Source: Oerskovia jenensis
Lineage (GTDB): Bacteria > Actinomycetota > Actinomycetes > Actinomycetales > Cellulomonadaceae
Assembly (NCBI RefSeq): GCF_016907235.1
Contig: NZ_JAFBBO010000001.1
Coordinates: forward strand, 2,356,001-2,420,000
Length of the DNA: 64,000 bases
Direction: 5' to 3'
Position 1 is the stretch's first letter. The number at the start of each line of letters is the position of its first letter. Below, piece after piece: positions 1 through 64,000 of the stretch. The translations under genes and the position numbers were made by a program. The notes under the pieces were generated by a model. The model worked only from the letters and a program-made list of their open reading frames with translations. It searched no databases and had not been told where the DNA came from.

Positions 1-1758
1 CAGACGAGCCTCGCGATCGGCCTGGGCGTGGGTGTCGCGGTCCTGCTGATCTTCGAGCTCATGATGGGCCACTTCGCGCACCTGTACTACTTCGAGCTCG
101 CGGACCTGCAGCAGCTCGAGCTGACCGACGAGGTCGCGAGGCTCGCGCACGGCAACCCGCAGATCGACCAGTTCGACCGCCCGCGGTTCGCCGAGCTCCT
201 GACCCTCGTCACGGAGGGGCTGCAGCGGGTGCGGTCCGCGCTCGAGGCGACGCTCCAGCTCAGCGGGCTGCTGCTCCAGGTCACGATCACGACCGTCATC
301 CTGGCGATGGTCGAGCCGTGGCTGCTGCTGCTGCCGCTCGCCGCGCTGCCGCCCGTGCTCCTCAACAACACGGCGCAGAAGGTGCTCGACTCCGCACGCG
401 ACGCGTCCGCGCACGAGGTCCAGCTCTCGACGCACCTGGTCTCGCTCGCGACCACGGGCAGCTCGGCCAAGGAGGTGCGGCTGTTCGGCGCGCAGGCCCC
501 GATCGTCGCGCGCCAGCGTGCGGCGTGGTCCGCGACGACGGCCCGGCTCTGGTCCGCCCACCGCCGCAGCGCCCTGCTGCGCGCGGCCGGGCAGGCGTGG
601 TTCGCGTGCGCGTACGGCGTCGCGGTGTTCCTGGTCGTGCGCCAGGCCGTCACGGGGTCGGCGAACGTGGGCCAGGTCGTCCTGGTCATCACGCTCGCGG
701 TCCAGGTGAGCGTCCAGGTCTCGGGCGCGCTCGCGCTGCTCGGCACGTTGCAGGGCGTCGGGCGCACGGTGTCGCACATCGAGGAGCTGCGCGCGTCGGT
801 CGCCCGACCTGCCTCGGCGGCAGGGACCGGACGGCCCGTGCCCGACGGCGCGGCGCACCCGGGTGCGTCCGGCGCCCTGGTCGGCGAGGACCCGGCGACC
901 GCGTCGTCGGGCACCGTGACCGCGCCCGTGGGGGCTGCGACCACGGGTGAGCCCGCGGACTCGCGGGGCGTGCCCGCGCGGCTCACGCGCGGCGTGCGCT
1001 TCGAGGACGTGACGTTCACCTACCCCGACACGGACCGCGTCATCCTCGACGGTGTGAGCCTCGACGTGCCTGCGGGGTCGACGCTCGCGGTCGTGGGCGA
1101 CAACGGCGCGGGCAAGAGCACGCTCGTCAAGCTGCTGTGCGGTCTGTACCGGCCGACGTCGGGGCGGATCCTGGTCGACGGCGTCGACCTGCGCGACCTC
1201 GACGACGCCGAGTGGCAGGCGCGTACCGCGACGCTGTTCCAGGACTTCGCGCGGTTCGAGCTCACGATCCGCGAGAACGTGGGCGTGGGCAGGCTCGCGT
1301 CGCTCGACGTCGACGAGGACCTGTGGGCCGCGCTCGACCGGGCGCGTGGTCGCAGCATCGTCGAGAAGCAGGCGGCCGGGCTCGACCAGCTCCTGGGGCA
1401 CGGGTACGGGAACGGCGTCGGGCTCTCGGGCGGCCAGTGGCAGACGCTCGGGCTCGGGCGCACGCTCCTGCGCCGCGAGCCGCTGCTGCTCGTCCTCGAC
1501 GAGCCCGCCGCGGCGCTCGACGCCGCGGCCGAGCACGCGCTCTTCGAGCGGTTCGTCGCGACGGCCGACGAGGCCGGACGGGCCGGCGGCGCGATCACGT
1601 GCTTCGTCTCGCACCGGTTCTCGACCGTGCGCGACGCGGACCAGATCGTGGTGCTCGACGCCGGCAAGGTCCGCGAGCACGGCGACCACGCGGCCCTCAT
1701 GGCGCGGGGCGACCTGTACGCGGAGCTGTTCGGCCTCCAGGCGGGGGCCTACGCGTAG
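1..1758 (+). CDS. ABC transporter, fused permease-ATPase (5' partial)
   Basis: An ABC exporter half-molecule whose reading frame is open from the first base, so the true start lies upstream of the window. Residues 1-260 (window numbering) are membrane segments of the transmembrane domain. A low-complexity Ala/Gly/Pro linker of about 60 residues follows, then the ATPase. Walker A is GDNGAGKST (about 366-374), the signature is LSGGQW (about 476), Walker B is LLLVLDEP (about 495-502), and the switch histidine lies in SHRFST (about 536). The D-loop reads EPAAALD where family members usually have EPTAALD. The protein should act as a dimer in the membrane. The substrate cannot be told. The gene is convergent with the next one and separated from it by a strong hairpin. 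Confidence 0.9.
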   Translation, partial: QTSLAIGLGVGVAVLLIFELMMGHFAHLYYFELADLQQLELTDEVARLAHGNPQIDQFDRPRFAELLTLVTEGLQRVRSALEATLQLSGLLLQVTITTVILAMVEPWLLLLPLAALPPVLLNNTAQKVLDSARDASAHEVQLSTHLVSLATTGSSAKEVRLFGAQAPIVARQRAAWSATTARLWSAHRRSALLRAAGQAWFACAYGVAVFLVVRQAVTGSANVGQVVLVITLAVQVSVQVSGALALLGTLQGVGRTVSHIEELRASVARPASAAGTGRPVPDGAAHPGASGALVGEDPATASSGTVTAPVGAATTGEPADSRGVPARLTRGVRFEDVTFTYPDTDRVILDGVSLDVPAGSTLAVVGDNGAGKSTLVKLLCGLYRPTSGRILVDGVDLRDLDDAEWQARTATLFQDFARFELTIRENVGVGRLASLDVDEDLWAALDRARGRSIVEKQAAGLDQLLGHGYGNGVGLSGGQWQTLGLGRTLLRREPLLLVLDEPAAALDAAAEHALFERFVATADEAGRAGGAITCFVSHRFSTVRDADQIVVLDAGKVREHGDHAALMARGDLYAELFGLQAGAYA

Positions 1759-1778
1759 CCCCAGGGCCCCCAAGGGCT

Positions 1779-1845
1779 GAACCCGAGGTTCGTCAGGCTC
1801 CTCGTCGTGGTCGCCTGACGACGTCGCCTGACGAGCCTCGGGTTC
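1779..1845. terminator. Bidirectional hairpin between convergent genes, built from a repeated palindrome
   Basis: Arms 1779-1797 and 1827-1845 pair at 18 of 19 positions around a 29-nt loop. The hairpin sits between two convergent stop codons, so it can end transcription from both sides. The arm begins GAACCCGAGG, the same core that forms the hairpin at 57045-57100, so this is probably a dispersed repeat used as a terminator. Confidence 0.7.
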
Positions 1846-1854
1846 GGCACCGTG

Positions 1855-3015
1855 TCATGACGCCTCGTACGCCACGCCCCAGTGGGCCGCGAGCCGCTTG
1901 GCCTGCGCGTCGAACTCCCGCTGCTCCTCCCGGGTCAGCGACCGGAAGAGCTGGGTGTCGAGGCGCAGGGTCCTCGCGGTCAGGGCGTGCCGCCACCGCC
2001 CGACGACGCGGCCGTCCACGGCGATCACGTGCAGGAACGGCGAGACCTCCGTGCCGGGCAGGCGCAGCGGGAGCACCGCGGGGGCATCGGCCGAGAGCGG
2101 GTCTCGGGCCAGGTCCCGGCTGTCCTTGTACGACACGAAGTACTCGTCGTACCCCTGGAGCAGATCCACGTGTACAGCGGTCTCCTGCCCGGCGGGCGGC
2201 GGACCGTCGACGAGCCGCCAGAACGTCAGCCCCTCGGCGTCGCCCGTGCCCTCGACCTGCTCGACGTCCGCGTCCAGCAGCGCCAGCCCCTCGCGCGTCC
2301 GCGTGAGCGTGAGACCCGACCAGCCCGCGAAGTCCTTGACCGTCGCGAGCCCTCGACCGCGCAGGTAGCGGCGCAGCAGCTCGACGAGCGCGGCGTCGTC
2401 GTCGTACGTCGCACCGAGGGGGCCGTACCCCGCGGGTACGCGCTCGTCGAACGCCGCGTACGTCTGCTGCTTGCCACGAAGCGCACCGCTGACGAGGACC
2501 TCGTCGAGCTCTGCGCGCATCACGATGTACGTGAACGCGAGCCCGCTCGACGGCAGGCCGTGCTCCGCGAGCGATGCCGCGAGCTCGGCCCGCGTGCGGT
2601 GCTCCCCTCCCGCGACGGCGGCGGCGAGCAGGTCGGTCGCGGCCGCGTCCTGCGCCGGACCACCCAGGTCCGGGTAGTACGGCCGGTTGAGGCGATGCAC
2701 CCGGGGTGCGGTGAGCCGCAGGAGCCAGCGGACGTCGTCGGGCAGGACGTGGTGCCACGTGGGGCGCAGGACGTGCGTGCGCAGGAACGCTCCCGCGGAG
2801 AAGTCGTCGCGGACGGACGCGGCGGACGGCGTGCCCGCGGCGCGCTGCGCGATCCCCCACAGGGACGGGTGGAACTCCTGCGACTGGACGGCTCCCAGGT
2901 GCCCGACGACGTCACGCACGCTCGCGAGACCGGCGCCCCGCAGGTGGTGCGCGGCGAGGCGGGTCCCGACGACCGTCGCCGCGTCGAGCGACCCGGCACC
3001 ACCCATGTCCCTCAC
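1855..3015 (-). CDS. Winged-helix DNA-binding protein, AlkZ/AlkX-like DNA glycosylase superfamily
   Basis: A 386-residue protein of the HTH_42 winged-helix family. Recognisable blocks are QSQEFHPSLWGIAQR near residue 44, RPTWHHVLPDDVRWLLRL near 92, a GYDEYFVSYKDSR block, and GRVVGRWRHAL near the C terminus. The characterised relatives AlkZ and AlkX (YcaQ) are DNA glycosylases that unhook interstrand crosslinks or bulky alkyl adducts. They use a QxQ motif, which is present here as Q44-S45-Q46. Role in crosslink or alkylation repair is therefore inferred; many actinobacterial members are uncharacterised. Start is ATG at 3015, with an alternative ATG at 3006. The gene lies 12 nt downstream of the LmeA-like gene on the same strand and may be cotranscribed with it. 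Confidence 0.8.
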   Translation of the reverse strand: MRDMGGAGSLDAATVVGTRLAAHHLRGAGLASVRDVVGHLGAVQSQEFHPSLWGIAQRAAGTPSAASVRDDFSAGAFLRTHVLRPTWHHVLPDDVRWLLRLTAPRVHRLNRPYYPDLGGPAQDAAATDLLAAAVAGGEHRTRAELAASLAEHGLPSSGLAFTYIVMRAELDEVLVSGALRGKQQTYAAFDERVPAGYGPLGATYDDDAALVELLRRYLRGRGLATVKDFAGWSGLTLTRTREGLALLDADVEQVEGTGDAEGLTFWRLVDGPPPAGQETAVHVDLLQGYDEYFVSYKDSRDLARDPLSADAPAVLPLRLPGTEVSPFLHVIAVDGRVVGRWRHALTARTLRLDTQLFRSLTREEQREFDAQAKRLAAHWGVAYEAS

Positions 3016-3027
3016 CTCACGCCCGGC

Positions 3028-3714
3028 TCACGACGCCGCGAGGGCCGCGAGCGCGACGTCCTTCCCGGACAGCTCGACCCGGATCGCCCCGTCGGTGACC
3101 CCGACCGACGTGAGGCTCACGCCCGTCGGGAGGTCGAGCGGGACCGTCAGGTTCGTCACGAGCTTCGCGATCGGCGCCGGGAGGTCCGAGATCGTGATCG
3201 TCGCCGGGCCGAGGGTGAGCGCGGAGACGTCGACCGCGATCGTGTTGCCGTCGACGCGCGGCGTGAGCCTCGCCGACAGCGGCACCCCCAGGACGTCCAT
3301 GCTCGCGACGAGCAGGTCGCCGTCCGTGCTGAACGTGACCGGGTTCCCCGCGGCCTTGGACACGACCGCATCGAGCGAGGACGGTTCGAGGAGCCCCGTC
3401 GCGGTCCCCGACCGCACGACGTAGGGGTCGCTCGTCGAGACGCCGCGGGCGTCGAGGTGCAGGTCGGACACGGTGTACCCGCCGAACGTCGCCGTGGCCG
3501 CCGAGCCCGTGACGTGGTCGAGCTCGCCGCCCGCGACCTGCGTCAGGAACGGGAAGCCCAGGATGTCGAGGTTCGCGTCCGTGAGCTCGACGTCCCCCTG
3601 CTCCATGGACCGCACCGCGGTCCCCTCGGCGATGCGCACCGTGACCCGGTCGACCACCACGAGCACGAGCACCAGGACGACCAGCCCGCCGACCACCCAC
3701 CACCATCGCTTCAT
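3028..3714 (-). CDS. DUF2993 / LmeA-like phospholipid-binding membrane-anchored protein
   Basis: A 228-residue protein with one N-terminal membrane anchor (MKRWWWVVGGLVVLVLVL) followed by an extracytoplasmic beta-rich domain with repeated VxVxxxxLxLGPxTITISDL-type strands. This matches the DUF2993 family, whose mycobacterial member LmeA binds phospholipids and supports lipoglycan synthesis. I chose ATG 3714 because an upstream in-frame start at 3816 would place a charged, Cys-containing stretch before the anchor and would run into the promoter of the divergent gene at 3840. Function in lipid handling at the outer face of the membrane is inferred from family. Confidence 0.75.
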   Translation of the reverse strand: MKRWWWVVGGLVVLVLVLVVVDRVTVRIAEGTAVRSMEQGDVELTDANLDILGFPFLTQVAGGELDHVTGSAATATFGGYTVSDLHLDARGVSTSDPYVVRSGTATGLLEPSSLDAVVSKAAGNPVTFSTDGDLLVASMDVLGVPLSARLTPRVDGNTIAVDVSALTLGPATITISDLPAPIAKLVTNLTVPLDLPTGVSLTSVGVTDGAIRVELSGKDVALAALAAS

Positions 3715-3826
3715 CCGCCCACAGTAGGTGCCGAATCTGGACATCGCCTGGCCGTTGCACATCTGTGACCTGCGGAGTTGGGTACGCCCTCGGCAAAGGG
3801 CTCGCCACCACGGCACGACGTCTGCC

Positions 3827-3832
3827 TAGGGT
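3827..3832 (+). promoter_or_regulatory. Leaderless -10 element TAGGGT
   Basis: TAGGGT ends exactly 7 nt before the ATG at 3840, with no Shine-Dalgarno sequence. This is the actinobacterial leaderless arrangement, with transcription expected to begin at the start codon. The same spacing recurs at several genes in this window. Confidence 0.55.
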
Positions 3833-3839
3833 GTTCACC

Positions 3840-4622
3840 ATGACTCGTCCCGTACGCATCGGTGTCCAGCTCCAGCCCCAGCATGCCGACTACCCCCAGA
3901 TCCGTGACGCGGTCGCCCGCGCCGAGGACGCCGGGGTCGACGTGATCTTCAACTGGGACCACTTCTTCCCGCTCACGGGCGACCCCGACGGCAAGCACTT
4001 CGAGTGCTGGACCATGCTCGGCGCGTGGGCCGAGCAGACGAGCCGCGTCGAGATCGGGGCGCTCGTCACGTGCAACAGCTACCGGAACCCCGAGCTGCTC
4101 GCCGACATGGCCCGCACGGTCGACCACATCTCGGGCGGCCGCCTGATCCTCGGGATCGGCGCGGGCTGGTTCGAGAAGGACTACGACGAGTTCGGCTACG
4201 AGTTCGGCACCGCGGGCTCGCGCATCGCCGACCTCGCGGACGCCCTCCCCCGCATCAAGGCCCGCTGGGCCGCGTCCAACCCGGCGCCCACGCGCGAGAT
4301 CCCGATCCTCGTCGGCGGCGGTGGGGAGCGCAAGACGCTGCGCATCGTGGCCGAGCACGCGACGGCCTGGCACTCGTTCGGCGACGCCGCGACGCTCGCC
4401 CGCAAGAGCGCGATCCTCGACGAGCACGGCGCCGCCGTCGGGCGGGACACCGCCTCGCTCGTCGAGCGGTCGGTCGCGGTCAACCGCCCGCCCGCGGAGG
4501 TGGGCGAGGAGCTCGTGGGCCTCGGCGCGACGCTCCTGACCGTCGGGGTCAGCGGACCCGACTACGACCTGTCGCTCGTGGAGCAGTGGGTCGCCTGGCG
4601 CGACGCGCGCGCCCAGGGCTGA
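3840..4622 (+). CDS. LLM class F420-dependent oxidoreductase
   Basis: A 260-residue luciferase-like TIM-barrel oxidoreductase. The family signature is visible in NWDHFFPL (about residue 40), LVTCNSYRNPELLADMART, and the DHISGGRLILGIGAGWFEKD block (about 90-110), which contributes to the cofactor phosphate site. Then comes IPILVGGGGERKTLRIVAEH. Family members of this type use coenzyme F420 to reduce or oxidise small organic substrates; the substrate is unknown. The ATG at 3840 is preceded by a leaderless -10 box. An upstream in-frame start at 3765 lies within the divergent intergenic region and is unlikely. The gene is divergent from the LmeA-like gene. Confidence 0.88.
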   Translation: MTRPVRIGVQLQPQHADYPQIRDAVARAEDAGVDVIFNWDHFFPLTGDPDGKHFECWTMLGAWAEQTSRVEIGALVTCNSYRNPELLADMARTVDHISGGRLILGIGAGWFEKDYDEFGYEFGTAGSRIADLADALPRIKARWAASNPAPTREIPILVGGGGERKTLRIVAEHATAWHSFGDAATLARKSAILDEHGAAVGRDTASLVERSVAVNRPPAEVGEELVGLGATLLTVGVSGPDYDLSLVEQWVAWRDARAQG

Positions 4623-4691
4623 CCCGTCTCACCCCTCGGATGCCGTACGGCGTCCGGGAACAAGGGTCTGGTGGTCGGGGTTGGCGCAGTC

Positions 4692-6173
4692 ATGGCCACC
4701 CCACCACCAGCGTCGTCCACCTCTGACGCGGTCTCCCGCCAGTCAGCCCCGTCAGCGTCGTCAGCCCCGTCAGCGTCGTCGCCCACGCGCGCCACCCGGA
4801 TCACCGTCGGCTTCGTGCTGCTCCTGTCGGCCCTCACGGCGATCGGCCCGCTCACGATCGACCTGTACCTCTCGGCCTTCCCGCAGATCGTCACCGAGCT
4901 CGGCACGACCGAGTCCCGCATCCAGCTCACGCTCACCGCGACCCTCGCGGGTCTCGCGCTCGGCCAGCTCCTCATCGGCTCGCTCTCCGACGCGGTCGGG
5001 CGGCGCCTGCCGCTGCTGTCCGCGCTCTCGATCTACGTGCTGGCCTCGGTCGGGATCGTGTTCGTCCAGTCGATCGAGATGCTGACCGTGCTGCGGTTCG
5101 TCCAGGGCCTCACGGCCGCAGCCGGCATGGTCCTGTCGATGGCGATCGTGCGCGACAACTTCGAGGGCTTCCTGGTCGGCAAGGTCATCGCCCGCCTCAT
5201 GCTCGTCGTGGGTGTCGCGCCGATCCTGGCCCCGACGATCGGCGCCCAGTTCCTGCGGATGGGCTCGTGGCGCCTGATGTTCGTGGCCCTCGCGGTCTTC
5301 GGCGTGCTGCTGCTCGTCCTCGCGGCGCTGCGGCTCAAGGAGTCGCTGCCCCCGTCGATGCGGCGGACGGGCGGCACGTCGGCGGCGCTGCGCTCGTACG
5401 GGTCGCTCGTGCGCGACTGGTCGTTCTTCGGCCTCGCGCTGCTCGGTGGCTTCTACATGGCCGCGATGTTCACCTACATCTCTGCCTCGACCTTCGTCTT
5501 CCAGGAGCAGTTCGGCCTGAGCGCCCAGCAGTACGCGATCATCTTCGGCGCGGGCGCGGTGTCGGTGACGATCGGCAGCCAGGTCAACGGCGCGCTCGTC
5601 GGGCGCGTGACGCCCGAGCAGATCCTGCGCGTGATCGTGCCCGTCGGGATGGTCCTCTCCGCGGGGCTGCTCGCCGCGACCCTGAGCGGCGCGGGGCTCC
5701 CCGTGATCGTCGCCCTCATCGTCCTGACGCTCGGCACCGCCGGGTTCGTGATGCCGTCGGTCCCCGCGGTCGCCCTCGAGCGCAACGCGCACCGCGCGGG
5801 CAGCGCCGCAGCCCTTCTCGGCGCCATGCAGTTCGGCGTCGGCGCGGGCATCGCGCCCCTCACGGGCCTGATCGGCGGCGACGTCACGATCACCATGGCC
5901 GCGGTCATGTTCGCCGTCATCTCGGTCGCTGGGCTGCTGCTGCTGAGCCTGACGCGGTCGCTGCGGGCGGCGCCGGCCGCCGGGACGGCCGACGGTTCCG
6001 CGGGTGACCGCGTCGCGGCGACCGACGGCGCCGCAGCAGGCGACGCCGGCGCGGCCGACGATCCGGTGCTGGTCTCGGACGCGTCCGAGCTCGGGGTCGT
6101 CGCCGCGGCCGAGGCCGTGGTCGAGGCCGCCGAGGCGACGGCGAATGTGGCCCCGGTGACCCGCCGCGCCTGA
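4692..6173 (+). CDS. MFS multidrug efflux transporter, Bcr/CflA type
   Basis: A 493-residue drug:proton antiporter with 12 predicted membrane helices. It carries the Bcr/CflA pattern: LTIDLYLSAFPQIVTELG in helix 1, LGQLLIGSLSDAVGRRLPLL (motif A, loop 2-3), then VLRFVQGLTAAAGMVLSMAI. Proteins of this family export chloramphenicol, bicyclomycin and similar compounds; the actual substrate here is unknown. The last 60 residues form an Ala-rich acidic cytoplasmic tail. An in-frame GTG/ATG exists at 4671, but ATG 4692 begins the Ser/Pro-rich cytoplasmic leader more plausibly. Transcription probably ends in the palindrome at 6250-6309. Confidence 0.88.
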   Translation: MATPPPASSTSDAVSRQSAPSASSAPSASSPTRATRITVGFVLLLSALTAIGPLTIDLYLSAFPQIVTELGTTESRIQLTLTATLAGLALGQLLIGSLSDAVGRRLPLLSALSIYVLASVGIVFVQSIEMLTVLRFVQGLTAAAGMVLSMAIVRDNFEGFLVGKVIARLMLVVGVAPILAPTIGAQFLRMGSWRLMFVALAVFGVLLLVLAALRLKESLPPSMRRTGGTSAALRSYGSLVRDWSFFGLALLGGFYMAAMFTYISASTFVFQEQFGLSAQQYAIIFGAGAVSVTIGSQVNGALVGRVTPEQILRVIVPVGMVLSAGLLAATLSGAGLPVIVALIVLTLGTAGFVMPSVPAVALERNAHRAGSAAALLGAMQFGVGAGIAPLTGLIGGDVTITMAAVMFAVISVAGLLLLSLTRSLRAAPAAGTADGSAGDRVAATDGAAAGDAGAADDPVLVSDASELGVVAAAEAVVEAAEATANVAPVTRRA

Positions 6174-6233
6174 CCTCTGCCGCGTCTTCTTGGACCGCGC
6201 CTGCCGCCCCGCGCCCGGTCGACGCCGGTCGAA

Positions 6234-6309
6234 CATGCGGTGGGCGTCCGCCGAGCATGCGGTCGGCGTCCGAATCCCCCTGGATCGCGACGCCCACCGC
6301 ATGCTCGGC
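6234..6309. repeat. Triple copy of a 17-nt motif forming a long hairpin (REP-like, possible terminator)
   Basis: The motif CATGCGGTGGGCGTC appears at 6234-6248, as a one-mismatch copy at 6256-6270, and inverted at 6289-6303. Arms 6250-6271 and 6288-6309 pair at 20 of 22 positions around a 16-nt loop. An alternative hairpin joins 6234-6248 perfectly to 6289-6303. It lies 60 nt after the transporter stop codon. It could terminate that transcript, but the extra direct copy is more than a terminator needs and suggests a REP-like repeat. Confidence 0.65.
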
Positions 6310-6375
6310 ACCGGCACGGCACCGAACGGGGGCCGGAGGGGGAAGTCCCGGTCAGCGGGTGGCCGCTTCTCTTCG

Positions 6376-6381
6376 TACGGT
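6376..6381 (+). promoter_or_regulatory. -10 element TACGGT upstream of the VOC gene
   Basis: TACGGT is followed after 6 nt by a GTG (6388) that is in frame with the VOC protein. The downstream ATG at 6445 has its own AGGAGCGAG ribosome site, so the box more likely drives a short 5' leader of about 57 nt than a leaderless start. Confidence 0.4.
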
Positions 6382-6444
6382 GGAGACGTGTCCGCCCCCC
6401 GGCGGGCCGTGCAGATCACCAGCCGATCAGCAGGAGCGAGAACC

Positions 6445-6816
6445 ATGGACTGGAAGCTCGAGCTCATCCCCGTGCCCGTGTCGGACATCGACCGGGCCAA
6501 GGCGTTCTACGTCGACCAGGTCGGGTTCCACGCCGACCACGACATCCCCGTGAACGACGACCTGCGGTTCGTGCAGCTCACGCCACCGGGTTCCGCGTGC
6601 TCGATCGTGCTCGACGTCACCATGACCGACATGCCGTCAGGAGCGCAGCGCGGGCTCCAGATCGTCGTGCCCGACGCCGACGAGGCCCGTCAGCACCTCC
6701 TCGACCACGGCGTCGATGCCCCTCCTGTCGAGGACCTGCCGTGGGGCCGGTTCACGTACTTCGCGGACCCCGACGGCAACACCTGGGCGTTGCAGCAGCT
6801 CGTCCCGCAGGGGTGA
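6445..6816 (+). CDS. VOC family (glyoxalase/bleomycin-resistance fold) protein
   Basis: A 123-residue single-domain vicinal-oxygen-chelate protein. The paired beta-alpha-beta-beta-beta pattern is clear: WKLELIPVPVSDIDRAKAFY (residues 3-22), RFVQLTPPGS, GLQIVVPDADEARQHL, and the terminal YFADPDGNTWALQQL block typical of the family. Members bind a metal and act as glyoxalases, dioxygenases or antibiotic-binding proteins; which one applies here cannot be read from sequence. ATG 6445 is supported by the strong ribosome site AGGAGCGAG. A GTG-initiated form starting at 6388 would add 19 basic residues. Confidence 0.85.
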   Translation: MDWKLELIPVPVSDIDRAKAFYVDQVGFHADHDIPVNDDLRFVQLTPPGSACSIVLDVTMTDMPSGAQRGLQIVVPDADEARQHLLDHGVDAPPVEDLPWGRFTYFADPDGNTWALQQLVPQG

Positions 6817-6850
6817 CAGCAGCGGTGGGGCGAGGTTCGCGGGAGGTGAC

Positions 6851-7606
6851 GTGCCGCGCGAGGTGAGCGCCGTCGTCGGGCCCGACGACGGCGCGTACCC
6901 CCTCCAGGTCCGTTCCGCGGGGAGCGTCGCGGCGCTCGACGAGGTGCTCGTCGGGTGCAGGGCCTGCCCGCGCCTGGTCGCGTGGCGCGAACGGGTCGCG
7001 ACGGAGAAGCGGGCCTCGTTCCGTGACGAGACGTACTGGGGGCGGCCCGTGCCCGGGTTCGGCGACGAACGCGCCGCTGTCCTCGTGGTCGGGCTGGCGC
7101 CCGCCGCGCACGGCGCGAACCGCACGGGACGCATGTTCACGGGCGACCGTTCGGGCGACTTCCTGTTCGCGTCGATGTTCCGCACGGGGTTCGCGAACCA
7201 GCCGACGTCGGTGAGCGCCGACGACGACCTGGTGCTGACCGGCATCCGCGTCACGGCTCCCGTGCGCTGCGCCCCGCCCGCGAACAAGCCGACCCCGACC
7301 GAGCGCCGCACGTGCGCGCCGTACCTGGGGCGCGAGCTCGAGCTCGTCGGCCCGCGGGTCGCCGTGGTGCTCGGGGCGTTCGGGTGGCAGGCGCTGCTCG
7401 CGACGCTGACCGACCAGGGGTGGGCGGTGCCGCGACCTCGGCCGGTGTTCGGGCACGGGGCCGAGGTGAGGGTCGCGCACCCCGACGGGCGCAGCCTGAC
7501 GCTGGTGGGCTGCTTCCACGTGAGCCAGCAGAACACGTTCACGGGGCGACTGACCCCGCCCATGCTCGACGCGGTGCTGCTGCGGGCGCGGGAGCTCGCC
7601 GACTGA
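6851..7606 (+). CDS. Uracil-DNA glycosylase, type 5 (UdgB-like)
   Basis: A 251-residue Fe-S uracil-DNA glycosylase of the UdgB/type-5 class, which removes uracil and other deaminated bases from DNA. Motif A is LAPAAHGANRTGRMFTGD, with the alanine/histidine pair typical of type 5 in place of the catalytic Asp/Asn of other families. Motif B is in GCFHVSQQNTF. Cluster cysteines are visible in GCRACPR, VRCAPP and TCAPYL. The GTG at 6851 directly follows GGGAGGTGAC, a good ribosome site. An ATG further upstream would read through the VOC gene in another frame. The next gene is convergent sbcC, only 6 nt away, so no separate terminator fits between them. Confidence 0.9.
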   Translation: MPREVSAVVGPDDGAYPLQVRSAGSVAALDEVLVGCRACPRLVAWRERVATEKRASFRDETYWGRPVPGFGDERAAVLVVGLAPAAHGANRTGRMFTGDRSGDFLFASMFRTGFANQPTSVSADDDLVLTGIRVTAPVRCAPPANKPTPTERRTCAPYLGRELELVGPRVAVVLGAFGWQALLATLTDQGWAVPRPRPVFGHGAEVRVAHPDGRSLTLVGCFHVSQQNTFTGRLTPPMLDAVLLRARELAD

Positions 7607-7612
7607 CCGGCG

Positions 7613-10600
7613 CTACGCCCGCACCGTGAGCGTGCTCGACCCGTTCGTGAGGCGCCGCACCTCGATGCGTTCGGCGATCGACTGCTTGAGCGCGTCGACG
7701 TGCGAGACGACGCCGACGACCCGACCACCTGCGCGGAGCTTGCCCAGCTCACCGAGCACCGCCTCGAGGGTCTCGGGGTCGAGCGTCCCGAAGCCCTCGT
7801 CGACGAACAGCGTCCCGAGGTCCACGCCCCCGGCCTCGGCCGTCACGACGTCGGCCATGCCGAGCGCGAGGCACAGCGACACGTAGAAGGTCTCGCCGCC
7901 CGAGAGCGTGCGGGGATCGCGTGCCTGCTCGGTGCGGTGGTCGAGGACCTTCATCGCGAGGCCGGTCCGGCGCGTGCGGACGTCTTCCTTCTCGTCGGAG
8001 CGTTCGAGCTCGTAGCGCCCGTCCGACATCTCACGGAGCCGCTCGTTGGCCGCCGCGACGACGTCCTCGAACCGTCTGACCAGCACGTACGTCGCGAGCG
8101 ACAGGGCCTTGGCGTTGTCGCTGCCGGACCCGGCGGCGAGCGCGGCCATGCGGGCGACGGGCGCGGCGTCCTGCCGGGCGCGCACCCAGACGGTCAGGGT
8201 CGACTCGATCTCGGTCGCGGCGGTCGCGGCTGCGGTCGCGCGCCGGGACGCGCCGTTCGCCCGGAGCGCGGCCATCCGTTCGGCGTCCTCCGCCTGCCCG
8301 ACGGCGTCACGCGCCCCGTCGAGGTCGACGTCCACGTCCGCGGGCAGGGAGACGATCGCCTCCTCGGCGAGCCCCCGCCTGATGCGCTCGGTGTCCGCGT
8401 CGACCGTGCGGAGGCCACGTTCGAGCGCCGAGCGGCGCTCCGCCGGCACGAGGGCGTCGACCGCCTGCTGCTCGTCCTCGAACCCGGCCTGGGCCAGGAT
8501 CGCAGCGACCTCGGTCGCCCGGGCCTCGACAGCGGCCGACGTCCGGGCGACCGCGGACTCGGCGTCGAGCAGGGTGCTCACGGCGAGGTCGCGGTCGCGC
8601 ATCGCTGCCGCGAGCACCGCGACGGGGTTCGAGGGCGCCCCCTCGTCCGCCAACGGGTCCGGGAGGTCGGCGTCCGCGAGGAGCGGCCCGGTCGCGTCGA
8701 GCTCGGCGGCGATGTCCCGGCGGTCCTGCTCGATCCCCGCGGCGAGGGCGTCGAGGCGCGCGCTGTCGCCCGCGACCTGCTCGGCAAGGGTCGAGGCCAG
8801 GGTCGTCAGGTTCGCGGTCTCGGCGTCGAAGCCCGCGAGAGCCGCGGATGCCTCGGCCCGTTCGGTGCCGGCCGCAGAGGACGCCGACACGAGCTCCTTG
8901 GCCTCGGCGAGCGCCACCTGCGCCTGGTCGACGCCCACGCCTCCGGCAGACCGCGACAGCCCGTCGAGGCGTTCGGTGAGCATCGCGACCTCGGCGGTGG
9001 CCGCCGCGACGGCTTCCTCGGCGGCCCGCCGAGCGGCCTCGGCAGCCTGGACCGCTTCCCGTCCGACGTGCTCGTCACTCGTCCGGGCGGGGGCGGGGTG
9101 CTCGTGCGCACCGCACACCGGGCATGCGTCCCCGGGCTCCAGGACGGCCGCGAGCTCCCCCGCGATCCCGCCGAGCCAGGCCGTGCGCAGCGTGTGCTCG
9201 ACCTCGGACGCGGACCGGGCGTCGGCGACCGCCCGCTCCTGACCGGCCCGGGAGGTGTCGAGAGCAGTGCCGGTCTCGACGGCCTGGCGGGCCGCACGCA
9301 GCACGGACTCGGCCGCGAGCACCTTCTCCTGCCGTTCGCCGAGACGTCCGGCGACGTCGGCGAGCTCGTCTCGGCGCGACTCCTGCTCGGCCCGTTCCGC
9401 GGGTCGTGCCTCGAGGTCCGCGAGGACCCGTGCGCGTTCCTCGCGGTCTCGCTCGACCTCCTTGCGTCCGTCGACGAGGTCGCGTTCCCGGATCGGCAAC
9501 GACTCGCCGACGGGCAGGAGCCGCGCGAGGCGCGTGCTCGCAGCCGCGAGACTCGAGCGCAGGACGTCGAGGGCCGTGACGTCGGCCGCGGCCAGCGACT
9601 CCGGCACCCCCGTGCGGGCGAGCAGGAGCCGCTCGTGCGCGGCGGCGTGCTCCGTCGCGGCTCGGCGGGCGCCCGCGAGCACAGGCTCCACCACGGCGGC
9701 CCGCTGCGCCGCCGCGAGGATCTCGCGGTCCGCTGCCACCTGGTCGGCCGACGCGTCGAGCACCGCCCGCTCGGCGAGCAGCGCGTCGCGACGGACCACC
9801 GCACCGCTGAGCGTGCGCGCCGCCTCGAAGGCGTCCCGGGCCGCGAGGAGCACCCCGTTGGCCGAGATCTCGCGTGCGCCGAGCTCGTCGGCCGTCCGCT
9901 GCATCGCCGCGACGTGCCGGTGGACGAGGGTCCGGACCGACGGCAGGGCGACAGCAGCGACGGACACGTCCTGGTCGGCGACGGCCGCGACCTCGGCAGC
10001 GTCGGCGCCGGCCCCGCTGTCGCCGTCCGCATCACCGTCGCCGACGTCGAGGTCGCTCTCGCCCACCGGCTCCTCGGTCGTGTCGAGCGGCCCCGCGAGC
10101 CGGACGTCGTCGCGCGCGGCCTCGCGCAGGATCGCTGCCGCCTCGCTCGTGAGACCTGCAGCACCGACGAAGTTCTCGATCGCCCCGGTCGCAAGCCCCT
10201 TCGCGGCGGACACGGACCCTTGGGCCTCGCGGTTCAGGGCCGCGAGCTCGGTCTGCACGCGGTCGTAGACCTCGGTGCCGAAGACCTTCTGGAGCAGGCT
10301 GCGGCGATGCTCGGGGTCCGCCCGGAGGAAGCTCGCGAACTCGCCCTGCGGGAGCACGATGGTCTGGACGAACTGTCGGCGGTCGAGCCCGACGGCCCGC
10401 TGGATCTCCAGCCCGGCCTCGTCGAGCCGCGTCGAGAGCAGGTCGCCGGGCACGTCGTCGGCGTCGCCTCCCGGCGCCGCCACGGCCTGGTCCGCCCCGG
10501 CGAGCCGCCAGAGCGTGACGCCAGCCTGCTGGGTCGTGGTGCCCGTGCCGCGCTTCTTGGCGCGCTGGAACTCCGGGGTCCGTCGCACGCGGTAGACCCC

Positions 10601-10861
10601 CGACCCGGTCTCGAAGACGAGGTCCACGAACGACTCGACGTCCGGGGCGGCGTACGCCGAGCGGAGCCGGTCCTCGCTCGCGGCCTCGGACGCGACCTTG
10701 CCGTACAGCGCGAACACGACCGCGTCGATGATGGTCGACTTCCCGGCGCCCGTGGGACCTTCGAGCAGGAAGATGCCCGAGGTCGCGAGCTCGGTGAAGT
10801 CGATGACGTGCCGCCCGGCGAACGGCCCGATCGCCTGGAGGGTCAGGGTGTGCAGGTGCAT
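7613..10861 (-). CDS. sbcC: SbcC exonuclease subunit, SMC-type ATPase
   Basis: The 1,082-residue ATPase subunit of the SbcCD (Mre11-Rad50-like) nuclease, which opens hairpins and blocked DNA ends. The N-terminal Walker A is GPTGAGKST (about 34-42). Two long coiled coils flank a zinc hook, CPVCG, near residue 580. The C terminus carries the ABC signature LSGGETFYVSLCLALGMAD (about 985) and Walker B with LFVDEGFGTLD (about 1015). Length is normal for actinobacterial SbcC. Its ATG overlaps the sbcD stop by one base (TGATG), indicating translational coupling. Confidence 0.96.
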   Translation of the reverse strand: MHLHTLTLQAIGPFAGRHVIDFTELATSGIFLLEGPTGAGKSTIIDAVVFALYGKVASEAASEDRLRSAYAAPDVESFVDLVFETGSGVYRVRRTPEFQRAKKRGTGTTTQQAGVTLWRLAGADQAVAAPGGDADDVPGDLLSTRLDEAGLEIQRAVGLDRRQFVQTIVLPQGEFASFLRADPEHRRSLLQKVFGTEVYDRVQTELAALNREAQGSVSAAKGLATGAIENFVGAAGLTSEAAAILREAARDDVRLAGPLDTTEEPVGESDLDVGDGDADGDSGAGADAAEVAAVADQDVSVAAVALPSVRTLVHRHVAAMQRTADELGAREISANGVLLAARDAFEAARTLSGAVVRRDALLAERAVLDASADQVAADREILAAAQRAAVVEPVLAGARRAATEHAAAHERLLLARTGVPESLAAADVTALDVLRSSLAAASTRLARLLPVGESLPIRERDLVDGRKEVERDREERARVLADLEARPAERAEQESRRDELADVAGRLGERQEKVLAAESVLRAARQAVETGTALDTSRAGQERAVADARSASEVEHTLRTAWLGGIAGELAAVLEPGDACPVCGAHEHPAPARTSDEHVGREAVQAAEAARRAAEEAVAAATAEVAMLTERLDGLSRSAGGVGVDQAQVALAEAKELVSASSAAGTERAEASAALAGFDAETANLTTLASTLAEQVAGDSARLDALAAGIEQDRRDIAAELDATGPLLADADLPDPLADEGAPSNPVAVLAAAMRDRDLAVSTLLDAESAVARTSAAVEARATEVAAILAQAGFEDEQQAVDALVPAERRSALERGLRTVDADTERIRRGLAEEAIVSLPADVDVDLDGARDAVGQAEDAERMAALRANGASRRATAAATAATEIESTLTVWVRARQDAAPVARMAALAAGSGSDNAKALSLATYVLVRRFEDVVAAANERLREMSDGRYELERSDEKEDVRTRRTGLAMKVLDHRTEQARDPRTLSGGETFYVSLCLALGMADVVTAEAGGVDLGTLFVDEGFGTLDPETLEAVLGELGKLRAGGRVVGVVSHVDALKQSIAERIEVRRLTNGSSTLTVRA

Positions 10862-12147
10862 CAGGCGCTCCGCTCGCTCGCGAGGGCACGATCGAGCGCG
10901 CTGCCCAGCGCGGCGCTCTCGGCGGTGTCGGGCCCGGCCCCGGTCACGTGCTCGACGAACTCGTGGGCGACCTCGAGCGGGTCACGCCCCTGCCCGACGA
11001 CGGAGATCACCTCGCGCTCGGCCGTCACCGGCGGGCGGTGCTGGACCTGGAGCGCGTGCGGGAAGCGGGCGCGGACGCGCGCGTACATCTCGGCGGGTCG
11101 TGCGGAGTCGGTGACGAACACGCGGAGCCAGTCGTCGGTGTACGCGTCACCGGCCGCGCCGAGCAGGTCGTCGAGCGTCCCGGTGACCTCCGCGAGACGC
11201 CGCGGGACCGGCGCCGGGAGCAGCTGCGTCCTGGCGTCTCCGGTCGGGTCGAGGTCCAGCAGGACGGTGGACTTCTTCTGGTGCATCTCCGAGAACGAGT
11301 ACGCGAGGGGCGACCCCGAGTAGCGGGCGATCGTCGCCGTGTCCTGATCCTGACCTGTGGTTTCACGTGGAACACGGGGCACCGTGACCGTCTGCGGGCC
11401 GTGCAGATGCCCCAGGGCGACGTAGTCCACACCCACTCCCCCGAACACCCCGGCGGGCACCGAGTCCACGCCGCCCACCCGGATGTCGCGCTCCGACTCC
11501 GAGGCCTGCCCGCCCACGACGAACGCGTGCGCCACGACCACGTTCCGCAGCCGGTCGCCGCCGGTCGCACGGCGGCGCGCGACGTCCCCGGCGACCCTCC
11601 GCACGGCCGCGGCCGTCACGGCCTCGTGCGAGCGCGGCAACGGACCACGGTCCTGCCGCAGAGTCCCGTCCTCGACGGGGGATGCCCGCACCACCTCGGG
11701 ACGGCAGTCGTCCGCGAGCTCCCACCGCACGGCGTCCGGGTCGAGGTAGGGCAACGCGTAGACCGCGACCCGCCCACCCGAGCCACCGCGCGAGGCGGGG
11801 TCCAGGACGACGGGCGTGCCGACGTCGGGCACGCGCGTGCGGAAGTGGACGCCCGCCCGCATGAGCGACGCCCCGAAACCCAGGCGGATCGCCGAGTCGT
11901 GGTTGCCCGGCGTGAGCACGACGTCCGCGTGCTCCGCGAGCCGCGCGACCGTGTCCGAGAGGAGGTTCACGGCGTCCACGGGAGGGATCGCGCGGTCGTA
12001 CACGTCCCCCGCGACGACGACCGCGCCGACGCCCTCCGCGCGGACGACGTCCACGAGGTGATCCAGGTACGCAGCCTGATGGTCCAGCAGGTCGACGCCG
12101 TGCAGCGTGCGACCGAGGTGCCAGTCCGAGGTGTGCAGGATGCGCAT
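10861..12147 (-). CDS. sbcD: SbcD exonuclease subunit, metallophosphoesterase
   Basis: The 428-residue nuclease subunit of SbcCD. Metal-binding blocks of the calcineurin-like phosphoesterase fold are all present: SDWHLG (residues 6-11), AGDVYDR, TPGNHDS and GHLHGPQ. A C-terminal capping domain follows. I chose ATG 12147 (MRILHTSDWHLG) because it matches the family N terminus exactly and follows a leaderless -10 box at 12155-12160. The upstream in-frame start at 12171 would add eight residues with no family counterpart. sbcD is first in the sbcD-sbcC operon. Confidence 0.95.
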   Translation of the reverse strand: MRILHTSDWHLGRTLHGVDLLDHQAAYLDHLVDVVRAEGVGAVVVAGDVYDRAIPPVDAVNLLSDTVARLAEHADVVLTPGNHDSAIRLGFGASLMRAGVHFRTRVPDVGTPVVLDPASRGGSGGRVAVYALPYLDPDAVRWELADDCRPEVVRASPVEDGTLRQDRGPLPRSHEAVTAAAVRRVAGDVARRRATGGDRLRNVVVAHAFVVGGQASESERDIRVGGVDSVPAGVFGGVGVDYVALGHLHGPQTVTVPRVPRETTGQDQDTATIARYSGSPLAYSFSEMHQKKSTVLLDLDPTGDARTQLLPAPVPRRLAEVTGTLDDLLGAAGDAYTDDWLRVFVTDSARPAEMYARVRARFPHALQVQHRPPVTAEREVISVVGQGRDPLEVAHEFVEHVTGAGPDTAESAALGSALDRALASERSA

Positions 12148-12154
12148 GGACCGA

Positions 12155-12160
12155 ACGCTA
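12155..12160 (-). promoter_or_regulatory. Leaderless -10 element TAGCGT for sbcDC
   Basis: On the minus strand TAGCGT ends 7 nt before the sbcD ATG (12147). No ribosome-binding sequence is present, so a leaderless transcript is expected. Confidence 0.5.
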
Positions 12161-12229
12161 GCGGGCACCACCCACAGCCCGGCGCGGGGCGACCTCGTCG
12201 TCTCCCCGCCCGCGCCACGGCACGGCCGA

Positions 12230-12574
12230 CTACGACCCTGCGGTCGCCGTCCGCACCACGGGGATGGTCCCGGCCATGCCGATCATCTCGAGCAGGTCCT
12301 CGAGCGAGGTGGTCGGGTCCTGCAGGACGACGGCACGCCCGTCCTCGGAGCCGAGCATGTAGACCTGGAGGATGAAGGCGATGCCGGACGAGTCGATGAA
12401 CGTCACGCGCCCGACGTCGATCGTCACCGGTCCCGGGTGCGTGAGAACCTGCGCCATGGCGTCGCTCGCGCGGTCCCGCAGCGCGGCGTCGATCTCTCCC
12501 CACAGGGTGATGAGCGACCCCTCGGGGGTCGCCTCGAAGCTGATTCCTGAGTCGTACGTACTGGGGATGGTCAT
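12230..12574 (-). CDS. STAS-domain anti-sigma factor antagonist
   Basis: A 114-residue single STAS domain. The diagnostic strand-turn is VTIDVGRVTFIDSSGIAFIL (residues 50-69). One of the serines in DSSG (62-63) is the site that SpoIIAA-type antagonists have phosphorylated by their partner kinase, and dephosphorylated forms bind and inhibit an anti-sigma factor. The partner kinase and sigma factor are not adjacent, so the target is unknown. ATG 12574 opens MTIPSTYD. The same frame stays open further upstream, but that extension has shadow-like composition. It lies alone between sbcD and the YbaK gene. Confidence 0.85.
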   Translation of the reverse strand: MTIPSTYDSGISFEATPEGSLITLWGEIDAALRDRASDAMAQVLTHPGPVTIDVGRVTFIDSSGIAFILQVYMLGSEDGRAVVLQDPTTSLEDLLEMIGMAGTIPVVRTATAGS

Positions 12575-12693
12575 GCTCTTCTCGTGCTCCGTCAGTCGGT
12601 GAGGATGGCCTCGCGGACCGTCCTCCTGGTCAACGATCGGGCAATGAAAGGTGTTCCCGGGGTCGGGATCCTTGAAGGTCAAACTCTGAGAGG

Positions 12694-13248
12694 TTAGACC
12701 GGCTCGGTCACGTCCGCGACCTGCGCGCCCAACACCTTCGCAAGACGTGCACCGTCCACGGTCGCCGCGACCCCGAACGCGCCCGCGCCGATCGACACGA
12801 GCGGGGAGGCGCCGTCGGGCTCTCCGAGGAGATCCTCGCCCCTCTCGTCCTGCCCGACGACGTCGCCCGCCTCGGGCGCGTCGCCCGCCTCGCGGAACAC
12901 GACACGGGAGTCCGCGACGACCGGCCACTCGGTCGTGGACCCGAACGGGGTGATGGTGCCCCGCTCGTAGCCCGTGACCTCCCGGGCCACCTCCTTGTCC
13001 GGCATGGACAGGCGCGAGACCCCCAGGAGAGACCTCAGCTTGGGCCACGAGATGGTCCGGTCGCCCGGCACGAGGACGAACAGGTAGTCGTCGTCGCCGC
13101 GGCGCACCACGAGCGTCTTGACGATGTTCGCCGGGTCGATGCCGCGCGCTGCCGCAGCCTCCTCGAGGGAGCCCACCGGCCCGTGCCGGGTGATCGTGAA
13201 GTCGATCCCGGACGCTTCCAGTGCGGCGCGTGCCCGCTCTTCGCTCAT
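12694..13248 (-). CDS. YbaK/EbsC-family aminoacyl-tRNA deacylase
   Basis: A 184-residue YbaK/ProX-type editing domain that hydrolyses mischarged aminoacyl-tRNAs in trans. Family hallmarks are IDPANIVKTLVVR (about 40-52), YLFVLVPGDRTISWPKLR, and the final SIGAGAFGVAATVDGARL segment. I prefer ATG 13248 (MSEERARAAL) because it lies 7 nt downstream of a -10 box and opens the conserved alpha-helix. A GTG ten codons upstream would also read in frame. The exact tRNA editing specificity (Cys-tRNA-Pro or other) is not resolvable from sequence. Confidence 0.85.
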   Translation of the reverse strand: MSEERARAALEASGIDFTITRHGPVGSLEEAAAARGIDPANIVKTLVVRRGDDDYLFVLVPGDRTISWPKLRSLLGVSRLSMPDKEVAREVTGYERGTITPFGSTTEWPVVADSRVVFREAGDAPEAGDVVGQDERGEDLLGEPDGASPLVSIGAGAFGVAATVDGARLAKVLGAQVADVTEPV

Positions 13249-13255
13249 GCCACCG

Positions 13256-13261
13256 ACCCTA
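13256..13261 (-). promoter_or_regulatory. Leaderless -10 element TAGGGT for the YbaK gene
   Basis: TAGGGT on the minus strand ends 7 nt before ATG 13248, the same geometry and box as at 3827-3832. Confidence 0.5.
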
Positions 13262-13486
13262 GGGCTCACCGCCGACACTCACCGCGCGGGGAGCCGTTCA
13301 CCACGTGTCGTCCACGTCACCTCCTCGCGCCGTCCCCGAAGAGCCCGCGCCGCGGACCTGCCGGCACCGGCGGGACGACCTGCCGCACCCCGACCTCACC
13401 CGGCCCCCCGGTCGCGGAGAGCACGTCCCGGTGCTTGCATCGAGGGACGTCCGAGCCGACCGGCGGGACCCACCACGAGGAGGACG

Positions 13487-14113
13487 ATGCGCCCCGAACC
13501 GCCTCCGCTGCTGCGGCCCGAGCGTCGCGGGCGCTTCGGGATGGACCGGGTGGGGTCGGTCGCCACGGCGCTCGTCCTCCTCGCCCTGGTCGCCCTGTGG
13601 CTCGTCCCGACCGCCGTCGACGAGGGCACCCCGCCCACCGAGACCGAGATCGCGGCCGGACGGGTCGTGACCGTCTCGGACGGCGCCTCGACCGCCACGA
13701 TCCGGTTTCCCGCGGGATGGTCCACGACGGCCGACATCAGCGCGTCGGGGGACGCGAGCGAGTCGACGTTCGAGGGTGCCAGCCTCACGGTCGACCGCCG
13801 AGGCGTCGAGGTCCAGATCGAGGTCGTCTCGGGCGTCGAGAACCCGAACGTCTTCTTCACGCGGAGGGCCCGGCTCGCCGAGCTCTCGACGGGCACGACC
13901 CTGTACGACGCGCAGATCGTGTCCGACGGGGACCCCGCCGAGGTCTCAGGGGTCTTCCGGTCGAGCGGTCCCGAGGCGGCCTCGCTCACGGTCAAGGCCA
14001 CGGCGCAGCACGCACAGGGCGGGGTGTCGATCCTCGCGTACGGGACGGCGTCGGACCTGCAGGCGCAGGCCGAGGCCGTGGCGGACCTGGTGAAGGCCGT
14101 GACGATCTCATGA
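13487..14113 (+). CDS. Membrane-anchored hypothetical protein, partner of PrsW-like protease
   Basis: A 208-residue protein I do not recognise by family. A basic N terminus precedes one membrane helix (VGSVATALVLLALVALWLVP, about residues 22-41). About 165 extracytoplasmic residues follow, with alternating beta-like segments such as TATIRFPAGWS and VEVQIEVVSGVENPNVFF. Topology suggests a small domain outside the membrane. ATG 13487 has an excellent AGGAGGA ribosome site. Its stop overlaps the next gene's start by four bases (ATGA), so it is translationally coupled to the PrsW-like protease and could be a substrate or regulator of it (inference). Confidence 0.75.
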   Translation: MRPEPPPLLRPERRGRFGMDRVGSVATALVLLALVALWLVPTAVDEGTPPTETEIAAGRVVTVSDGASTATIRFPAGWSTTADISASGDASESTFEGASLTVDRRGVEVQIEVVSGVENPNVFFTRRARLAELSTGTTLYDAQIVSDGDPAEVSGVFRSSGPEAASLTVKATAQHAQGGVSILAYGTASDLQAQAEAVADLVKAVTIS

Positions 14114-15273
14114 CCGACCACGCCCCGCGCAACGTCCCGGTCGTCCTTCCGACGAGCGCGCCCGGGCGACGACGGCGCGCCCTCTTCCCCCACTACCAGT
14201 GGGCGACCTGGCTCTACTGGGTCTGCCTGGTCGTGACCGGCATCGGGATGCTCCGGGTCGCCCGCCAGGACGCGTTCCTCACACCCGAGGGGCTTGCGAT
14301 CGGGGTATTGCTCGCAGCCCTCGTCACGCTGCTCCTCACGGCGGTCGTCCGGCGGCTCGACCTGTTCGAGGACGAGCCCGCCGGCATGCTCCTCGCGGCC
14401 TACGCGTGGGGATTCGTGGCCGCCCCGACGATCGTCGTGGTCGCGAACGACCACCTGATCTCCGCGCTCGAGCGCGTCGGGCTGGCCTCCTGGTCGGCAG
14501 CCCTCGTCGGACCGACCGACGAGGAGCTCGTCAAGCTCCTCGGCGTGGTCCTGGTCCTGTACGCGGGCCGGGCGCACGTGACCCGGCCGCTCAACGGACT
14601 GGTCTACGGCGCCATGGTGGGGCTGGGGTTCGAGGTCAGCGAGAACATCAGCTACATCGTGCAGGGCGCGATCATGGACCCGAACGCCGACGCCGTAGGC
14701 GCTCTCCAGGTCGGCCTGAGCCGCGTGCTCGTCGGCCTGGGCGGGCACGCGATGTTCACCGCGATCGCGGGCTTCGGCATTGCCTACGCCCTGGTGGCGT
14801 TCCGGGTCTCCACGGCGCGGCGCGTCACGGTCGCGGTCGCGGCCTACGCGCTCGCCTGGGTGCTGCACTTCGCGTGGAACGCCCCCGAGATCTTCTTCCC
14901 GTCGTCGGAGGCCGGTGCGTTCGCGTCGGTCGTCGTCAAGTACGTCGTCCTGATCCTCGCGTTCGTGCTCGTCTTCCGGTACGCGCGGCACATCGACCAC
15001 CGCTGGTTCGAGACGGTCCTCGCGGACCAGCCCGAGGACGTCGTGACCTCGGGCGAGATGGCCGCCCTGCGCTCGGTCCACGCCCGCCGCGCGGCCCGCA
15101 AGGCTGCGCGGCGGGCGGGCGGGCGCTCCGAGAGCCGACGCCTCGCCGACCTCCAGGAGGCGCAGCTCCGGCTCGCGACCCTGCTGGGCCTGCACCCCGA
15201 CGGGTCGCCGCCCGTCGAGGTCCAGAAGGAGGTCGTGCGCGAGATCCGCGCGCAGCTCACCGTGCCCGTCTGA
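14110..15273 (+). CDS. PrsW-family intramembrane metalloprotease
   Basis: A 387-residue polytopic membrane protein. It shows the PrsW/CPBP-type catalytic blocks: PTDEELVKLLGV (about 136, Glu-Glu-x-x-Lys type), FEVSENISYIV (about 175), GLGGHAMFTAIAG (about 210) and WVLHFAWN (about 253). PrsW in Bacillus cleaves the anti-sigma factor RsiW inside the membrane; the substrate here is unknown. A basic Ala/Arg-rich cytoplasmic tail of about 80 residues follows the last helix. Start ATG 14110 overlaps the preceding stop. The next gene is convergent, 37 nt away. Confidence 0.85.
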   Translation: MTDHAPRNVPVVLPTSAPGRRRRALFPHYQWATWLYWVCLVVTGIGMLRVARQDAFLTPEGLAIGVLLAALVTLLLTAVVRRLDLFEDEPAGMLLAAYAWGFVAAPTIVVVANDHLISALERVGLASWSAALVGPTDEELVKLLGVVLVLYAGRAHVTRPLNGLVYGAMVGLGFEVSENISYIVQGAIMDPNADAVGALQVGLSRVLVGLGGHAMFTAIAGFGIAYALVAFRVSTARRVTVAVAAYALAWVLHFAWNAPEIFFPSSEAGAFASVVVKYVVLILAFVLVFRYARHIDHRWFETVLADQPEDVVTSGEMAALRSVHARRAARKAARRAGGRSESRRLADLQEAQLRLATLLGLHPDGSPPVEVQKEVVREIRAQLTVPV

Positions 15274-15310
15274 GGGGCGCCGACGGCTCCGCCGACAACC
15301 GCTCGTCGCC

Positions 15311-17104
15311 TCAGCCGAGGTGCACGACGTCGCCCTTCCAGCCACGGCGCAGCCACCGGTCGTGCGAGGCGACGACCACGGCCCCGGGCCACGTCTCGAC
15401 CGCGGCCATGAGCTCCTCCGCGAGCGCGAGCGACACGTGGTTGGTCGGTTCGTCGAGCAGCAGCACGTCGGGGGCCTGCGTCACGAGCATCGCGAGGACC
15501 ACACGCCGCCGCTGGCCCACGCTCAGGAGCCCGAGCGGCCGGTCAAGGTCGCGGGGCGCGACGAGCCCGTGGGCGTCGACGTGCGGTCGGTCCGCGGGGT
15601 CCTGCCCCGTCACGAGGGCGAGCAGGTCGCGCGGCGTGCGCGCGTCGTCGTGCAGGCGGACGTCCTGCTCGAGCAGGGCGACCTCGACGCCCCGTGCGCG
15701 CCCCACGGTGCCCGACGACGGCGCGAGGTCGCCCGCCAGCACGTGCAGCAGCGTGGACTTGCCGGACCCGTTGGCCCCGGTCACGAGCAGCTTGGCCCCC
15801 GGGGCCAGGTCGATCGACGGCACGCCGGCGGCCCGCAGGTCCAGGCGGGGGCGGGCGGGCGAGGCGTCGTCCGGCGCGGTCGCCCCACCCTGCACGACGA
15901 CGTCGCGCGCCCACAGCGCCAGGCCGTCGGTCCCGTTCGACGCCCCCTGGGAGCCGCGTCGACCGCCCGACCGCCCGGGCGACGAGCTCGCGGCCCGCGC
16001 GCGCACCAGGTGCGGCGCCGCGAACCGCAACGGCTCCGGGGGCTTGCGCACCTGCTCGGCCTGGAGCGTGTCGAGGCGCTGCTGCGCGTTGCGCACGCGC
16101 CGAGAGACCTGCGACTGCACGCGCTCACCCTTGGCGTCGTAGAGCAGCTTCGACTGGTTGCCGCGCTCACGGTTGTGCGAGACGTTGCGGGCCGTCGTCG
16201 CGACCGACCGGCGCAGCGCCTTGAGCTCGTCCTGCTCGGCCGCGAACTGCTGCTCCCAGCGGGCACGCTCGACGCGCTTGGCCCGCAGGTAGTCGCGGTA
16301 GCTGCCCGCGTACAGGGTGCCGCCCGTGCGACCCGCGGAGCTGGCCTCCTGCGAGGGATCGAGGTCGAGGATCTCGGTGCAGACCTCGTCGAGGAACACG
16401 CGGTCGTGGCTCGCGAGCAGCACGGCTCCGGGCAGGGCGCGCAGGGCCGACGCGAGGAACTCGGCGGCCTCGTCGTCCAGGTGGTTGGTCGGCTCGTCGA
16501 GCAGGAGCGCACCGGGTTGGCGGACGAGGAGCGCCGCGAGGCCCAGGCGTGTGCGCTGCCCGCCCGAGAGCCGCGAGACCAGGCGGTCGCGGTGGATCAC
16601 GTCGAGGCCCAGGCCCGCGAGGGCGCGGGCCGCACGGGCGTCGGCTCCCCAGACGTCCGACTGCTCGGCGCGCGCGAGCGCCAGGTCGTAGGCCGCGGTG
16701 AGCGGGTTGTCAGAACCAGCGTGGCCCATACCGCTCGCTGACTCTGACAACCCGGCGTCGGACAGGTGCGCGAGGGCAGCCCCGGCCGCCTCGAGCTCGC
16801 GCTCGATCTCCCGGACCCCCGCGAGGGCGTCCTCGACGACCTGGCCGACGGTCGTCGTCGGGCCGTACGGGAACTCCTGGTGCAGGTAGCCGAGGTCCGG
16901 CGGGCGCGTGACCACCCCGGAGTCCGGGTCCTCGACCCCCGCGAGCAGGCGCAGGAGCGTCGACTTGCCGACGCCGTTCTCGCCCACCAACCCGGTCCGG
17001 TGGCCGGGGTCGACGGCGAGGCTCACCCCCGCCAGGACGGTGCGGTCGCCGTAGGACTTGGCGAGGTCGAGGGCCGTGAGGAGGGCGGAAGAGGACTGGG
17101 GCAT
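15311..17104 (-). CDS. ABC-F family ATPase (ribosome-associated, duplicated ATPase)
   Basis: A 597-residue soluble protein with two ABC ATPase domains and no membrane segment, the ABC-F architecture of ribosome-bound translation or antibiotic-protection factors. Domain 1: GENGVGKST (about 42), LSGGQRTRLGLAALL, LLLDEPTNHLDDEA. A helical, arginine-rich linker with RRVRNAQQRLDTLQAEQ follows. Domain 2: GANGSGKST, LSVGQRRRVVLAML, LLLDEPTNHVSLA. Residues about 119-133 are encoded by a 44-bp inverted-repeat element that looks like an in-frame insertion between Walker A and the signature of domain 1. ATG 17104 is chosen because MPQSSSALLTALDLAKSYGDR matches the usual N terminus; the frame remains open upstream without coding character. 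Confidence 0.93.
   Translation of the reverse strand: MPQSSSALLTALDLAKSYGDRTVLAGVSLAVDPGHRTGLVGENGVGKSTLLRLLAGVEDPDSGVVTRPPDLGYLHQEFPYGPTTTVGQVVEDALAGVREIERELEAAGAALAHLSDAGLSESASGMGHAGSDNPLTAAYDLALARAEQSDVWGADARAARALAGLGLDVIHRDRLVSRLSGGQRTRLGLAALLVRQPGALLLDEPTNHLDDEAAEFLASALRALPGAVLLASHDRVFLDEVCTEILDLDPSQEASSAGRTGGTLYAGSYRDYLRAKRVERARWEQQFAAEQDELKALRRSVATTARNVSHNRERGNQSKLLYDAKGERVQSQVSRRVRNAQQRLDTLQAEQVRKPPEPLRFAAPHLVRARAASSSPGRSGGRRGSQGASNGTDGLALWARDVVVQGGATAPDDASPARPRLDLRAAGVPSIDLAPGAKLLVTGANGSGKSTLLHVLAGDLAPSSGTVGRARGVEVALLEQDVRLHDDARTPRDLLALVTGQDPADRPHVDAHGLVAPRDLDRPLGLLSVGQRRRVVLAMLVTQAPDVLLLDEPTNHVSLALAEELMAAVETWPGAVVVASHDRWLRRGWKGDVVHLG
16707..16750 (-). repeat. 44-bp inverted-repeat element inserted in frame in the ABC-F gene (copy 1)
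   Basis: Both ends read TTGTCAGA inward, and the match extends outward by GGG to give 11 perfect terminal bases (16704-16753). Read with the gene it encodes SESASGMGHAGSDN. The last 17 nt (CACGCTGGTTCTGACAA) are identical to copies at 33468-33511 and 34374-34417, which are also 44 bp and in the same reading frame. Confidence 0.75.
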
Positions 17105-17315
17105 GGAATCACCTGACGAAGAGGGCGCCACGGCGGCACGGGAGGCTGCCGACCGACGTCGAGCGCAGCCAGGACACGACGAGGGCCGTGTCGCGGGGCG
17201 ACGTCGGGGCGCGAGGGAAGGGGTCTCGCGAGCAGGCTCAGATCCACATGAGGGCAACCCTACGGGGTCCGACGGGCGGGCCGCGACCGAAAATCGACCC
17301 GTCGCCATCGATCTC

Positions 17316-17341
17316 AACCTTTCGTGCACCCGGTGCGTGTT
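17316..17341 (+). promoter_or_regulatory. ECF-type promoter candidate before the sigma gene
   Basis: AACCTT at 17316-17321 and CGTGTT at 17336-17341 leave 17 nt between AAC and CGT, the spacing of ECF-sigma promoters (AAC-N16/17-CGT). The start codon at 17348 is 6 nt further, so transcription would be nearly leaderless. This would allow autoregulation by the sigma factor; that is inference. Confidence 0.4.
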
Positions 17342-17347
17342 CTCATC

Positions 17348-18016
17348 ATGACGATGGCGATGACCGCGGCGCAGACCGCCCCCGACGACGAACCCACGGA
17401 TCCGGACGGGACCTTGCTGCGGCTCGTCCCGGTCGCCGGCACCAGCACCGATCGCGAGGCCGAGTTCACGGCCTTCATGACGGACGCGCTGCCCGCCCTG
17501 TCCCGCACCGCCTGGCTCCTGTGCGGGAACCAGCACCAGGCCGAGGAGCTCGTGCAGCAGGCGCTGATGCGCACCTACCAGTCCTGGTCCGTCGCGAGGC
17601 GACGCGACCCGCTCGGCTATGCGCGCAAGAGCCTCGCGAACCAGCGGATCGACACCTGGCGCAGGCGCCGCCGAGAGGTCCTCGTCGCGCCCGCCGACCT
17701 CCCGGAGGGAGGCTCGGCTCCCGTGACCGACCAGCACGCCGACCGGGACCAGCTCGTCCGGGCACTCGCGACGCTGAGCCCCCGGCAGCGACGCATCGTC
17801 GTCCTGCGGCACCTCGAGGGGCTCTCGGAACGCGAGGTCGCCGAGGACCTCGGCGTCTCCCTCGGGACCGTCAAGTCGACGGCTTCCCGAGGGCTCGCCC
17901 AGCTGCGCGCAGAGCTCGGACGACCCGACTTCACCAGCGCCGACCACGACACCACGACACCCACGACACCCACGACACCCACGACACCCACGACACCCAC
18001 GAGGAGCGGATCATGA
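17348..18016 (+). CDS. ECF RNA polymerase sigma factor, SigE-like family
   Basis: A 222-residue two-domain sigma factor. Region 2 includes FMTDALPALSRTAWLLCGNQHQAEELVQQALMRTYQSW (no more than its core is needed: NQHQAEELVQQALMRTY, about 70-86). Region 4 is LSPRQRRIVVLRHLEGLSE (about 145-163) followed by the helix-turn-helix VAEDLGVSLGTVKS. The C terminus is an unusual run of TTP tripeptides made by a 9-bp tandem repeat. ATG 17348 is used; a GTG at 17324 would start inside the promoter. Its stop overlaps the start of the next gene by 4 nt, the standard sigma/CU044_5270 arrangement. Confidence 0.9.
   Translation: MTMAMTAAQTAPDDEPTDPDGTLLRLVPVAGTSTDREAEFTAFMTDALPALSRTAWLLCGNQHQAEELVQQALMRTYQSWSVARRRDPLGYARKSLANQRIDTWRRRRREVLVAPADLPEGGSAPVTDQHADRDQLVRALATLSPRQRRIVVLRHLEGLSEREVAEDLGVSLGTVKSTASRGLAQLRAELGRPDFTSADHDTTTPTTPTTPTTPTTPTRSGS
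17945..18002 (+). repeat. 9-bp tandem repeat (CACGACACC)n at the 3' end of the sigma gene
   Basis: Five exact contiguous copies span 17953-17997, with a further copy just before (17945-17953) and a partial copy after. It encodes TTPTTPTTPTTPTTP. Copy number changes would stay in frame and alter tail length only. Confidence 0.85.
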
Positions 18017-18972
18017 CCGAGAACGAGGACTACGGCACCCGGCTGCGCGAGCACGTGGACACGCTCGTGCCGACGTTCGCGGTCGACACCACGAAGATCG
18101 TCCCCCGGGTGCAGCGCCGCCGGGCCGTCGTGCGAACCGGTGGTACCGCCGCCGTCGCCGCCGTGCTCGTCGCGACCGGATGGATGGTCCAGGCGCAGCC
18201 CTGGGCCACCGCCGAGGCCCCCTCCGCGGGCGCCCCGTTCGTCCCGCTCGACGCACCGATGCCCACACCGACGGTCGATCCCGGCTGGCCAGACGCCGCC
18301 TTCTGGTACTCGCTCAGCGAGACGGAGACCGTGAGGGTGGGCGACGAGGGCGGCACGCACGTCGAGCGCATGGAGACCTGGAGGGGGCACGACCACCCCG
18401 GACTCCTGCTGACGAACGGCGACCCGTCGACCGCGGCAGGCGTGGGACCGGCGAGCTGGGGGGAGGTCGTGATCGACGGAGAGCGGGTCCTGGTCGACTG
18501 GGACACCCTGTACGACCTGCCCACCGAACCCCAGGTGCTCGAGCAGCTCCTCCGCGACAGCGTCGACCCCGAGAGAGGCAGCGGCACCGACGACGACAAG
18601 ATCTTCGACGCCGTGCGCGGACTGCTGGCTCCCAGCCCGGCACCGCCCGCCCTGCGCTCCGCTCTGGTGGACGTCGTGTCCGGGCTGCCGAACGTGACCG
18701 TCACACCGGGTAGCACCGACGCCACGGGCCGGAGCGGCACGCTCGTCGAACGACGCGACGAGACCTCGACGGTCTACCGCCTCGTCATCGAGCCGACGAC
18801 CGGGCGCCTGCTGGAGGAGTCGTCGACGTCGGAGAACCCACCCCCTGCCCAGCCGGGAGTGTCCTTCTCGACCTCGTGGCGCTCGACCTACCTCGAGGAA
18901 GGACCGGCCGACGACACCCCGGTCGAGCCGACCCTCGAGAACAGCGGGTGCATGACCTGGGAGACCTGCTGA
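18013..18972 (+). CDS. CU044_5270-like membrane protein, probable anti-sigma partner
   Basis: A 319-residue protein: about 45 cytoplasmic residues, a membrane helix (GGTAAVAAVLVATGWMVQA, about 43-62), then a large exported domain of about 255 residues. In actinobacteria such proteins sit directly behind SigE-like ECF sigma genes and are usually called CU044_5270 family. The short cytoplasmic head resembles a sigma-binding segment, so an anti-sigma role is inferred, although no zinc-binding H-x3-C-x2-C motif is visible. ATGA overlap with the sigma gene shows coupling. A strong hairpin lies 16 nt after the stop. Confidence 0.75.
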   Translation: MTENEDYGTRLREHVDTLVPTFAVDTTKIVPRVQRRRAVVRTGGTAAVAAVLVATGWMVQAQPWATAEAPSAGAPFVPLDAPMPTPTVDPGWPDAAFWYSLSETETVRVGDEGGTHVERMETWRGHDHPGLLLTNGDPSTAAGVGPASWGEVVIDGERVLVDWDTLYDLPTEPQVLEQLLRDSVDPERGSGTDDDKIFDAVRGLLAPSPAPPALRSALVDVVSGLPNVTVTPGSTDATGRSGTLVERRDETSTVYRLVIEPTTGRLLEESSTSENPPPAQPGVSFSTSWRSTYLEEGPADDTPVEPTLENSGCMTWETC

Positions 18973-18987
18973 CCCACCTCACCGTGT

Positions 18988-19026
18988 CGAACGGCGCCCG
19001 TCCCTCCCGGGGGCGGGCGCCGTTCG
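18988..19026. terminator. Bidirectional terminator hairpin
   Basis: A perfect 13-bp stem (18988-19000 with 19014-19026, CGAACGGCGCCCG) with a 13-nt loop, placed between the convergent stop codons at 18972 and 19063. Confidence 0.8.
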
Positions 19027-19062
19027 CCGCGCACGGCCCGGCGCCCGGGCCGGGCGCGGGGC

Positions 19063-20970
19063 TCAGGACACGGAGGTCGGCGACGGGATGTTCGTCGGTG
19101 ACGTCGAGGGAGCCACGGAGGACTCGGTCGGCGACGGTGACGTCGGTGACGGGGCCGGGGTCGTCGGTGGGTCCGTGGGGGCCGGCGTCGTCGGGGTCGG
19201 CTCCGTCGGGGTCGGCTCCGGCGTCGTGGGAGTCGGCGTCGGGGTCGGCTCCGTCGGGGTCGGGGTCGGGGTGGGCGTCGTCGGCGGGTCCGTCGGGACC
19301 GGGGTCGTCGGCGCCGGGGCGGGGGTGGTCGGTGACGGCGCGGGCGTCGCCGGCGGGGAGGTCGGCTTCGCGGGCACGGTCGGCACGGCAGGTGCCGTCG
19401 GCGTCCCCTCGGCCCCGGGCGTGTACCGGTCCGGCATGGCCCCGGCCGCGTAGAACTCGAAGTGCCACGGCTCGAGCTTGCGACCACCGGGACGCGCCCA
19501 GGTGGGGTTGTCCCAGCCGTAGTCCGGGGCGTGCAGGCGCATCCACTGGTACTCGGCGCTCGTCCCGGTCGAGACCGGCGAGCCGACGTCGATCGCGAGG
19601 CCCCACCCGTGCTGCGACGTGCCGGGGACCGCGGCCAGGAAGGGCTTGGCGGCCTTGACGGCGACCTGGTCGTCGTAGCTGCGGTACGAGTCGGTGATGC
19701 GCAGCGGCTTGCCGAACGCCTTCTGGTACTCGGCCGCGAGCGCCTCGAGCTGCTCGGCGGCGTCGCACCGCAGGCTCTGCCCGGGGGCGAAGGCGAGCGG
19801 GCACAGCGCCGAGTCGGGGAGCTGGCCGTTGGCGTACTGCGCCGTGCTGTCCGCGTACTTCGCGACCGCGGCGGCGAGCTGGTCGGCCAGGGTCATGTCG
19901 GCAGGGACCTGGCCGTCCGCCGGGACGACCCCCACGGCCGCGAGCGCGTACGCGGGCCCCATGAGCTCGGCGAGCTGGGTGGCGGCGGCGACGACGTCGT
20001 CGATCGTCACCAGCCCCTCGTGGGTGGGCGCCTCGTCGTCGGTCGGGTCGGGGGCGTCGGTCGGGTCGGCGCCTGCCGGCAGCCCCGTCTCGGGGTCGAA
20101 GCCGTCGGCCGCGCCGTCTGCGGGGGCGCCCTCCCCCGTGCCCGACGGCGTGTCCCCACCGGGGCCCGCGGGTGCTGCCTGGTCGGGGCCGGTCGCGAGC
20201 GGGTCCTGCGACCCGGTGGGGTTCGTCGGCGCGGGAACCACCGGGTTCGCGGCGGCCGAGGCCAGGGCGGGGTCCGTAGCCCCGGGGACCGCGGGCGTCG
20301 TGCCGGTCGACGGCGTGAGGCCCTGCCCGTCGACGGCACCGGAGGCGCCGGGGACCTGGGGCGCCACCGGCGCCACCGGCGCCAGCGGGGCAGGTGCCGG
20401 AGGAGTCGCCGGCAGGGGGTCCGTGGAGAGGCCGTCCGGGGCTTCGGCAGCGGGCTCGTCGGCAGCTCCTCCCGCAGCGGGTGCGACCTTGGCCGCGGCC
20501 TGCTGGGCCTGATAGGTCGCGAGCAGCATCCCGAGCTCCGACCGCGCCTGCAGCACGGTCGCCGAGACCGCCGCCGCGTCGCCACCGAGGGCCTCGTCGG
20601 ACTGGTCGAGCATCTTGACCACGCGATCGAGCTGGACGTCCTCGCTGGGCGGCTCGTAGGCCGCGGGCTGCACCCCGAACGCCGCGCCCGCGACGGGCTC
20701 CGGTGCCGCGTACTGCACGGACCACCCTTCGCGGTGCGTGATCGAGGACCCGACGAAGCCGACCGTCATGGCGGACCCCAGCACGAGGGTCGTCGAGAGG
20801 ATCATGGGTACGGCCCGGGCCGGCCGGCGAACGGGAACCGGGTGGGCATCGACCCGCAGGTGCGTCGCGTGGGCGGGAGTCGCGTCGGCGGGAGTCGCAT
20901 CGGGCTGGACGGGGAGGTCCGCGGGATCGCTGGGGGTGTCCCCGGAGCCGGGCTCGACGTCGGGGGCCAT
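19063..20970 (-). CDS. M15-family D-alanyl-D-alanine carboxypeptidase with Pro/Thr-rich tail
   Basis: A 635-residue exported protein. One membrane segment (AVPMILSTTLVLGSAMTVGF, about residues 50-70) is followed by a long Ala/Pro/Asp-rich stretch, then a VanY-type peptidase domain. The zinc site is visible as SQHGWGLAIDV (about 450; His and Asp) and EPWHFEF (about 501; Glu and His), with ITDSYRSYDDQVAVK upstream. It should trim D-Ala from peptidoglycan stem peptides or act as an endopeptidase. The last about 120 residues are repeats of PTPTPTEPTP type, probably spanning or binding the cell wall. I prefer ATG 20970; a GTG at 21024 would add 18 residues. Immediately upstream lies a divergent coiled-coil lipoprotein gene. 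Confidence 0.87.
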   Translation of the reverse strand: MAPDVEPGSGDTPSDPADLPVQPDATPADATPAHATHLRVDAHPVPVRRPARAVPMILSTTLVLGSAMTVGFVGSSITHREGWSVQYAAPEPVAGAAFGVQPAAYEPPSEDVQLDRVVKMLDQSDEALGGDAAAVSATVLQARSELGMLLATYQAQQAAAKVAPAAGGAADEPAAEAPDGLSTDPLPATPPAPAPLAPVAPVAPQVPGASGAVDGQGLTPSTGTTPAVPGATDPALASAAANPVVPAPTNPTGSQDPLATGPDQAAPAGPGGDTPSGTGEGAPADGAADGFDPETGLPAGADPTDAPDPTDDEAPTHEGLVTIDDVVAAATQLAELMGPAYALAAVGVVPADGQVPADMTLADQLAAAVAKYADSTAQYANGQLPDSALCPLAFAPGQSLRCDAAEQLEALAAEYQKAFGKPLRITDSYRSYDDQVAVKAAKPFLAAVPGTSQHGWGLAIDVGSPVSTGTSAEYQWMRLHAPDYGWDNPTWARPGGRKLEPWHFEFYAAGAMPDRYTPGAEGTPTAPAVPTVPAKPTSPPATPAPSPTTPAPAPTTPVPTDPPTTPTPTPTPTEPTPTPTPTTPEPTPTEPTPTTPAPTDPPTTPAPSPTSPSPTESSVAPSTSPTNIPSPTSVS

Positions 20971-21179
20971 GTGCCTGCCTTCAGGCCGACCGGCACGCAC
21001 TCGGTGCGTCGGTAAGGTCACCACGAGACTCCCGTTGTCCGTTCTGCGACGTTCGACCGTGCGAGGCTATCTGCGAACACGGTCAGACTCCAGCCTGCGG
21101 GAGATTCTGCGTGCACGCCACCCCTCGCCCGACCGCCGAGCGGGTGACTTCTCTCATGTTCCGTCGGCACAATGGACGG

Positions 21180-21710
21180 ATGGACACCTACGCAACGCAG
21201 CACACCGCCCGCGTCCGACGCACCCGCCGGAGCGCCGCCGTCGGGCTCGCGCTCGTCCTGTCCACGTCCGTGCTCGGCGCGTGCGGCGAGGACGGGAGCA
21301 TCACGATCCCCGAGATGACCATCTCGAGCGGCCAGCTCGACGACCTCCTGGACGACGCGAAGGCTCAGGCCGAGGCCATCGGTGGGGACGTCCAGTCCCT
21401 CGTCGACTCGCTGGGCTCGCTCCCCGCGGACCAGCGCGCCCAGGTCGAGGAGGCCGTGACCGCGGCCGAGACCGCGTCGCAGGACCTCCAGGCCGCGCTC
21501 GACGAGGCCGCGAACGCGACCGAGGAGACCAAGGCGGAGGCCGAGCAGCGCGTCGACGACGCCCGGGCGCGGCTCGACGAGGCATCGACCCGGCTCCAGT
21601 CGGCGTCCGAGGCCGTGAAGTCCGCCGACGAGGCCGTGAGCAGCTCGCTCGACGCCCTGCGCACCGAGGTCGACAAGTTCTCGCAGGACGTCGAGGGCGC
21701 CACGTCCTGA
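21180..21710 (+). CDS. Small coiled-coil lipoprotein (paralog of the 29001 gene)
   Basis: A 176-residue exported lipoprotein of unknown function. The signal peptide ends in a lipobox, LSTSVLGAC (Cys about 39). The mature part is almost entirely alpha-helical and polar, with heptad-like spacing (AKAQAEAIGGDVQSLVDSLG, SLPADQRAQVEEAVTAAET, ARLDEASTRLQSASEAV). The segment SLPADQRAQVEEAVTAAETA aligns with SLPAGLRSEVEDAVGNAQAA in the protein at 29001-29477, so the two are paralogs. ATG 21180 is the only start that gives a proper signal peptide. Confidence 0.75.
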   Translation: MDTYATQHTARVRRTRRSAAVGLALVLSTSVLGACGEDGSITIPEMTISSGQLDDLLDDAKAQAEAIGGDVQSLVDSLGSLPADQRAQVEEAVTAAETASQDLQAALDEAANATEETKAEAEQRVDDARARLDEASTRLQSASEAVKSADEAVSSSLDALRTEVDKFSQDVEGATS

Positions 21711-21787
21711 CGGCGGGGACCTCCCCGGTGCGGGTGCCCGGGTCGTCGCGCCATGGACCGCGCGACGACCGGCGGGCAGACTGAGAC

Positions 21788-22999
21788 ATGCCTTCCGCCG
21801 CCCCGGCGCCCGCGCCCGCACCGACGCCCGCGCAGGCCCCCACGCCCGACCACGACGAGACCCTCGCGCTCGCCGGCATCGCCCTGGGCGCCGCCCTGGC
21901 CGAACCCGAACCCCTCGGCGGGTCGACGAGGTCGCTCGTCCTGCGCGCGCGGGTCGTCGCGGGCCTCGCGACCGACCGGCTCGACACCACGCGCGCCGCC
22001 GCGCACTCCCCCGGCAGCACGGTCGTCGTCAAGCGCTTCCTGGACGGCCACGGTGTGCACGGGCTCCCGTTCGAGCACGAGGCCGCGGGTCTCCTGACCC
22101 TCGACCGCACGCCCGTGCTCCTGGCCGTCGACGAGGCGCACCGTCTGCTCGTCATGAGCGACGTCGGCGACGGCCCCACGCTCGCAGACCTCCTCCTCGG
22201 CACCGACCGCGACACGGCCTGGCGGGCCGCGCGCGGCTGGGCGACCGCGCTCGGCGAGCTCGCGGGCGCGTCGGCGCGGCACGTCGAACGCTTCTCGGGA
22301 GAGCTCGCGGCCCGCGGCGTCGTCAAGGGCTGGGACCTCGACGCCTACGCGCGCGCGGGCATCCACCGGCTCGTCGAGGCTCTGCCGACGCCCACCGACC
22401 TCGCGCGCGACCCGCTCGACGCGATGCTCGCGTTCGTGCACGACGACCTCGAAGCTCTCGCGGGCCTGCGCGCCCAGGACGGCTCCGTCGTCGTCTCCCC
22501 CGGGGACACGTGCCCCGACAACGCCGTCCTCACCCCCACCGGCTGGGTCTTCCTCGACCTCGAGGACACGAACGTCCACCACCCCGCGCTCGACGCCGCC
22601 TACACGCTCATGCCGTTCTCGACGTGCTGGTGCGTGTTCGACCCGCCGCCCGGGCTGACCGAGGACCTCCTCGCCGCGTTCACGGCGGGGCTCGGCAAGC
22701 ACCTGCCCGACGCCGTCGTCGAGCCCGCCTGGACCCGCGACGTCCTGCTCGCGTGCGCGGGCTGGATCCTCGCCATGACGGGCTGGTTGCTCGACGGCGC
22801 GATCGCGGACCGGCCGTGCGTCGGGCCCGAGGGACGCTCGCCCACCTACCGGCAGCTCGTGACGTCCCGTTGGCGCTGGGGGGCCGAGCACCTGCGCGAC
22901 GTCGCCCCGGGCATCGCGTCCCTCCTGTCCGACGCCGTCGCGTGGGCCGGGCGCGAGTGGGGACCGACGCCGTCGGGCGGGTATCCCGCGTTCGCCTGA
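21788..22999 (+). CDS. Aminoglycoside-phosphotransferase-like (kinase-fold) protein
   Basis: A 403-residue cytoplasmic protein with the protein-kinase-like phosphotransferase fold. After an Ala/Pro-rich start of 22 residues, STVVVKRFLDG resembles the ATP-lysine strand. VVSPGDTCPDNAVL (about 236) resembles the catalytic loop, with Asp and downstream Asn at the usual spacing but Ser-Pro-Gly in place of the common His-Gly. FLDLEDTNVHHPALD (about 257) supplies the metal-binding Asp. Substrate is unknown; small-molecule kinase or inactive variant are both possible. ATG 21788 follows the coiled-coil lipoprotein gene by 77 nt. Confidence 0.7.
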   Translation: MPSAAPAPAPAPTPAQAPTPDHDETLALAGIALGAALAEPEPLGGSTRSLVLRARVVAGLATDRLDTTRAAAHSPGSTVVVKRFLDGHGVHGLPFEHEAAGLLTLDRTPVLLAVDEAHRLLVMSDVGDGPTLADLLLGTDRDTAWRAARGWATALGELAGASARHVERFSGELAARGVVKGWDLDAYARAGIHRLVEALPTPTDLARDPLDAMLAFVHDDLEALAGLRAQDGSVVVSPGDTCPDNAVLTPTGWVFLDLEDTNVHHPALDAAYTLMPFSTCWCVFDPPPGLTEDLLAAFTAGLGKHLPDAVVEPAWTRDVLLACAGWILAMTGWLLDGAIADRPCVGPEGRSPTYRQLVTSRWRWGAEHLRDVAPGIASLLSDAVAWAGREWGPTPSGGYPAFA

Positions 23000-23175
23000 C
23001 CGCCGCGACGGCGGGCCCGGCCCCCGCGCGTCCGGGCGACGAGAGGTCCCGGCGGGAGAGGACCTAGGTCCCCCGCGTTCCTCGACCTTCGCCCCAGGTC
23101 CGAGCCCTCCCGCTCCGGTGGAATGGAGTCAACGCACCGGATGGGGATCCGGTCCTGGAGAGGAAGACAGACGAC

Positions 23176-23772
23176 ATGAGTGCAACGATCGAACGTCCGG
23201 CCGGCGCGGCCCGCTCGGCCCGAGCAGTACGTGCCGTCCCCCACGAGGTCTCCGGGGCGACCACGACCGCGAGCCTCGCGGTCCGCGGAACCCTCCCGAC
23301 GCAGATCGTGCTCGGGATCTTCCGGATCGTCATGGGCTTCTACTTCGTGTGGGCCTTCCTCGACAAGACCTTCGGGCTCGGGTTCTCGACCCCCTCGGAG
23401 CGTGCCTGGATCAACGGAGGCAGCCCCACGGCCGGCTTCCTCGGCGGCGTCCAGGGACCGTTCGCGAGCTTCTTCAACGGGATGGCCGGTGCCGCCTGGG
23501 CCGACTGGCTCTTCATGGCCGGCCTCCTCGGCATCGGGCTCGCCCTGGTGCTCGGGATCGGGATGCGGATCGCGGCGATCGCCGGCACCGTCCTCCTCGG
23601 CTTCATGTACCTGGCCTCCCTGCCCCTGACCACCAACCCGATCATCGACAGCCACGTCGTCGAGGCCCTCGCGATCATCTCGCTGGCCATGATCGGCGCC
23701 GGTGACACCCTCGGCCTCGGCCGACAGTGGAAGAGCGTGCCGCTCGTCCGCAAGAACTCCTGGTTGGTCTGA
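23176..23772 (+). CDS. DoxX-family membrane protein
   Basis: A 198-residue membrane protein with four predicted helices: TQIVLGIFRIVMGFYFVWAF (about 40-59), WLFMAGLLGIGLALVLGIGM, IAAIAGTVLLGFMYLASLPL and HVVEALAIISLAMIGAG. This is the DoxX/DoxD arrangement, a family linked to redox and thiosulfate metabolism but without a settled reaction. ATG 23176 has GGAGAGGAAGAC upstream. A good hairpin terminator follows, and the next gene is a GAF histidine kinase in the same direction. Confidence 0.75.
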   Translation: MSATIERPAGAARSARAVRAVPHEVSGATTTASLAVRGTLPTQIVLGIFRIVMGFYFVWAFLDKTFGLGFSTPSERAWINGGSPTAGFLGGVQGPFASFFNGMAGAAWADWLFMAGLLGIGLALVLGIGMRIAAIAGTVLLGFMYLASLPLTTNPIIDSHVVEALAIISLAMIGAGDTLGLGRQWKSVPLVRKNSWLV

Positions 23773-23860
23773 TCCCGGTTCGGCGACGCGATCCGCTCGC
23801 CACGGCGATACACCCAGGAAGACGCGGGGAACCCCAGGGAACGCGAGACCCTGCCCCGCC

Positions 23861-23896
23861 CGACGGCCCTCCCGGTCACCTCCCGGAGGGCCGTCG
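23861..23896 (+). terminator. Rho-independent terminator after the DoxX gene
   Basis: A 12-bp perfect stem (23861-23872 with 23885-23896, CGACGGCCCTCC), a 12-nt loop, then CTCTTTCC, a T-rich run unusual in this GC-rich window. Confidence 0.8.
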
Positions 23897-23973
23897 CTCT
23901 TTCCCCGGCCGGTCGGCCACCCGCCGCCCGGCCGGGGACACACCCGGAGCTCACGGAGATCGAGGGGGTTGCC

Positions 23974-25269
23974 ATGGACTACCTGAAGACCTACGACGCG
24001 CACCAGGGCGTCGTCCCGGTCCTGCCGAGACCCGTTCCGGTCCGAACGTCTGACAGACTCACGTGGGTGACCGAGTCTCTTCCTTCTGCCGTCGCGCACC
24101 GCGTGCTCGACGCCGTCGTCGCCATCACGAGCAACCTCGACCTCGACACCGTGCTGCGCCGCATCGTCGAGGCGGCGATGGACCTCACCGGTGCCCGGTA
24201 CGGGGCCCTCGGCGTGCGTGACGGGGAGCGTCTGGGACGGTTCGTGCCGGTCGGCATGGAGGACTCCGAGGTCGAGGCGATCAGCCACTGGCCCCAGGGG
24301 CACGGCCTGCTGGGCGAGGTCATCCGCAACCCGCACCCGCTGCGCGTCGACAAGATCGAGGGCTACCCCGCCGCGTCCGGCTATCCCGCGGGGCACCCGC
24401 CCATGCACACGTTCCTCGGCGTCCCCATCCAGGTCCGGGACTCCGTCTACGGCAACCTGTACCTGACCGACAAGCGCGACGGGTCACCCTTCACGCGCGA
24501 CGACGAGGCCGCGGTCCGTGCCCTGGCCGCCGCCGCGGGGGTGGCCGTCGACAACGCGCGACTCTACGAGGACGGGCGCCGCGTCGCCGTGCTCGAGGAC
24601 CGCGAGCGCATCGCGCGCGACCTGCACGACGTCGTCATCCAGCGCATCTTCGCGTCCGCGATGACGCTCATGAGCACGACCAAGCACATCGAGAACGAGC
24701 TCGTGCGCTCGCGCGTCGAGGAGGCCGTCAACGACCTCGACGACACGATCCGCGAGATCCGGTCCACGATCTTCGCGCTCCAGGCCACCACTCCCCCCGA
24801 GGCGAGCCTCCAGGAGCGCCTGACCGCGGCGGCCGGGGCCGTGACGTCCGCGCTCGGGTTCTCGCCCTCGATCATCATCGAGAGCGACGACTCGTCCCTC
24901 GTACCCGCCGAGGTCGCGGACCAGCTCGTGGTCGTCGTCGGCGAGGCCCTGACCAACGTGGCCCGCCACGCGCGCGCCTCGCGCGTCGACGTGCGGCTGC
25001 GCGTGACCGACGACGCCATCACCCTGTCCGTGGTCGACGACGGCATCGGCTGCGCGGGCATCGACGCGGGCGACCACCGCGGCGGCCTGCACAACCTCGC
25101 GACGCGCGCCGAGGCGCTGCGCGGGACGCTCGCGGTGGGGCCGGCGGAGGTCGCGGCTCGCGAGACCGCGAAGGCGTCCGGCACGGGCGACGACGCATCT
25201 GCCGCCGCTGACGACACGGTGCCTGCTGGTCGCGGTACCGCGCTCGTGTGGCGGATCCCGAACGCCTGA
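23974..25269 (+). CDS. GAF-domain sensor histidine kinase, DevS/DosT-like with one GAF domain
   Basis: A 431-residue cytoplasmic kinase. Residues about 45-200 form one GAF domain strikingly like the first GAF of mycobacterial DevS: ARYGALGVRDG, GHGLLGEVIRNPHPLRV, YPAGHPPMHTFLGVPIQVRD, GNLYLTDKRDG. The HPPM histidine (H141) lies where I believe DevS carries its heme ligand, so a gas or redox sensor is plausible. DHp phospho-acceptor is H218 in ERIARDLHDVVIQ. The HATPase has EALTNVARHARAS and VVDDGIGCAG, then a Gly/Ala insertion before the end. DevS has two GAF domains; only one is present. It faces a DevR-like regulator 370 nt away. Confidence 0.9.
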   Translation: MDYLKTYDAHQGVVPVLPRPVPVRTSDRLTWVTESLPSAVAHRVLDAVVAITSNLDLDTVLRRIVEAAMDLTGARYGALGVRDGERLGRFVPVGMEDSEVEAISHWPQGHGLLGEVIRNPHPLRVDKIEGYPAASGYPAGHPPMHTFLGVPIQVRDSVYGNLYLTDKRDGSPFTRDDEAAVRALAAAAGVAVDNARLYEDGRRVAVLEDRERIARDLHDVVIQRIFASAMTLMSTTKHIENELVRSRVEEAVNDLDDTIREIRSTIFALQATTPPEASLQERLTAAAGAVTSALGFSPSIIIESDDSSLVPAEVADQLVVVVGEALTNVARHARASRVDVRLRVTDDAITLSVVDDGIGCAGIDAGDHRGGLHNLATRAEALRGTLAVGPAEVAARETAKASGTGDDASAAADDTVPAGRGTALVWRIPNA

Positions 25270-25307
25270 CGCTCAGCCAGGAGCACCCGCACGGCTGCGG
25301 AGCTCGA

Positions 25308-25637
25308 TCACACCAGCCCGAGGTAGTGGATGACGGCCTGCTCCACCGCGGTGAGCTCGTCGTGGTTGAGGTGATCGACGGGGTCTCCCACGAGATAGGC
25401 GGTGTCCACGGTCCGGATCTGGTCGACCAGGAGCAGGGTCTGCTGCCCGTCGATGACCAGCTCGGGCCGGAACGTCGCCGGTCGGGCGCTGGTCGAGGTG
25501 GGCACGATGGTCGCCACCGACCAGTTCATCTCCGAGGGCGAGAGGACGCCGCGCCCCAGCGCGACCCGCGCACCCACGTGCGCTCCGTCGTCGGGCATCG
25601 CCGTGCTGCTCGACGCCGCGGCACCGCCGCGGCACAC
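25308..25637 (-). CDS. MazF/PemK-like toxin-fold protein, possibly N-terminally truncated
   Basis: A short ORF (109 residues from GTG 25637, 96 from ATG 25598) directly behind the DevR-like regulator. Its second half has the character of PemK/MazF proteins: VATIVPTSTSARPATFRPEL, then LLLVDQIRTVDTAYLVGDP and a final helix ELTAVEQAVIHYLGLV. The expected first strand with an RGD/RGDVW-like block is not seen. The N terminus (MPDDGAHVGARVALGRGVLS) only loosely fits the GxxRxxVVL strand. It may be a decayed or divergent member. MazF proteins are mRNA endoribonucleases. No antitoxin gene is visible beside it. It is 3 nt from the regulator stop and is likely cotranscribed with it. Confidence 0.5.
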   Translation of the reverse strand: MCRGGAAASSSTAMPDDGAHVGARVALGRGVLSPSEMNWSVATIVPTSTSARPATFRPELVIDGQQTLLLVDQIRTVDTAYLVGDPVDHLNHDELTAVEQAVIHYLGLV

Positions 25638-25640
25638 CGC

Positions 25641-26309
25641 TCAGCCGCGCGGGCGATCCTCCGTGCGCATCTCGGTCGCGAGGACCGCGACCTGCGTGCG
25701 GCGTTGCAGCCCGAGCGTCGAGAGGATGTGCGACACGTAGTTCTTGACCGTCTTCTCCGCGAGGAACAGGCGCTCGCCGATCTGCCGGTTCGTCATGCCC
25801 TCGCCGATGAGGTCGACGATCTGACGCTCCTGCGGCGACAGCCCTTCGAGGCGGTCGACCTCCTGGGCCTGCGGCGTGCGCAGCCGGTCGAGGATGCGCG
25901 CCGTGCTGACCGGGTCGAGCAGCGAGCCGCCGCCCGCGATGGTCCGCACGGCCCCCACGAGGTCGGAGCCGTGGATCTGCTTGAGGACGTAGCCCGAGGC
26001 GCCCGCGAGGACCGCCTGGAACAGCGCCTCGTCGTCCGCGAAGGACGTGAGCATGAGGCAGCCGATCTCCGGCATCTCGGAACGCACGTCGCGGCAGACC
26101 TCGACGCCCGAGCCGTCGGGCAGGCGCACGTCGAGCACGGCCACGTCGGGCCGGACGGCGCGGATGCGCGTCAGCGCGGAGGCGGCGGTGCCTGCCTCGC
26201 CGACGACCGTGATGTCGTCCTCGGCCTCGAGGAGGGCGGCGACGCCGCGGCGGACGACCTCGTGGTCGTCGAGCAGGAAGACCCGGATCGGGTCGGGGGT
26301 GGTGCCCAT
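25641..26309 (-). CDS. NarL/DevR-like response regulator
   Basis: A 222-residue two-domain response regulator. The receiver has the acidic pocket FLLDDHE (residues 11-17), phospho-acceptor D60 in VAVLDVRL, and the conserved Lys in YVLKQIHG. The C-terminal LuxR helix-turn-helix reads LSPQERQIVDLIGEGMTNRQI and ERLFLAEKTVKNYVSHIL, followed by LGLQRRTQVAVL. These are the exact features of the DosR/DevR group, which activates dormancy and nitrate or hypoxia genes. The obvious partner is the convergent GAF histidine kinase at 23974. ATG 26309 opens MGTTPDPIRVFLLDD. Confidence 0.9.
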   Translation of the reverse strand: MGTTPDPIRVFLLDDHEVVRRGVAALLEAEDDITVVGEAGTAASALTRIRAVRPDVAVLDVRLPDGSGVEVCRDVRSEMPEIGCLMLTSFADDEALFQAVLAGASGYVLKQIHGSDLVGAVRTIAGGGSLLDPVSTARILDRLRTPQAQEVDRLEGLSPQERQIVDLIGEGMTNRQIGERLFLAEKTVKNYVSHILSTLGLQRRTQVAVLATEMRTEDRPRG

Positions 26310-26440
26310 AGGGAGAACTTATCGGAGTTGTGTCAGAACGAGGGTGCCGGGCCGCGCGACGAGGCCCGACGGCGCCGCTCCCCCGGGTGCGCGGGAGCCC
26401 TCGGGGGCGGCGTGGGTGGGCGGACGGGGCGTGACCGTCC

Positions 26441-26446
26441 TACCGT
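26441..26446 (+). promoter_or_regulatory. Leaderless -10 element TACCGT
   Basis: TACCGT ends 6 nt before ATG 26453 with no ribosome site between, predicting a leaderless mRNA for the PAP2-DAGK gene. Confidence 0.5.
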
Positions 26447-26452
26447 GGCTGG

Positions 26453-28108
26453 ATGCCGTCCGCTCCCGTCCCACCACCCCAGACCCCGCGACGGAAGCCG
26501 CGCTTCACGGGCCTCGTCAAGCCCCACGAGGCGTTCCCGGCCGTCGCCCGCCTCGACCGCCGCATGAACGACCGGACGTACCGGCGACAGCTCGGGCCGC
26601 GCGCGGACGCCGCCCTCGTGCGCCTGACGACCGCCGCGAACCACAGCGTCCTGTGGATGGGTCTCGGCGCGGGACTGGCGGCGACCGGCGCGCGCGGCCG
26701 CCGGGCGGCGGTGCGGGGGTTGGTGAGCGTCGCCGCCGCGAGCGCGACCGCGAACCTGCTCGGCAAGGGGCTGTTCGGCGGGGACCGCCCCTCGGCCGAC
26801 CCGCTGCCCCTCGTGCGGCGCCTGCGCCGCTACCCCACGACGCCGTCGTTCCCGTCGGGCCACTCGGCCACCGCGGGGGCGTTCGCCGCGGGCGTGGCCC
26901 TGGAGTGGCCCGCCGCGGGGCTGGTCGTCGCGCCCGTCGCGGGGGCCGTCATGTACTCGCGCCTGCACGTGGGCGCGCACTGGTTCTCGGACGTCGTCGG
27001 TGGGGCCGCGCTCGGGGTCGGGCTCGCGGTGCTCGGCCGGTGGCTCGTGCCCTCCCCGCCGGGGCCGGAGCCCGACGTGCCCGCCGGGCCGCCGACCGAC
27101 GTGCCCGCGCTCCCCGACGGCGAGGGCCTGTTCGTCGTCGTCAACACGGCCGCCGGGTCCGGGCGGATCCTCAAGGAGGACCCGCTCGAGGTCCTGCGCC
27201 GCGACCTCCCGAAGGCCCGGGTGCACGTGCTCGCCGAGGGCGACGACCTGCGCGAGATCTACGACCGTGCGGCGCGGGGCGAGGACGCCGGCGGGTCCGA
27301 CGGCGACAGCGGGGCCCGCCCCGCCCGAGCCCTCGGGATCAGCGGCGGCGACGGGACCGTCGCGACCGCGGCCGCCGCAGCGCGCGAGCACGACCTCCCG
27401 CTCGTCGTCCTCCCCGGCGGCACGCTCAACCACTTCGCCAAGGCCGCCGACCTCACGTCGATGTCCGCGACGGTCGACGCCGTCCGGACCGGGTCCGGCG
27501 TGAGCGTCGACGTCGCCGAGCTCCGCGTCGACGGGCAGGACCCGATGACGGTCCTCAACACGTTCTCGCTCGGCATCTACCCCGAGCTCGTGTCGCAGCG
27601 CGAACGCGCCGAGAAGCGCCTCGGGAAGTGGCCCGCGACGGTCTGGGCGACGTCGCGCGTGCTGCGTTCCGCGACCCCGCTGCGGGTGTCGGTCGACGGG
27701 GTCGTCGGGAGCTACTGGTCGTTCTTCGCGGGGGTCAACACGTACGTCCCGCAGAACCTCGCGCCCGTCGAGCGCATCCGGCTCGACGACGGCGTGCTCG
27801 ACGTCCGCACGGGGCGCGCCGAGCAGCGCTACAGCCGAGCACGCCTGTTCCTGGAGACGGTCGCGGGCGGTGCCGCGTCCTCGCTCGCCGGACGGGTCCG
27901 GCGACTCGAACGCCACCTCGCGCTCGACGCCTGGACCACGCCCGACCTGTCGCTCCGGTTCGGCGACGGCGCCCCGCACGACCCCGTGATCCTCGCGCAC
28001 GACGGCGAGACGCTCGAGCTCGACGGCGACCGGGTCACGGACGCGACCCTCACCATGGTGCCCGGTGGCCTGCGGGTCTACGCGCCGACGGACCCGGCTG
28101 CGGGCTGA
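26453..28108 (+). CDS. PAP2 phosphatase - diacylglycerol/lipid kinase fusion
   Basis: A 551-residue bifunctional membrane protein. The N-terminal half is a PAP2 phosphatase: KGLFGGDRPS (about 105), PSFPSGHSATAG (about 132) and SRLHVGAHWFSDVVGG (about 168) supply the three catalytic motifs. The C-terminal half is a DAGK/LCB5-type lipid kinase: VVVNTAAGSGR (about 229), ISGGDGTVATA (about 296), LPGGTLNHFAKA (about 320). One part would remove phosphate from lipid phosphates or undecaprenyl pyrophosphate and the other would phosphorylate a lipid alcohol, suggesting lipid recycling at the membrane. Such fusions are known in actinobacteria; the substrates are unknown. Confidence 0.92.
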   Translation: MPSAPVPPPQTPRRKPRFTGLVKPHEAFPAVARLDRRMNDRTYRRQLGPRADAALVRLTTAANHSVLWMGLGAGLAATGARGRRAAVRGLVSVAAASATANLLGKGLFGGDRPSADPLPLVRRLRRYPTTPSFPSGHSATAGAFAAGVALEWPAAGLVVAPVAGAVMYSRLHVGAHWFSDVVGGAALGVGLAVLGRWLVPSPPGPEPDVPAGPPTDVPALPDGEGLFVVVNTAAGSGRILKEDPLEVLRRDLPKARVHVLAEGDDLREIYDRAARGEDAGGSDGDSGARPARALGISGGDGTVATAAAAAREHDLPLVVLPGGTLNHFAKAADLTSMSATVDAVRTGSGVSVDVAELRVDGQDPMTVLNTFSLGIYPELVSQRERAEKRLGKWPATVWATSRVLRSATPLRVSVDGVVGSYWSFFAGVNTYVPQNLAPVERIRLDDGVLDVRTGRAEQRYSRARLFLETVAGGAASSLAGRVRRLERHLALDAWTTPDLSLRFGDGAPHDPVILAHDGETLELDGDRVTDATLTMVPGGLRVYAPTDPAAG

Positions 28109-28142
28109 GCCACCCGTGAGGCGCGCCGGTGCGCGCGGCGTG

Positions 28143-28192
28143 CGCGGCGCCGTCGGGCCGCGGTAGCGACCAGCAGGCCCGACGGCGCCGCG
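28143..28192. terminator. Bidirectional terminator hairpin
   Basis: Arms 28143-28159 and 28176-28192 form a 17-bp perfect stem with a 16-nt loop between the convergent stops at 28108 and 28197. Each arm contains the recurrent 11-mer GCCCGACGGCG. Confidence 0.85.
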
Positions 28193-28196
28193 TCCG

Positions 28197-28811
28197 TCAG
28201 ACCGACGGGTCGACCTCCGCGGCGGGCACGTCCGGCGCGGGACGGTCCTCCTCGCGCAGGCGCGGCTCAGTGCGGCGCGACGGGTCGAACCCGGCCTTGT
28301 CCGCGTAGAACGCGCGGACCAGGTCCATGTCGGCGCGCACGTCACCCGTGAGCTCGAGCGTGGGGCCGAGGCCCGCGGTCATGGTCGTGCGGTCCACGTA
28401 CCCGAGCGTCACGGGCATGCCCGTCTCGCGCGCGATCCGGTAGAAGCCCGACTTCCAGTACTCGCCCTTGCTGCGCGTGCCCTCGGGCGTGATGACGAGC
28501 GAGAACACCTCACCCCTGCGGACCCGCGCCACGATGTCGTCGACGACGCGGCTCGGGTCGGTCCGGTCCACGGGGATCCCGCCGAGCGCCCGCGCGAACG
28601 GGCCCATGACGCCCTTGAACAGGGTGTGCTTGCCGAGCCAGCGGACCCGGACTCCCACGCTCGTCGAGATCGCGAGCATGAGCACGAAGTCCCAGTTGGA
28701 CGTGTGCGGGGCGCCGATGAGGATGCCGGGCCGGTCGGTCGGGGGCTGCTCGGTGCGCAGCGTCCACCTGCTCACGGCCCAGTAGGCGCGCGCCAGGGCG
28801 CGGCGGATCAT
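28197..28811 (-). CDS. 1-acyl-sn-glycerol-3-phosphate acyltransferase-like protein
   Basis: A 204-residue PlsC-like acyltransferase. It shows the catalytic H-x4-D (GAPHTSNWDF, His about 36), GGIPVDRTD in the middle, and the acceptor-binding block VITPEGTRSKGEYWKSGFYR. Family members acylate lysophosphatidate or related lipids at the cytoplasmic membrane face. The C-terminal 40 residues are charged and variable. Its ATG overlaps by four bases the end of a 13-codon leader ORF (28808-28849) that begins at a leaderless-type start, so expression of the enzyme may depend on coupling to that leader. Confidence 0.85.
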   Translation of the reverse strand: MIRRALARAYWAVSRWTLRTEQPPTDRPGILIGAPHTSNWDFVLMLAISTSVGVRVRWLGKHTLFKGVMGPFARALGGIPVDRTDPSRVVDDIVARVRRGEVFSLVITPEGTRSKGEYWKSGFYRIARETGMPVTLGYVDRTTMTAGLGPTLELTGDVRADMDLVRAFYADKAGFDPSRRTEPRLREEDRPAPDVPAAEVDPSV

Positions 28812-28849
28812 CGGGGCGCCTCAGGGGCGGGGGTTGCGGGGTGGGGCAC
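28808..28849 (-). CDS. Candidate 13-codon leaderless upstream ORF coupled to the acyltransferase
   Basis: GTG at 28849 lies 7 nt after a -10 box (TAGCGT, 28857-28862) and opens a short frame, VPHPATPAPEAPR, whose TGA overlaps the acyltransferase ATG as ATGA. The acyltransferase itself lacks a clear ribosome site, which fits reinitiation after the leader. Alternatively the box drives a 38-nt untranslated leader. Confidence 0.35.
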   Translation of the reverse strand: MPHPATPAPEAPR

Positions 28850-29000
28850 GGCAGCAACGCTACCCGTGCGACCGGGCCGTCGTGGCCGGGGTGGCCCCGG
28901 CGGCCACGCGCGCCCCTCCCCCGCGACTGTGGGCGAAATCTCCACCAACTGTCCATGTCCTCCCTGTCTTTTCCCAGGTTCGCCGTGCAGACTTCTCGAC

Positions 29001-29477
29001 ATGACGTCGCCGAAGACATCAGGACCAGCCGCCCGGCTCGCCGCCGCCAGCTTCCTCGCCCTCGCGATGATGCTGCCGCTGAGCGCGACCGCATCGGCCG
29101 CAGAGGTCACCCAGTTCCTCGAGGACACCCAGTGTCAGGTCGACTCGATCGGTGAGGACCTCGAGAAGGCCGCGACCCAGCTCTCGTCCCTCCCCGCCGG
29201 CCTGCGCAGCGAGGTCGAGGACGCCGTCGGGAACGCCCAGGCCGCGACCGACGAGGCCAACGCCGCGCTCGCCCAGGCGGCCTCCGACGAGTACGGCGAC
29301 GGCCGCGCCGCCCTCGCCCTCACCGACGCCCAGGTCGCGCTCGACGCCGCCTCGGCCCAGCTCCGCTACGTCGCCGACAAGACCGTGGCCCAGGGCGCCG
29401 ACGTGGGGTCCACGCTGCGCGACGTCCAGAACACCATCGACCACCTTCGTGGCGAGACGAGCCGCGCAGCCTCCTGA
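29001..29477 (+). CDS. Small exported coiled-coil protein (paralog of the 21180 gene)
   Basis: A 158-residue protein with a classical signal peptide (AARLAAASFLALAMMLPLSA, cleavage expected near ASAAEV, about residue 33) but no lipobox. The mature chain is helical and polar with two heptad-like blocks. The first carries TQCQVDSIGEDLEKAATQL and SLPAGLRSEVEDAVGNAQAA, which match the lipoprotein at 21180-21710. Function is unknown. The shared block suggests a common ligand or oligomer interface, one form free and the other lipid-anchored. Confidence 0.75.
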   Translation: MTSPKTSGPAARLAAASFLALAMMLPLSATASAAEVTQFLEDTQCQVDSIGEDLEKAATQLSSLPAGLRSEVEDAVGNAQAATDEANAALAQAASDEYGDGRAALALTDAQVALDAASAQLRYVADKTVAQGADVGSTLRDVQNTIDHLRGETSRAAS

Positions 29478-29518
29478 CACGTCTTCCGCCGGGGCGTCGC
29501 CGGTGCGACACTCCGGTG

Positions 29519-30502
29519 ATGACCGAGCACCGCGCGCACTTCGACGCCCACGTGACCTTCGCCAACGGTGGCAGCCTCCGCGCGGAAGGGTTCCGCCTCG
29601 ACGTGCCCACGGGCGCCCTCCAGCCCGACGACGTCGCTCGCCTCCTCGTCCGACACCTGGGCCTCGCGCTGGTCGGGTCGGTCGAGATCACGGGGCTGAC
29701 GATCGTCGAGGAACCGCACGTGGGGAGCCGGGGCGTGGGTCACGCTGTCGGTGACGCTGGGGTCGGCGAAGGGGCTGGACCCCGCGAAGGAGCGGGCCGC
29801 GCGACGCGGCTCGTCGACCTGAGCCACACCGTGCGCGAGGGGCTCGTGACCTACCCGGGCCTGCCTGCGCCGACCATCACCCCCTTCCTGACGCGCGCCG
29901 ACTCCGTCGCGAAGTACGCGCCCGGCACGCAGTTCGCGATGGACGTCCTGACCATGATCGGCAACACGGGCACCTACCTCGACAGCCCCTTCCACCGATA
30001 CGAGGACGGGACCGACCTCTCCGGGCTCGAGCTGGAGTCGCTCGTCGGGCTGCCTGCGGAGGTGTTCCGGCTGAGCGAGGTCGTCGACCCCGCGCGGGGT
30101 GGCCGCCGCGGGATCGACGCCGAGGTCTTCTTCGACCGCGACCTGGCGCGGACCGCGGTGCTGCTCCAGACCGGGTGGGACCGGCACTTCGGCACCCCGG
30201 CCTACGGGGCGCCCGCGCCCTTCCTCACCGAGGCCGGCGCACAGCACCTCGTCGACGCGGGGGTCGCGCTGGTCGGTATCGACTCGTTGAACATCGACGA
30301 CACCGACCCCGTGACGTCCGGCGGGGCGCGTCCCGCCCACTCGCTGCTCCTCGCGGCGGGGATCCACGTCGTCGAGCACCTGACGAACCTGGGCGACGTG
30401 CCGCCGCGCGGGGCACGGTTCACGGCCGTGCCGCCCAAGGTCGAGGGGTTCGGGACGTTCCCGGTGCGAGCGTTCGCGGAGGTCGCCGAACAGACCCCGT
30501 AG
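29519..30502 (+). CDS. Cyclase-family (kynurenine formamidase-like) hydrolase with extra N-terminal domain
   Basis: A 327-residue protein. Residues 1-70 form a small unrecognised domain (FDAHVTFANGGSLRAEGFRL, VRHLGLALVGSVEITGL). A Gly-rich linker then joins the cyclase domain from about 100 (RLVDLSHTVREGLVTYPGLP). Metal-dependent members carry H-x-G-T-H-x-D-x-P-x-H. Here the block reads IGNTGTYLDSPFHRYEDG, so both first His ligands are replaced (Asn, Tyr) while Asp and the last His remain. The downstream SLNIDDTDP and HVVEHLTNL blocks are intact. Activity or metal use may therefore differ from KynB. ATG 29519 is preferred over the GTG just before it. Confidence 0.75.
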   Translation: MTEHRAHFDAHVTFANGGSLRAEGFRLDVPTGALQPDDVARLLVRHLGLALVGSVEITGLTIVEEPHVGSRGVGHAVGDAGVGEGAGPREGAGRATRLVDLSHTVREGLVTYPGLPAPTITPFLTRADSVAKYAPGTQFAMDVLTMIGNTGTYLDSPFHRYEDGTDLSGLELESLVGLPAEVFRLSEVVDPARGGRRGIDAEVFFDRDLARTAVLLQTGWDRHFGTPAYGAPAPFLTEAGAQHLVDAGVALVGIDSLNIDDTDPVTSGGARPAHSLLLAAGIHVVEHLTNLGDVPPRGARFTAVPPKVEGFGTFPVRAFAEVAEQTP

Positions 30503-30584
30503 CGGACGGCAGGTCCGCACGCGGGTCTCGGTGCCGTGACCGGACGGCCCGTGTGCCGGACGTCCGGCGGTGGCCCCCTCGTCG

Positions 30585-30590
30585 TAGGCT
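30585..30590 (+). promoter_or_regulatory. Leaderless -10 element TAGGCT
   Basis: TAGGCT ends 6 nt before ATG 30597 with no ribosome-binding sequence, another leaderless arrangement. Confidence 0.5.
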
Positions 30591-30596
30591 CGGCGC

Positions 30597-31472
30597 ATGT
30601 CCGACGACCTGAGCCCCGCCCACGACGTCCTTCCGTTCGGCCGTGCCCCGCGCCCGGACACCGGCCCCGCGCTCGCCGACCGGCTGCGCGAGGTCATGAC
30701 CGCGAACCTGGGGCCGCACGCCACGGGCCTCGACCGGGTCCGTATCGACGCCGCCACCGTTCCCGGAAGTCCCGACGTCCAGAGCCTCGACGTCGACGTC
30801 ACCGGCCTCGTCGTCCGCGCGATGGGTGCCGCCGACGCCCCCGACCCGGCCGAGAACGTCGAGCACGTGGCCGCGCGCCAGCAGGCCGTCGCGCGGACGA
30901 TCCGCGCCCAGGGGCATCCCGTCACGGTCGCCGGCGTCGCGGTCGACCTCGATGCCGAGATCCGCGACCTGCGCTTCACCTGGGTCGAGGGAGCCGACGG
31001 GTCGCTCTCGATCGAGGAGTCCGGGCAGAGCACCGAGCACCCCGTGAGCGGTCACCTGCGCGCCGCGGCGAGCCGCGAAGCGCTCGTCGCCACGATCCGC
31101 GAGCTCGCGACCAAGGCCCTCGCGGACCAGGGCTTCACGCTCACGGCCCTCGACGTGGACCTCGCGTCCCGTGGCCCGCGCGCGGCGTCGATCGTGGCGT
31201 CCGCGAAGATCCGCAAGGGCTTCCTGTCCGCGAGCGCCCAGATCACCGCGACCGCCGAGATCGACCAGGCCATGGTCCTCACGCTGAGCGACGTGGGGGC
31301 ATCGAGCCGCAACCCGGTCGTCGCGGCGCTCCTGCTGGCGGTGCGCGGGAAGCTCGAGCAGGTCGACGGCAGGCGCATCGACCTCGCGTCCTCGCTGCCG
31401 CCCGGCGTCACGCTCTCGGACGTGCGGCTCGACGTCGGCGAGCAGCTCGTCCTGAGCGTCCGGGTGGGCTGA
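30597..31472 (+). CDS. Hypothetical protein, possible LmeA/DUF2993-like fold
   Basis: A 291-residue soluble protein that I cannot assign firmly. It has no signal peptide or membrane segment. The body consists of alternating beta-type stretches with Asp/Val periodicity (SLDVDVTGLVVRAMG, VTVAGVAVDLDAEIRDLRF, FTLTALDVDLASRGPRAASI, VTLSDVRLDVGEQLVLSVRVG). These recall the two-repeat lipid-binding fold of the DUF2993 protein at 3028-3714, but the similarity is only visual. It stands alone between the cyclase and a convergent DUF427 gene, with a leaderless-type promoter. Confidence 0.65.
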   Translation: MSDDLSPAHDVLPFGRAPRPDTGPALADRLREVMTANLGPHATGLDRVRIDAATVPGSPDVQSLDVDVTGLVVRAMGAADAPDPAENVEHVAARQQAVARTIRAQGHPVTVAGVAVDLDAEIRDLRFTWVEGADGSLSIEESGQSTEHPVSGHLRAAASREALVATIRELATKALADQGFTLTALDVDLASRGPRAASIVASAKIRKGFLSASAQITATAEIDQAMVLTLSDVGASSRNPVVAALLLAVRGKLEQVDGRRIDLASSLPPGVTLSDVRLDVGEQLVLSVRVG

Positions 31473-31505
31473 GGCCAGGGCAGAGGACCCGTCGGGTGGC
31501 TCCGG

Positions 31506-32342
31506 TCAGCGTCTCCCACGGGGGAAGAACAGGCTCTCGGGGCGCGGCATCTGGGCGCCGTCGAGCGTGAGGTCGGTGCGCTCGCACCAGAAGGCGACGT
31601 ACCCGCGCACCCTCTCGCCGTCGGACAGCGGGTCCTCGTAGCTCCAGCCGATGTCGGCGCCGTCGGGGTCGCCCGACGCGAGCGACCAGTAGCGGGCATG
31701 CCCCTTGTAGGCGCAGTCGCTCGTCGTCGTGCTCGGCGTCAGGGCCTCCCACCGCACGTCCTCGCGCGGGACGTACCAGCGCAACGGCAGGTAGGTCTCG
31801 GTCAGCGCCATGGCCCGCGTGGTGTCCGCAAGCACCGCGCCGCCGAGCGACACGACGACGTGGCGCGAGCTGGGCACGACGTCGACCCGCTTGAAGGGGT
31901 CGCGCGGGTGGGCCGAGAGGGGCTGCTCCTCGGCGAACCAGTCGAACGCCTGGAAGTCGACCAGGACGTGGCCCGCGAGGTCCTCGTCGTCGGGACGGAA
32001 GAACGGGGCGCTCGGGCCGTCCTCGGCACCGACCGCCCCCTCGAACCACAGCTCGGTCCCCGCGCACGTGTGCCGTTCGAAGTGCAGCGGGTGCGGGATC
32101 AGGCCGTGCCGCACCTGCCCGTCGCGATGCTCGCCCTCGACGAGGGGCGCGCTCACGTCCGTCGCGGGGACCGCGTACACGGGCAGCAGCCGCCACGGCT
32201 CCCAGACGAGCCGGGCCGACGTCGAGCGGAGCGCGACGTCCTGCGGGTCCTCGCGCCGCACGGCCCGGATCTCCTGGGCTGCGGGGAACCACCGCAGCCG
32301 ATCGAGATCGAGCTGCCACCTGTCGATCCAGGACGTGGCCAT
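31506..32342 (-). CDS. DUF427 protein with tandem domains
   Basis: A 278-residue protein holding two copies of DUF427, a small beta barrel of unknown function common in actinobacteria. Copy 1 runs from about residue 25 (VWEPWRLLPVYAVPATDV ... LVDFQAFDWFAEEQPL). Copy 2 runs from about 155 (VVVSLGGAVLADTTRAMALT, LRWYVPREDVRWEAL, the CAYKGHARYWSL core, then GYVAFWCERTDLTLDG). The Cys and Lys in the CPYKG-like core are the most conserved residues of the family. ATG 32342 (MATSWIDRW) gives the usual N terminus; the frame remains open upstream over the hrpA start but without family similarity. It is divergent from hrpA. Confidence 0.85.
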   Translation of the reverse strand: MATSWIDRWQLDLDRLRWFPAAQEIRAVRREDPQDVALRSTSARLVWEPWRLLPVYAVPATDVSAPLVEGEHRDGQVRHGLIPHPLHFERHTCAGTELWFEGAVGAEDGPSAPFFRPDDEDLAGHVLVDFQAFDWFAEEQPLSAHPRDPFKRVDVVPSSRHVVVSLGGAVLADTTRAMALTETYLPLRWYVPREDVRWEALTPSTTTSDCAYKGHARYWSLASGDPDGADIGWSYEDPLSDGERVRGYVAFWCERTDLTLDGAQMPRPESLFFPRGRR

Positions 32343-32435
32343 GCCCTCAGGGTGCGCCCGGTGCGGGGTGGCCGCAAGGCACCGGCTGTGCACGGAGGCA
32401 ATTGAAGTTGCGGCCCCTTGAGAGAATGGTTGGTC

Positions 32436-35400
32436 GTGAGCACCGAACCGCACGGCCCCGCCCGGCCCGACCTGGACCGTCCTCTGGACAGGACTCCGGT
32501 CAGGACCACGGACGGCCCTGCAAGCGCCGGCGCCGACGCCTCCGGTTCTGAGACCGGTGGACAGCAGCGCGAGGGCACGGGCCTGCGTCGTGGTCGCGGG
32601 GGTCGCGGGCGGGCGAAGGCGCAGGCCAGCATGCAGACCCCGGTCCCCGAGCAGGCAGACGAGACCCCCGGCAGCAAGGGCTCCGCTCCGCGCAAGAACC
32701 CCGACCAGCCGCGGAGCGGGAGGGCTCTCGAGGGCGAGCAGACGTCGAGGGGCGAGCGTCCGCCGTCGGGCAGGGAGCAGCGCTCCTCGAAGCGTGGCGA
32801 CCGTCGCGGCGGACGCCCGCAGCAGGTGAGCCCGGCCCGGCTCGCCAAGGCCGCCGAGCGGCGCGCTCAGGTCGTCGTGCCGCCCATCACCTATCCCGAG
32901 CAGCTGCCCGTCTCGGCGCGGCGCGAGGACATCGCGAGGGCCATCGCGGAGAACCAGGTCGTGATCGTCGCGGGCGAGACGGGCTCGGGCAAGACGACCC
33001 AGCTGCCCAAGATCGCGCTCGAGCTCGGGCGGGGCCGGCGGGGCCAGATCGGGCACACGCAGCCGCGACGCATCGCGGCGCGCACGGTCGCGGAGCGCAT
33101 CGCCGAAGAGATCGGCACGCCGCTGGGTGAGATCGTCGGCTACCAGGTCCGGTTCACCGACCAGTCGAGCGAGCAGACGCTCGTCAAGGTCATGACCGAC
33201 GGGATCCTGCTCGCGCAGATCCAGCGCGACCCGCAGCTCCTCGCGTACGACACGCTCATCATCGACGAGGCGCACGAGCGCTCGCTCAACATCGACTTCC
33301 TGCTCGGGTACCTCACGCGGCTCCTGCCGCAGCGGCCCGACCTCAAGGTCATCATCACGTCGGCGACGATCGACTCGCAGCGGTTCGCGCGGCACTTCGC
33401 GCCGGGCGGCCCGCTGCCGCCGCTCACGGCGGACGAGCTGCTCGACGCCGAGTCGTCAGACGCCGAGTCGTCAGACTCAGCGAGCACTCCAGGTCACGCT
33501 GGTTCTGACAACGTGGGAGGCGGGGAGTCCGACGGCGGCGCTCACCGTCCGCCGACGGCTCCCGTCATCGAGGTCACGGGTCGCACGTACCCCGTCGAGA
33601 TCCGGTACCGGCCGCTCGCCCCCGACGTCGACCCCGAGACGGGCAAGGGCCAGCGGGGCAGCGGTCAGTCCAAGAGCCCTGCCAAGGCCCCTGCCAAGCA
33701 GGAGAAGGACCTCGTCACGGGCATCGTCGACGCCGTCGAGGAGCTCATGGCCGAGGGCCCGGGCGACGTCCTGGTGTTCCTGTCGGGCGAGCGCGAGATC
33801 CACGACACGGCCGACGCCCTCGAGTCCCGCCTGGGCGAGCGCACGCGCGATGCCAAGCGCCCCGACTTCGTCGAGATCCTGCCGCTCTACGCGCGCCTGT
33901 CCTCGGCCGAGCAGCACCGTGTGTTCCAGGCGCACTCCTCGCGCCGCGTCGTGCTCGCGACCAACGTCGCCGAGACGTCGCTGACGGTCCCCGGCATCCA
34001 CTACGTCGTCGACCCCGGCACGGCCCGCATCTCGCGCTACTCCAAGGCGACCAAAGTGCAGCGCCTGCCGATCGAGCCCATCGCGCAGGCCAGCGCCAAC
34101 CAGCGCTCGGGACGCTCGGGCCGTGTCGCGGACGGCATCGCGATCCGCCTGTACTCCGAGGAGGACTTCGGTTCCCGACCCGAGTTCACCGAGCCGGAGA
34201 TCCTGCGCACGTCGCTCGCGTCGGTCCTGCTGCAGATGATCTCGGTGGGCGTCGTCTCCTCGCCCGACGACGTCGCGCGCTTCCCGTTCGTCGAGCCCCC
34301 GGACACGCGCTCGATCCGCGACGGCGTGCAGCTCCTGACCGAGCTCGGCGCCCTCGAGACCGTGACCGGCGACGTGTCAGATCGAGCGAGGTCTGGAGAC
34401 CACGCTGGTTCTGACAAGTCGACGACGCGTCTCACCGAGATCGGACGGGTGCTTGCCCAGCTCCCCATGGACCCACGCCTGGCCCGCATGATCTGGGAGG
34501 GCTCGCGCCGCGGCGTCGCGCGCGAGGTCGCGATCATCGCGGCCGTCATGTCCATCCAGGACCCCCGCGAACGTCCCGCCGAGTACCGCGCGCAGGCCGA
34601 CCAGCTGCACGCCCGCTTCGCCGACCCCCGCTCCGACTTCCTCACGTACCTCAACCTGTGGGAGTACGTGCGCGAGCAGCAGCACGAGCTGTCGTCCTCG
34701 GCGTTCCGGCGACTGTGCAAGGCCGAGTACATCAACTTCCTGCGCGTGCGCGAGTGGCAGGACGTCGTCGCGCAGCTCCGCGAGATGAGCAAGCCCCTCG
34801 GCATCGACATGTCCTACACGCCCCGCACCCGGGGCGACGCGGGCTCCGGAAAGGGAGCGCCGTCGTCGGGCACCACGATCGCCGAGGCGACCGACCAACC
34901 CGTCGAACGCCGCCTCACCTGGGACGACGACACCATCCACCAGGCCCTCCTCGCCGGGCTGCTGTCGCAGATCGGCATGCAGGAGGCGACCGAGGTCAAG
35001 GCGTCGTCGGTCGCGCACCTGCGCGGCCCGCAGAAGGAGCTCGCCATGAAGCGGGCCAAGAAGCAGGCCCGCAACGAGTACCTCGGGGCCCGCGGTGCAC
35101 GCTTCGCGATCTTCCCCGGCTCGCCCCTGTCCAAGAAGCCCCCCGTGTGGGTCATGGCGGGCGAGCTCGTCGAGACCAGCCGCCTGTGGGGTCGCGACGT
35201 CGCGAAGATCCAGCCCGAGTGGGCCGAGGAGCTCGCGACACACCTGGTCAAGCGCACCTACTCCGAGCCGCACTGGTCCACCAAGCAGGGCGCCGCGCAG
35301 GCCAAGGAGAAGGTCCTGCTCTACGGCGTGCCCATCGTCGCCGACCGCACCGTGCTCTACGGCAAGGTCGACCCCGAGGCCGCGCGCGAGATGTTCATCC

Positions 35401-37415
35401 GCCACGCCCTCGTCCAGGGCGAGTGGACCACGCACCACCAGTTCTTCCACGAGAACCGCCGCCTGCTCGAGGAGGCCGAAGAGCTCGAGGCGCGCTCGCG
35501 TCAGCGCGGCCTCGTCGTCGACGACGACGTCCTCTTCGCGTTCTACGACGAGCGCATCCCCGACGACGTCGTGTCCGCACGCCACTTCGACACCTGGTGG
35601 AGGTCCGCGAAGCGCCGCGACCCCGACCTGCTGACCTTCACGCTCGAGCAGCTCGTGCCCGACGCCGAGTCGGTCGACACCTCGCTCTTCCCCGCGACCT
35701 GGGTCCAGGGCGACCTCACGCTGCCGCTCACCTACCAGTTCCAGCCCGGTACGGACGCCGACGGCGTGACCGTGCACATCCCCATCAGCGTGCTGAACCG
35801 CGTCGTCCCCGACGGCTTCGACTGGATGGTCCCCGGCCTCCTCGACGAGCTCGCGACCGCGACCATCCGCTCGCTGCCCAAGCCCGTGCGCGTCCAGCTC
35901 GTCCCCGCGCCCGACGTCGCACGCGACGTCGTCGCCTGGCTCCGCGAGAACACCCCCGCCTGGGAGGACGTCACCCGTGCGGGAGACATGGCAGAGCCCT
36001 TCCACGTCGCGTTCACCCGAGCCGTGCGCGCCCTGCGCGACGTCGTCATCCCCGACGACGCCTGGGACGACACCCGCGTCGAACGCCTGCCCGCGCACCT
36101 GCGCATGACGTTCCGCGTCATCGAGGAACGCCGCGGCGGCGAGGTCGTGCTCGACGAGTCCAAGGACCTCGTCTCGCTCCAGCGACGCCTCGCGCCCCAG
36201 GCGCAGGCGGCGGTGCGGGCGGCCGTCAAGGGGGCGGTCGGAGCGGCGTTGCGTGAGGCTGCTGCCGGGGCGGAGGGTGAGGCGGGATCGGCGCTCGGTC
36301 TTCCCGGGTCTGCTCGTTCCTCGCAGACCCCTGCCAGGCCCACCACGACCTTCGCCACCGATCCCGCCTCACCCTCCTCCGCTTCCGGGCGGCCTTCCGC
36401 GGGCCGTCCTGGTGGGGGCTCAGGTGGTGCTGGTGAGAACGGGGCGCCCGACGGCGGCGTGGCCTCCGTGGTCGTCGCCGAGGCGACCGGGCTCACCACG
36501 TGGCCCACGGGACTTCCCGACGGGGTGCTGCCCGAGGTCGTGTCGACGCCCGCCGGGGGCGGCATGATCGTGCGCGGGTACCCCGCGCTCGTCGAGGAGG
36601 TCGACGCCAAGGGCAAGCCGTCGGTCGCGTTGCGGGTGCTCGCCGACCGCTCGGCGCAGGACCGTGAGCACACGCGCGGCGTCCGGCGCCTGCTGCTCGG
36701 GGAGACCGCGCTGCAGACTCCCCGGATCACGAGCCGCTGGACCGGGACACAGTCCCTGACCATGGCCGCGAGCCCGTACCGGAACACCGAGGCGCTCGTC
36801 GCCGACCTCCAGCTCGCGGCCGTCATCACGCTCACGTCGGGGGCCAAGGCCTCGCAGTACGGGCCGCTGCCGGATGCTGTACAGATTCGCAGCGCCGAGT
36901 CGTACGCCGCCACGCGCGACCTCGTGAAGCGGCACCTGGAGAACGAGGTGCACCAGATCGTCGGGCACGTCGTCGCGGCCCTCACGGCCGCACGGAACCT
37001 GGACGGCGAGATCCGCTCGGCCAACAGCCTCGCGCTGCTCAACACGCTCCAGGACGTCCGCGACCAGGTCGCCGGGCTCGTGGGCGTGGGCTTCGTGTCC
37101 CGCACCCCGCCCCACCGCCTGCCGCACCTGACCCGCTACCTGCGGGCCGCGTCGTACCGGATCGAGAAGGCCGCGACCAACCCGCACCGCGACGCCGAGC
37201 TCGCGTGGCGGGTGCACGACGTCGAGGAGGCGTACGCCAAGGCGCGTGCCGCCTACGCGTCCGGCCTCGCCGACGCTGCCCGCCTCGCCGAGCTCGACGA
37301 GGCGCGCTGGCTCATCGAGGAGTTCCGGGTCTCGCTGTTCGCGCAGCAGCTCGGGACCGACGGGCCCGTGAGCGAGAAGCGCATCCGGAAGGTGCTCGCG
37401 CCCGGCGGGTGGTGA
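32436..37415 (+). CDS. hrpA: ATP-dependent RNA helicase HrpA, giant form with two inserted repeat elements
   Basis: A 1,659-residue DEAH helicase, longer than the roughly 1,300 residues of the E. coli protein. A basic disordered N terminus (about 145 residues) precedes the helicase core: GETGSGKTTQLPK (about 181), TQPRRIAARTVAERIA, DEAHERSLN (about 278), ITSATID, FLSGEREIHD and QRSGRSGRVADG (about 553). Helicase-associated and OB-fold regions follow, then a DUF3418-type C-terminal region and an extra Pro/Ser/Gly linker at about 1285-1350. Two 44-bp inverted-repeat elements lie in frame at about residues 345-359 and 647-661. HrpA-type helicases rescue stalled ribosomes or process mRNA. I prefer GTG 32436; an in-frame TTG lies at 32418. 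Confidence 0.93.
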   Translation: MSTEPHGPARPDLDRPLDRTPVRTTDGPASAGADASGSETGGQQREGTGLRRGRGGRGRAKAQASMQTPVPEQADETPGSKGSAPRKNPDQPRSGRALEGEQTSRGERPPSGREQRSSKRGDRRGGRPQQVSPARLAKAAERRAQVVVPPITYPEQLPVSARREDIARAIAENQVVIVAGETGSGKTTQLPKIALELGRGRRGQIGHTQPRRIAARTVAERIAEEIGTPLGEIVGYQVRFTDQSSEQTLVKVMTDGILLAQIQRDPQLLAYDTLIIDEAHERSLNIDFLLGYLTRLLPQRPDLKVIITSATIDSQRFARHFAPGGPLPPLTADELLDAESSDAESSDSASTPGHAGSDNVGGGESDGGAHRPPTAPVIEVTGRTYPVEIRYRPLAPDVDPETGKGQRGSGQSKSPAKAPAKQEKDLVTGIVDAVEELMAEGPGDVLVFLSGEREIHDTADALESRLGERTRDAKRPDFVEILPLYARLSSAEQHRVFQAHSSRRVVLATNVAETSLTVPGIHYVVDPGTARISRYSKATKVQRLPIEPIAQASANQRSGRSGRVADGIAIRLYSEEDFGSRPEFTEPEILRTSLASVLLQMISVGVVSSPDDVARFPFVEPPDTRSIRDGVQLLTELGALETVTGDVSDRARSGDHAGSDKSTTRLTEIGRVLAQLPMDPRLARMIWEGSRRGVAREVAIIAAVMSIQDPRERPAEYRAQADQLHARFADPRSDFLTYLNLWEYVREQQHELSSSAFRRLCKAEYINFLRVREWQDVVAQLREMSKPLGIDMSYTPRTRGDAGSGKGAPSSGTTIAEATDQPVERRLTWDDDTIHQALLAGLLSQIGMQEATEVKASSVAHLRGPQKELAMKRAKKQARNEYLGARGARFAIFPGSPLSKKPPVWVMAGELVETSRLWGRDVAKIQPEWAEELATHLVKRTYSEPHWSTKQGAAQAKEKVLLYGVPIVADRTVLYGKVDPEAAREMFIRHALVQGEWTTHHQFFHENRRLLEEAEELEARSRQRGLVVDDDVLFAFYDERIPDDVVSARHFDTWWRSAKRRDPDLLTFTLEQLVPDAESVDTSLFPATWVQGDLTLPLTYQFQPGTDADGVTVHIPISVLNRVVPDGFDWMVPGLLDELATATIRSLPKPVRVQLVPAPDVARDVVAWLRENTPAWEDVTRAGDMAEPFHVAFTRAVRALRDVVIPDDAWDDTRVERLPAHLRMTFRVIEERRGGEVVLDESKDLVSLQRRLAPQAQAAVRAAVKGAVGAALREAAAGAEGEAGSALGLPGSARSSQTPARPTTTFATDPASPSSASGRPSAGRPGGGSGGAGENGAPDGGVASVVVAEATGLTTWPTGLPDGVLPEVVSTPAGGGMIVRGYPALVEEVDAKGKPSVALRVLADRSAQDREHTRGVRRLLLGETALQTPRITSRWTGTQSLTMAASPYRNTEALVADLQLAAVITLTSGAKASQYGPLPDAVQIRSAESYAATRDLVKRHLENEVHQIVGHVVAALTAARNLDGEIRSANSLALLNTLQDVRDQVAGLVGVGFVSRTPPHRLPHLTRYLRAASYRIEKAATNPHRDAELAWRVHDVEEAYAKARAAYASGLADAARLAELDEARWLIEEFRVSLFAQQLGTDGPVSEKRIRKVLAPGGW
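33444..33473 (+). repeat. 15-bp tandem duplication at the edge of inverted-repeat element copy 2
   Basis: GACGCCGAGTCGTCA occurs twice in a row (33444-33458 and 33459-33473). The second copy runs into the left end of the 44-bp element, so the left terminus TCGTCAGA is itself duplicated. It may be a scar of insertion or slippage. Confidence 0.7.
33468..33511 (+). repeat. 44-bp inverted-repeat element in hrpA (copy 2)
   Basis: Ends TCGTCAGA and TCTGACAA are inverted with one mismatch. It encodes SSDSASTPGHAGSDN. The left 18 nt after the terminal dinucleotide match copy 1 almost fully (GTCAGAxTCAGCGAGC) and the right 17 nt are identical. It lies in a variable acidic stretch between the SAT motif and the next conserved helicase strand, where an insertion would be tolerated. 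Confidence 0.75.
34374..34417 (+). repeat. 44-bp inverted-repeat element in hrpA (copy 3)
   Basis: Ends GTGTCAGA and TCTGACAA. It encodes VSDRARSGDHAGSDK. The right 17 nt are identical to the other two copies and the length is again exactly 44. It is placed in a loop between the VTGD and TRLTEIG segments of the post-helicase winged region. Confidence 0.75.
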
Positions 37416-37421
37416 ACGTGG

Positions 37422-37456
37422 TCGGGGCGGGACCGCGTGCTGCGGTCCCGCCCCGA
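37422..37456. terminator. Bidirectional terminator between hrpA and the first ChW gene
   Basis: A 15-bp stem (37422-37436 with 37442-37456) around a GTGCT loop, 7 nt after the hrpA stop and convergent with the ChW gene ending at 37480. Confidence 0.85.
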
Positions 37457-37479
37457 ACACTCATCGCGACGACCTCAGG

Positions 37480-39993
37480 TCAGCGCTGCTTGAATGCCGG
37501 GACGCCGGGGGTGTCCGGCCCTGGGAGGCCCTTGGGCACCAAGCGCACCTCGACGGCCTCGAGCCGGTAGAAGTACCCGGCCGACCCCGACGGCGCGCCA
37601 TTCTTGGCCCAACCGAGCCAACCCAGATCCTGCGCATGCGTGCGGTAGTAGATGTCGTACCGCTGCGCCATCTGCCCCGTCAGCTCGATCTTGAACGCCT
37701 CGACCTGCAACGCCCGACCCGTCGTGCCGACGACCTCACCTTCCGTGGCGAACGGCTGCCACCCGATGTCCTGAACATGCGCAGACGCACGCACCCCACC
37801 CGGAACCACCGGACCCTCCAGACGGAACTTCAACGCCTCCACCCGCAGACGCTGCGCTGTCGTCCCGGCCTGCTGACCACCGGAGACCTCACCCTGCCAC
37901 CCGATGTTCTCCACATGAGCCTGAAGACGCAGCTGCGCATTCGGATCCTGGCCACGCTCGTACGACGCCGGCATCCCGTTGCCCGCCGGAGGCTCCTGCC
38001 CCACCTTGCGCACGAACGTCACCTCGACAGCCTCGATCGCCGCCCCGTACCCGACCGTGCCCGCGACCTCACCGTTCTTCGCCCAGCCCAACCAACCGAC
38101 CCCACCCACATGAGCCCGGTAGTACACGTCGTAGAACTCCGCATTCATACCGGAGAACTCCACCCGGAACGCCTCCAACGGCTGCACACCCGCCGGATCC
38201 CCGATATCGGACCACCCACCAGGGACCGGTGCCAGCCACCCCTGCTCCCGGACATGAGCACTGAAAGACAGGGTGTTCGTCCACCCATACCCCGTGGGAT
38301 CCACCTTCCAGGCGCGCAGACCTCGAAGCTCACGCCCCTTCCCCGTCGTGCCGACCGAGGTGATGCCCCGCCCGTCAACCCCCGTCTCCGCGGCCCAACC
38401 ACCCTGCACCTTGGCCTGCAGGCGGATGCTCGGATCCTCGACCGGCTCGAGCACGACCTCCTCCGAGGTGATCGTGACGTCGTCGTACCCGGGCCGGTGT
38501 GCGGTCGCCTCAACCGTGACCGCCCGCCCTTCGAACCACGGCGGAGCGACGAAGGTCTGCTCCACCTCTCCCTCGATCGCCTGACCGTCGACGAGCCACT
38601 GGTACGTGTGATGCGTAGGAAGAGGGGCGGTGGGGGTCAACAACGTCGCCCAGAGTGCTTCACGGGGCGTCGTGCCGCCCGTGATCCCCACCTCCCCGGG
38701 CGACAGCGTGCAGTCCGCCCCGCACACGACCGCCTCGGTCGTCCACGGCGTGTCACCAGGGATCGTGACGTACTCGATCGTGACAGGCACGTTCCCCGAG
38801 CCCAGCACCGCACGGTCCAGCTCGACCTGATGGGAGGCCTCTGTGACGGCGACACGTGCGAGCGTGCGCTCCCCGCGCCGGACCGAGATCTCACCCATCG
38901 GCGCACCCCGCAGGTCGTCGCTCAGGGTGAGGGTGACCGGCACCGTGGCCGACGAGGCCCCGACGACAGGCAGGCTCCACGTCAGAGCCGGCGGAGTGGG
39001 CGCCCCACCCGACGCTCCCGCCACGTGGACGGGATATTCCCGGTACGGACCGAACAGCCCTGTCCGGTCGACCCATCGGACATAGATCGTGGTTGGCCCG
39101 GCGGCTCGTGGCACGAACGGGATTACTTGTGGGCCTCCGGTCACGGGGATCGTCGTCACGTCCGTGCGCGAGCCGATCCCCATCTCGAGGGCGACGATGT
39201 CCTCCTCCGTGGGTGCGCGCACGAGGAAGGCTCCCGGGACGCCCACTCCACCACGCTCTTGGCCGTAGACGTAGACCGCTTCCCTGCCCAGCGCCGGGAC
39301 GAACGCAGGCCCGTCCTGCGGTACGAGCCGTACGGTGAGCGTGCACTCGAGGGGCTCCCCGACGGCGCTCGCGTCGTCGACGTCCGTCATCCACGTTCGC
39401 AGGGTGTAGGTCGCGCCGTCCGACAGCGCCTTTCTCGGCACGTCTACGCCCAGCCGCAGGTAGTCCACGACCATCGACCTGTGGGCGAACGCGACGGTGT
39501 CATCGCGGTCACGTAGCTCGATGTGTCCCATGGTCACCGGCCTGCCTGGCTGGACGACACGGGCTCCGATGCTCATCCACTGCGCGACATCCACCGTGAC
39601 GCCCTCAGCCCCACAGGTCTTGCTGCCGACCATGAGGTCGGTGGGCGTGACCTTCGCGTCGACGGAGGCGCTCTGAGGCGCGACGTCCGATGGAGGAGCC
39701 GCCGGGGACTCCGTGGGCTGGAGAGGATCACCGGACGGCGTGGCGCTCTCCGCGGACGGCGTCGGAACCTGCGTCGGAACCGGCGTCGGAACCGCGCCTG
39801 GTTCGGGCGCCTCGGCGGCCGGTTCGACCGACGTCCCTGTCGCGCCGGGGTCGCTCTCCACGGCCGCCACGGCCACCGACCCGCTCGCCACGAGCGCGAA
39901 AGCCACGGTCGCCGCGACGGCCACGCTCAACACCCCTGACCTGCGACGAGATGCCGCCGACCGATTCGTCGAAACGAGAGTCCTCTTCATCAT
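37480..39993 (-). CDS. Exported ChW-repeat cell-surface protein (paralog A)
   Basis: An 837-residue secreted protein. The signal peptide (SGVLSVAVAATVAFALVASG) is followed by a Pro/Ala/Glu-rich linker, then beta-rich domains, one of which is Ig-like (TYQWLVDGQAIEGEVEQTFV, about residues 475-495). The C-terminal 315 residues hold six hydrophobic-W (ChW) repeats with the core AHVxxxGWxxW...G...GTxGxxxxxEA. They are arranged as two rounds of three similar units, the third of each ending in LGWLGWAKNGxxxGxxGY. ChW repeats are known in clostridial surface and cellulosome-related proteins. Role in carbohydrate or cell-wall binding is inferred. ATG 39993 has an AGGAGA ribosome site. It lies head-to-tail behind its paralog. 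Confidence 0.85.
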   Translation of the reverse strand: MMKRTLVSTNRSAASRRRSGVLSVAVAATVAFALVASGSVAVAAVESDPGATGTSVEPAAEAPEPGAVPTPVPTQVPTPSAESATPSGDPLQPTESPAAPPSDVAPQSASVDAKVTPTDLMVGSKTCGAEGVTVDVAQWMSIGARVVQPGRPVTMGHIELRDRDDTVAFAHRSMVVDYLRLGVDVPRKALSDGATYTLRTWMTDVDDASAVGEPLECTLTVRLVPQDGPAFVPALGREAVYVYGQERGGVGVPGAFLVRAPTEEDIVALEMGIGSRTDVTTIPVTGGPQVIPFVPRAAGPTTIYVRWVDRTGLFGPYREYPVHVAGASGGAPTPPALTWSLPVVGASSATVPVTLTLSDDLRGAPMGEISVRRGERTLARVAVTEASHQVELDRAVLGSGNVPVTIEYVTIPGDTPWTTEAVVCGADCTLSPGEVGITGGTTPREALWATLLTPTAPLPTHHTYQWLVDGQAIEGEVEQTFVAPPWFEGRAVTVEATAHRPGYDDVTITSEEVVLEPVEDPSIRLQAKVQGGWAAETGVDGRGITSVGTTGKGRELRGLRAWKVDPTGYGWTNTLSFSAHVREQGWLAPVPGGWSDIGDPAGVQPLEAFRVEFSGMNAEFYDVYYRAHVGGVGWLGWAKNGEVAGTVGYGAAIEAVEVTFVRKVGQEPPAGNGMPASYERGQDPNAQLRLQAHVENIGWQGEVSGGQQAGTTAQRLRVEALKFRLEGPVVPGGVRASAHVQDIGWQPFATEGEVVGTTGRALQVEAFKIELTGQMAQRYDIYYRTHAQDLGWLGWAKNGAPSGSAGYFYRLEAVEVRLVPKGLPGPDTPGVPAFKQR
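37637..37733 (-). repeat. 97-bp stretch identical to 40287-40383 in the paralog
   Basis: Both ChW genes share this segment without a single difference, while flanking sequence differs every few bases. It encodes the junction between the fifth and sixth ChW repeats. Recent gene conversion or unequal exchange is the simplest explanation. Confidence 0.85.
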
Positions 39994-40065
39994 TCTCCTG
40001 TTGAGCGGCGCCACGAATCGGCGGAATCGACGGGGAATCCTGACCACTGCAACCCATCGGTAGCA

Positions 40066-40119
40066 GCGACCTGGCCCGGGGCGGGCCGACTCACGCGGTC
40101 CCGCCCCGGGCTAGGTCGC
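40066..40119 (-). terminator. Terminator after ChW paralog B
   Basis: A 20-bp stem (40066-40085 with 40100-40119) with a single mismatch and a 14-nt loop, 11 nt beyond the stop codon at 40130. Confidence 0.8.
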
Positions 40120-40129
40120 GGAGGTCAGG

Positions 40130-42301
40130 TCAGCGTTGCTTGAACGCCACGACGCCGGGTTCGTCCGGTCCCCACCACCCCTTGGGCACAAGCCGTACCT
40201 CTACCGCCTCGAGCCGGTAGGCGTAGCCCGCCGACCCCGACGGCGCACCGTTCTTGGCCCACCCGAGCCACCCCAGCTCCTGGGCGTGCGTGCGGTAGTA
40301 GATGTCGTACCGCTGCGCCATCTGCCCCGTCAGCTCGATCTTGAACGCCTCGACCTGCAACGCCCGACCCGTCGTGCCGACGATCTCGCCCGCTTCGACG
40401 AACGGCTGCCACCCGATGTCCTGCACGTGAGCAGACGCCCGAATCCCACCGAGAGCGGCCGGATCCGCCAGACGGAACTTCAACGCCTCCACCCGCAGAG
40501 CCTGGCCCGTCGTCCCGGCTGCCTGCCAACCCTCGACCTCGCGCTGCCACCCGAGGTTCTCCACATGGGCCTGAAAACGCACCTTCTTGTTCGGATCGTC
40601 GAACGACGCGGGCATCCCGTTGCCCGCCGGCGGCTCTTGCCCCACCTTGCGCACGAACTTCACCTCGACCGCTTCGATCGCAGCCTCATACGAAGGAGCG
40701 CCGGCAATCTCTCCGTTCTTCGCCCAACCCAACCAGCCGATCCTGGCCACATGAGCCCGGTAGTACACGTCGTAGAACTCGGCGGTCTGCCCCTTGACCC
40801 CGAACATGATCGCAGTCAACGGCTGCTCGCCTGCTGGATTCAGGTGCGCCGGACCGTGGTACTGGCCTACCGCTGGGCCCTTACGCACGTACCCGGACAC
40901 CCACACGTCATGAGCCCCTGCTGGGTTAACCCCCGGCCAGACGCGCAGTCCCCGCAGTTCGCGCCCCTGCCCCGTGGTCCCTGCCATGGTTGTGCCCGAC
41001 GCGTCCGCACCTGCCACCGGGGCCAGTCCGTCCGGCCCCTGGGCTTGAAGAGTGATCTTCAGGTCCTCGGCGAGGCCGAGCACCAGTTGCGGCGCAGTTG
41101 CCGTGCTGTCGGCGTACCCCTGACGGCTGGCAGTCACCTCGACAGTGACCGTCCGCCCCTCGAACCACGGCGGAGGGGTGTACCCCAGGTAGGTCTCGCC
41201 CGCGATCGGAACACCGTCGACGAACCACTGGTAGGAGTGCTTCTCTGGCAGCGGAGTCGCGTCAGAGACGACGGCCGCCTGAAGTTGCTGACCGGCCTTC
41301 GTCCCCCTGATCTCGACGGAGATCGGCGTGAACACGCAGTCGTTTCCGCACACGACCGCCTCGGTCGTCCACGGCGTGTCACCCGGGACTGCGACGTACT
41401 CGAGCGTGACCGGCACGTTCCCCGACCCCAGGACCGCGCGGTCGAGAACGACCGTGTGGATCGTGTCGGCGACGGCGAAGCGTGCGAGCTCGGCCGATCC
41501 GAGGAGCACCCGAACCTGTCCGATCTTGGTCGGAAGGCGGAACGTCCCGATCTCGAGGCCGACCCCCGACTCCCCGGGACTCGCGGTGGGCAACCACCAG
41601 CTGAGAGCAGGCAGTACCGGCCTCGGCTCGCCTCCGGCGACCTCGATCCTGTACTGACCATGAGTCCCCGTCTGCCCGGTGGCGTCGACCCATCGTGTGT
41701 ACAGCAGCTGTCGTCCGGGAACTTCCGGGACGAAGGGCACGAGCATCTCGCCCTCGGTGACAGGATGCGACGTCCAAGGACCGCTCTCCCCGAGCCGGAT
41801 CTCGTACGCGACGACGTCCGTCTCGGTCGGCGGAGCGAGCCGGAACATCCCCTGCACACCAGGGCCGCCTCGTTCCTCGTGCTGGACGTAGACGGCGTCG
41901 TACCCCAGCACCGGGCTCAGTACCGGACTGGACGTCGGCGCGACGTTCTCGACCGGGGCCGATGCCGGAGCCGGAGCTGGCGCCGGCGGAGCCGCCGGAG
42001 CCGCCGGAGCCTGAGCCGGGCTGCTCTCGGGCGCCGGCAGCGTCGGGTCCGGCGTCGGGTCCGCAGCCGGCGTCGGCGCCGGCGTCTCGATCGGCGCCGG
42101 AGTCTCGATCGGTGCCGGGGTCTCGATCGGCGCCGGCGCCTCCACCCCGCTCGCGCCCGGATCGCTCTTCACCGCGGCCACGGCCACCGGTCCGCTCGCC
42201 AGGAGCGCGATGGTCACCACCGCGGCGACGGCTCCGCTCAGCCCCCCTGACCTGCGACGAGATGTCGCCGCCCCCCTCATCGGAACAACGGTCCTCTTCA
42301 T
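40130..42301 (-). CDS. Exported ChW-repeat cell-surface protein (paralog B)
   Basis: A 723-residue homolog of the protein at 37480-39993 with the same plan: a signal peptide (SGAVAAVVTIALLASGPVAV, mature from about 45), a Pro-rich linker with three perfect APIETP repeats and then PTPAADPTPDPT, Ig-like beta domains (TYLGYTPPPWFEGRTV), and six ChW repeats from about residue 413 to the end (RFQAHVENLGWQREV, RASAHVQDIGWQPFV, IYYRTHAQELGWLGWAKNG). ATG 42301 follows GGAGAG. Both genes read leftward, each with its own terminator, so they are probably independently transcribed products of a tandem duplication. Confidence 0.85.
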   Translation of the reverse strand: MKRTVVPMRGAATSRRRSGGLSGAVAAVVTIALLASGPVAVAAVKSDPGASGVEAPAPIETPAPIETPAPIETPAPTPAADPTPDPTLPAPESSPAQAPAAPAAPPAPAPAPASAPVENVAPTSSPVLSPVLGYDAVYVQHEERGGPGVQGMFRLAPPTETDVVAYEIRLGESGPWTSHPVTEGEMLVPFVPEVPGRQLLYTRWVDATGQTGTHGQYRIEVAGGEPRPVLPALSWWLPTASPGESGVGLEIGTFRLPTKIGQVRVLLGSAELARFAVADTIHTVVLDRAVLGSGNVPVTLEYVAVPGDTPWTTEAVVCGNDCVFTPISVEIRGTKAGQQLQAAVVSDATPLPEKHSYQWFVDGVPIAGETYLGYTPPPWFEGRTVTVEVTASRQGYADSTATAPQLVLGLAEDLKITLQAQGPDGLAPVAGADASGTTMAGTTGQGRELRGLRVWPGVNPAGAHDVWVSGYVRKGPAVGQYHGPAHLNPAGEQPLTAIMFGVKGQTAEFYDVYYRAHVARIGWLGWAKNGEIAGAPSYEAAIEAVEVKFVRKVGQEPPAGNGMPASFDDPNKKVRFQAHVENLGWQREVEGWQAAGTTGQALRVEALKFRLADPAALGGIRASAHVQDIGWQPFVEAGEIVGTTGRALQVEAFKIELTGQMAQRYDIYYRTHAQELGWLGWAKNGAPSGSAGYAYRLEAVEVRLVPKGWWGPDEPGVVAFKQR

Positions 42302-42426
42302 GCACTCTCCAGTTGAGCCGCGCCGCTAATCGGCGAATCGGAGCGAAGCATACTGATCCGCACGGTCCGCGAACAGTCGTTCTGGGGCACCCGTACATAT
42401 TTCGCCCGCTCGCGCCACCGTGAGGC

Positions 42427-42534
42427 ATGCGAGGGGGCGCCAGCACGGGCTGGCACGAGGAGGGGACCTTCGTCACGATCCCCGCGTCGGAGGTCCCGGA
42501 CGCCCGTTTTCCGCGGTTTCGGGGCCTAACCTGA
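42427..42534 (+). CDS. Candidate small ORF of 35 codons upstream of the SDR gene
   Basis: ATG 42427 opens a 35-residue frame (RGGASTGWHEEGTFVTIPAS..., ending FRGLT). Third positions are G or C in nearly all codons until the last eight. A weak GTGAGG precedes the ATG. Its stop lies within the likely promoter (TAACCT, 42527-42532) of the SDR gene. It could be a real small protein or chance coding in GC-rich DNA. I recognise no family. Confidence 0.3.
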   Translation: MRGGASTGWHEEGTFVTIPASEVPDARFPRFRGLT

Positions 42535-42583
42535 GGGAGACGGCCAGGAAGAGCTGGCCGCACCCGTTGCTCTGGAGGGCATC

Positions 42584-43357
42584 ATGCGTACCGTCGTCGT
42601 CACCGGAACCGCCTCGGGCATCGGCAAGGCCCTCAAGGGCATGCTGGAGGCCGACGGCCACCGCGTCATCGGTGTCGACCTGCGCGACGCCGACGTCACG
42701 GTCGACCTCACGACCGACGCCGGCCGCGCCGGGCTCGTCGAGCAGGTCACTGCGCTCAGCGGCGGCACGATCGACGCGATCGTCGCCAACGCGGGCCTGT
42801 CGAACGGCAGCCCGGCGACCCTCGCGGTCAACTACTTCGGCGCCCTCGCGACCCTCGAGGGCCTGCGCCCGCTGCTCGCCGGCTCGGACGCCCCGCGCGC
42901 GGCCGTGACCTGTTCCATGGCGAGCCTCCTGCCCGTCGACGACCAGCTCGTCGAGCTGACCCTCGCGGGCGACGAGGCCGCCGCGCTGGCCCGCGCCGCC
43001 GAGCTCGCCGCGGCCGGGACGGGAGACATCATCTACGGCAGCAGCAAGGCCGCCGTCGCGCACTGGCTGCGCCGCGTCGCCCCCACCGCCGACTGGGCCG
43101 GGGCCGGCATCCCCCTCAACGCGATCGGCCCGGGCATCGTCCAGACCGGCATGACCGCCGAGATGCTCGCGACCGAGGAGTCGACCAAGGCCGTCGAGTC
43201 CCACGTCCCCATGCCGCTCGGCGGGATCATGGGCCCCGAGGTCCCCGCGAACCTCCTGCGTTTCCTCGTCTCCCCGGAGAACAGCCACATGTGCGGGCAG
43301 GTCGTCTTCGTCGACGGCGGTTCCGACGTGGTCATCCGGGGCGACAAGGTCTGGTGA
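42584..43357 (+). CDS. Short-chain dehydrogenase/reductase
   Basis: A 257-residue classical SDR. The NAD(P)-binding glycine motif is TGTASGIG (residues 8-15), VANAGLS follows strand 4 (about 66), and the catalytic pair is Y150 and K154 in IIYGSSKAA. The protein resembles the 3-alpha-hydroxysteroid dehydrogenase-like group of actinobacterial SDRs (PLGGIMGPEVPANLLRFLVS and CGQVVFVDGGSD near the end), but the substrate cannot be stated. ATG 42584 has the strong site GGAGGGCATC. A perfect 48-bp palindrome ends the transcript. Confidence 0.88.
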   Translation: MRTVVVTGTASGIGKALKGMLEADGHRVIGVDLRDADVTVDLTTDAGRAGLVEQVTALSGGTIDAIVANAGLSNGSPATLAVNYFGALATLEGLRPLLAGSDAPRAAVTCSMASLLPVDDQLVELTLAGDEAAALARAAELAAAGTGDIIYGSSKAAVAHWLRRVAPTADWAGAGIPLNAIGPGIVQTGMTAEMLATEESTKAVESHVPMPLGGIMGPEVPANLLRFLVSPENSHMCGQVVFVDGGSDVVIRGDKVW

Positions 43358-43376
43358 CCTGACCGGCTCACCTCGA

Positions 43377-43424
43377 GAAGGCGGCCCGACGGCGTCACGC
43401 GCGTGACGCCGTCGGGCCGCCTTC
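43377..43424. terminator. Perfect 24-bp palindromic terminator
   Basis: The 48 bases 43377-43424 form an exact palindrome centred at 43400/43401, with both arms containing GCCCGACGGCG. It lies 19 nt after the SDR stop codon. Confidence 0.85.
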
Positions 43425-43468
43425 TGCGTGTCCGAGCGGGGCAGCACGCCGCGCGCGAGGATGGACGG

Positions 43469-43993
43469 ATGCACCTGTCCGCAGAGCTCGGAGACCTCAC
43501 GACCGTCGACGTCGACGTGATCGTCAACGCCGCGAACTCCTCGCTGCTCGGAGGCGGCGGGGTGGACGGTGCGATCCACGCCGCGGCCGGGCCCCGGCTG
43601 CTCGACGCGTGCCGCGAGCTGCGGCGGACGACGTTGCCGGACGGGCTCCCCGTCGGCGAGGCGGTCGCCACGCCGGGCTTCGACCTGCCGGCGCGGTGGG
43701 TCGTCCACACGGTCGGGCCGGACCGGCACCGGGGACAGACGGACCCCGCGCTGCTCGCCTCGTGCTTCACGCGCTCGCTCGACGTCGCCGCGGACCTCGG
43801 TGCGACGTCTGTCGCGTTCCCCGCAGTGAGCGCGGGCGTCTACGGCTGGGACGGAGACGAGGTCGCGCGCGTCGCGGTGGCGGCGGTCCGCGCGTGGGGC
43901 GACCGCGGGGACCGGGGCGTGGCGGACGTGCGCTTCGTGCTGTTCGGCGAACGGTTGCTGGACGCGTTCGAGAGGGCTCTCGCCCAGGACTGA
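43469..43993 (+). CDS. Macrodomain protein (ADP-ribose / O-acetyl-ADP-ribose hydrolase)
   Basis: A 174-residue MacroD-type macrodomain. Signature blocks are DVIVNAANSSLLGGGGVDGAIHAAAGP (residues 17-43: the VNAAN and GGGVDGAIH cores) and AFPAVSAGVYGWDGDEVARVA (about 118). These bind ADP-ribose; the family removes ADP-ribose from acidic residues on proteins or deacetylates O-acetyl-ADP-ribose. The start is ATG 43469, giving MHLSAELGDLTTVDVD. Transcription is separate from the SDR gene because of the palindromic terminator. Confidence 0.92.
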   Translation: MHLSAELGDLTTVDVDVIVNAANSSLLGGGGVDGAIHAAAGPRLLDACRELRRTTLPDGLPVGEAVATPGFDLPARWVVHTVGPDRHRGQTDPALLASCFTRSLDVAADLGATSVAFPAVSAGVYGWDGDEVARVAVAAVRAWGDRGDRGVADVRFVLFGERLLDAFERALAQD

Positions 43994-44285
43994 CGTGCCC
44001 GTCCCGTTCACACGGCGTCACGTTCTCCCAGAGCGTGGACACCCCCTTGCCCGGGCCGCCGGTGACCGCCACCCTGACGGCCATGCAGATCTTCCGTACG
44101 TCGCAGGTGTGTCCGTAGGGCGACGACGCCGCGCAGCCCTGCGCCGGTCGTGGTGTTCGGGTCGGCTGCGGTGTTCAACCTCGTCGTGGGGCTCGCGCTC
44201 GCGAGCGTCCTGTTCGCGAACCTGGAGATCTGAGCCGGCGCGCGCTCTGCCGCAGGTGCCGCTGGTGCGGCTGCTGCCGCTGGGG

Positions 44286-44318
44286 AAAGGCCCGTCGCGA
44301 CTCTCGCGGCGGGCCTTT
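44286..44318 (+). terminator. Rho-independent-type hairpin
   Basis: Arms 44286-44300 and 44304-44318 (AAAGGCCCG... with ...CGGGCCTTT) form a 15-bp stem with one G-T pair and a CTC loop, ending in TTT. It implies a transcript reading in from the left, although no confident gene lies immediately before it. Confidence 0.7.
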
Positions 44319-44336
44319 ACCAACTTGTGATTTTCG

Positions 44337-44351
44337 AAGTATCAGATACTT
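44337..44351. promoter_or_regulatory. Operator-like palindrome AAGTATCAGATACTT (site 1)
   Basis: A perfect 7-1-7 palindrome in an AT-rich patch at the expected -35 side of the promoter for the heptad-repeat gene. The core AGTATCAGATA returns inverted at 44392-44406. Confidence 0.6.
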
Positions 44352-44391
44352 GCTTTCTTTCCTCTTGTGGCCGTTGCTAGCGTCGACGGTG

Positions 44392-44406
44392 ATTTATCTG
44401 ATACTC
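44392..44406. promoter_or_regulatory. Operator-like half-matching site (site 2)
   Basis: The reverse complement reads GAGTATCAGATAAAT, sharing 11 contiguous bases with site 1. It lies just downstream of the TAGCGT box, where a bound repressor would block initiation. Confidence 0.5.
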
Positions 44407-44479
44407 GGAGTTGCATCAAGGTGATGGGCACTCCGGAGTCAGACCGGCAACGACGCCGGCCACGAGAGGACCCTCGCAC

Positions 44480-46588
44480 ATGACGAACCACGCCTTCCCG
44501 CGCCCTTCGCGCGCGCACTCAGCCCTGACCATCGGCGCCCTGGCCGTGCTGGCGCTCGCCGTCGTCGCGCTCGTCGCCTACCTCCTGATCTTCAACGGCA
44601 AGGTCGCCGACGGCGCCACGCGCCTCGACGACGGAGCCACCCGTCTCGAAGCGGGCGCGGCCGAGCTCGCCGACGGCGCGACCCGCGCCGAAGAGGGCGC
44701 AGGCAAGCTCGCCGACGGCTCGAAGGACCTCGAGGACGGCGCCAAGAAGCTCTCGACCGGCGCGACGCAGGCCTCGACCGGCGCGACCCAGCTCGCGGAC
44801 GGCAGCGTGACCGCCCTCGACGGCGCGGCACAGCTTGCCGCAGGGGCCGACGAGCTCAACGCCGGAGCGGCCAAGCTCGCGCCGGGGGCCGCTGAGGCCT
44901 CGACCGGGGCGAACAAGCTGGCCGCGGGGGCACAGACCCTCACCGGCAGGCTCTCCGCCGAGCTGGCACCGGGCGCCACGATGCTCTCCGACGGCGCAGC
45001 CCGGGCTCTCGCTGGATCACAGAAGCTCACCGCAGGCCTCAACGACGAGCTCGCTCCCGGCGCCGTCAGGGCCCTCGCCGGGTCACAGAAGCTCACCACG
45101 GGCCTCAACGACAAGCTCGCTCCGGGTGCCGCCAGGGTGGCCGACGGCGCCGCCCAGATCCACGCCGGATCCGGCGACCTCAGTGGGAAGCTCACGAGCG
45201 AGCTGGCCCCGGGCGCGGCGGACCTCGCGGTGGGGGCGTCGACCGTCTCGACCGGCGCGGCCGGAGCCGCCGCGAGCAGCGCCTCCCTGGCCACCGGCGC
45301 CCGCGGGGTCTCCGACGGCGCAACCGCACTTGCCACTGGCTCCGCCGCTGTGTCAGCCGGCGCCTCCCAGCTCCACGACGGAGCGAGCACGTTGTCCGCC
45401 GGGCTGGATCAGGCGGCGGCATCGGCGAAGTCGTTGAAGGACGGATCGGCGGATGTCGCGGCAGGTGCCGCGGGCGTGGAGTCCGGTGCCGCGGACCTTG
45501 CCACCAGTCTTGCCGCTGTGGCGGCCACGGTGCCGACCGACTCCCCCTTGAAGGCCCAGCTCGATCGGCTCGCAGGTGCCGCCGGTGAGCTCTCCGCGGG
45601 CGCATCGTCTCTCGAGTCCGGGGCAAAGAAGGTCGCCGATGGAAACGCCCAGCTCCACACGGGACTCACCGGGGAGAAGGGGCTCGTGAACGGCGCCCGG
45701 TCGCTGGCTGCGGGTTCCGCCGCGCTCACGACCGGGAGTGCGGACCTCGACAAGGGGACCCAGTCCCTGCAGACGGGAGCGAAGCAGGTCTCCGACGGCG
45801 CTGCGCAGCTCTCCTTCGGGCTGGGCGATCTCTCGCGCGGTGCTGCACAGGTCAAGGCCGGGTCGCAGCGCGTCGCCACGGGCGCTGAGGCAGCCGCCAC
45901 CGGCGCGACCACCCTGAACACCAAGCTCGGCGAGCTCGCCCCCGGCGCCGCCGAGGTCGCCACCGGCACGAAGGACGCAGCCACCGGCGCCACCGACCTC
46001 AACAACGGCCTCGGCCGCCTCACCCCCGGCCTCCAGACGGCCGCGACCGGTGCCACCGACCTCAACACCGGTCTCGGCGTGCTCGCCCCCGGCGCAGCGA
46101 AGGTGTCGGCCGGCGCGCTGGCGGCGGCAGACGGTTCGGGAACCCTCTCGACGGGCGCCAAGGACCTCGCCGCAGGCAACGCCAAGCTCGCCACGGGCGC
46201 GCGCGATCTGTTCGCGGGCACCACGAAGCTCGAGACCGGGTCGCTCAGCCTCCACACGGGCATCAACGCCCTGTCGAGCGGTGCGACGACGCTCGCAGCC
46301 GGCAACGCCGCGCTCGCCGAGGGGGCGGGCACCCTGCACGCGGGCACGACGACCCTCGCGGACGGTGCGGGCGAGCTCGCGAAGGGCAGCTCCACGCTGG
46401 CCGACGGGGCGGGCACGCTCGCCGACGGCACGGTCGAGATCTCGGACGGTACGACCAAGATGAAGTCGGACGTCGAGAACAGCCCGGCCGGCAAGCTCTC
46501 GCTCGGCATGTCGGCGATCGCGGGCGGGAGCCTGCTCGCCGGAGTCGTCGGGGTCGGACTGGGGTTGCGCCGCCGGCTCACCATCTGA
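44480..46588 (+). CDS. YhgE/Pip-like membrane protein made of x-x-x-Leu-x-x-Gly heptad repeats
   Basis: A 702-residue protein with one membrane helix near the N terminus (IGALAVLALAVVALVAYLLIF, about 17-37), about 620 residues of heptads such as LADGATR, LEAGAAE, LADGSKD, and a C-terminal helix (AIAGGSLLAGVVGVGLGL) followed by basic residues. The xxxLxxG heptad pattern is that of YhgE/Pip proteins, but the usual C-terminal ABC-2-type membrane domain is missing; only the stalk and two end anchors remain. A 60-bp internal duplication (ALAGSQKLTAGLNDELAPGA, twice) shows growth by repeat copying. A long helical stalk or wall-spanning fibre is likely; the role is unknown. It is preceded by operator-like sites. 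Confidence 0.8.
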   Translation: MTNHAFPRPSRAHSALTIGALAVLALAVVALVAYLLIFNGKVADGATRLDDGATRLEAGAAELADGATRAEEGAGKLADGSKDLEDGAKKLSTGATQASTGATQLADGSVTALDGAAQLAAGADELNAGAAKLAPGAAEASTGANKLAAGAQTLTGRLSAELAPGATMLSDGAARALAGSQKLTAGLNDELAPGAVRALAGSQKLTTGLNDKLAPGAARVADGAAQIHAGSGDLSGKLTSELAPGAADLAVGASTVSTGAAGAAASSASLATGARGVSDGATALATGSAAVSAGASQLHDGASTLSAGLDQAAASAKSLKDGSADVAAGAAGVESGAADLATSLAAVAATVPTDSPLKAQLDRLAGAAGELSAGASSLESGAKKVADGNAQLHTGLTGEKGLVNGARSLAAGSAALTTGSADLDKGTQSLQTGAKQVSDGAAQLSFGLGDLSRGAAQVKAGSQRVATGAEAAATGATTLNTKLGELAPGAAEVATGTKDAATGATDLNNGLGRLTPGLQTAATGATDLNTGLGVLAPGAAKVSAGALAAADGSGTLSTGAKDLAAGNAKLATGARDLFAGTTKLETGSLSLHTGINALSSGATTLAAGNAALAEGAGTLHAGTTTLADGAGELAKGSSTLADGAGTLADGTVEISDGTTKMKSDVENSPAGKLSLGMSAIAGGSLLAGVVGVGLGLRRRLTI

Positions 46589-46740
46589 CCGGCTGACCTG
46601 CGCGATCCCGCGCGGCGCCTCACAGTCGACGGTGACGCCGCGCTCTTCGAGGGTGGCGGGGCCGCGTCCATGACCTGGACGCGGCTCCCGCCGCCCTCGC
46701 TCTGTGTCCACCCCGGGAGCCCGCAAAGTTGCCCACCTGA

Positions 46741-46769
46741 CACCTACTTGCCAACCAGGAAAGTAGGTG
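46741..46769. promoter_or_regulatory. Inverted repeat CACCTACTT-N11-AAGTAGGTG, probable operator
   Basis: A perfect 9-bp inverted repeat with an 11-nt spacer ends 5 nt before the ATG at 46775. It is well placed for autoregulation by the winged-helix regulator encoded second in this operon. Confidence 0.6.
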
Positions 46770-46774
46770 CTTCG

Positions 46775-47236
46775 ATGGACACCATGAGCAACGACGCACC
46801 CTCCCTCGCCGCCCCCACCCCCCGGGAGGCCACTGCCGCACTCGACCTCGCAACCCGGAGCACCGCGGCGACAGCGGGCATCGGGCACCGCTGGGTCCAG
46901 AGCCTGCTCCTCGCCTGGGCCGCCATGACGATCACCGTCGTACTGCTCGTCGGCCTCGGGGGCGTTCCGGGGATCGTCGTCGGCTCCCTGATCGGCCCGC
47001 TCTTCGCCGGCACGGTCGCGATCTGGGCCGCCCGCCAGGGCATCCGGGCGCGCAGCCTGAACGGCCGCTACCTGCTCGCCGTCCTCCTCTGGGCCGTCCT
47101 CTACGGCGCGGCGCTCACCCTCGGCCTGCCCGGGCAGGCAGGCAACCTGGGCTACTGGCTCCCCGCCGCACTGGCTACCGCACTCCCGATGCTCGTCGCC
47201 GCCCTGTGGCCTCGTCGCGAGGAGCAGGTGCGATGA
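46775..47236 (+). CDS. Small four-helix membrane protein, partner of winged-helix regulator
   Basis: A 153-residue membrane protein with four predicted helices after a 45-residue polar N terminus: WVQSLLLAWAAMTITVVLLV, GIVVGSLIGPLFAGTVAIWA, YLLAVLLWAVLYGAALTLGL and YWLPAALATALPMLVAALWP. I do not recognise a specific family. Its last codon overlaps the start of the regulator gene (ATGA), the usual layout of a regulator that controls its own membrane partner. The start at 46775 is chosen because it follows the operator and gives a clean N terminus. Confidence 0.7.
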   Translation: MDTMSNDAPSLAAPTPREATAALDLATRSTAATAGIGHRWVQSLLLAWAAMTITVVLLVGLGGVPGIVVGSLIGPLFAGTVAIWAARQGIRARSLNGRYLLAVLLWAVLYGAALTLGLPGQAGNLGYWLPAALATALPMLVAALWPRREEQVR

Positions 47237-47556
47237 CCGAGACGCACCCCCGCCACCGGCTCGACGACGTCATCCACTCCCCCGTCCGGCTCTCGGTCGT
47301 CGCGGCGCTCGCCGGGGTCGAGAAGGCCGACTTCAGGTCGTTGCGCGACGCGATCGAGGTGTCCGACTCGACGCTCTCCAAGCAGCTCACGGTGCTCGAG
47401 GACGCAGGCTACGTCGAGATCACCAAGGACCGCGTGGGCCGACGCCCGCGGACGTGGGCAGCGCTCACGCCTGCCGGGCGCGCCGCGCTCACCGCACACC
47501 TCCAGGCGTTGCGTGCGATCGCCGAGCAGCAGCTCCCGACGGTCACCGACGCCTGA
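47233..47556 (+). CDS. Winged-helix transcriptional regulator (ArsR/MarR-like)
   Basis: A 107-residue single-domain winged helix. The DNA-binding core is SPVRLSVVAALAGVEKADF (about 17-35), the recognition segment SDSTLSKQLTVLEDAGYVEI (about 47-66), and the wing GRRPRTWAALTPAGRAAL. This pattern belongs to the pfam13601-type winged-helix regulators. No metal-binding cysteines are present, so it is not a classical metal-sensing ArsR. It is cotranscribed with the membrane protein before it and probably binds the inverted repeat at 46741-46769. Confidence 0.85.
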   Translation: MTETHPRHRLDDVIHSPVRLSVVAALAGVEKADFRSLRDAIEVSDSTLSKQLTVLEDAGYVEITKDRVGRRPRTWAALTPAGRAALTAHLQALRAIAEQQLPTVTDA

Positions 47557-47685
47557 TCCACAGGGCTGTGGACATCCCCAGGACCCGGGGATGCGAGCCG
47601 TGCACAGGCACTCCGGCGGGCCGCGAACACACAGGGCGACCGCGCCGCACACCACGCGTGGGTGCCGTGCGGAAGAGTGGGCGCC

Positions 47686-48366
47686 ATGACCACGACCGAG
47701 GCCACCGGCCAGCACGTCCCCGACCCCACGGCACCGCTCGCCGCGCCGGCCGACTCGCCCGTCTCTCCCCCCGCGGGCGCCCGCTGCTTCGGCGACGGCG
47801 ACCCGCTCTACGAGGCGTACCACGACACCGAGTGGGGGGTCCCCGTCCACGGGGACGAGGCGCTGTTCGAGCGGCTGGCGCTCGAGGCCTTCCAGTCGGG
47901 CCTCGCGTGGATCACCGTGCTGCGCAAGCGCCCCGCGTTCCGTGAGGCGTTCGCCGGCTTCGACCCGGAGGTCGTCGCGCAGTTCTCCGAGGAGGACGTC
48001 GAGCGCCTGCTCCAGGACGCCTCGATCATCCGCAACCGGATGAAGATCGAGGCCACGATCTCCAACGCGCGTGCCCTGCTCGCGCTGCACGAGCAGGGCA
48101 GGACGCTCGACGAGCTCGTCTGGTCGTTCGCCCCGGGGGGTTCACGCGCGCCCGACGGCGGCACTCCCCTCGATCGCCCACGTCCCGCGACCTTCGCGGA
48201 CCTCGCGGCCAGCACCCCCGAGTCGGTCGCCCTGGCCAAGGCCCTCAAGAAGGAGGGTTTCCGCTTCATCGGCCCGACGACGGCCTACGCGGCGATGCAG
48301 GCGTGCGGGCTCGTGGACGACCACCTGGCGACGTGCCCGGTCGTGACCGGCGAGCCTTTGCTATAG
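47686..48366 (+). CDS. tag: DNA-3-methyladenine glycosylase I
   Basis: A 226-residue Tag-type glycosylase that excises 3-methyladenine from DNA. After about 35 unconserved Ala/Pro residues comes RCFGDGDPLYEAYHDTEWG, the family's first block with zinc ligands Cys and His. Then follow LALEAFQSGLAWITVLRKR with the catalytic Glu, IIRNRMKIEATISNA, and GFRFIGPTTAYAAMQACG. The second zinc pair is in DDHLATC. About 20 residues (GGSRAPDGGTPLDRPRP) are inserted between the DELVWSF and the next helix. A weak box (AAGAGT) lies 7 nt before ATG 47686. Confidence 0.95.
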   Translation: MTTTEATGQHVPDPTAPLAAPADSPVSPPAGARCFGDGDPLYEAYHDTEWGVPVHGDEALFERLALEAFQSGLAWITVLRKRPAFREAFAGFDPEVVAQFSEEDVERLLQDASIIRNRMKIEATISNARALLALHEQGRTLDELVWSFAPGGSRAPDGGTPLDRPRPATFADLAASTPESVALAKALKKEGFRFIGPTTAYAAMQACGLVDDHLATCPVVTGEPLL

Positions 48367-48410
48367 CAGAACGGTTCCATCTTCTGAGACGGGATGCGAT
48401 CATGAGGACC

Positions 48411-49856
48411 ATGTCCTCGTACGTCAGCGTCCTCGACCTCTTCTCGGTCGGCATCGGACCCTCGAGCTCCCACACCGTCGGCCCCATGCGCGCAGCGACG
48501 ACCTTCGCGCGCCTGCTCGACGAGCAAGGGACGCTCGACCAGGTCACCGCGGTCAAGGTCGTGCTGTGCGGCTCGCTCGGTGCGACGGGGATCGGCCACG
48601 GGACGCCGGACGCGGTCGTCGCGGGCCTGCGCGGGCTCGACCCGGAGACGTGCGACCCCGACGACGTCCCGGGGAGCTGGGAGCGCCTGGGCGACGGCCA
48701 CGAGGTCCGGCTGCTCGGCCGCCGGGTCGTGACCATGGCGACCGCCGACGTCCGCCTCGCACCGCTCACCCGGTTGCCCGGCCACCCCAACGGCATGCGG
48801 TTCACGGCCTTCGACGTCGACGGTGGCGTCGTCGCGGAGCAGGTGTACTACTCGGTCGGCGGCGGATTCGTCCTCACGGAGCAGGAGCTCGAGGCCGCCG
48901 CCGCGAACGAGGAGGCTCAGCACGCGGCCGAGCTCGCGGGCGCACCGATCGACCCCGCGACCGAGCCCTCGGACGTCCCACACCCGTTCGCCAACGCGGC
49001 CGAGCTCCTCGCGTCCTGCACGCTCGAAGGGCGCAGCATCGCCGAGACCGCGTGGGAGAACGAGGTGTCGCTGCGCCCGGCCGCGGAGGTCGGGGCGGGG
49101 CTCGACCGGATCTGGCGCACCATGAGCGAGTGCGTGGACGCGGGCCTCGACCGCCGCGGCATGCTCCCGGGGAGGCTCAAGGTCCGCCGTCGGGCGCGGG
49201 CCCAGCGCGAGAAGCTCGAGGCCGCGGAGGCCGACGGCGCCTCCGACCTGTCGATCGAGTGGCTCCAGGCGTACGCCATGGCGGTCAACGAGGAGAACGC
49301 CGACGCACGCCGCGTCGTCACTGCCCCCACCAACGGTGCGGCCGGGATCATCCCGGCCGTCGGTCGGCACTTCCTGCGCATCCACCCGGACCTCTCGGCC
49401 GACGAGGAGGCCACGCGCCAGGCCATGCGCACCTACCTGCTCACCGCAGGCGCGATCGGCGCGCTGTACAAGCGCAACGCCTCGATCTCCGGCGCGGAGG
49501 CCGGGTGCCAGGGGGAGGTCGGCTCGGCGTGCTCCATGGCCGCGGGCGCCATCTGCGCGATGCTCGGCGGCACCCCGGCCCAGGTCGAGAACGCCGCGGA
49601 GATCGCGATGGAGCACAACCTCGGCCTCACGTGCGACCCGGTGGGCGGGCTCGTCCAGGTCCCGTGCATCGAGCGGAACGCGATCGCGGCCTGTACCGCG
49701 GTCTCGGCCGCCAAGCTCGCCCTCCAGGGCGACGGCGCGCACGTCGTCTCGCTCGACACCGTGATCGAGACCATGCGCCAGACGGGCCTCGACATGTCGA
49801 CCAAGTACAAGGAGACGTCGACGGGCGGCCTCGCGGTCAACGTCATCGAGTGCTGA
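48411..49856 (+). CDS. sdaA: L-serine ammonia-lyase (single-chain)
   Basis: A 481-residue iron-sulfur L-serine dehydratase that converts serine to pyruvate and ammonia. The N-terminal beta domain opens with VLDLFSVGIGPSSSHTVGPM (residues 6-25). The catalytic alpha domain has VTAPTNGAAGIIPAV, GCQGEVGSACSMAAGAICAM, and LTCDPVGGLVQVPCIERNA, which carry the cluster cysteines. ATG 48411 is preferred, with ATGAGGACC just before it acting as the ribosome site; ATG 48402 is an in-frame alternative. The gene ends in VIEC, and the last codons and stop have been tandemly copied downstream. Confidence 0.95.
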   Translation: MSSYVSVLDLFSVGIGPSSSHTVGPMRAATTFARLLDEQGTLDQVTAVKVVLCGSLGATGIGHGTPDAVVAGLRGLDPETCDPDDVPGSWERLGDGHEVRLLGRRVVTMATADVRLAPLTRLPGHPNGMRFTAFDVDGGVVAEQVYYSVGGGFVLTEQELEAAAANEEAQHAAELAGAPIDPATEPSDVPHPFANAAELLASCTLEGRSIAETAWENEVSLRPAAEVGAGLDRIWRTMSECVDAGLDRRGMLPGRLKVRRRARAQREKLEAAEADGASDLSIEWLQAYAMAVNEENADARRVVTAPTNGAAGIIPAVGRHFLRIHPDLSADEEATRQAMRTYLLTAGAIGALYKRNASISGAEAGCQGEVGSACSMAAGAICAMLGGTPAQVENAAEIAMEHNLGLTCDPVGGLVQVPCIERNAIAACTAVSAAKLALQGDGAHVVSLDTVIETMRQTGLDMSTKYKETSTGGLAVNVIEC

Positions 49857-49909
49857 AAGCGGTCGACGTCGTCGAGTGCCGACGAGCGGTCCGGGTCATC
49901 GAGTGCTGA
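49842..49909 (+). repeat. Three tandem copies of the sdaA stop-codon region (26-27 bp period)
   Basis: GTCATCGAGTGCTGA, containing the sdaA stop, recurs as a near copy at 49868-49882 and exactly at 49895-49909. The flanking GAGCGGTC is repeated as well. The periods differ (26 and 27 nt), so the copies are not a coding repeat but a slippage or duplication array after the gene. Confidence 0.8.
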
Positions 49910-49998
49910 CGAGCGGTCCGTCCCACCGCGACCTGACACAGCCGACCGTGCCCTGGTCCCCAGGAGCGGCGCGGTCCGACGGCTGACATGATGGCGAG

Positions 49999-51306
49999 AT
50001 GTCCGGCTCGTCCCCCGAGGCAGCTCGTGCCGCATCGAGACCACGCGTCGCGCTGCGCGCCGTCGTCGCGCCCCTGACGTCCGGGGCCACGGTCAGGGCG
50101 GGAGTGTTCCTGGTCGTCGGAGGGCTCGTCGCCGGAGCGTACGGGCTGCTGATCGAGGGGTTCGCGCAGATGTTCGCGGACCCGCGGACCGCGACCCCCA
50201 CGACCGCGGCCCTCGCCGTCGTGGCGACGACGCTCGCCGTGGCGCCGCCCTTCCTCGCCCCGGTCCGGACCGTCGAGGTGCTCGCGGCGCGCACGCTGCT
50301 CGACGTCGACGTCCAGACCCCGTCGGACCGACCCCGCCCCGCGGCTCGGTGGCGGGGTGCGGCGTGGTTCGCTCTCCATCTCGTGCTCGGTCTGGTCGTG
50401 GTCGTCTCGCTGCTGGTCGTCGTCCCGCTCGTGCTCGACCTCCTGCTCTCGGTGGTCGGCACGCGGTCCGCCGTCGAACCCGGTTGGCTGCCCGCGTGGC
50501 TCGCGCACCCGCCCGTGCGTCTCCTGCTCGCGGTCCTCGTCGTCGTCGCCCTGCCCTACGTCGTGGTCGGGGCACGGGCGGTGCTGCGCTCGGCGGCGCC
50601 GGTGCTGCTGGGCCCCGACCAGAGCGAGCGGATCGCCGAGCTCGAGGCACAGACTGCACGTCTGGTCGCACGCAACCGCCTCGCGCAGGACGTGCACGAC
50701 GGGGTGGGCCACGCCCTGACGATCACCGTGCTGCAGGCTGCGGCCGCGGCGCGGACCGTGGAGTCCGACCCTGTGGCCACCCGCCGTTCGCTCGCAGCCA
50801 TCGAGGAGACGGGTCGACACGCCATGGCCGAGCTGGACGACCTGCTGCGGCGTCTTCGCAGCCCCGGGTCGGTCCCTCTGCCGGAGCGCGAGACGTCACT
50901 CGAGGACGACGACCTCACGACCCTCGTCGAACGCGCCCGACAGGCGGGGGCGGACGTCACGCTGGACCTCGTGGGGGACGTGGGGCGGGCGCCGGACGAG
51001 GTGGTCCGCGAGGTCTACCGGGTGGCCCAGGAGTCCCTCACCAACGCGCTGCGGCACGCTCCGGGGGCTCCGGTCGCGGTCCGGGTCGTGCGCTCCACCG
51101 ACTTCGGCATCGAGGTCCGGAACCCGTTGCCGCCCGGGCCGCGGGTGGCGGAGGAGCGGCGTGGTCACGGCCTGGCCGGCATGCGTGAGCGCGTGACGGC
51201 TCTCGGCGGCACGCTCGTCGCGGGGCCCGACGGCGGAGCGTGGGTCGTGCGCGCGTCGTGGCCCGTCGTGGCGGACGAGCCGGGGACGCGGGGGACGAGC
51301 TCGTGA
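49999..51306 (+). CDS. NarL-type membrane sensor histidine kinase
   Basis: A 435-residue kinase with four predicted membrane helices in the first 200 residues (AGVFLVVGGLVAGAYGLLI; AALAVVATTLAVAPPFLAPV; ALHLVLGLVVVVSLLVVVPL; LLLAVLVVVALPYVVVGARA) and little extracytoplasmic sequence, so it probably senses the membrane. The HisKA_3 block NRLAQDVHDGVGHALTI carries phospho-acceptor H233. The HATPase has YRVAQESLTNALRHAPG and GHGLAGMRERVTALGG. Its stop overlaps the GTG of the response regulator by four bases. A CATGAT box lies 6 nt before ATG 49999, suggesting a leaderless mRNA. Confidence 0.92.
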   Translation: MSGSSPEAARAASRPRVALRAVVAPLTSGATVRAGVFLVVGGLVAGAYGLLIEGFAQMFADPRTATPTTAALAVVATTLAVAPPFLAPVRTVEVLAARTLLDVDVQTPSDRPRPAARWRGAAWFALHLVLGLVVVVSLLVVVPLVLDLLLSVVGTRSAVEPGWLPAWLAHPPVRLLLAVLVVVALPYVVVGARAVLRSAAPVLLGPDQSERIAELEAQTARLVARNRLAQDVHDGVGHALTITVLQAAAAARTVESDPVATRRSLAAIEETGRHAMAELDDLLRRLRSPGSVPLPERETSLEDDDLTTLVERARQAGADVTLDLVGDVGRAPDEVVREVYRVAQESLTNALRHAPGAPVAVRVVRSTDFGIEVRNPLPPGPRVAEERRGHGLAGMRERVTALGGTLVAGPDGGAWVVRASWPVVADEPGTRGTSS

Positions 51307-51983
51307 GCCCGGGCGGGCTGCCCGCGGCCGAGGGACCCGACGTGGTGCGCGTCCTGGTCGTCGACGACGAGCCGCTCGTGCGGGCCGGGCTGCGCGTGAT
51401 CCTCGGCGCCGAGCCCGACATCGAGGTGGTCGGGGAAGCCGCGGACGGTACCGAGGTGCCGGGGGCCGTCGCGGCGACCCGACCCGACGTCGTGCTCCTC
51501 GACGTCCGCATGCCGCGGGTCGACGGGATCGCTGCGACCCGGGCGATCGTCGCCCGCGACCCCGCTCCCCGGGTCCTGGTCATGACGACCTTCGAGCACG
51601 ACGACCACGTCCTCGACGCGCTACGTGCCGGCGCTCACGGCTTCCTCCTCAAACGGGCGCGCCCGCAGGACCTGGCCCAGGCGGTGCGCGTCGTGGCGCT
51701 CGGGGAGTCGCTGCTCTTCCCCGACGCGGTCCGCCGGCTCGCGACTGCGCACCCCGCTCGCGGGGACGCCCTGCGCTCGGCCCGGCTCTCCGAGCGCGAG
51801 GGCGAGGTCCTGCGGCTCATGGCCACCGGGAGGTCCAACCAGGAGATCGCGAACGAGCTGTTCCTCGGGGTGGAGACCGTCCGCACCCACGTGGGAAACC
51901 TGCTGGGCAAGCTCGGGGTCCGCGACCGGACGCAGGCCGTGGTCGCGGCCTACGAGTCGGGGTTCGTCCGCCCCGCCCTCTAG
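51303..51983 (+). CDS. NarL/LuxR-type response regulator
   Basis: A 226-residue response regulator paired with the kinase just before it. The receiver has VLVVDDEPLVRAGL, the phospho-acceptor Asp in VVLLDVRMP (about residue 68), the conserved MTTFEHDDHVLDALRAGA segment and Lys in FLLKRARP. The LuxR output domain reads LSEREGEVLRLMATGRSNQEI and LFLGVETVRTHVGNLLGKLG. GTG 51303 is chosen for the coupling overlap (GTGA); another GTG about 13 codons later would lose only the unconserved head. The regulon is unknown; the adjacent membrane protein at 52110 is a candidate target. Confidence 0.92.
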   Translation: MSPGGLPAAEGPDVVRVLVVDDEPLVRAGLRVILGAEPDIEVVGEAADGTEVPGAVAATRPDVVLLDVRMPRVDGIAATRAIVARDPAPRVLVMTTFEHDDHVLDALRAGAHGFLLKRARPQDLAQAVRVVALGESLLFPDAVRRLATAHPARGDALRSARLSEREGEVLRLMATGRSNQEIANELFLGVETVRTHVGNLLGKLGVRDRTQAVVAAYESGFVRPAL

Positions 51984-52109
51984 CCGGTGGCGCTCCCCCG
52001 CACGGGGGACCCCGCTCACCGTCGCGGGTGATCCGTGCCCGGCCACGGACGGCAAGCCTGGGGGGACAGCTCGCCGGAGACAGCCGGCGACCCTCCCCGA
52101 GGAGAGACC

Positions 52110-53318
52110 GTGGAAGACATCGACATGACGGGCGGCACGGCGACCACCGCTCGACCGGGTACCCGGGCCCCCCAGGTGGACCGTCCCTCCGAGGGCACCG
52201 GGGCGTCGCGCACCCCGCACGACGGGCGCCGGGCGGTGCCACCGCGGTGGCCGCGCTGGGTCCCTCGGGTGACGATCGCGTGGTGGACCGCCGGGGCACT
52301 CACGGCCCTCGTCGCCGTCCTCACGGGGCGGAACCTGCCCGTCGGGGCGTCGACACCGGACGCTGCGGGGACGATCGTCGACTCCGTCCCGAGCAGCAGC
52401 CTGACCGCGGTCCTCGCGACTCTCGGACTGGTCGGGGCAGCGCACGCGACCTGGATGACGACTCGCGCCGACCGGCCGACGACGCGCCGGGTACGCGCTG
52501 CAGCAGTCATGGTCTCCGGGCTCGCCGCGGCCGCCGGCATCGTGTTCACCGACACCAGCCTTCTCGCCCGGATGGGGTACCTCCCGGTGGTCCTCGTCCG
52601 GGCCCCGTTCGATCCAGCGCTCGCAGGGGCCGCGGACCAGTACGTCGCGCCGGCGTTCCTGCTCCAGCTCGGCGTGCTCGGCGCCCTGGTCCTCCTCGCG
52701 GTCACGACCGCGCTCTTCGTCCGGCGCAGCAGCGGGGCGTGCGAGGTCTGCGGACGCCTGGACCCTCCGGCCGACCACCACGCACCGGCACCGGCCGGGG
52801 AGACCCGGGCGGCGCCGTCGGGCCTCGTGGCCTGGGGTCGGCCTGCCGTGGTCGTCGCAGCGATCATCCCGTCCCTGTATGCCGTCACCCGGTTGATCTG
52901 GGTCCTGGGGTATCCGCTCGGGCTCGATCCCGAGATGTACGCGCAGGACGCGGGCGAGCTGGTCGCCCCCGCCGTGGGGCTCTCGCTCTTCGCCCTGGTC
53001 GGTGCCGTGCTGACTCTCGGCCTCGTGCAACGGTGGGGTGAGGTCTTCCCTCGCTGGATCCCAGGCCTTGCCGGACGACGGGTCCCGGTCGCGCTCGCGG
53101 TCGTTCCCGCCTCGGTCGTCACGGTCGCGATCCTTCCGGCCGGCCTCTCGATGATCAAGGGTCTGCTGGAGATGTCCCCGTCAGAGGTCGTCGGCAACTG
53201 GGCTGCGTTCGGTCCTGGTGTGCTCTGGCCCCTGTGGAGCGTGGCACTCGGGGTCGCGACGGCCGCGTACGCGACCCGGCGCCGCGGCACGTGCCGCGTC
53301 TGCGGCCGCACGTCCTGA
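52110..53318 (+). CDS. Multi-pass membrane protein with two CxxC zinc-ribbon-like motifs
   Basis: A 402-residue membrane protein of unknown function. About eight predicted helices (for example VTIAWWTAGALTALVAVLTG, LLQLGVLGALVLLAVTTALF, VAPAVGLSLFALVGAVLTLG) are separated by short loops. Two matching motifs, CEVCGR (mid-protein, after helix 4) and CRVCGR (at the extreme C terminus), sit after equivalent helices. The two halves may thus be related or share a metal site at the membrane surface. GTG 52110 is chosen because it follows GAGGAGAGACC. It lies downstream of a two-component system in the same direction and may belong to its regulon. Confidence 0.7.
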   Translation: MEDIDMTGGTATTARPGTRAPQVDRPSEGTGASRTPHDGRRAVPPRWPRWVPRVTIAWWTAGALTALVAVLTGRNLPVGASTPDAAGTIVDSVPSSSLTAVLATLGLVGAAHATWMTTRADRPTTRRVRAAAVMVSGLAAAAGIVFTDTSLLARMGYLPVVLVRAPFDPALAGAADQYVAPAFLLQLGVLGALVLLAVTTALFVRRSSGACEVCGRLDPPADHHAPAPAGETRAAPSGLVAWGRPAVVVAAIIPSLYAVTRLIWVLGYPLGLDPEMYAQDAGELVAPAVGLSLFALVGAVLTLGLVQRWGEVFPRWIPGLAGRRVPVALAVVPASVVTVAILPAGLSMIKGLLEMSPSEVVGNWAAFGPGVLWPLWSVALGVATAAYATRRRGTCRVCGRTS

Positions 53319-53401
53319 CCAGCGGTTTCTTCCCGTTCAGCCGATGAACCTCGCGTCCTTGTGCCAAGGTGGGAGACCAGCACCTTCGACGAGCGGATCC
53401 C

Positions 53402-54520
53402 ATGCACCAGACGCACCTCCCGTCCCCGATTCCTCCGGCCCAGCGGCTGCACCTCTCGGCACGGCTCGAGGACCGCATCCGCGCAGCGGCGGTGCGGTTC
53501 CTACGGGCCCGGGGCTGGACCCCGCGCATCGAGGCGTACGTCGGCTACGGCAACGAGGGGTCGGTGCGCGTGCTGGCGCGGGTCCTGCTGAGCCGCCCGC
53601 ACCGCCGGACGGACCTGGTGTGGAACCGGCGCGGCTGGCGCAACTACCTCACGGTCTCGGCGCCGGGCGAGGTGGTCCGCGCGTCGGTCACGCGGACCGA
53701 CGACGCGGGCAAGGAGGAACGACTGGTGACGGACCTGCCCGCCGACCGCGACGGGTACGTGGACGGGATGCTGGACGTCGCGCTCTCCCCGGGGTGGCAC
53801 GACGTCCAGCTCGCCACGGCGAGCGGAGCGGTCGCGACGGCGCGGGTCTTCGTGGTCGGGCCGGGGCGGCGCCTGGGCGTCATCAGCGACATCGACGACA
53901 CGGTCATGATCACCATGGTCCCCAGCCTGCTGCGCGCGGTGTGGAACACGTTCGGGCTGCACGCGAGCGAGCGGCGCCCGGTGCCCGGCATGGCCGACCT
54001 GTACCAGGGCATCGCCTCTGTACATCCGGACGCACCCTTCGTGTACCTGTCCAACGGGGCGTGGAACTCCGCGGGGAACCTGGAGCGCTTCCTCGACCGC
54101 AACGGCTTCCCGCCCGGGGCTCTCCTCCTGACCGACTGGGGTCCCACCGCGACGGGCTGGTTCCGCAGCGGGCAGGAGCACAAGGGCAACGCGATCGACC
54201 GGCTCGTGCGCGAGCTGCCCGACGTCGGCTGGCTGCTGCTCGGCGACGACGGCCAGCACGACCCCGAGATCTACGACGCGGCCGCGACACGCCATCCGAC
54301 GCACGTCGCCGCGATCGGCATCCGCCAGCTCAGCCCCGCGCAGAAGATCCTCGCCCACGAACCTCCCGCGCCGTCGTCGGGCAGGAACGGCGGGACCTTC
54401 CTCGGCACGGTGGCCGCGCCGGGCACGCGCCGCACCCGGCGCCCGGCGCACGGCGTCCCCACGGCAGGCGGGCCCGACGGCGGAGCGCTCGCTCGCGCGC
54501 TCGGGCGCGCCCTGCGCTGA
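53402..54520 (+). CDS. App1-like phosphatidate phosphatase domain protein (DUF2183)
   Basis: A 372-residue protein with the conserved App1/DUF2183 catalytic domain. The HAD-like DxDxT signature is SDIDDTVMITMVPSLL (about 161-176). It is preceded by a beta domain of about 120 residues (VLARVLLSRPHRR, YLTVSAPGEVVRASV). Further HAD motifs are FVYLSNGAWNSAGNL and WLLLGDDGQHDPEIY. Yeast App1 is a phosphatidate phosphatase; bacterial members are assumed to act on phospholipids. The C-terminal 50 residues are Gly/Arg-rich and probably disordered. ATG 53402 gives MHQTHLPSPIPP; no strong ribosome site is visible. Confidence 0.88.
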   Translation: MHQTHLPSPIPPAQRLHLSARLEDRIRAAAVRFLRARGWTPRIEAYVGYGNEGSVRVLARVLLSRPHRRTDLVWNRRGWRNYLTVSAPGEVVRASVTRTDDAGKEERLVTDLPADRDGYVDGMLDVALSPGWHDVQLATASGAVATARVFVVGPGRRLGVISDIDDTVMITMVPSLLRAVWNTFGLHASERRPVPGMADLYQGIASVHPDAPFVYLSNGAWNSAGNLERFLDRNGFPPGALLLTDWGPTATGWFRSGQEHKGNAIDRLVRELPDVGWLLLGDDGQHDPEIYDAAATRHPTHVAAIGIRQLSPAQKILAHEPPAPSSGRNGGTFLGTVAAPGTRRTRRPAHGVPTAGGPDGGALARALGRALR

Positions 54521-54587
54521 GCCCGGCCGGGACGGGGCTCGGGACGTCCGGGATGCCCCGTCCGTCACGAGATGTTTCGCTGGAGGC

Positions 54588-55625
54588 ATGACCGACGACA
54601 AGGAGCGACCAGGCCCAGCAGGCGACCGGGACCCCACGGAACCGATCAGGCCCACCTTCCCGGCGCCGGGCGGCATCACCGGGGGGAGCGTCCCACCCGC
54701 CGAACCCATCCCGAACGCAGCGGACCCGTTCTCCGCCACGGGAGCCTCGACGCCGCCCGGCGGACCCGGCGAGCCGCCGCCCGGAGGCCCGACCGAGCCC
54801 CCGGGCAACCGCGCCTGGTGGTGGGCGCTGGGCGGGCTGGTGCTCCTCGCGATCGTGGCGGTCGGCATCTGGCTCGCGACCCGTGGCGACGCGGACGGCG
54901 ACGCCGCCGCCTCGCCCGCCCCGACGCCGTCGGCCACCGTGACCTCGCCGAGCCCCTCCGAGCCGACCCCCGAGCCGACGACCACCACGGCCCCGCCCTC
55001 CGCGGGCTGTCCCGCGACCGAGGCGGGTACCCCCGCGGGCGCGGGCACGCACCAGATCCTCGACGTCGACGGTGACGGACGCCCCGACACCGCCTGGCTG
55101 ACCGGGGGCGCCGACCGGACGTTCGGCATCACCACGGCGTCCGGGGCGACGTTCTCCGCTCCCGTGACCTCGGCGAGCCCCGTCCCGGCGAGCGCGATCG
55201 TCAACCTCGTCGCGGCGGGCGACGGCGAGGCGCCGATCGCGCTCGTCGACCTGGGACGCGAGGTCCTGCTGTTCTCCGTCGCGGACTGCGCCGTGACCGT
55301 GACGCAGAACGCCCAGGGCCAGCCGTACACGTTCGACAAGGGGTTCAGCGGCTTCGGGACGGGGGTCGGCTGCACTGCCGTGGACGGCGTGCTGCGCCTG
55401 GCCGGACTGAACGCGACCTCGGCCGACGGCTCGACCTACACCGTCGAGCGGACGTTCGTCGACCTCGACGCGGACGCGCGGAACGCCACGAACGGTCAGG
55501 CGGAGACCGTCGCCGAGAGCGCTGCGGCGACCGACCCCGTCGTCGTCACCGCGCAGGAGACGAGCTGCGGCGACCTCGTCGCGGGCGGCTCGGACCCGGG
55601 CGGCCCGGTCGAGCCGCAGGGCTGA
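54588..55625 (+). CDS. Membrane-anchored protein with FG-GAP/VCBS-like motif
   Basis: A 345-residue protein: a Pro/Gly-rich cytoplasmic head of about 80 residues, one membrane helix (WWWALGGLVLLAIVAVGIWL, about 81-100), a Thr/Pro/Ser linker, then an exported beta-rich domain. That domain contains ILDVDGDGRPDTAWLTGG, the Asp-rich loop of FG-GAP/VCBS beta-propeller repeats, and four cysteines that may pair. Function is unknown; a surface binding or adhesion role is possible. ATG 54588 has GGAGGC just upstream. A 26-bp palindrome terminates transcription. Confidence 0.72.
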   Translation: MTDDKERPGPAGDRDPTEPIRPTFPAPGGITGGSVPPAEPIPNAADPFSATGASTPPGGPGEPPPGGPTEPPGNRAWWWALGGLVLLAIVAVGIWLATRGDADGDAAASPAPTPSATVTSPSPSEPTPEPTTTTAPPSAGCPATEAGTPAGAGTHQILDVDGDGRPDTAWLTGGADRTFGITTASGATFSAPVTSASPVPASAIVNLVAAGDGEAPIALVDLGREVLLFSVADCAVTVTQNAQGQPYTFDKGFSGFGTGVGCTAVDGVLRLAGLNATSADGSTYTVERTFVDLDADARNATNGQAETVAESAAATDPVVVTAQETSCGDLVAGGSDPGGPVEPQG

Positions 55626-55642
55626 GAACGGCCGAGAACGGC

Positions 55643-55697
55643 CGAGAACGTGCTGGGGGCCGTCATCCGGTGGATGACGGCCCCCAGCACGTTCTCG
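55643..55697. terminator. Perfect 26-bp stem terminator
   Basis: Arms 55643-55668 and 55672-55697 pair without mismatch around a GGT loop. It is preceded by three direct copies of GAGAACG in 55624-55650. It sits between convergent stops at 55625 and 55758. Confidence 0.85.
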
Positions 55698-55757
55698 ACA
55701 GCCGGCCTGCGCCGCGCAGCGCGTGGCGCGTGGCGCGTGGCGAGTGGCGCGCGCCGC

Positions 55758-56075
55758 TCAGGCCTGCGGGGACAGGGCCGCGATCATCGGGTCGTCCTTC
55801 TCGATCATGCCCATCTTCGCCGCACCACCCGGCGACCCCAGATCATCGAAGAACTCCACGTTCGCCCGGTAGTAGTCGCTCCACTCCGAGGGCACGTCGT
55901 CCTCGTAGTAGATCGCCTCCACCGGACACACAGGCTCGCACGCACCACAGTCCACGCACTCGTCCGGATGGATGTACAACGACCGCTTGCCCTCGTAGAT
56001 GCAGTCCACCGGACACTCCTCGATGCACGCCTTGTCCTTCACGTCCACACAAGGCTGAGCGATCACATAGGTCAC
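55758..56075 (-). CDS. Seven-iron ferredoxin ([3Fe-4S][4Fe-4S])
   Basis: A 105-residue ferredoxin of the actinobacterial 7Fe type, a soluble low-potential electron carrier. Cluster ligands are seen in CVDVKDKACIEECPVDC (residues 9-25), where the longer gap typical of the 3Fe site occurs, and in CVDCGACEPVCP (about 39-50) for the 4Fe site. The C-terminal 45 residues (EWSDYYRANVEFFDDLG) are the usual extension. I chose GTG 56075 (MTYVIAQPCVDV); it is preceded by AGAAAGGTGG. Likely partners are cytochrome P450s or oxidoreductases elsewhere in the genome. Confidence 0.93.
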   Translation of the reverse strand: MTYVIAQPCVDVKDKACIEECPVDCIYEGKRSLYIHPDECVDCGACEPVCPVEAIYYEDDVPSEWSDYYRANVEFFDDLGSPGGAAKMGMIEKDDPMIAALSPQA

Positions 56076-56112
56076 GGCGGACCACCTTTCTGGAGGGTTC
56101 TGGCTGCCCGCA

Positions 56113-56165
56113 GGAAGGCCCCGGCAGCGTCGCGCAAGGTGCGCGCCGCAGTGCCGGGGCCTTTC
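56113..56165 (-). terminator. Terminator hairpin after superoxide dismutase
   Basis: A 12-bp perfect core (56115-56126 with 56152-56163, AAGGCCCCGGCA) around a 25-nt loop that can fold further. It lies about 60 nt beyond the superoxide dismutase stop and before the ferredoxin start. Confidence 0.65.
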
Positions 56166-56222
56166 CCGTTCACGCGGGTCTCGTCGTACCGGGCGCGCGG
56201 CGCCCGGCACCGGTCACGAGGG

Positions 56223-56849
56223 TCAGGCGGGGATGATGAGGCCTTCGCCCTGGGTGCGGGCGCGTGCGAGGCGTGCGTCGGCGTCGGCCCAGTTGACGAG
56301 GTTCCACCAGGCGGTGACGTAGTCGGCGCGCACGTTCTGGTAGTCGAGGTAGTAGGCGTGCTCCCAGACGTCGAGCAGGACGATCGGGACCAGGCCCAGG
56401 GCGATGTTGCCCTGCTGGTCGTAGAGCTGGACGATGATGAGCTTCTTGCCGAGGGTGTCCCAGGCGAGGATGGCCCAGCCCGAGCCCTGGACGCCTGCGG
56501 CGACGGCGGCGAAGTGCTTCTTGAACTTCTCGAACGAGCCGAAGTCCTCGGCGATGGCTGCGGCGATGTCGCCGGTGGGCTCGCCGCCGCCCTCGGGGGA
56601 GAGGTTGGTCCAGAACGCGGAGTGGTTGACGTGGCCGCCGAGGTTGAACGCGAGGTTCTTCTCGTGGAGGTTGACCGCGGCGAGGTCGCCCGAGTCGCGG
56701 GCCTCGGCGAGCTTGTCGAGCGCGGTGTTGGCGCCGGTCACGTAGGCCTGGTGGTGCTTGGAGTGGTGCAGCTCCATGATGCGGCCGGAGATGTGGGGCT
56801 CGAGTGCGCCGTAGTCGTACGACAGCTCGGGAAGGGTGTAGACAGCCAT
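56223..56849 (-). CDS. sodA: Superoxide dismutase, Fe/Mn family
   Basis: A 208-residue Fe/Mn superoxide dismutase that converts superoxide to peroxide and oxygen. Metal ligands are visible: His in [14 protein letters not shown] (about 28), His in [11 protein letters not shown] (about 76), and Asp plus His in [13 protein letters not shown] (about 160-165). Residues around [11 protein letters not shown] (about 121-130) are closest to manganese-type enzymes but metal choice cannot be proven from sequence. No signal peptide is present. Upstream lies a MerR/SoxR-type promoter (56877-56907) and no other gene, so it is monocistronic. Confidence 0.96.
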
Positions 56850-56876
56850 GGTGAGTCCTCTCGATCGGTGTCGGTC

Positions 56877-56907
56877 ACGCTAGGACCTCAACCGTGGTTG
56901 AGGTCAA
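56877..56907 (-). promoter_or_regulatory. MerR/SoxR-type promoter with 19-bp spacer and perfect dyad operator
   Basis: On the minus strand TTGACC (56902-56907) and TAGCGT (56877-56882) are separated by 19 bp. The spacer is filled by a dyad: GACCTCAACC-GT-GGTTGAGGTC spans 56884-56905, an exact 10-2-10 palindrome. MerR-family activators bind such a dyad and twist an over-long spacer. The CCTCAA...TTGAGG half-sites match the known SoxR consensus. Confidence 0.7.
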
Positions 56908-57044
56908 GTCGGACGCCCTCGGGGCGCGGCGGTGACGGGCGGACCCGTCGTGGCGCGATCCCTGGGCCACGTGACCCTCCCCCGAGCACATCACGACCGC
57001 GCAGGTCCTGCACGTCCTTCTCACGAGCGGGAGGCTCGAGGCGC

Positions 57045-57100
57045 CGAACCCGAGGCCGGTCGAGCCGGCCCGTCCTGCTGCCTGGCGAACCTCGGGTTCG
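57045..57100 (-). terminator. Hairpin with the GAACCCGAGG repeat, downstream of plsC
   Basis: CGAACCCGAGG (57045-57055) pairs exactly with 57090-57100 around a 34-nt loop. It lies just after the plsC stop (57124), in the direction of its transcription. Read on the minus strand, its right arm (GAACCCGAGGTTCGCCAGG) matches the left arm at 1779-1797 with one difference. Confidence 0.65.
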
Positions 57101-57123
57101 CCGGCCGGCAGGCCGACCGGTGG

Positions 57124-57765
57124 TCAGCTCGCGCGCTGCTGCCCGCTCATCGCGTGGATCGAGTCCATGACCTGCTCGGTGAGCTCACGGCGCGCCTGCG
57201 CGGGCTTGCCCGACGTGATCTGGCGTGCAGGCTCGATGGGAGCCCCGAACTCGACCGTCACACGGTGGATGCGCGGGATCCGCGACCCCACGGGTTGGAC
57301 CTTGTCGGTGCCCTTGATCGCGACGGGCACGATCGGGGCGTGGCCGGCGAGCGCGAGCCACGCGACGCCCGTGTGTCCCTTGTGGAGCTTGCCGTCGCGC
57401 GACCGCGTCCCCTCGGGGTAGATCCCGAACGCTCCACCACGGTTGAGCACCTCGAGCGCGTCCTCGAGCGAGCGCTGCCCGGCGCGCGGGTCGTCGCGCT
57501 GCACGGGGATGTGGCCGAGAGTCGTGAAGAACCAGCGGGAGATGCGGCCCTTGAGCCCCGTGCCCGTGAAGTACTCGGCCTTGGCGAGGAACGTGACGTG
57601 GCGCGGAGCGACGATGGGGATCAGGAGCGAGTCCACGAACGACAGGTGGTTGCTCGCCAGGATGACGGGCCCGCGGCGAGGGATGTTGTTGAGTCCGGTC
57701 ACCCGTGGCCTCAGCAGCGTGAAGGCCAGGAGCGACAGGATCAGCTTCAGCACCCGGTACGTCAT
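57124..57765 (-). CDS. plsC: 1-acyl-sn-glycerol-3-phosphate acyltransferase
   Basis: A 213-residue PlsC. An N-terminal hydrophobic segment (LKLILSLLAFTLLRP) anchors it to the membrane. The four acyltransferase blocks are ILASNHLSFVDSLL (His and Asp of H-x4-D, about 39-44), RDDPRAGQRSLEDALE, FGIYPEGTRSRDGKLHKGH (about 113-131) and APIVPVAIKGTDK. It transfers the second acyl chain in phosphatidate synthesis, or acts on a related acceptor. A second, more divergent acyltransferase is encoded at 28197-28811. ATG 57765 (MTYRVLKL) opens the family N terminus; the frame is open further upstream without similarity. Confidence 0.93.
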   Translation of the reverse strand: MTYRVLKLILSLLAFTLLRPRVTGLNNIPRRGPVILASNHLSFVDSLLIPIVAPRHVTFLAKAEYFTGTGLKGRISRWFFTTLGHIPVQRDDPRAGQRSLEDALEVLNRGGAFGIYPEGTRSRDGKLHKGHTGVAWLALAGHAPIVPVAIKGTDKVQPVGSRIPRIHRVTVEFGAPIEPARQITSGKPAQARRELTEQVMDSIHAMSGQQRAS

Positions 57766-57957
57766 CCGTACATTGTGCACCGACGTGCAGCCGGGCCCGA
57801 CGGCGGGGCCCCGGTCTACGCGCACGACCCTGCGGAAGAGCCCAGTTCGCCGGGGAGAACCCAGGCCCGTGCACGGATGTTCACGCACGGTGGTTCGTTG
57901 CGCACGGCCTCTGCGACCGTGCGGGCCGTCGCCCGGCCCGCCTGTCACGAGACCGGC

Positions 57958-59559
57958 TCACCCGAAGCGCAGGATCCGCGGCCCGTCGACCGCGAGGAGC
58001 CTCCCGCCGACCGCGACGAAGCCGTAGGGGTCGACGGTGAGCGGCTCCTCCCATCGCGTGCTGCCGTCGGCCAGGTCGATCGAGGACCATCGCGCCCCGG
58101 AACCCGGCTGCGTCCCCAGCACGACGGTCAGCGACCCGTGTCCCGCGAAGACCGCGGACACGTCGCTGCTCGACGACCCGCCGCGCTCCGAGGCCCGCCA
58201 CGTCCACAGCTCCTCACCCGTGACGTTGTCGATCGCCACGGCCCCGGGGAAGGTGGCGACGACGGTCATGTCCCGTGTCGTGAGCAGGACCTGCGCGGTG
58301 TACCGCGGGAAGGCCCAGACCTCGTGCCCGTCCTCGGCGAGGGCGGCGAGCCCGGAGCCCGGCCGGACGAACAGCAGAGGTGGCGCGGTGCCGTCCGTGG
58401 CGAGCGGCTCGAGGACCTCGCTCACGCCGCGCAGGAGCACCTCGCCCTCCGCGTCCAGGACGTCCGCCCCCACCCCGTCGCTCGCCGTCCTGGTGAACCG
58501 GCCGTCGGCCAGGCCCTCGACGTACGCGTCGTCCCCGGACGACAGCACGTCTCCCCCCGGAGAGAACGTGGCACCCACCCGGCATCCCCCGACCGAGATC
58601 GCGCCCGCCAGGTCGTAGAAGTACACGGACTCCCGGTCGTCGACCATCGCGCCGTTCCAGGAGGTCTCGCAGGTCCCGTCGCCCCCGGTGTCCTCGACCG
58701 GGACGAGGTGCGTCCAGCGCACGTCTCCGGTGCGCGCGTCCTCGACGGTGACGACGAGCCCCCGGTCCTCCCGGATCGCCCTCACGACGTCGCCGTCCGT
58801 GAGCACCTCCGCGTGGCCGCGGGAGACGTCGAGCGCCCGCTCGGAGAGCGTCCTGCCGTCCAGCCCGAGCACGGAGACCGTCGTCGGCGGCCTGGTGGGG
58901 TGCGACGGCACGAGCTCTTCCAGGCTCCCGCCGCTGAGGCACGTGATGGTCGACAGGGCTGCGGCCTCGCCGGAGCGCGCGACGAAGGCGCCGCAACGGC
59001 TCCGTCCGAGGTCCGCCCGCCGCCAGACCTCCTCTCCCGACGTCAGGTCGTGGGCGACCAGCTCTCCGTCGCCCGCCACCAGGAGGCGGTCGCCGGCCAG
59101 CCTCGTCCAGGCCTCGCCGGTGTCGATGCTCCAGACCTCGTCGGGCGGCTGCGTCAGCCCGACGACCCCGCCAGGAGCGGCCCGCAACAACGCCTCTGCC
59201 TGTCGAGTGCGGACGACGTCGACGAGGGTCAGGCCGCCGAGCACGAGCACCAGCCCGGCCGCGACGCCCCCGACGAGCAGGCGCCGCCGCTTCCGGACCC
59301 CGGGCGCGATGAGCCCGCCCCCAGGGTCCGAACCGTCGCGAACCGGATCCGCCGCCACCTGCTCGTCCGGGGCGCCGGGGGCGGCGTCCGCTGCCGGTCG
59401 CGCCACGTCGTCGGGCAGGGATGTGCCGTGGTCTCCCAGGCGGTCGCCGGGCAGGCCCGGTGTCCCCTGCCTCGGTCCCCGCTGGTCGTCGACGTCGTCC
59501 AGGTCGTCGACCGCATCGAAGGCGATCTGGCGGGGTTGCTCTCGTCGGCGAAAGGGCAC
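57958..59559 (-). CDS. Membrane-anchored PQQ-like beta-propeller protein
   Basis: A 533-residue protein: an Asp/Pro-rich cytoplasmic head, a basic RKRRR patch and one membrane helix (LLVGGVAAGLVLVLGGLTLV, about 93-112), then a beta-propeller of about 400 residues outside the membrane. Propeller blades show the PQQ-repeat pattern (GELVAHDLTSGEEVWR, VTVEDARTGDVRWTH, VAIDNVTGEELWTW, SIDLADGSTRWEEP). Such proteins often act as scaffolds or binding platforms and need not bind PQQ. The start is GTG 59559, 6 nt from a TAGGCT -10 box, so it is leaderless; the start codon lies within the terminator hairpin of the preceding gene. Confidence 0.82.
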   Translation of the reverse strand: MPFRRREQPRQIAFDAVDDLDDVDDQRGPRQGTPGLPGDRLGDHGTSLPDDVARPAADAAPGAPDEQVAADPVRDGSDPGGGLIAPGVRKRRRLLVGGVAAGLVLVLGGLTLVDVVRTRQAEALLRAAPGGVVGLTQPPDEVWSIDTGEAWTRLAGDRLLVAGDGELVAHDLTSGEEVWRRADLGRSRCGAFVARSGEAAALSTITCLSGGSLEELVPSHPTRPPTTVSVLGLDGRTLSERALDVSRGHAEVLTDGDVVRAIREDRGLVVTVEDARTGDVRWTHLVPVEDTGGDGTCETSWNGAMVDDRESVYFYDLAGAISVGGCRVGATFSPGGDVLSSGDDAYVEGLADGRFTRTASDGVGADVLDAEGEVLLRGVSEVLEPLATDGTAPPLLFVRPGSGLAALAEDGHEVWAFPRYTAQVLLTTRDMTVVATFPGAVAIDNVTGEELWTWRASERGGSSSSDVSAVFAGHGSLTVVLGTQPGSGARWSSIDLADGSTRWEEPLTVDPYGFVAVGGRLLAVDGPRILRFG

Positions 59560-59587
59560 GCCCGGAGCCTAGCGGCCGGGCGTGCCC
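59554..59587 (-). terminator. Terminator hairpin of the NYN gene overlapping the next promoter and start
   Basis: A perfect 12-bp stem (59554-59565 with 59576-59587, GGGCACGCCCGG) and a 10-nt loop, followed on the minus strand by a short T run. It lies 16 nt after the NYN-LOTUS stop. Confidence 0.7.
59566..59571 (-). promoter_or_regulatory. Leaderless -10 element TAGGCT in the terminator loop
   Basis: TAGGCT (minus strand) fills the hairpin loop and ends 6 nt before the GTG start of the beta-propeller gene. Confidence 0.5.
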
Positions 59588-59602
59588 TCACGGGACGGAG
59601 GT

Positions 59603-60823
59603 TCAGCGCGTCGCGACCGACACGAGGTAGTCGTCGGCGTCGTCGTCCCAGCGCAGGTCGATCGCGCCCGCGGTCTGCGCGGCCTTGCAGAACTGGAGGA
59701 AGCTGCGGTAGCCGAGCGCCTTCTCGCTGAAGTCGGGGCGCTTCTTGCGGAGCTGGTTCTTGAGGCCGGACAGGGGCACCGAGTCGCCCTGCTCGCCCAC
59801 GACCGTGCGCAGCAGCGCGAAGTCGTCCCCGGCGTGCCCGCGCTCGGGCAGCGAGACCTCGGGGTCGCCCGTCGCGGGGCCCGCGCTGAGCTGTACGACG
59901 CCGCGCTCCTCGAGGTAGCGCAGGAACTCGCCGAAGTTGCGGAAGCCGTAGTCGGCCTCGCTGAAGGTGGGGTCCTTGCGGAGCAGCGTGCGCTTGAGCG
60001 TCGAGGCGACGACGGCCCCGCTCGACGAGCTCGACAGGTCCGCGAGGGTCTGCGCGACGAGGACCGCGAGGTCCTCGTCCTCGGAGGCCGAGGAGGCCCC
60101 GTGCCCGACGGCGGACTCGAGCTCGGCCTCGACGTCCAGCGGGACGGAGGTCGGCTCGGGCGCGCTCTCGGCGGTCGGTGCCGTGGCGTCGGCGGCCGGG
60201 GGCGGGGTCACGGCCTCGGGCGCAGGAACGGCTGCGGCCTTGCCCGAGGAGCCCGAGGAGCCCGTGGAGCGGCCGTACGACTTGCGGGTCCCGCTCCGGT
60301 TCGAGCTGTTCGAGGAGCGCTTGCGCTCGACGGGCTCGTCCGGGATCTCGACGCCCTCGAGGCGGTCGTAGAAGAGGAACTCGTCGCACGCCGCCGGCAG
60401 CAGCTTGGACGTCGAGTTCTCGACGCCGATCCCGATGACGCGCTTGTTGAGCTCACGCAGCTTGTGCACGAGGGGGGAGAAGTCGCTGTCGCCCGTACAC
60501 ATGACGAAGGTAGAGATGTACTCACGCTCGAAGGCCATCTCGATCGCGTCGACGACCATCTTGATGTCGGCCGCGTTCTTGCGCGAGGCCCCCATGCGCT
60601 GGGGCATCTCGATGAGCTCGACCTGGTGACGGGTCAGGGAGCGGCGGTCCTCGTCGAAGTACGACCAGTCGGCGTAGGCACGGCGGACGACGACACGGCC
60701 GCGCGCGGCCAACGCGTCGGCGATCGGCTTGAAGTCGAAGGTCATCCCGCCCAGGTGGTCGCGCGCGCCCAGCGCGAGGTTGTCGTAGTCGAGGAAGACG
60801 GCCAGACGTTCTTCGGTGTCCAT
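59603..60823 (-). CDS. NYN-domain ribonuclease with two LOTUS (OST-HTH) domains
   Basis: A 406-residue protein. Residues about 1-165 form a NYN/LabA PIN-like nuclease domain with acidic metal ligands in AVFLDYDNLAL (Asp 10 and 12 region), AADIKMVVDAIEMAF and VMCTGDSDFSPLVHKLRE. A Ser/Gly/Ala linker leads to two LOTUS domains at about 265-330 (GAVVASTLKRTLLRKDPTF, YGFRNFGEFLRYLEERGVV) and about 345-400 (VPLSGLKNQLRKKRPDF, YRSFLQFCKAAQTAGAI). LOTUS domains bind RNA, including G-quadruplexes, in eukaryotic germ-granule proteins. A structured-RNA nuclease is the likely role. ATG 60823 gives MDTEERLAVFLDYDN. Confidence 0.88.
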   Translation of the reverse strand: MDTEERLAVFLDYDNLALGARDHLGGMTFDFKPIADALAARGRVVVRRAYADWSYFDEDRRSLTRHQVELIEMPQRMGASRKNAADIKMVVDAIEMAFEREYISTFVMCTGDSDFSPLVHKLRELNKRVIGIGVENSTSKLLPAACDEFLFYDRLEGVEIPDEPVERKRSSNSSNRSGTRKSYGRSTGSSGSSGKAAAVPAPEAVTPPPAADATAPTAESAPEPTSVPLDVEAELESAVGHGASSASEDEDLAVLVAQTLADLSSSSSGAVVASTLKRTLLRKDPTFSEADYGFRNFGEFLRYLEERGVVQLSAGPATGDPEVSLPERGHAGDDFALLRTVVGEQGDSVPLSGLKNQLRKKRPDFSEKALGYRSFLQFCKAAQTAGAIDLRWDDDADDYLVSVATR

Positions 60824-61065
60824 ATCCGCCAGGGTATTGCCCGCGTCGTCCGAACGCCCATCCGCCGCGGCGACCAGCCCGTATGTCACAGGCCGCTGGG
60901 CGGGAGACGGGCGTAGGTTGTAAGGACACCGGTCGGCCCGACGAAGGGTCCGCCGGGGCGCGCGCACACCGCGAGACGAGTCGACTCCCCGACGCCAGAC
61001 CCTTCCGTCTCACGCTTCGAGCAGATACTGGCTCGCATCATGGATTCCCCCTACGATCGTCACCA
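60824..61065. other. Divergent intergenic region between the NYN gene and the met operon
   Basis: About 240 bp holding the promoters for the leftward NYN gene and the rightward methionine operon. I see no gene. A possible -10 for the met operon is TATACTG-like within GCAGATACTGG (61021-61031), about 40 nt before the riboswitch; no operator stands out. Confidence 0.4.
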
Positions 61066-61162
61066 CCATCCAGAGCGGTCGAGAGTCCTGGCTCGTTGAC
61101 ACCGCAGCAACCCCCCAACGGAAGCCTCCCGCGGGTACGGGTGCTACAGCCAGGTTCGATGG
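61066..61162 (+). promoter_or_regulatory. SAM-I (S-box) riboswitch
   Basis: The conserved S-box blocks appear in order: P1 CCATC (61066-61070) with GATGG (61158-61162); AGAG then P2 GCGGT (61075-61079) with ACCGC (61101-61105); the CTGGCT segment (61088-61093) pairing with AGCCAG (61148-61153); the invariant GCAGCAACC; and GGGTGCTAC before P1 closes. SAM-I riboswitches bind S-adenosylmethionine and shut off methionine genes. Just downstream GGAGCG (61161-61166) is the ribosome site of a leader ORF, so P1 closure would hide it and control would be translational. No terminator hairpin with a T run follows. Confidence 0.9.
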
Positions 61163-61170
61163 AGCGATTC

Positions 61171-61281
61171 ATGACCGAGGCATCCTTCTGCGCAACCCCG
61201 CACCGTACCGGGGTCCCGCGCACCACCCGTTCGGCCTTCGTGGCCACCGTCGGCACGCCCCTCCCGGCGGTCGCACGATGA
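61171..61281 (+). CDS. 36-codon leader ORF coupled to metF
   Basis: ATG 61171, placed 4 nt after GGAGCG, opens MTEASFCATPHRTGVPRTTR, continuing to PLPAVAR. Its TGA overlaps the metF ATG (ATGA). metF has no ribosome site of its own, so its translation probably depends on ribosomes finishing this leader, whose own ribosome site is next to the riboswitch P1 helix. The peptide is basic, Thr/Arg-rich and has no membrane segment. It may be a pure coupling device or a functional small protein; the codon usage is as GC-rich as the real genes around it. Confidence 0.65.
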   Translation: MTEASFCATPHRTGVPRTTRSAFVATVGTPLPAVAR

Positions 61282-62327
61282 GCATCGTCGACCTGGGGCA
61301 CTTCGGGCACGAGGCACCGCGACCCACGGTGTCGTTCGAGCTCATGCCCCCGCGCCGCCCCGACGCCGCCCCCAAGTTCTGGGAGACGGCGCGGCGGCTC
61401 GTCGCGACGTCCCCGGACTTCGTGTCGGTCACGTACGGCGCGGCCGGCACGGACCGCGAGACCTCGCGCCGCGTCATCAGCCAGCTCCTGCACGGCACGC
61501 CCGTGCTGCCCATCGCGCACCTGACCTGCGTGGGCGCCTCGCGCGAGGACGTCGAGGACGTCATCACGGACTTCCTCGACGCCGGTGTGCGCAGCTTCCT
61601 CGCCCTGCGCGGGGACCCTCCGCGCGACCAGCCCGACTGGCGCCCCGCCGAGGACGGCGTGCGGTCCAGCACCGAGCTCGTGGCCCTGCTGCGCGAGGTC
61701 GAGGCCGCGCGCTGCGCCGCGAGCCCGAGCGTCGCGCTGCGCGGCGCGGCCCGCCCCCTGACCATCGCGGTCGCGACGTTCCCCGACGGGAACCTCGCCG
61801 CGGGCACGAGCCGCACCCAGGAGGTGCGCCGCCTCTGGCAGAAGCAGCAGGCCGGAGCGGACTTCGCGATCACGCAGCTCTTCTACGAGGCGTCGTCCTA
61901 CATCGACTTCGTCGCCGAGGCGCGCGCCGCCGGGGTGACCATCCCGATCCTCGCGGGCCTGCTGCCCATGACGGACCCGGCCCGCCTCGCACGCGTCGAG
62001 GAGCTCACTGGCGTCCCGGCACCGCGCCGCGTCGTCGAGGCCCTCGAGGCCGAGCAGGACCCGGACGCACGCCACAGGCTGGGTATCCGGCACTCGGTCG
62101 AGCTCGCGCGCCAGGTCCTCGCGGCCGGCGCGCCCGGCCTCCACATCTACACGTTCAACAAGCACCAAGCCGCTCTAGACCTGCTCGAGGGAGTCAACCT
62201 CGGCGGTGGGGTAGCGGGGGACGCGAGCAGCGTCTCGTCCCGCACCCCCGACCTGGCCAGCGGGCCGTGGGTCTCCGGCACTCCCCTTCCCTCCGCCGAG
62301 CCCGCCCTGGGCGGGCCCTCGGTCTGA
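61278..62327 (+). CDS. metF: 5,10-methylenetetrahydrofolate reductase
   Basis: A 349-residue FAD-dependent MTHFR that makes 5-methyl-THF, the methyl donor for methionine. Diagnostic blocks: VSFELMPPRRPDAAP (about 18-32, with the catalytic Glu), DFVSVTYGAAGTDR, PIAHLTCVG, FLALRGDPP (about 113-121), the QKQQAGADFAITQLFYE folate-binding segment and GLHIYTFNKHQAAL near the C terminus. Residues after about 305 are a variable Gly/Ser/Pro tail. It is translationally coupled to the leader ORF and followed after 20 nt by metE, so the operon supplies the methyl group and then uses it. Confidence 0.95.
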   Translation: MSIVDLGHFGHEAPRPTVSFELMPPRRPDAAPKFWETARRLVATSPDFVSVTYGAAGTDRETSRRVISQLLHGTPVLPIAHLTCVGASREDVEDVITDFLDAGVRSFLALRGDPPRDQPDWRPAEDGVRSSTELVALLREVEAARCAASPSVALRGAARPLTIAVATFPDGNLAAGTSRTQEVRRLWQKQQAGADFAITQLFYEASSYIDFVAEARAAGVTIPILAGLLPMTDPARLARVEELTGVPAPRRVVEALEAEQDPDARHRLGIRHSVELARQVLAAGAPGLHIYTFNKHQAALDLLEGVNLGGGVAGDASSVSSRTPDLASGPWVSGTPLPSAEPALGGPSV

Positions 62328-62347
62328 CCAGTTCAGAGGTAATCACC

Positions 62348-64000
62348 ATGAGTGCACCCACGTTCCCCTCCGGTTCCGTCCTCGGCTACCCCCGCATCGG
62401 CCCGCGCCGCGAGCTCAAGAAGGCCGTCGAGTCCTTCTGGGCCGGGCGCTCCACGGCCGACGAGCTCGAGGCCACGGCCTCGGCGCTGCGCGTCGCGGCC
62501 GCCCAGCGTCTCGTCGACCTGGGCCTCGACGCCTCGTCGGGCGCCGTGCCCGGCTCGTTCTCGTACTACGACCAGGTGCTCGACGTCGTCGCTCTCCTCG
62601 GGGCGGTCCCGTCGCGCTTCGCGTCGCTCACCGACGAGAAGGGCGCGCTGGACCTCGCGGGCTACTTCACGGTCGCGCGCGGCGCCGGTGAGGACGCCCC
62701 GCTCGAGATGACCAAGTGGTTCGACACGAACTACCACTACCTGGTCCCCGAGATCAGCGAGTCCACACCGTTCCGCTTCGCGGACGACCGCATCGTGCGC
62801 CAGTTCGTCGAAGCCAAGGACGCGGGCGTCGTGACCCGGCCCGTCGTCGTCGGGCCCGTCACGTTCCTCGCGCTGTCCAAGGCCGCCGACGACAGCGCGT
62901 CCGGCTTCAGCCCGCTCTCGCGCCTCGCGGACGTCCTGCCCGTGTACGTCGAGCTGCTGCGCGCCCTGGCCGCAGCCGGTGCACCGTGGGTGCAGCTCGA
63001 CGAGCCCGCGCTCGTGTCCGACTCGATCGACCTCCCGGCCGCCGAGGTCCACGCCGCGATCACCGAGGCGTACCGGGTCCTCGCGACCGACCTCGCGGTG
63101 GGCACCGAACGCCCCGCCCTCCTCGTCGGCGCGCCGTTCGGCGGGCTCCAGGGAGAGCACGACGGCCTCACGCTCCTGGCCGCCACCGACGTCGAGGCGA
63201 TCTCGCTCGATCTCGTCAAGGGAGCCGTTCCGGCGGGCCCTGTCGCAGGCTTGGAGACCAAGACCGTCGTCGCGGGTGTGATCGACGGCCACAACGTCTG
63301 GCGTGCCGACCTCGCGGCGAAGCTCGACCTGGTCGAGGGGCTGTCCGGGCTGGGTGCGGGCGCCGTCGTCGTCGGCACCTCGACCTCGCTCCTGCACGTC
63401 CCGCACGACGTCGAGGACGAGGACTGGACGAACGGCTCGATCGACCCCCGCCTGCGTGACTGGCTCGCGTTCGCGGACCAGAAGGTCGGCGAGGTCGCGA
63501 TCCTCGCCCGGGCGCTGACCGAGGGTCGTGACGCGGTCGCCGACCAGATCGAGGCGTCCCGCGCCGCGGTCGCCTCGCGCGCGGTGGCGAGCGGCGTCGT
63601 CGTGCCTGCGGTGCGCGAGCGTGCCGCAGCCCTGACCGAGGGCGACTTCTCGCGCGGCGACTACGCCGAGCGCGCGGCCGCCCAGCAGGCCAAGCTGAAC
63701 CTCCCGCTGCTGCCGACCACGACCATCGGGTCGTTCCCGCAGACCCCGGAGATCCGCCGCGCCCGCGCGCTCAACGTCAAGGGCGAGCTGTCCGACGCGG
63801 ACTACACGACCGCGATGCAGGACGAGATCCGCCGCGTCGTCGAGCTCCAGGAGCAGATCGGCCTGGACGTCCTGGTGCACGGCGAGCCCGAGCGCAACGA
63901 CATGGTCCAGTACTTCGCGGAGAACCTCGACGGGTTCGCCGTCACCGCGAACGGCTGGGTCCAGTCCTACGGCTCGCGCTGCGTGCGCCCGCCGATCCTG
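62348..64000 (+). CDS. metE: Cobalamin-independent methionine synthase (3' partial)
   Basis: The first 551 codons of MetE, the B12-independent enzyme that moves the methyl group from 5-methyl-THF-Glu3 to homocysteine. The N-terminal barrel opens with GYPRIGPRRELKKAVESFW, then SYYDQVLDVVALLGAVPSRF and MTKWFDTNYHYLVPEI. The C-terminal barrel begins with LPTTTIGSFPQTPEIRRAR (about 455-475), then VHGEPERNDMVQYFAENLDG and YGSRCVRPPI at the window edge. Zinc ligands (a His and two Cys later in the family) lie beyond the window. ATG 62348 follows AGAGGTAATCACC. SAM control of the operon reaches this gene. Confidence 0.95.
   Translation, partial: MSAPTFPSGSVLGYPRIGPRRELKKAVESFWAGRSTADELEATASALRVAAAQRLVDLGLDASSGAVPGSFSYYDQVLDVVALLGAVPSRFASLTDEKGALDLAGYFTVARGAGEDAPLEMTKWFDTNYHYLVPEISESTPFRFADDRIVRQFVEAKDAGVVTRPVVVGPVTFLALSKAADDSASGFSPLSRLADVLPVYVELLRALAAAGAPWVQLDEPALVSDSIDLPAAEVHAAITEAYRVLATDLAVGTERPALLVGAPFGGLQGEHDGLTLLAATDVEAISLDLVKGAVPAGPVAGLETKTVVAGVIDGHNVWRADLAAKLDLVEGLSGLGAGAVVVGTSTSLLHVPHDVEDEDWTNGSIDPRLRDWLAFADQKVGEVAILARALTEGRDAVADQIEASRAAVASRAVASGVVVPAVRERAAALTEGDFSRGDYAERAAAQQAKLNLPLLPTTTIGSFPQTPEIRRARALNVKGELSDADYTTAMQDEIRRVVELQEQIGLDVLVHGEPERNDMVQYFAENLDGFAVTANGWVQSYGSRCVRPPIL

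Follow-up and report, generated by a model that had tools for sequence, protein, structure and literature searches.

A palindromic element inside two coding genes

Two protein-coding genes in the window, the 64,000-nucleotide stretch of the Oerskovia jenensis genome analysed here, carry three copies of a short palindromic element. The first gene, at 15311..17104 on the minus strand, encodes an ATPase with two ABC domains (ABC_tran, Pfam PF00005, 1.2e-46, two stretches), which we read as an ABC-F protein, and the second, at 32631..37415 on the plus strand, encodes an HrpA-type DEAH RNA helicase with DUF3418 (4e-194), OB_NTP_bind, HA2_C and DEAD matches in Pfam. The limits of both genes were set by a simple codon-usage gene caller made for this analysis and are approximate. 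One copy lies in the ABC ATPase gene at 16708..16749 on the minus strand (read as ..LSESASGMGHAGSDN.., with two mismatches to the consensus) and two lie on the plus strand in hrpA, at 33469..33510 (site B, read as ..SSDSASTPGHAGSDN.., three mismatches) and at 34375..34416 (site C, read as ..VSDRARSGDHAGSDK.., one mismatch). All three are in frame, and their peptides end in HAGSDN, HAGSDN and HAGSDK. An earlier note on this DNA had named the same hosts and the same HAGSD(N/K) ending, and had described three segments with an identical 17-nt right end; this end, CACGCTGGTTCTGACAA, does match exactly at 16707-16723 (minus), 33495-33511 (plus) and 34401-34417 (plus). The unit length of 44 bp given there needs correction, as the outermost T/A of the 44-mer differs between copies and the repeated unit is 42 bp, TGTCAGAACSAGCGWG-N10-CWCGCTSGTTCTGACA. 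The 44-mer of the copy in the ABC ATPase gene occupies 16707-16750, and a copy in O. rustica (G024:C33) has nearly identical central bases. At up to three mismatches CACGCTGGTTCTGACAA occurs five times in the window, where shuffles would lead one to expect 0.10, the two extra matches being the second arm of the first copy (16708-16749) and a lone three-mismatch match at 26330-26346.

Both HrpA sites are length-variable in a comparison of orthologs, in agreement with the view that the host sites are variable: O. turbata carries copies at both and O. douganii at neither, O. rustica also has none at site B, and at site C the O. turbata copy shares 40 of its 42 bases with that of the window. Among named orthologs of HrpA, the nearest belong to Oerskovia species, several of them 89-90% identical. 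Neither finding that would have spoken against the earlier reading turned up: the other 62 of the 63 named HrpA loci hold no element at up to six mismatches, and further copies are abundant in the genome. No movement of any element was seen. HrpA, one further site and 16 sites compared with six other genomes yielded neither a clean empty site nor a target duplication, the differences at the sites going beyond the insert itself. The two flanks show no marked excess of identical bases (e.g. 21 against 17.2 expected for the first, 35 against 29.1 for the fifth). Some copies are old, to judge from the one at L062:13094: each of the six other genomes carries a counterpart there that is degenerate to a greater or lesser extent.

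Copy number, placement and form of the element

The genome of the window (G000) holds 92 copies of the 42-bp pattern at up to three mismatches, most of them intergenic, against none for the reversed-pattern control. The 47 stretches examined round listed copies include 87 of the 92 and gave 88 rows, one of them with five mismatches; placement relative to genes again relied on the simple gene caller, with approximate gene limits. Twenty-six rows lie wholly inside genes and five contain the gene's stop codon; the intergenic rows comprise 35 with tandem neighbours, 16 with convergent and six with divergent ones. Since the coding share of the window is 88%, the 31 gene-overlapping copies among 87 represent a strong depletion in genes (p 8e-31). 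Copies between tandem genes crowd after stop codons, 30 of 35 being nearer to the stop before them than to the start after them, at median distances of 18 bp and 97 bp, respectively. Close pairs of copies are common: of 16 start-to-start distances below 400 bp between consecutive copies, 11 are 62 or 63 bp, i.e. a spacer of 20-21 bp, and pairs at 61-63 bp account for all spacings below 300 bp in G060 (8/8) and for 8/8 in G211. By eye, the spacers within close pairs are unlike one another.

Both ends of the element take the form TGTCAGA...TCTGACA, and the composition of its flanks shows no GTAG consensus. With the gap between the ends left free at 10-38 bases, the span was 42 bp in all matches listed, which came from five genomes of four genera, and all 84 TGTCAGA/TCTGACA pairs up to 100 bp apart in the G000 stretches span 42 bp. 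Looser scans with shorter ends gave, besides 42-bp spans, a single 96-bp span (G002) and a single 76-bp span (G009). None of 154 arms was unpaired in the G000 stretches, themselves chosen round copies, which speaks against an insertion sequence or MITE with these terminal repeats.

A palindrome of this kind could act through its own structure, as a REP- or RPE-type hairpin in single-stranded DNA or RNA that serves as a terminator or mRNA stabiliser. The near-perfect palindromes and their placement after stop codons fit such a role, and so does an excess of half-site pairing over shuffles at a few positions, namely position 20 in G000 (reached by 8 of 300 shuffles), positions 10 and 12 in G060 (13 and 11 of 300) and positions 10, 16, 18 and 21 in G211 (2, 9, 13 and 0 of 300). 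This excess would leave room for selection on the palindrome as such, and related copies can give the same signal too. The half-sites are, however, nearly independent of each other at two variable arm positions among the 80 distinct copies of G000, with position 10 (C/G) pairing in 56% against 50% expected and position 15 (A/T) in 46% against 51%, as would be expected of two protein-bound halves and not of a hairpin. The 42-bp span in all matches listed also speaks against a hairpin, and no Rfam family was matched by any element from the six sources searched. The earlier note had further raised the possibility of a REP-type transposase, but a search for the Y1 (HUH) tyrosine transposase, PF01797, at E<=0.001 was negative in all 19 genomes (the genome of the window and 18 relatives), where a control with the same model had matches in five of 14 known genomes. 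Taken together, a hairpin function seems very improbable to us.

A single reading frame in host genes

All 31 gene-overlapping copies in G000 are read in one frame, xTG TCA GAA ..., and most of them give the peptide (V/L)SE(P/R)...GSD; for the wholly internal copies the count is 26 of 26 among the 87 copies. It is not the frame that is most often open: when each of the 87 copies is read both ways, giving 174 readings, the frame in use is open in 86 and another in 172, and the remaining one is shut in all. The used frame is closed where the arm reads AGCGTG followed by A, and the internal copies have AGCGAG in 19 of 26 cases and AGCGGG in three. Whether a preference for target sites could produce the bias by itself was judged from a target model built on the flanks of intergenic copies, which expects 51-57% of insertions in the used phase, or about 52-69% (by our own arithmetic) when weighted by open frames; under the latter the chance of 26 in 26 is at most about 7e-5, and the bias as a mere target-site effect was rejected. 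The peptide of the other open frame is more hydrophobic, and selection against it would account for the pattern. The same rule is followed in two other genera. In the stretches round listed copies, two of two wholly internal copies of G060 and six of six of G211 keep to it and yield, for instance, VSEPQGALGTRGSD and LSEPGEGIGERGSD as peptides, and a different frame is used by one partial copy of G211.

Distribution and lineage-specific versions

The six other genomes of the genus hold 4, 0, 2, 21, 19 and 76 copies of the Oerskovia type. In a search of the genomes of 35 of the 63 named HrpA loci, the element was present in four of six Oerskovia genomes (O. turbata with 76 copies, O. rustica 19, O. 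douganii 4 and O. merdavium 2), and the Oerskovia-type element was found in neither O. enterophila nor O. flava nor any of the 29 other genomes. When only the 9-bp ends and the 42-bp span were fixed and one mismatch was allowed, 25 of 221 genomes of the family had matches and the controls none; with exact ends, five of 396 genomes of the order matched, all five within the family.

The interiors are specific to lineages, with GTGGCCGG... in O. enterophila, CTGGGGTACC... in G060 and GTGGTGCCCGTATAC in G211, and some lineages differ in their ends as well. Most of the lineages seen have TGTC at both ends, and the variants of G087 and G011b have CGTCCG at both. Among the 63 named HrpA loci there are 28 palindromes of 42 bp with at least 17 of 21 pairs, against none in shuffles, and five of these, all from Promicromonospora, have TGTCAGAC ends and lie near the start of hrpA.

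A gene bracketed by the elements

In G000 a gene (C1:1852950-1853885, minus strand) lies between two element pairs at the locus L049, next to genes for a PitA-type phosphate permease and a NUDIX protein (names by reading), and no AbiEii-like partner adjoins it at this locus, likewise by reading. Its homologs are found at the corresponding position in G006, G002 and G003, each of the four being bracketed by its own element type, whereas G001, G004 and G005 have no such gene there. A profile of these four proteins with a cut-off of E<=1e-25 was run on 48 genomes, made up of all 25 with any match to the 9-bp ends and 23 hand-picked ones without. The gene was present in 17 of them, namely 13 of 18 with at least two elements, two of seven with one and two of 23 with none (13/18 against 2/23, Fisher p 4e-5). 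At this cut-off it was not found in five of the 18 genomes with at least two elements, i.e. G069 (24 elements, 660 contigs), G001, G004, G005 and G187.

Counting two rows of G211 as one split gene, there are 19 distinct genes; 15 are flanked by elements on either side, two (G011a, G189) on a single side and two (G251, G213) not at all. Composition-shuffled loci hold 0.023 such 42-bp palindromes (at least 16 of 21 pairs) per kb. At the 13 loci measured, the nearest upstream element is 22-183 bp before the called start; on the downstream side, the distance from the stop to the nearest element is at most 30 bp where the two do not overlap. Commonly, one pair lies within about 210 bp upstream of the start, and a second one coincides with the stop or closely follows it. 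In G002 and G003 the gene's pairs are more widely spaced, at 85-94 bp. The two carriers that score zero with the Oerskovia ends have ends of their own round the gene, TGTCAGG...CCTGACA in G195 and CGTCCGA...TCGGACG in G087. Searches with these own types gave three further copies and one weak match in 200 kb of G195 (control 0), and one clear copy, three variants within about 12 kb of the gene and two weak matches in 400 kb of G087 (control 1), while 200 kb of G009 held no copy away from the gene. In five genomes the interiors of gene-flanking and dispersed copies are 0.59-0.76 identical within a genome compared to 0.22-0.48 between genomes, so the type of repeat goes with the gene.

At the pitA-NUDIX locus the unit stands in one orientation in G000 and G006 and in the opposite one in G002 and G003, and between G000 and G002 the dedicated protein is 57% identical compared to 98% for PitA and 91% for the NUDIX protein; orientation and identities suggest separate arrivals of the unit at this place. 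A source in phages or plasmids was rejected, as the exact-end pattern has no match in viral contigs, the Oerskovia consensus has none in plasmids, and the dedicated protein has no relatives in either.

The bracketed gene may itself be captured cargo, in which case the elements would be MITE-like, i.e. non-autonomous palindromes that depend on an unrelated transposase acting in trans. Other cargo is indeed flanked in the same manner, since O. douganii has an AbiEi/AbiEii-like gene pair between two copies at a place where G000, G005 and G006 have a single copy, and the pitA-NUDIX locus holds different genes in different species. We consider this explanation unlikely all the same, because cargo capture would not predict that in many genomes members of one gene family stand between elements of their own type, the subfamilies of gene and element matching. 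With 0 of 154 arms unpaired in G000 stretches chosen round copies, no longer element with these ends was seen there, and Y1, the sole transposase family searched for, is absent from the 19 genomes. The AbiE-like cassette of O. douganii was considered as the mobiliser and dropped in favour of the recurrent dedicated gene.

The AbiEi/DUF559-like protein

The dedicated protein has about 311 residues. PADLOC models of AbiEi match all 16 aligned members, three broken or partial genes of the 19 being left out of the alignment, with a best value of 2.1e-21 and a match to residues 11-186 in the G000 protein; the Pfam family AbiEi_4 matches 10 of the 16 weakly (best 0.00048). In the C-terminal region E209, D211, D241, E255, D257, H261 and D270 are invariant in the 16 sequences, and the region bears the signature LDxxW...VExDGxGH...D..R, which we take to resemble that of DUF559 and Vsr-like nucleases. 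Pfam DUF559 gives weak matches to four of 16 members (best 0.062) and a profile search of the PDB gave nothing significant, so that a reading of this region as a DUF559-like PD-(D/E)XK nuclease, drawn from its motifs, is put forward tentatively. The gene is under purifying selection in three close gene pairs, with dN/dS of 0.145, 0.084 and 0.163; the value for G000-G002 is 0.43.

According to an excerpt of PMC7319586, AbiEi proteins are autoregulators; as antitoxins they recognise two inverted repeats of 23 bp with 3 bp between them, and a relative occupies two pairs of these ahead of its own gene. The two half-sites of about 21 bp in the 42-bp element fit this mode of binding, and the elements upstream of the dedicated gene could be merely an autoregulatory operator. 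Alternatively, the whole set of copies may be a regulon or serve genome organisation. The protein would then be a regulator or part of the nucleoid, and its binding sites would be retained because they control or terminate transcription, not as selfish DNA. The conserved half-sites, the fixed length, the copies before the protein's own gene, the autoregulation described for AbiEi proteins and the crowding after stops (30 of 35 tandem copies nearer to the upstream stop) would all suit such a role. It is harder to reconcile with an Oerskovia-type copy number that ranges from 0 to 92 within one genus, with copies in coding regions (26 wholly inside and five containing the stop, of 88 rows) and with only six of 88 rows between divergent genes, and the interiors change between lineages along with the copies at the gene. 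A regulatory or organisational role is given a low probability here, and we return to a mobile system as the preferred reading.

Relation to known repeats and proteins

The organisation is closest to that of REP/RAYT systems (REPtrons), which also have short, dispersed, mostly extragenic and often paired palindromes and a dedicated gene flanked by repeats (here on both sides of 15 of 19 genes), with subfamilies that match. Membership was rejected, as the Y1 transposase that defines those systems is absent from the 19 genomes; in place of a Y1 HUH enzyme there is an AbiEi-like and DUF559-like protein, no GTAG tag is seen, and the element measures 42 bp in all matches listed, with a conserved motif at both ends. 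The analogy drawn earlier with the RPEs of Rickettsia holds in behaviour, in that palindromes stand in frame in many unrelated genes (26 of 88 rows in G000, eight more in two genera) as well as between genes, whereas here there is a dedicated gene and a spread over several actinobacterial genera. To our knowledge no dedicated enzyme is known for RPEs. They are also set apart by their described length, about 150 bp in an excerpt of PMC10969869 compared to 42 bp here. The CGTC-tagged REPs of Di Nocera et al. (2013) are short palindromes, some of them intragenic, and according to that paper (PMC3733652) have no dedicated transposase. Two variants here begin with CGTCCG; in the present element the conserved end is found at both ends and inside the palindrome, and there is an associated gene.

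On the side of the protein, AbiEi of type IV toxin–antitoxin systems shares the DNA-binding region (by the PADLOC models) and inverted repeats of about 21-23 bp near the gene, while an AbiEii-like neighbour is absent at the G000 locus, a C-terminal nuclease-like region is added and the sites are dispersed in tens of copies. DUF559 and Vsr-like nucleases differ in that the corresponding region here is fused to an AbiEi-like one and tied to repeats; we know of no nuclease that combines these two features. Nor do we know of a repeat class tied to an AbiEi/DUF559-like protein of this kind, for which reason the system, with its putative mobility, is rated as new, and no description of this element and protein was found among the matches listed for papers under open licence in PMC.

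A candidate mechanism and its significance

The best reading, in our view, is that of a repeat-plus-nuclease system with a REP/RAYT-like organisation and an unrelated protein as its putative mobiliser. We infer that the protein both recognises the element and is responsible for its spread, and it is probable that the element is a dispersed binding site of this dedicated AbiEi/DUF559-like protein, mobilised through its nuclease. The element would consist of two inverted half-sites of about 21 bp with conserved ends, to which the protein would bind as a dimer, and the nuclease activity would give the element its mobility: a cut at a bound copy, or about two helical turns from it, would be followed by repair that installs a new copy. 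A cut some two helical turns away, or a bound protein reaching about 20 bp outward, would yield the pairs at 61-63 bp. New copies would survive mainly after stop codons and, inside genes, where they are read in the single frame whose SE(P/R)...GSD peptide is hydrophilic.

By a narrower margin of belief, we favour the broader view that this is a new class of mobile system in actinobacteria, in which an AbiEi/DUF559-like nuclease would disperse its own 42-bp palindromic site as lineage-specific pairs of enzyme and repeat and would thereby add short SE(P/R)...GSD peptides to the proteins of the host. Among palindromes, GTAG REPs are the class for which a candidate enzyme exists, and to the spread of RPE-type coding palindromes no enzyme has, so far as we know, been attached. 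The present family of intragenic palindromes in a fixed frame comes with a different kind of candidate enzyme and occurs in cultivable, free-living bacteria, so that its mobility can be tested in vitro and by passage. If true, the system would be a nuclease-based counterpart of REP/RAYT of independent origin, and insertion of 42 bp by the nuclease at chosen distances, if it takes place, would represent a new chemistry for small insertions. The family also suggests that nuclease–repeat pairs with other ends may go unseen in many genomes.

Element copies in Oerskovia jenensis

Among the matches listed, copies of the 42-bp palindromic element in the O. jenensis genome (G000) extend from 0.52 to 4.20 Mb on the 4.45-Mb contig, with clusters at 1.84–1.86 and 2.81–2.94 Mb. 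At the left end of site B, one of the two copies inside hrpA, the segment TCGTCAGACGCCGAGTCGTCAGAC (window 33453–33476) contains two occurrences of the element's left-end motif, perhaps through local duplication. A SAM riboswitch (RF00162, 49.2 bits) is also present in the window, at 61063–61165 on the plus strand.

Further element subfamilies

Five Promicromonospora strains carry 42-bp palindromes with the ends TGTCAGAC...GTCTGAC close to the start of hrpA (L089:1796, L091:1008, L095:1783, L099:1816 and L112:1796), which likely represent an additional subfamily of the element. Around more distant relatives (35 and 38% identity) of the nuclease-like gene that is usually bracketed by element copies, the flanking elements are variants whose ends read CGTCCG (L206:1292 and 2452; L203:1372, 1435 and 2551), hinting that the system is broader than TGTCAG ends reveal.

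Element-bounded genes and variable loci

The content of the pitA–NUDIX interval differs among genomes, as seen by comparing L049:13000–16300 of O. jenensis with the orthologous stretches L172–L178, where gene names come from sequence reading. The element-bracketed nuclease-like gene occurs here in both orientations. Among other Oerskovia genomes, the interval of G004 holds a lipoprotein/ABC set and that of G001 an ABC transporter pair, and G005 has only a degenerate element there. Elsewhere in the family the nuclease-like gene looks broken in three genomes, being split across two overlapping matches in G211 (L201/L205), internally shortened in G193 (L202) and short at the N-terminus, as called, in G011a (L194); elements are still found near all three.

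At L147:6914–8928 of G001, an O. douganii-like genome, two elements enclose an AbiEi_2 gene together with an AbiEii-like one, after a gene read from its sequence as YhgE/Pip-like. The same place in O. jenensis and two further Oerskovia genomes (G005 and G006) has one element, without these two genes. Elements may act as boundaries of cassettes.
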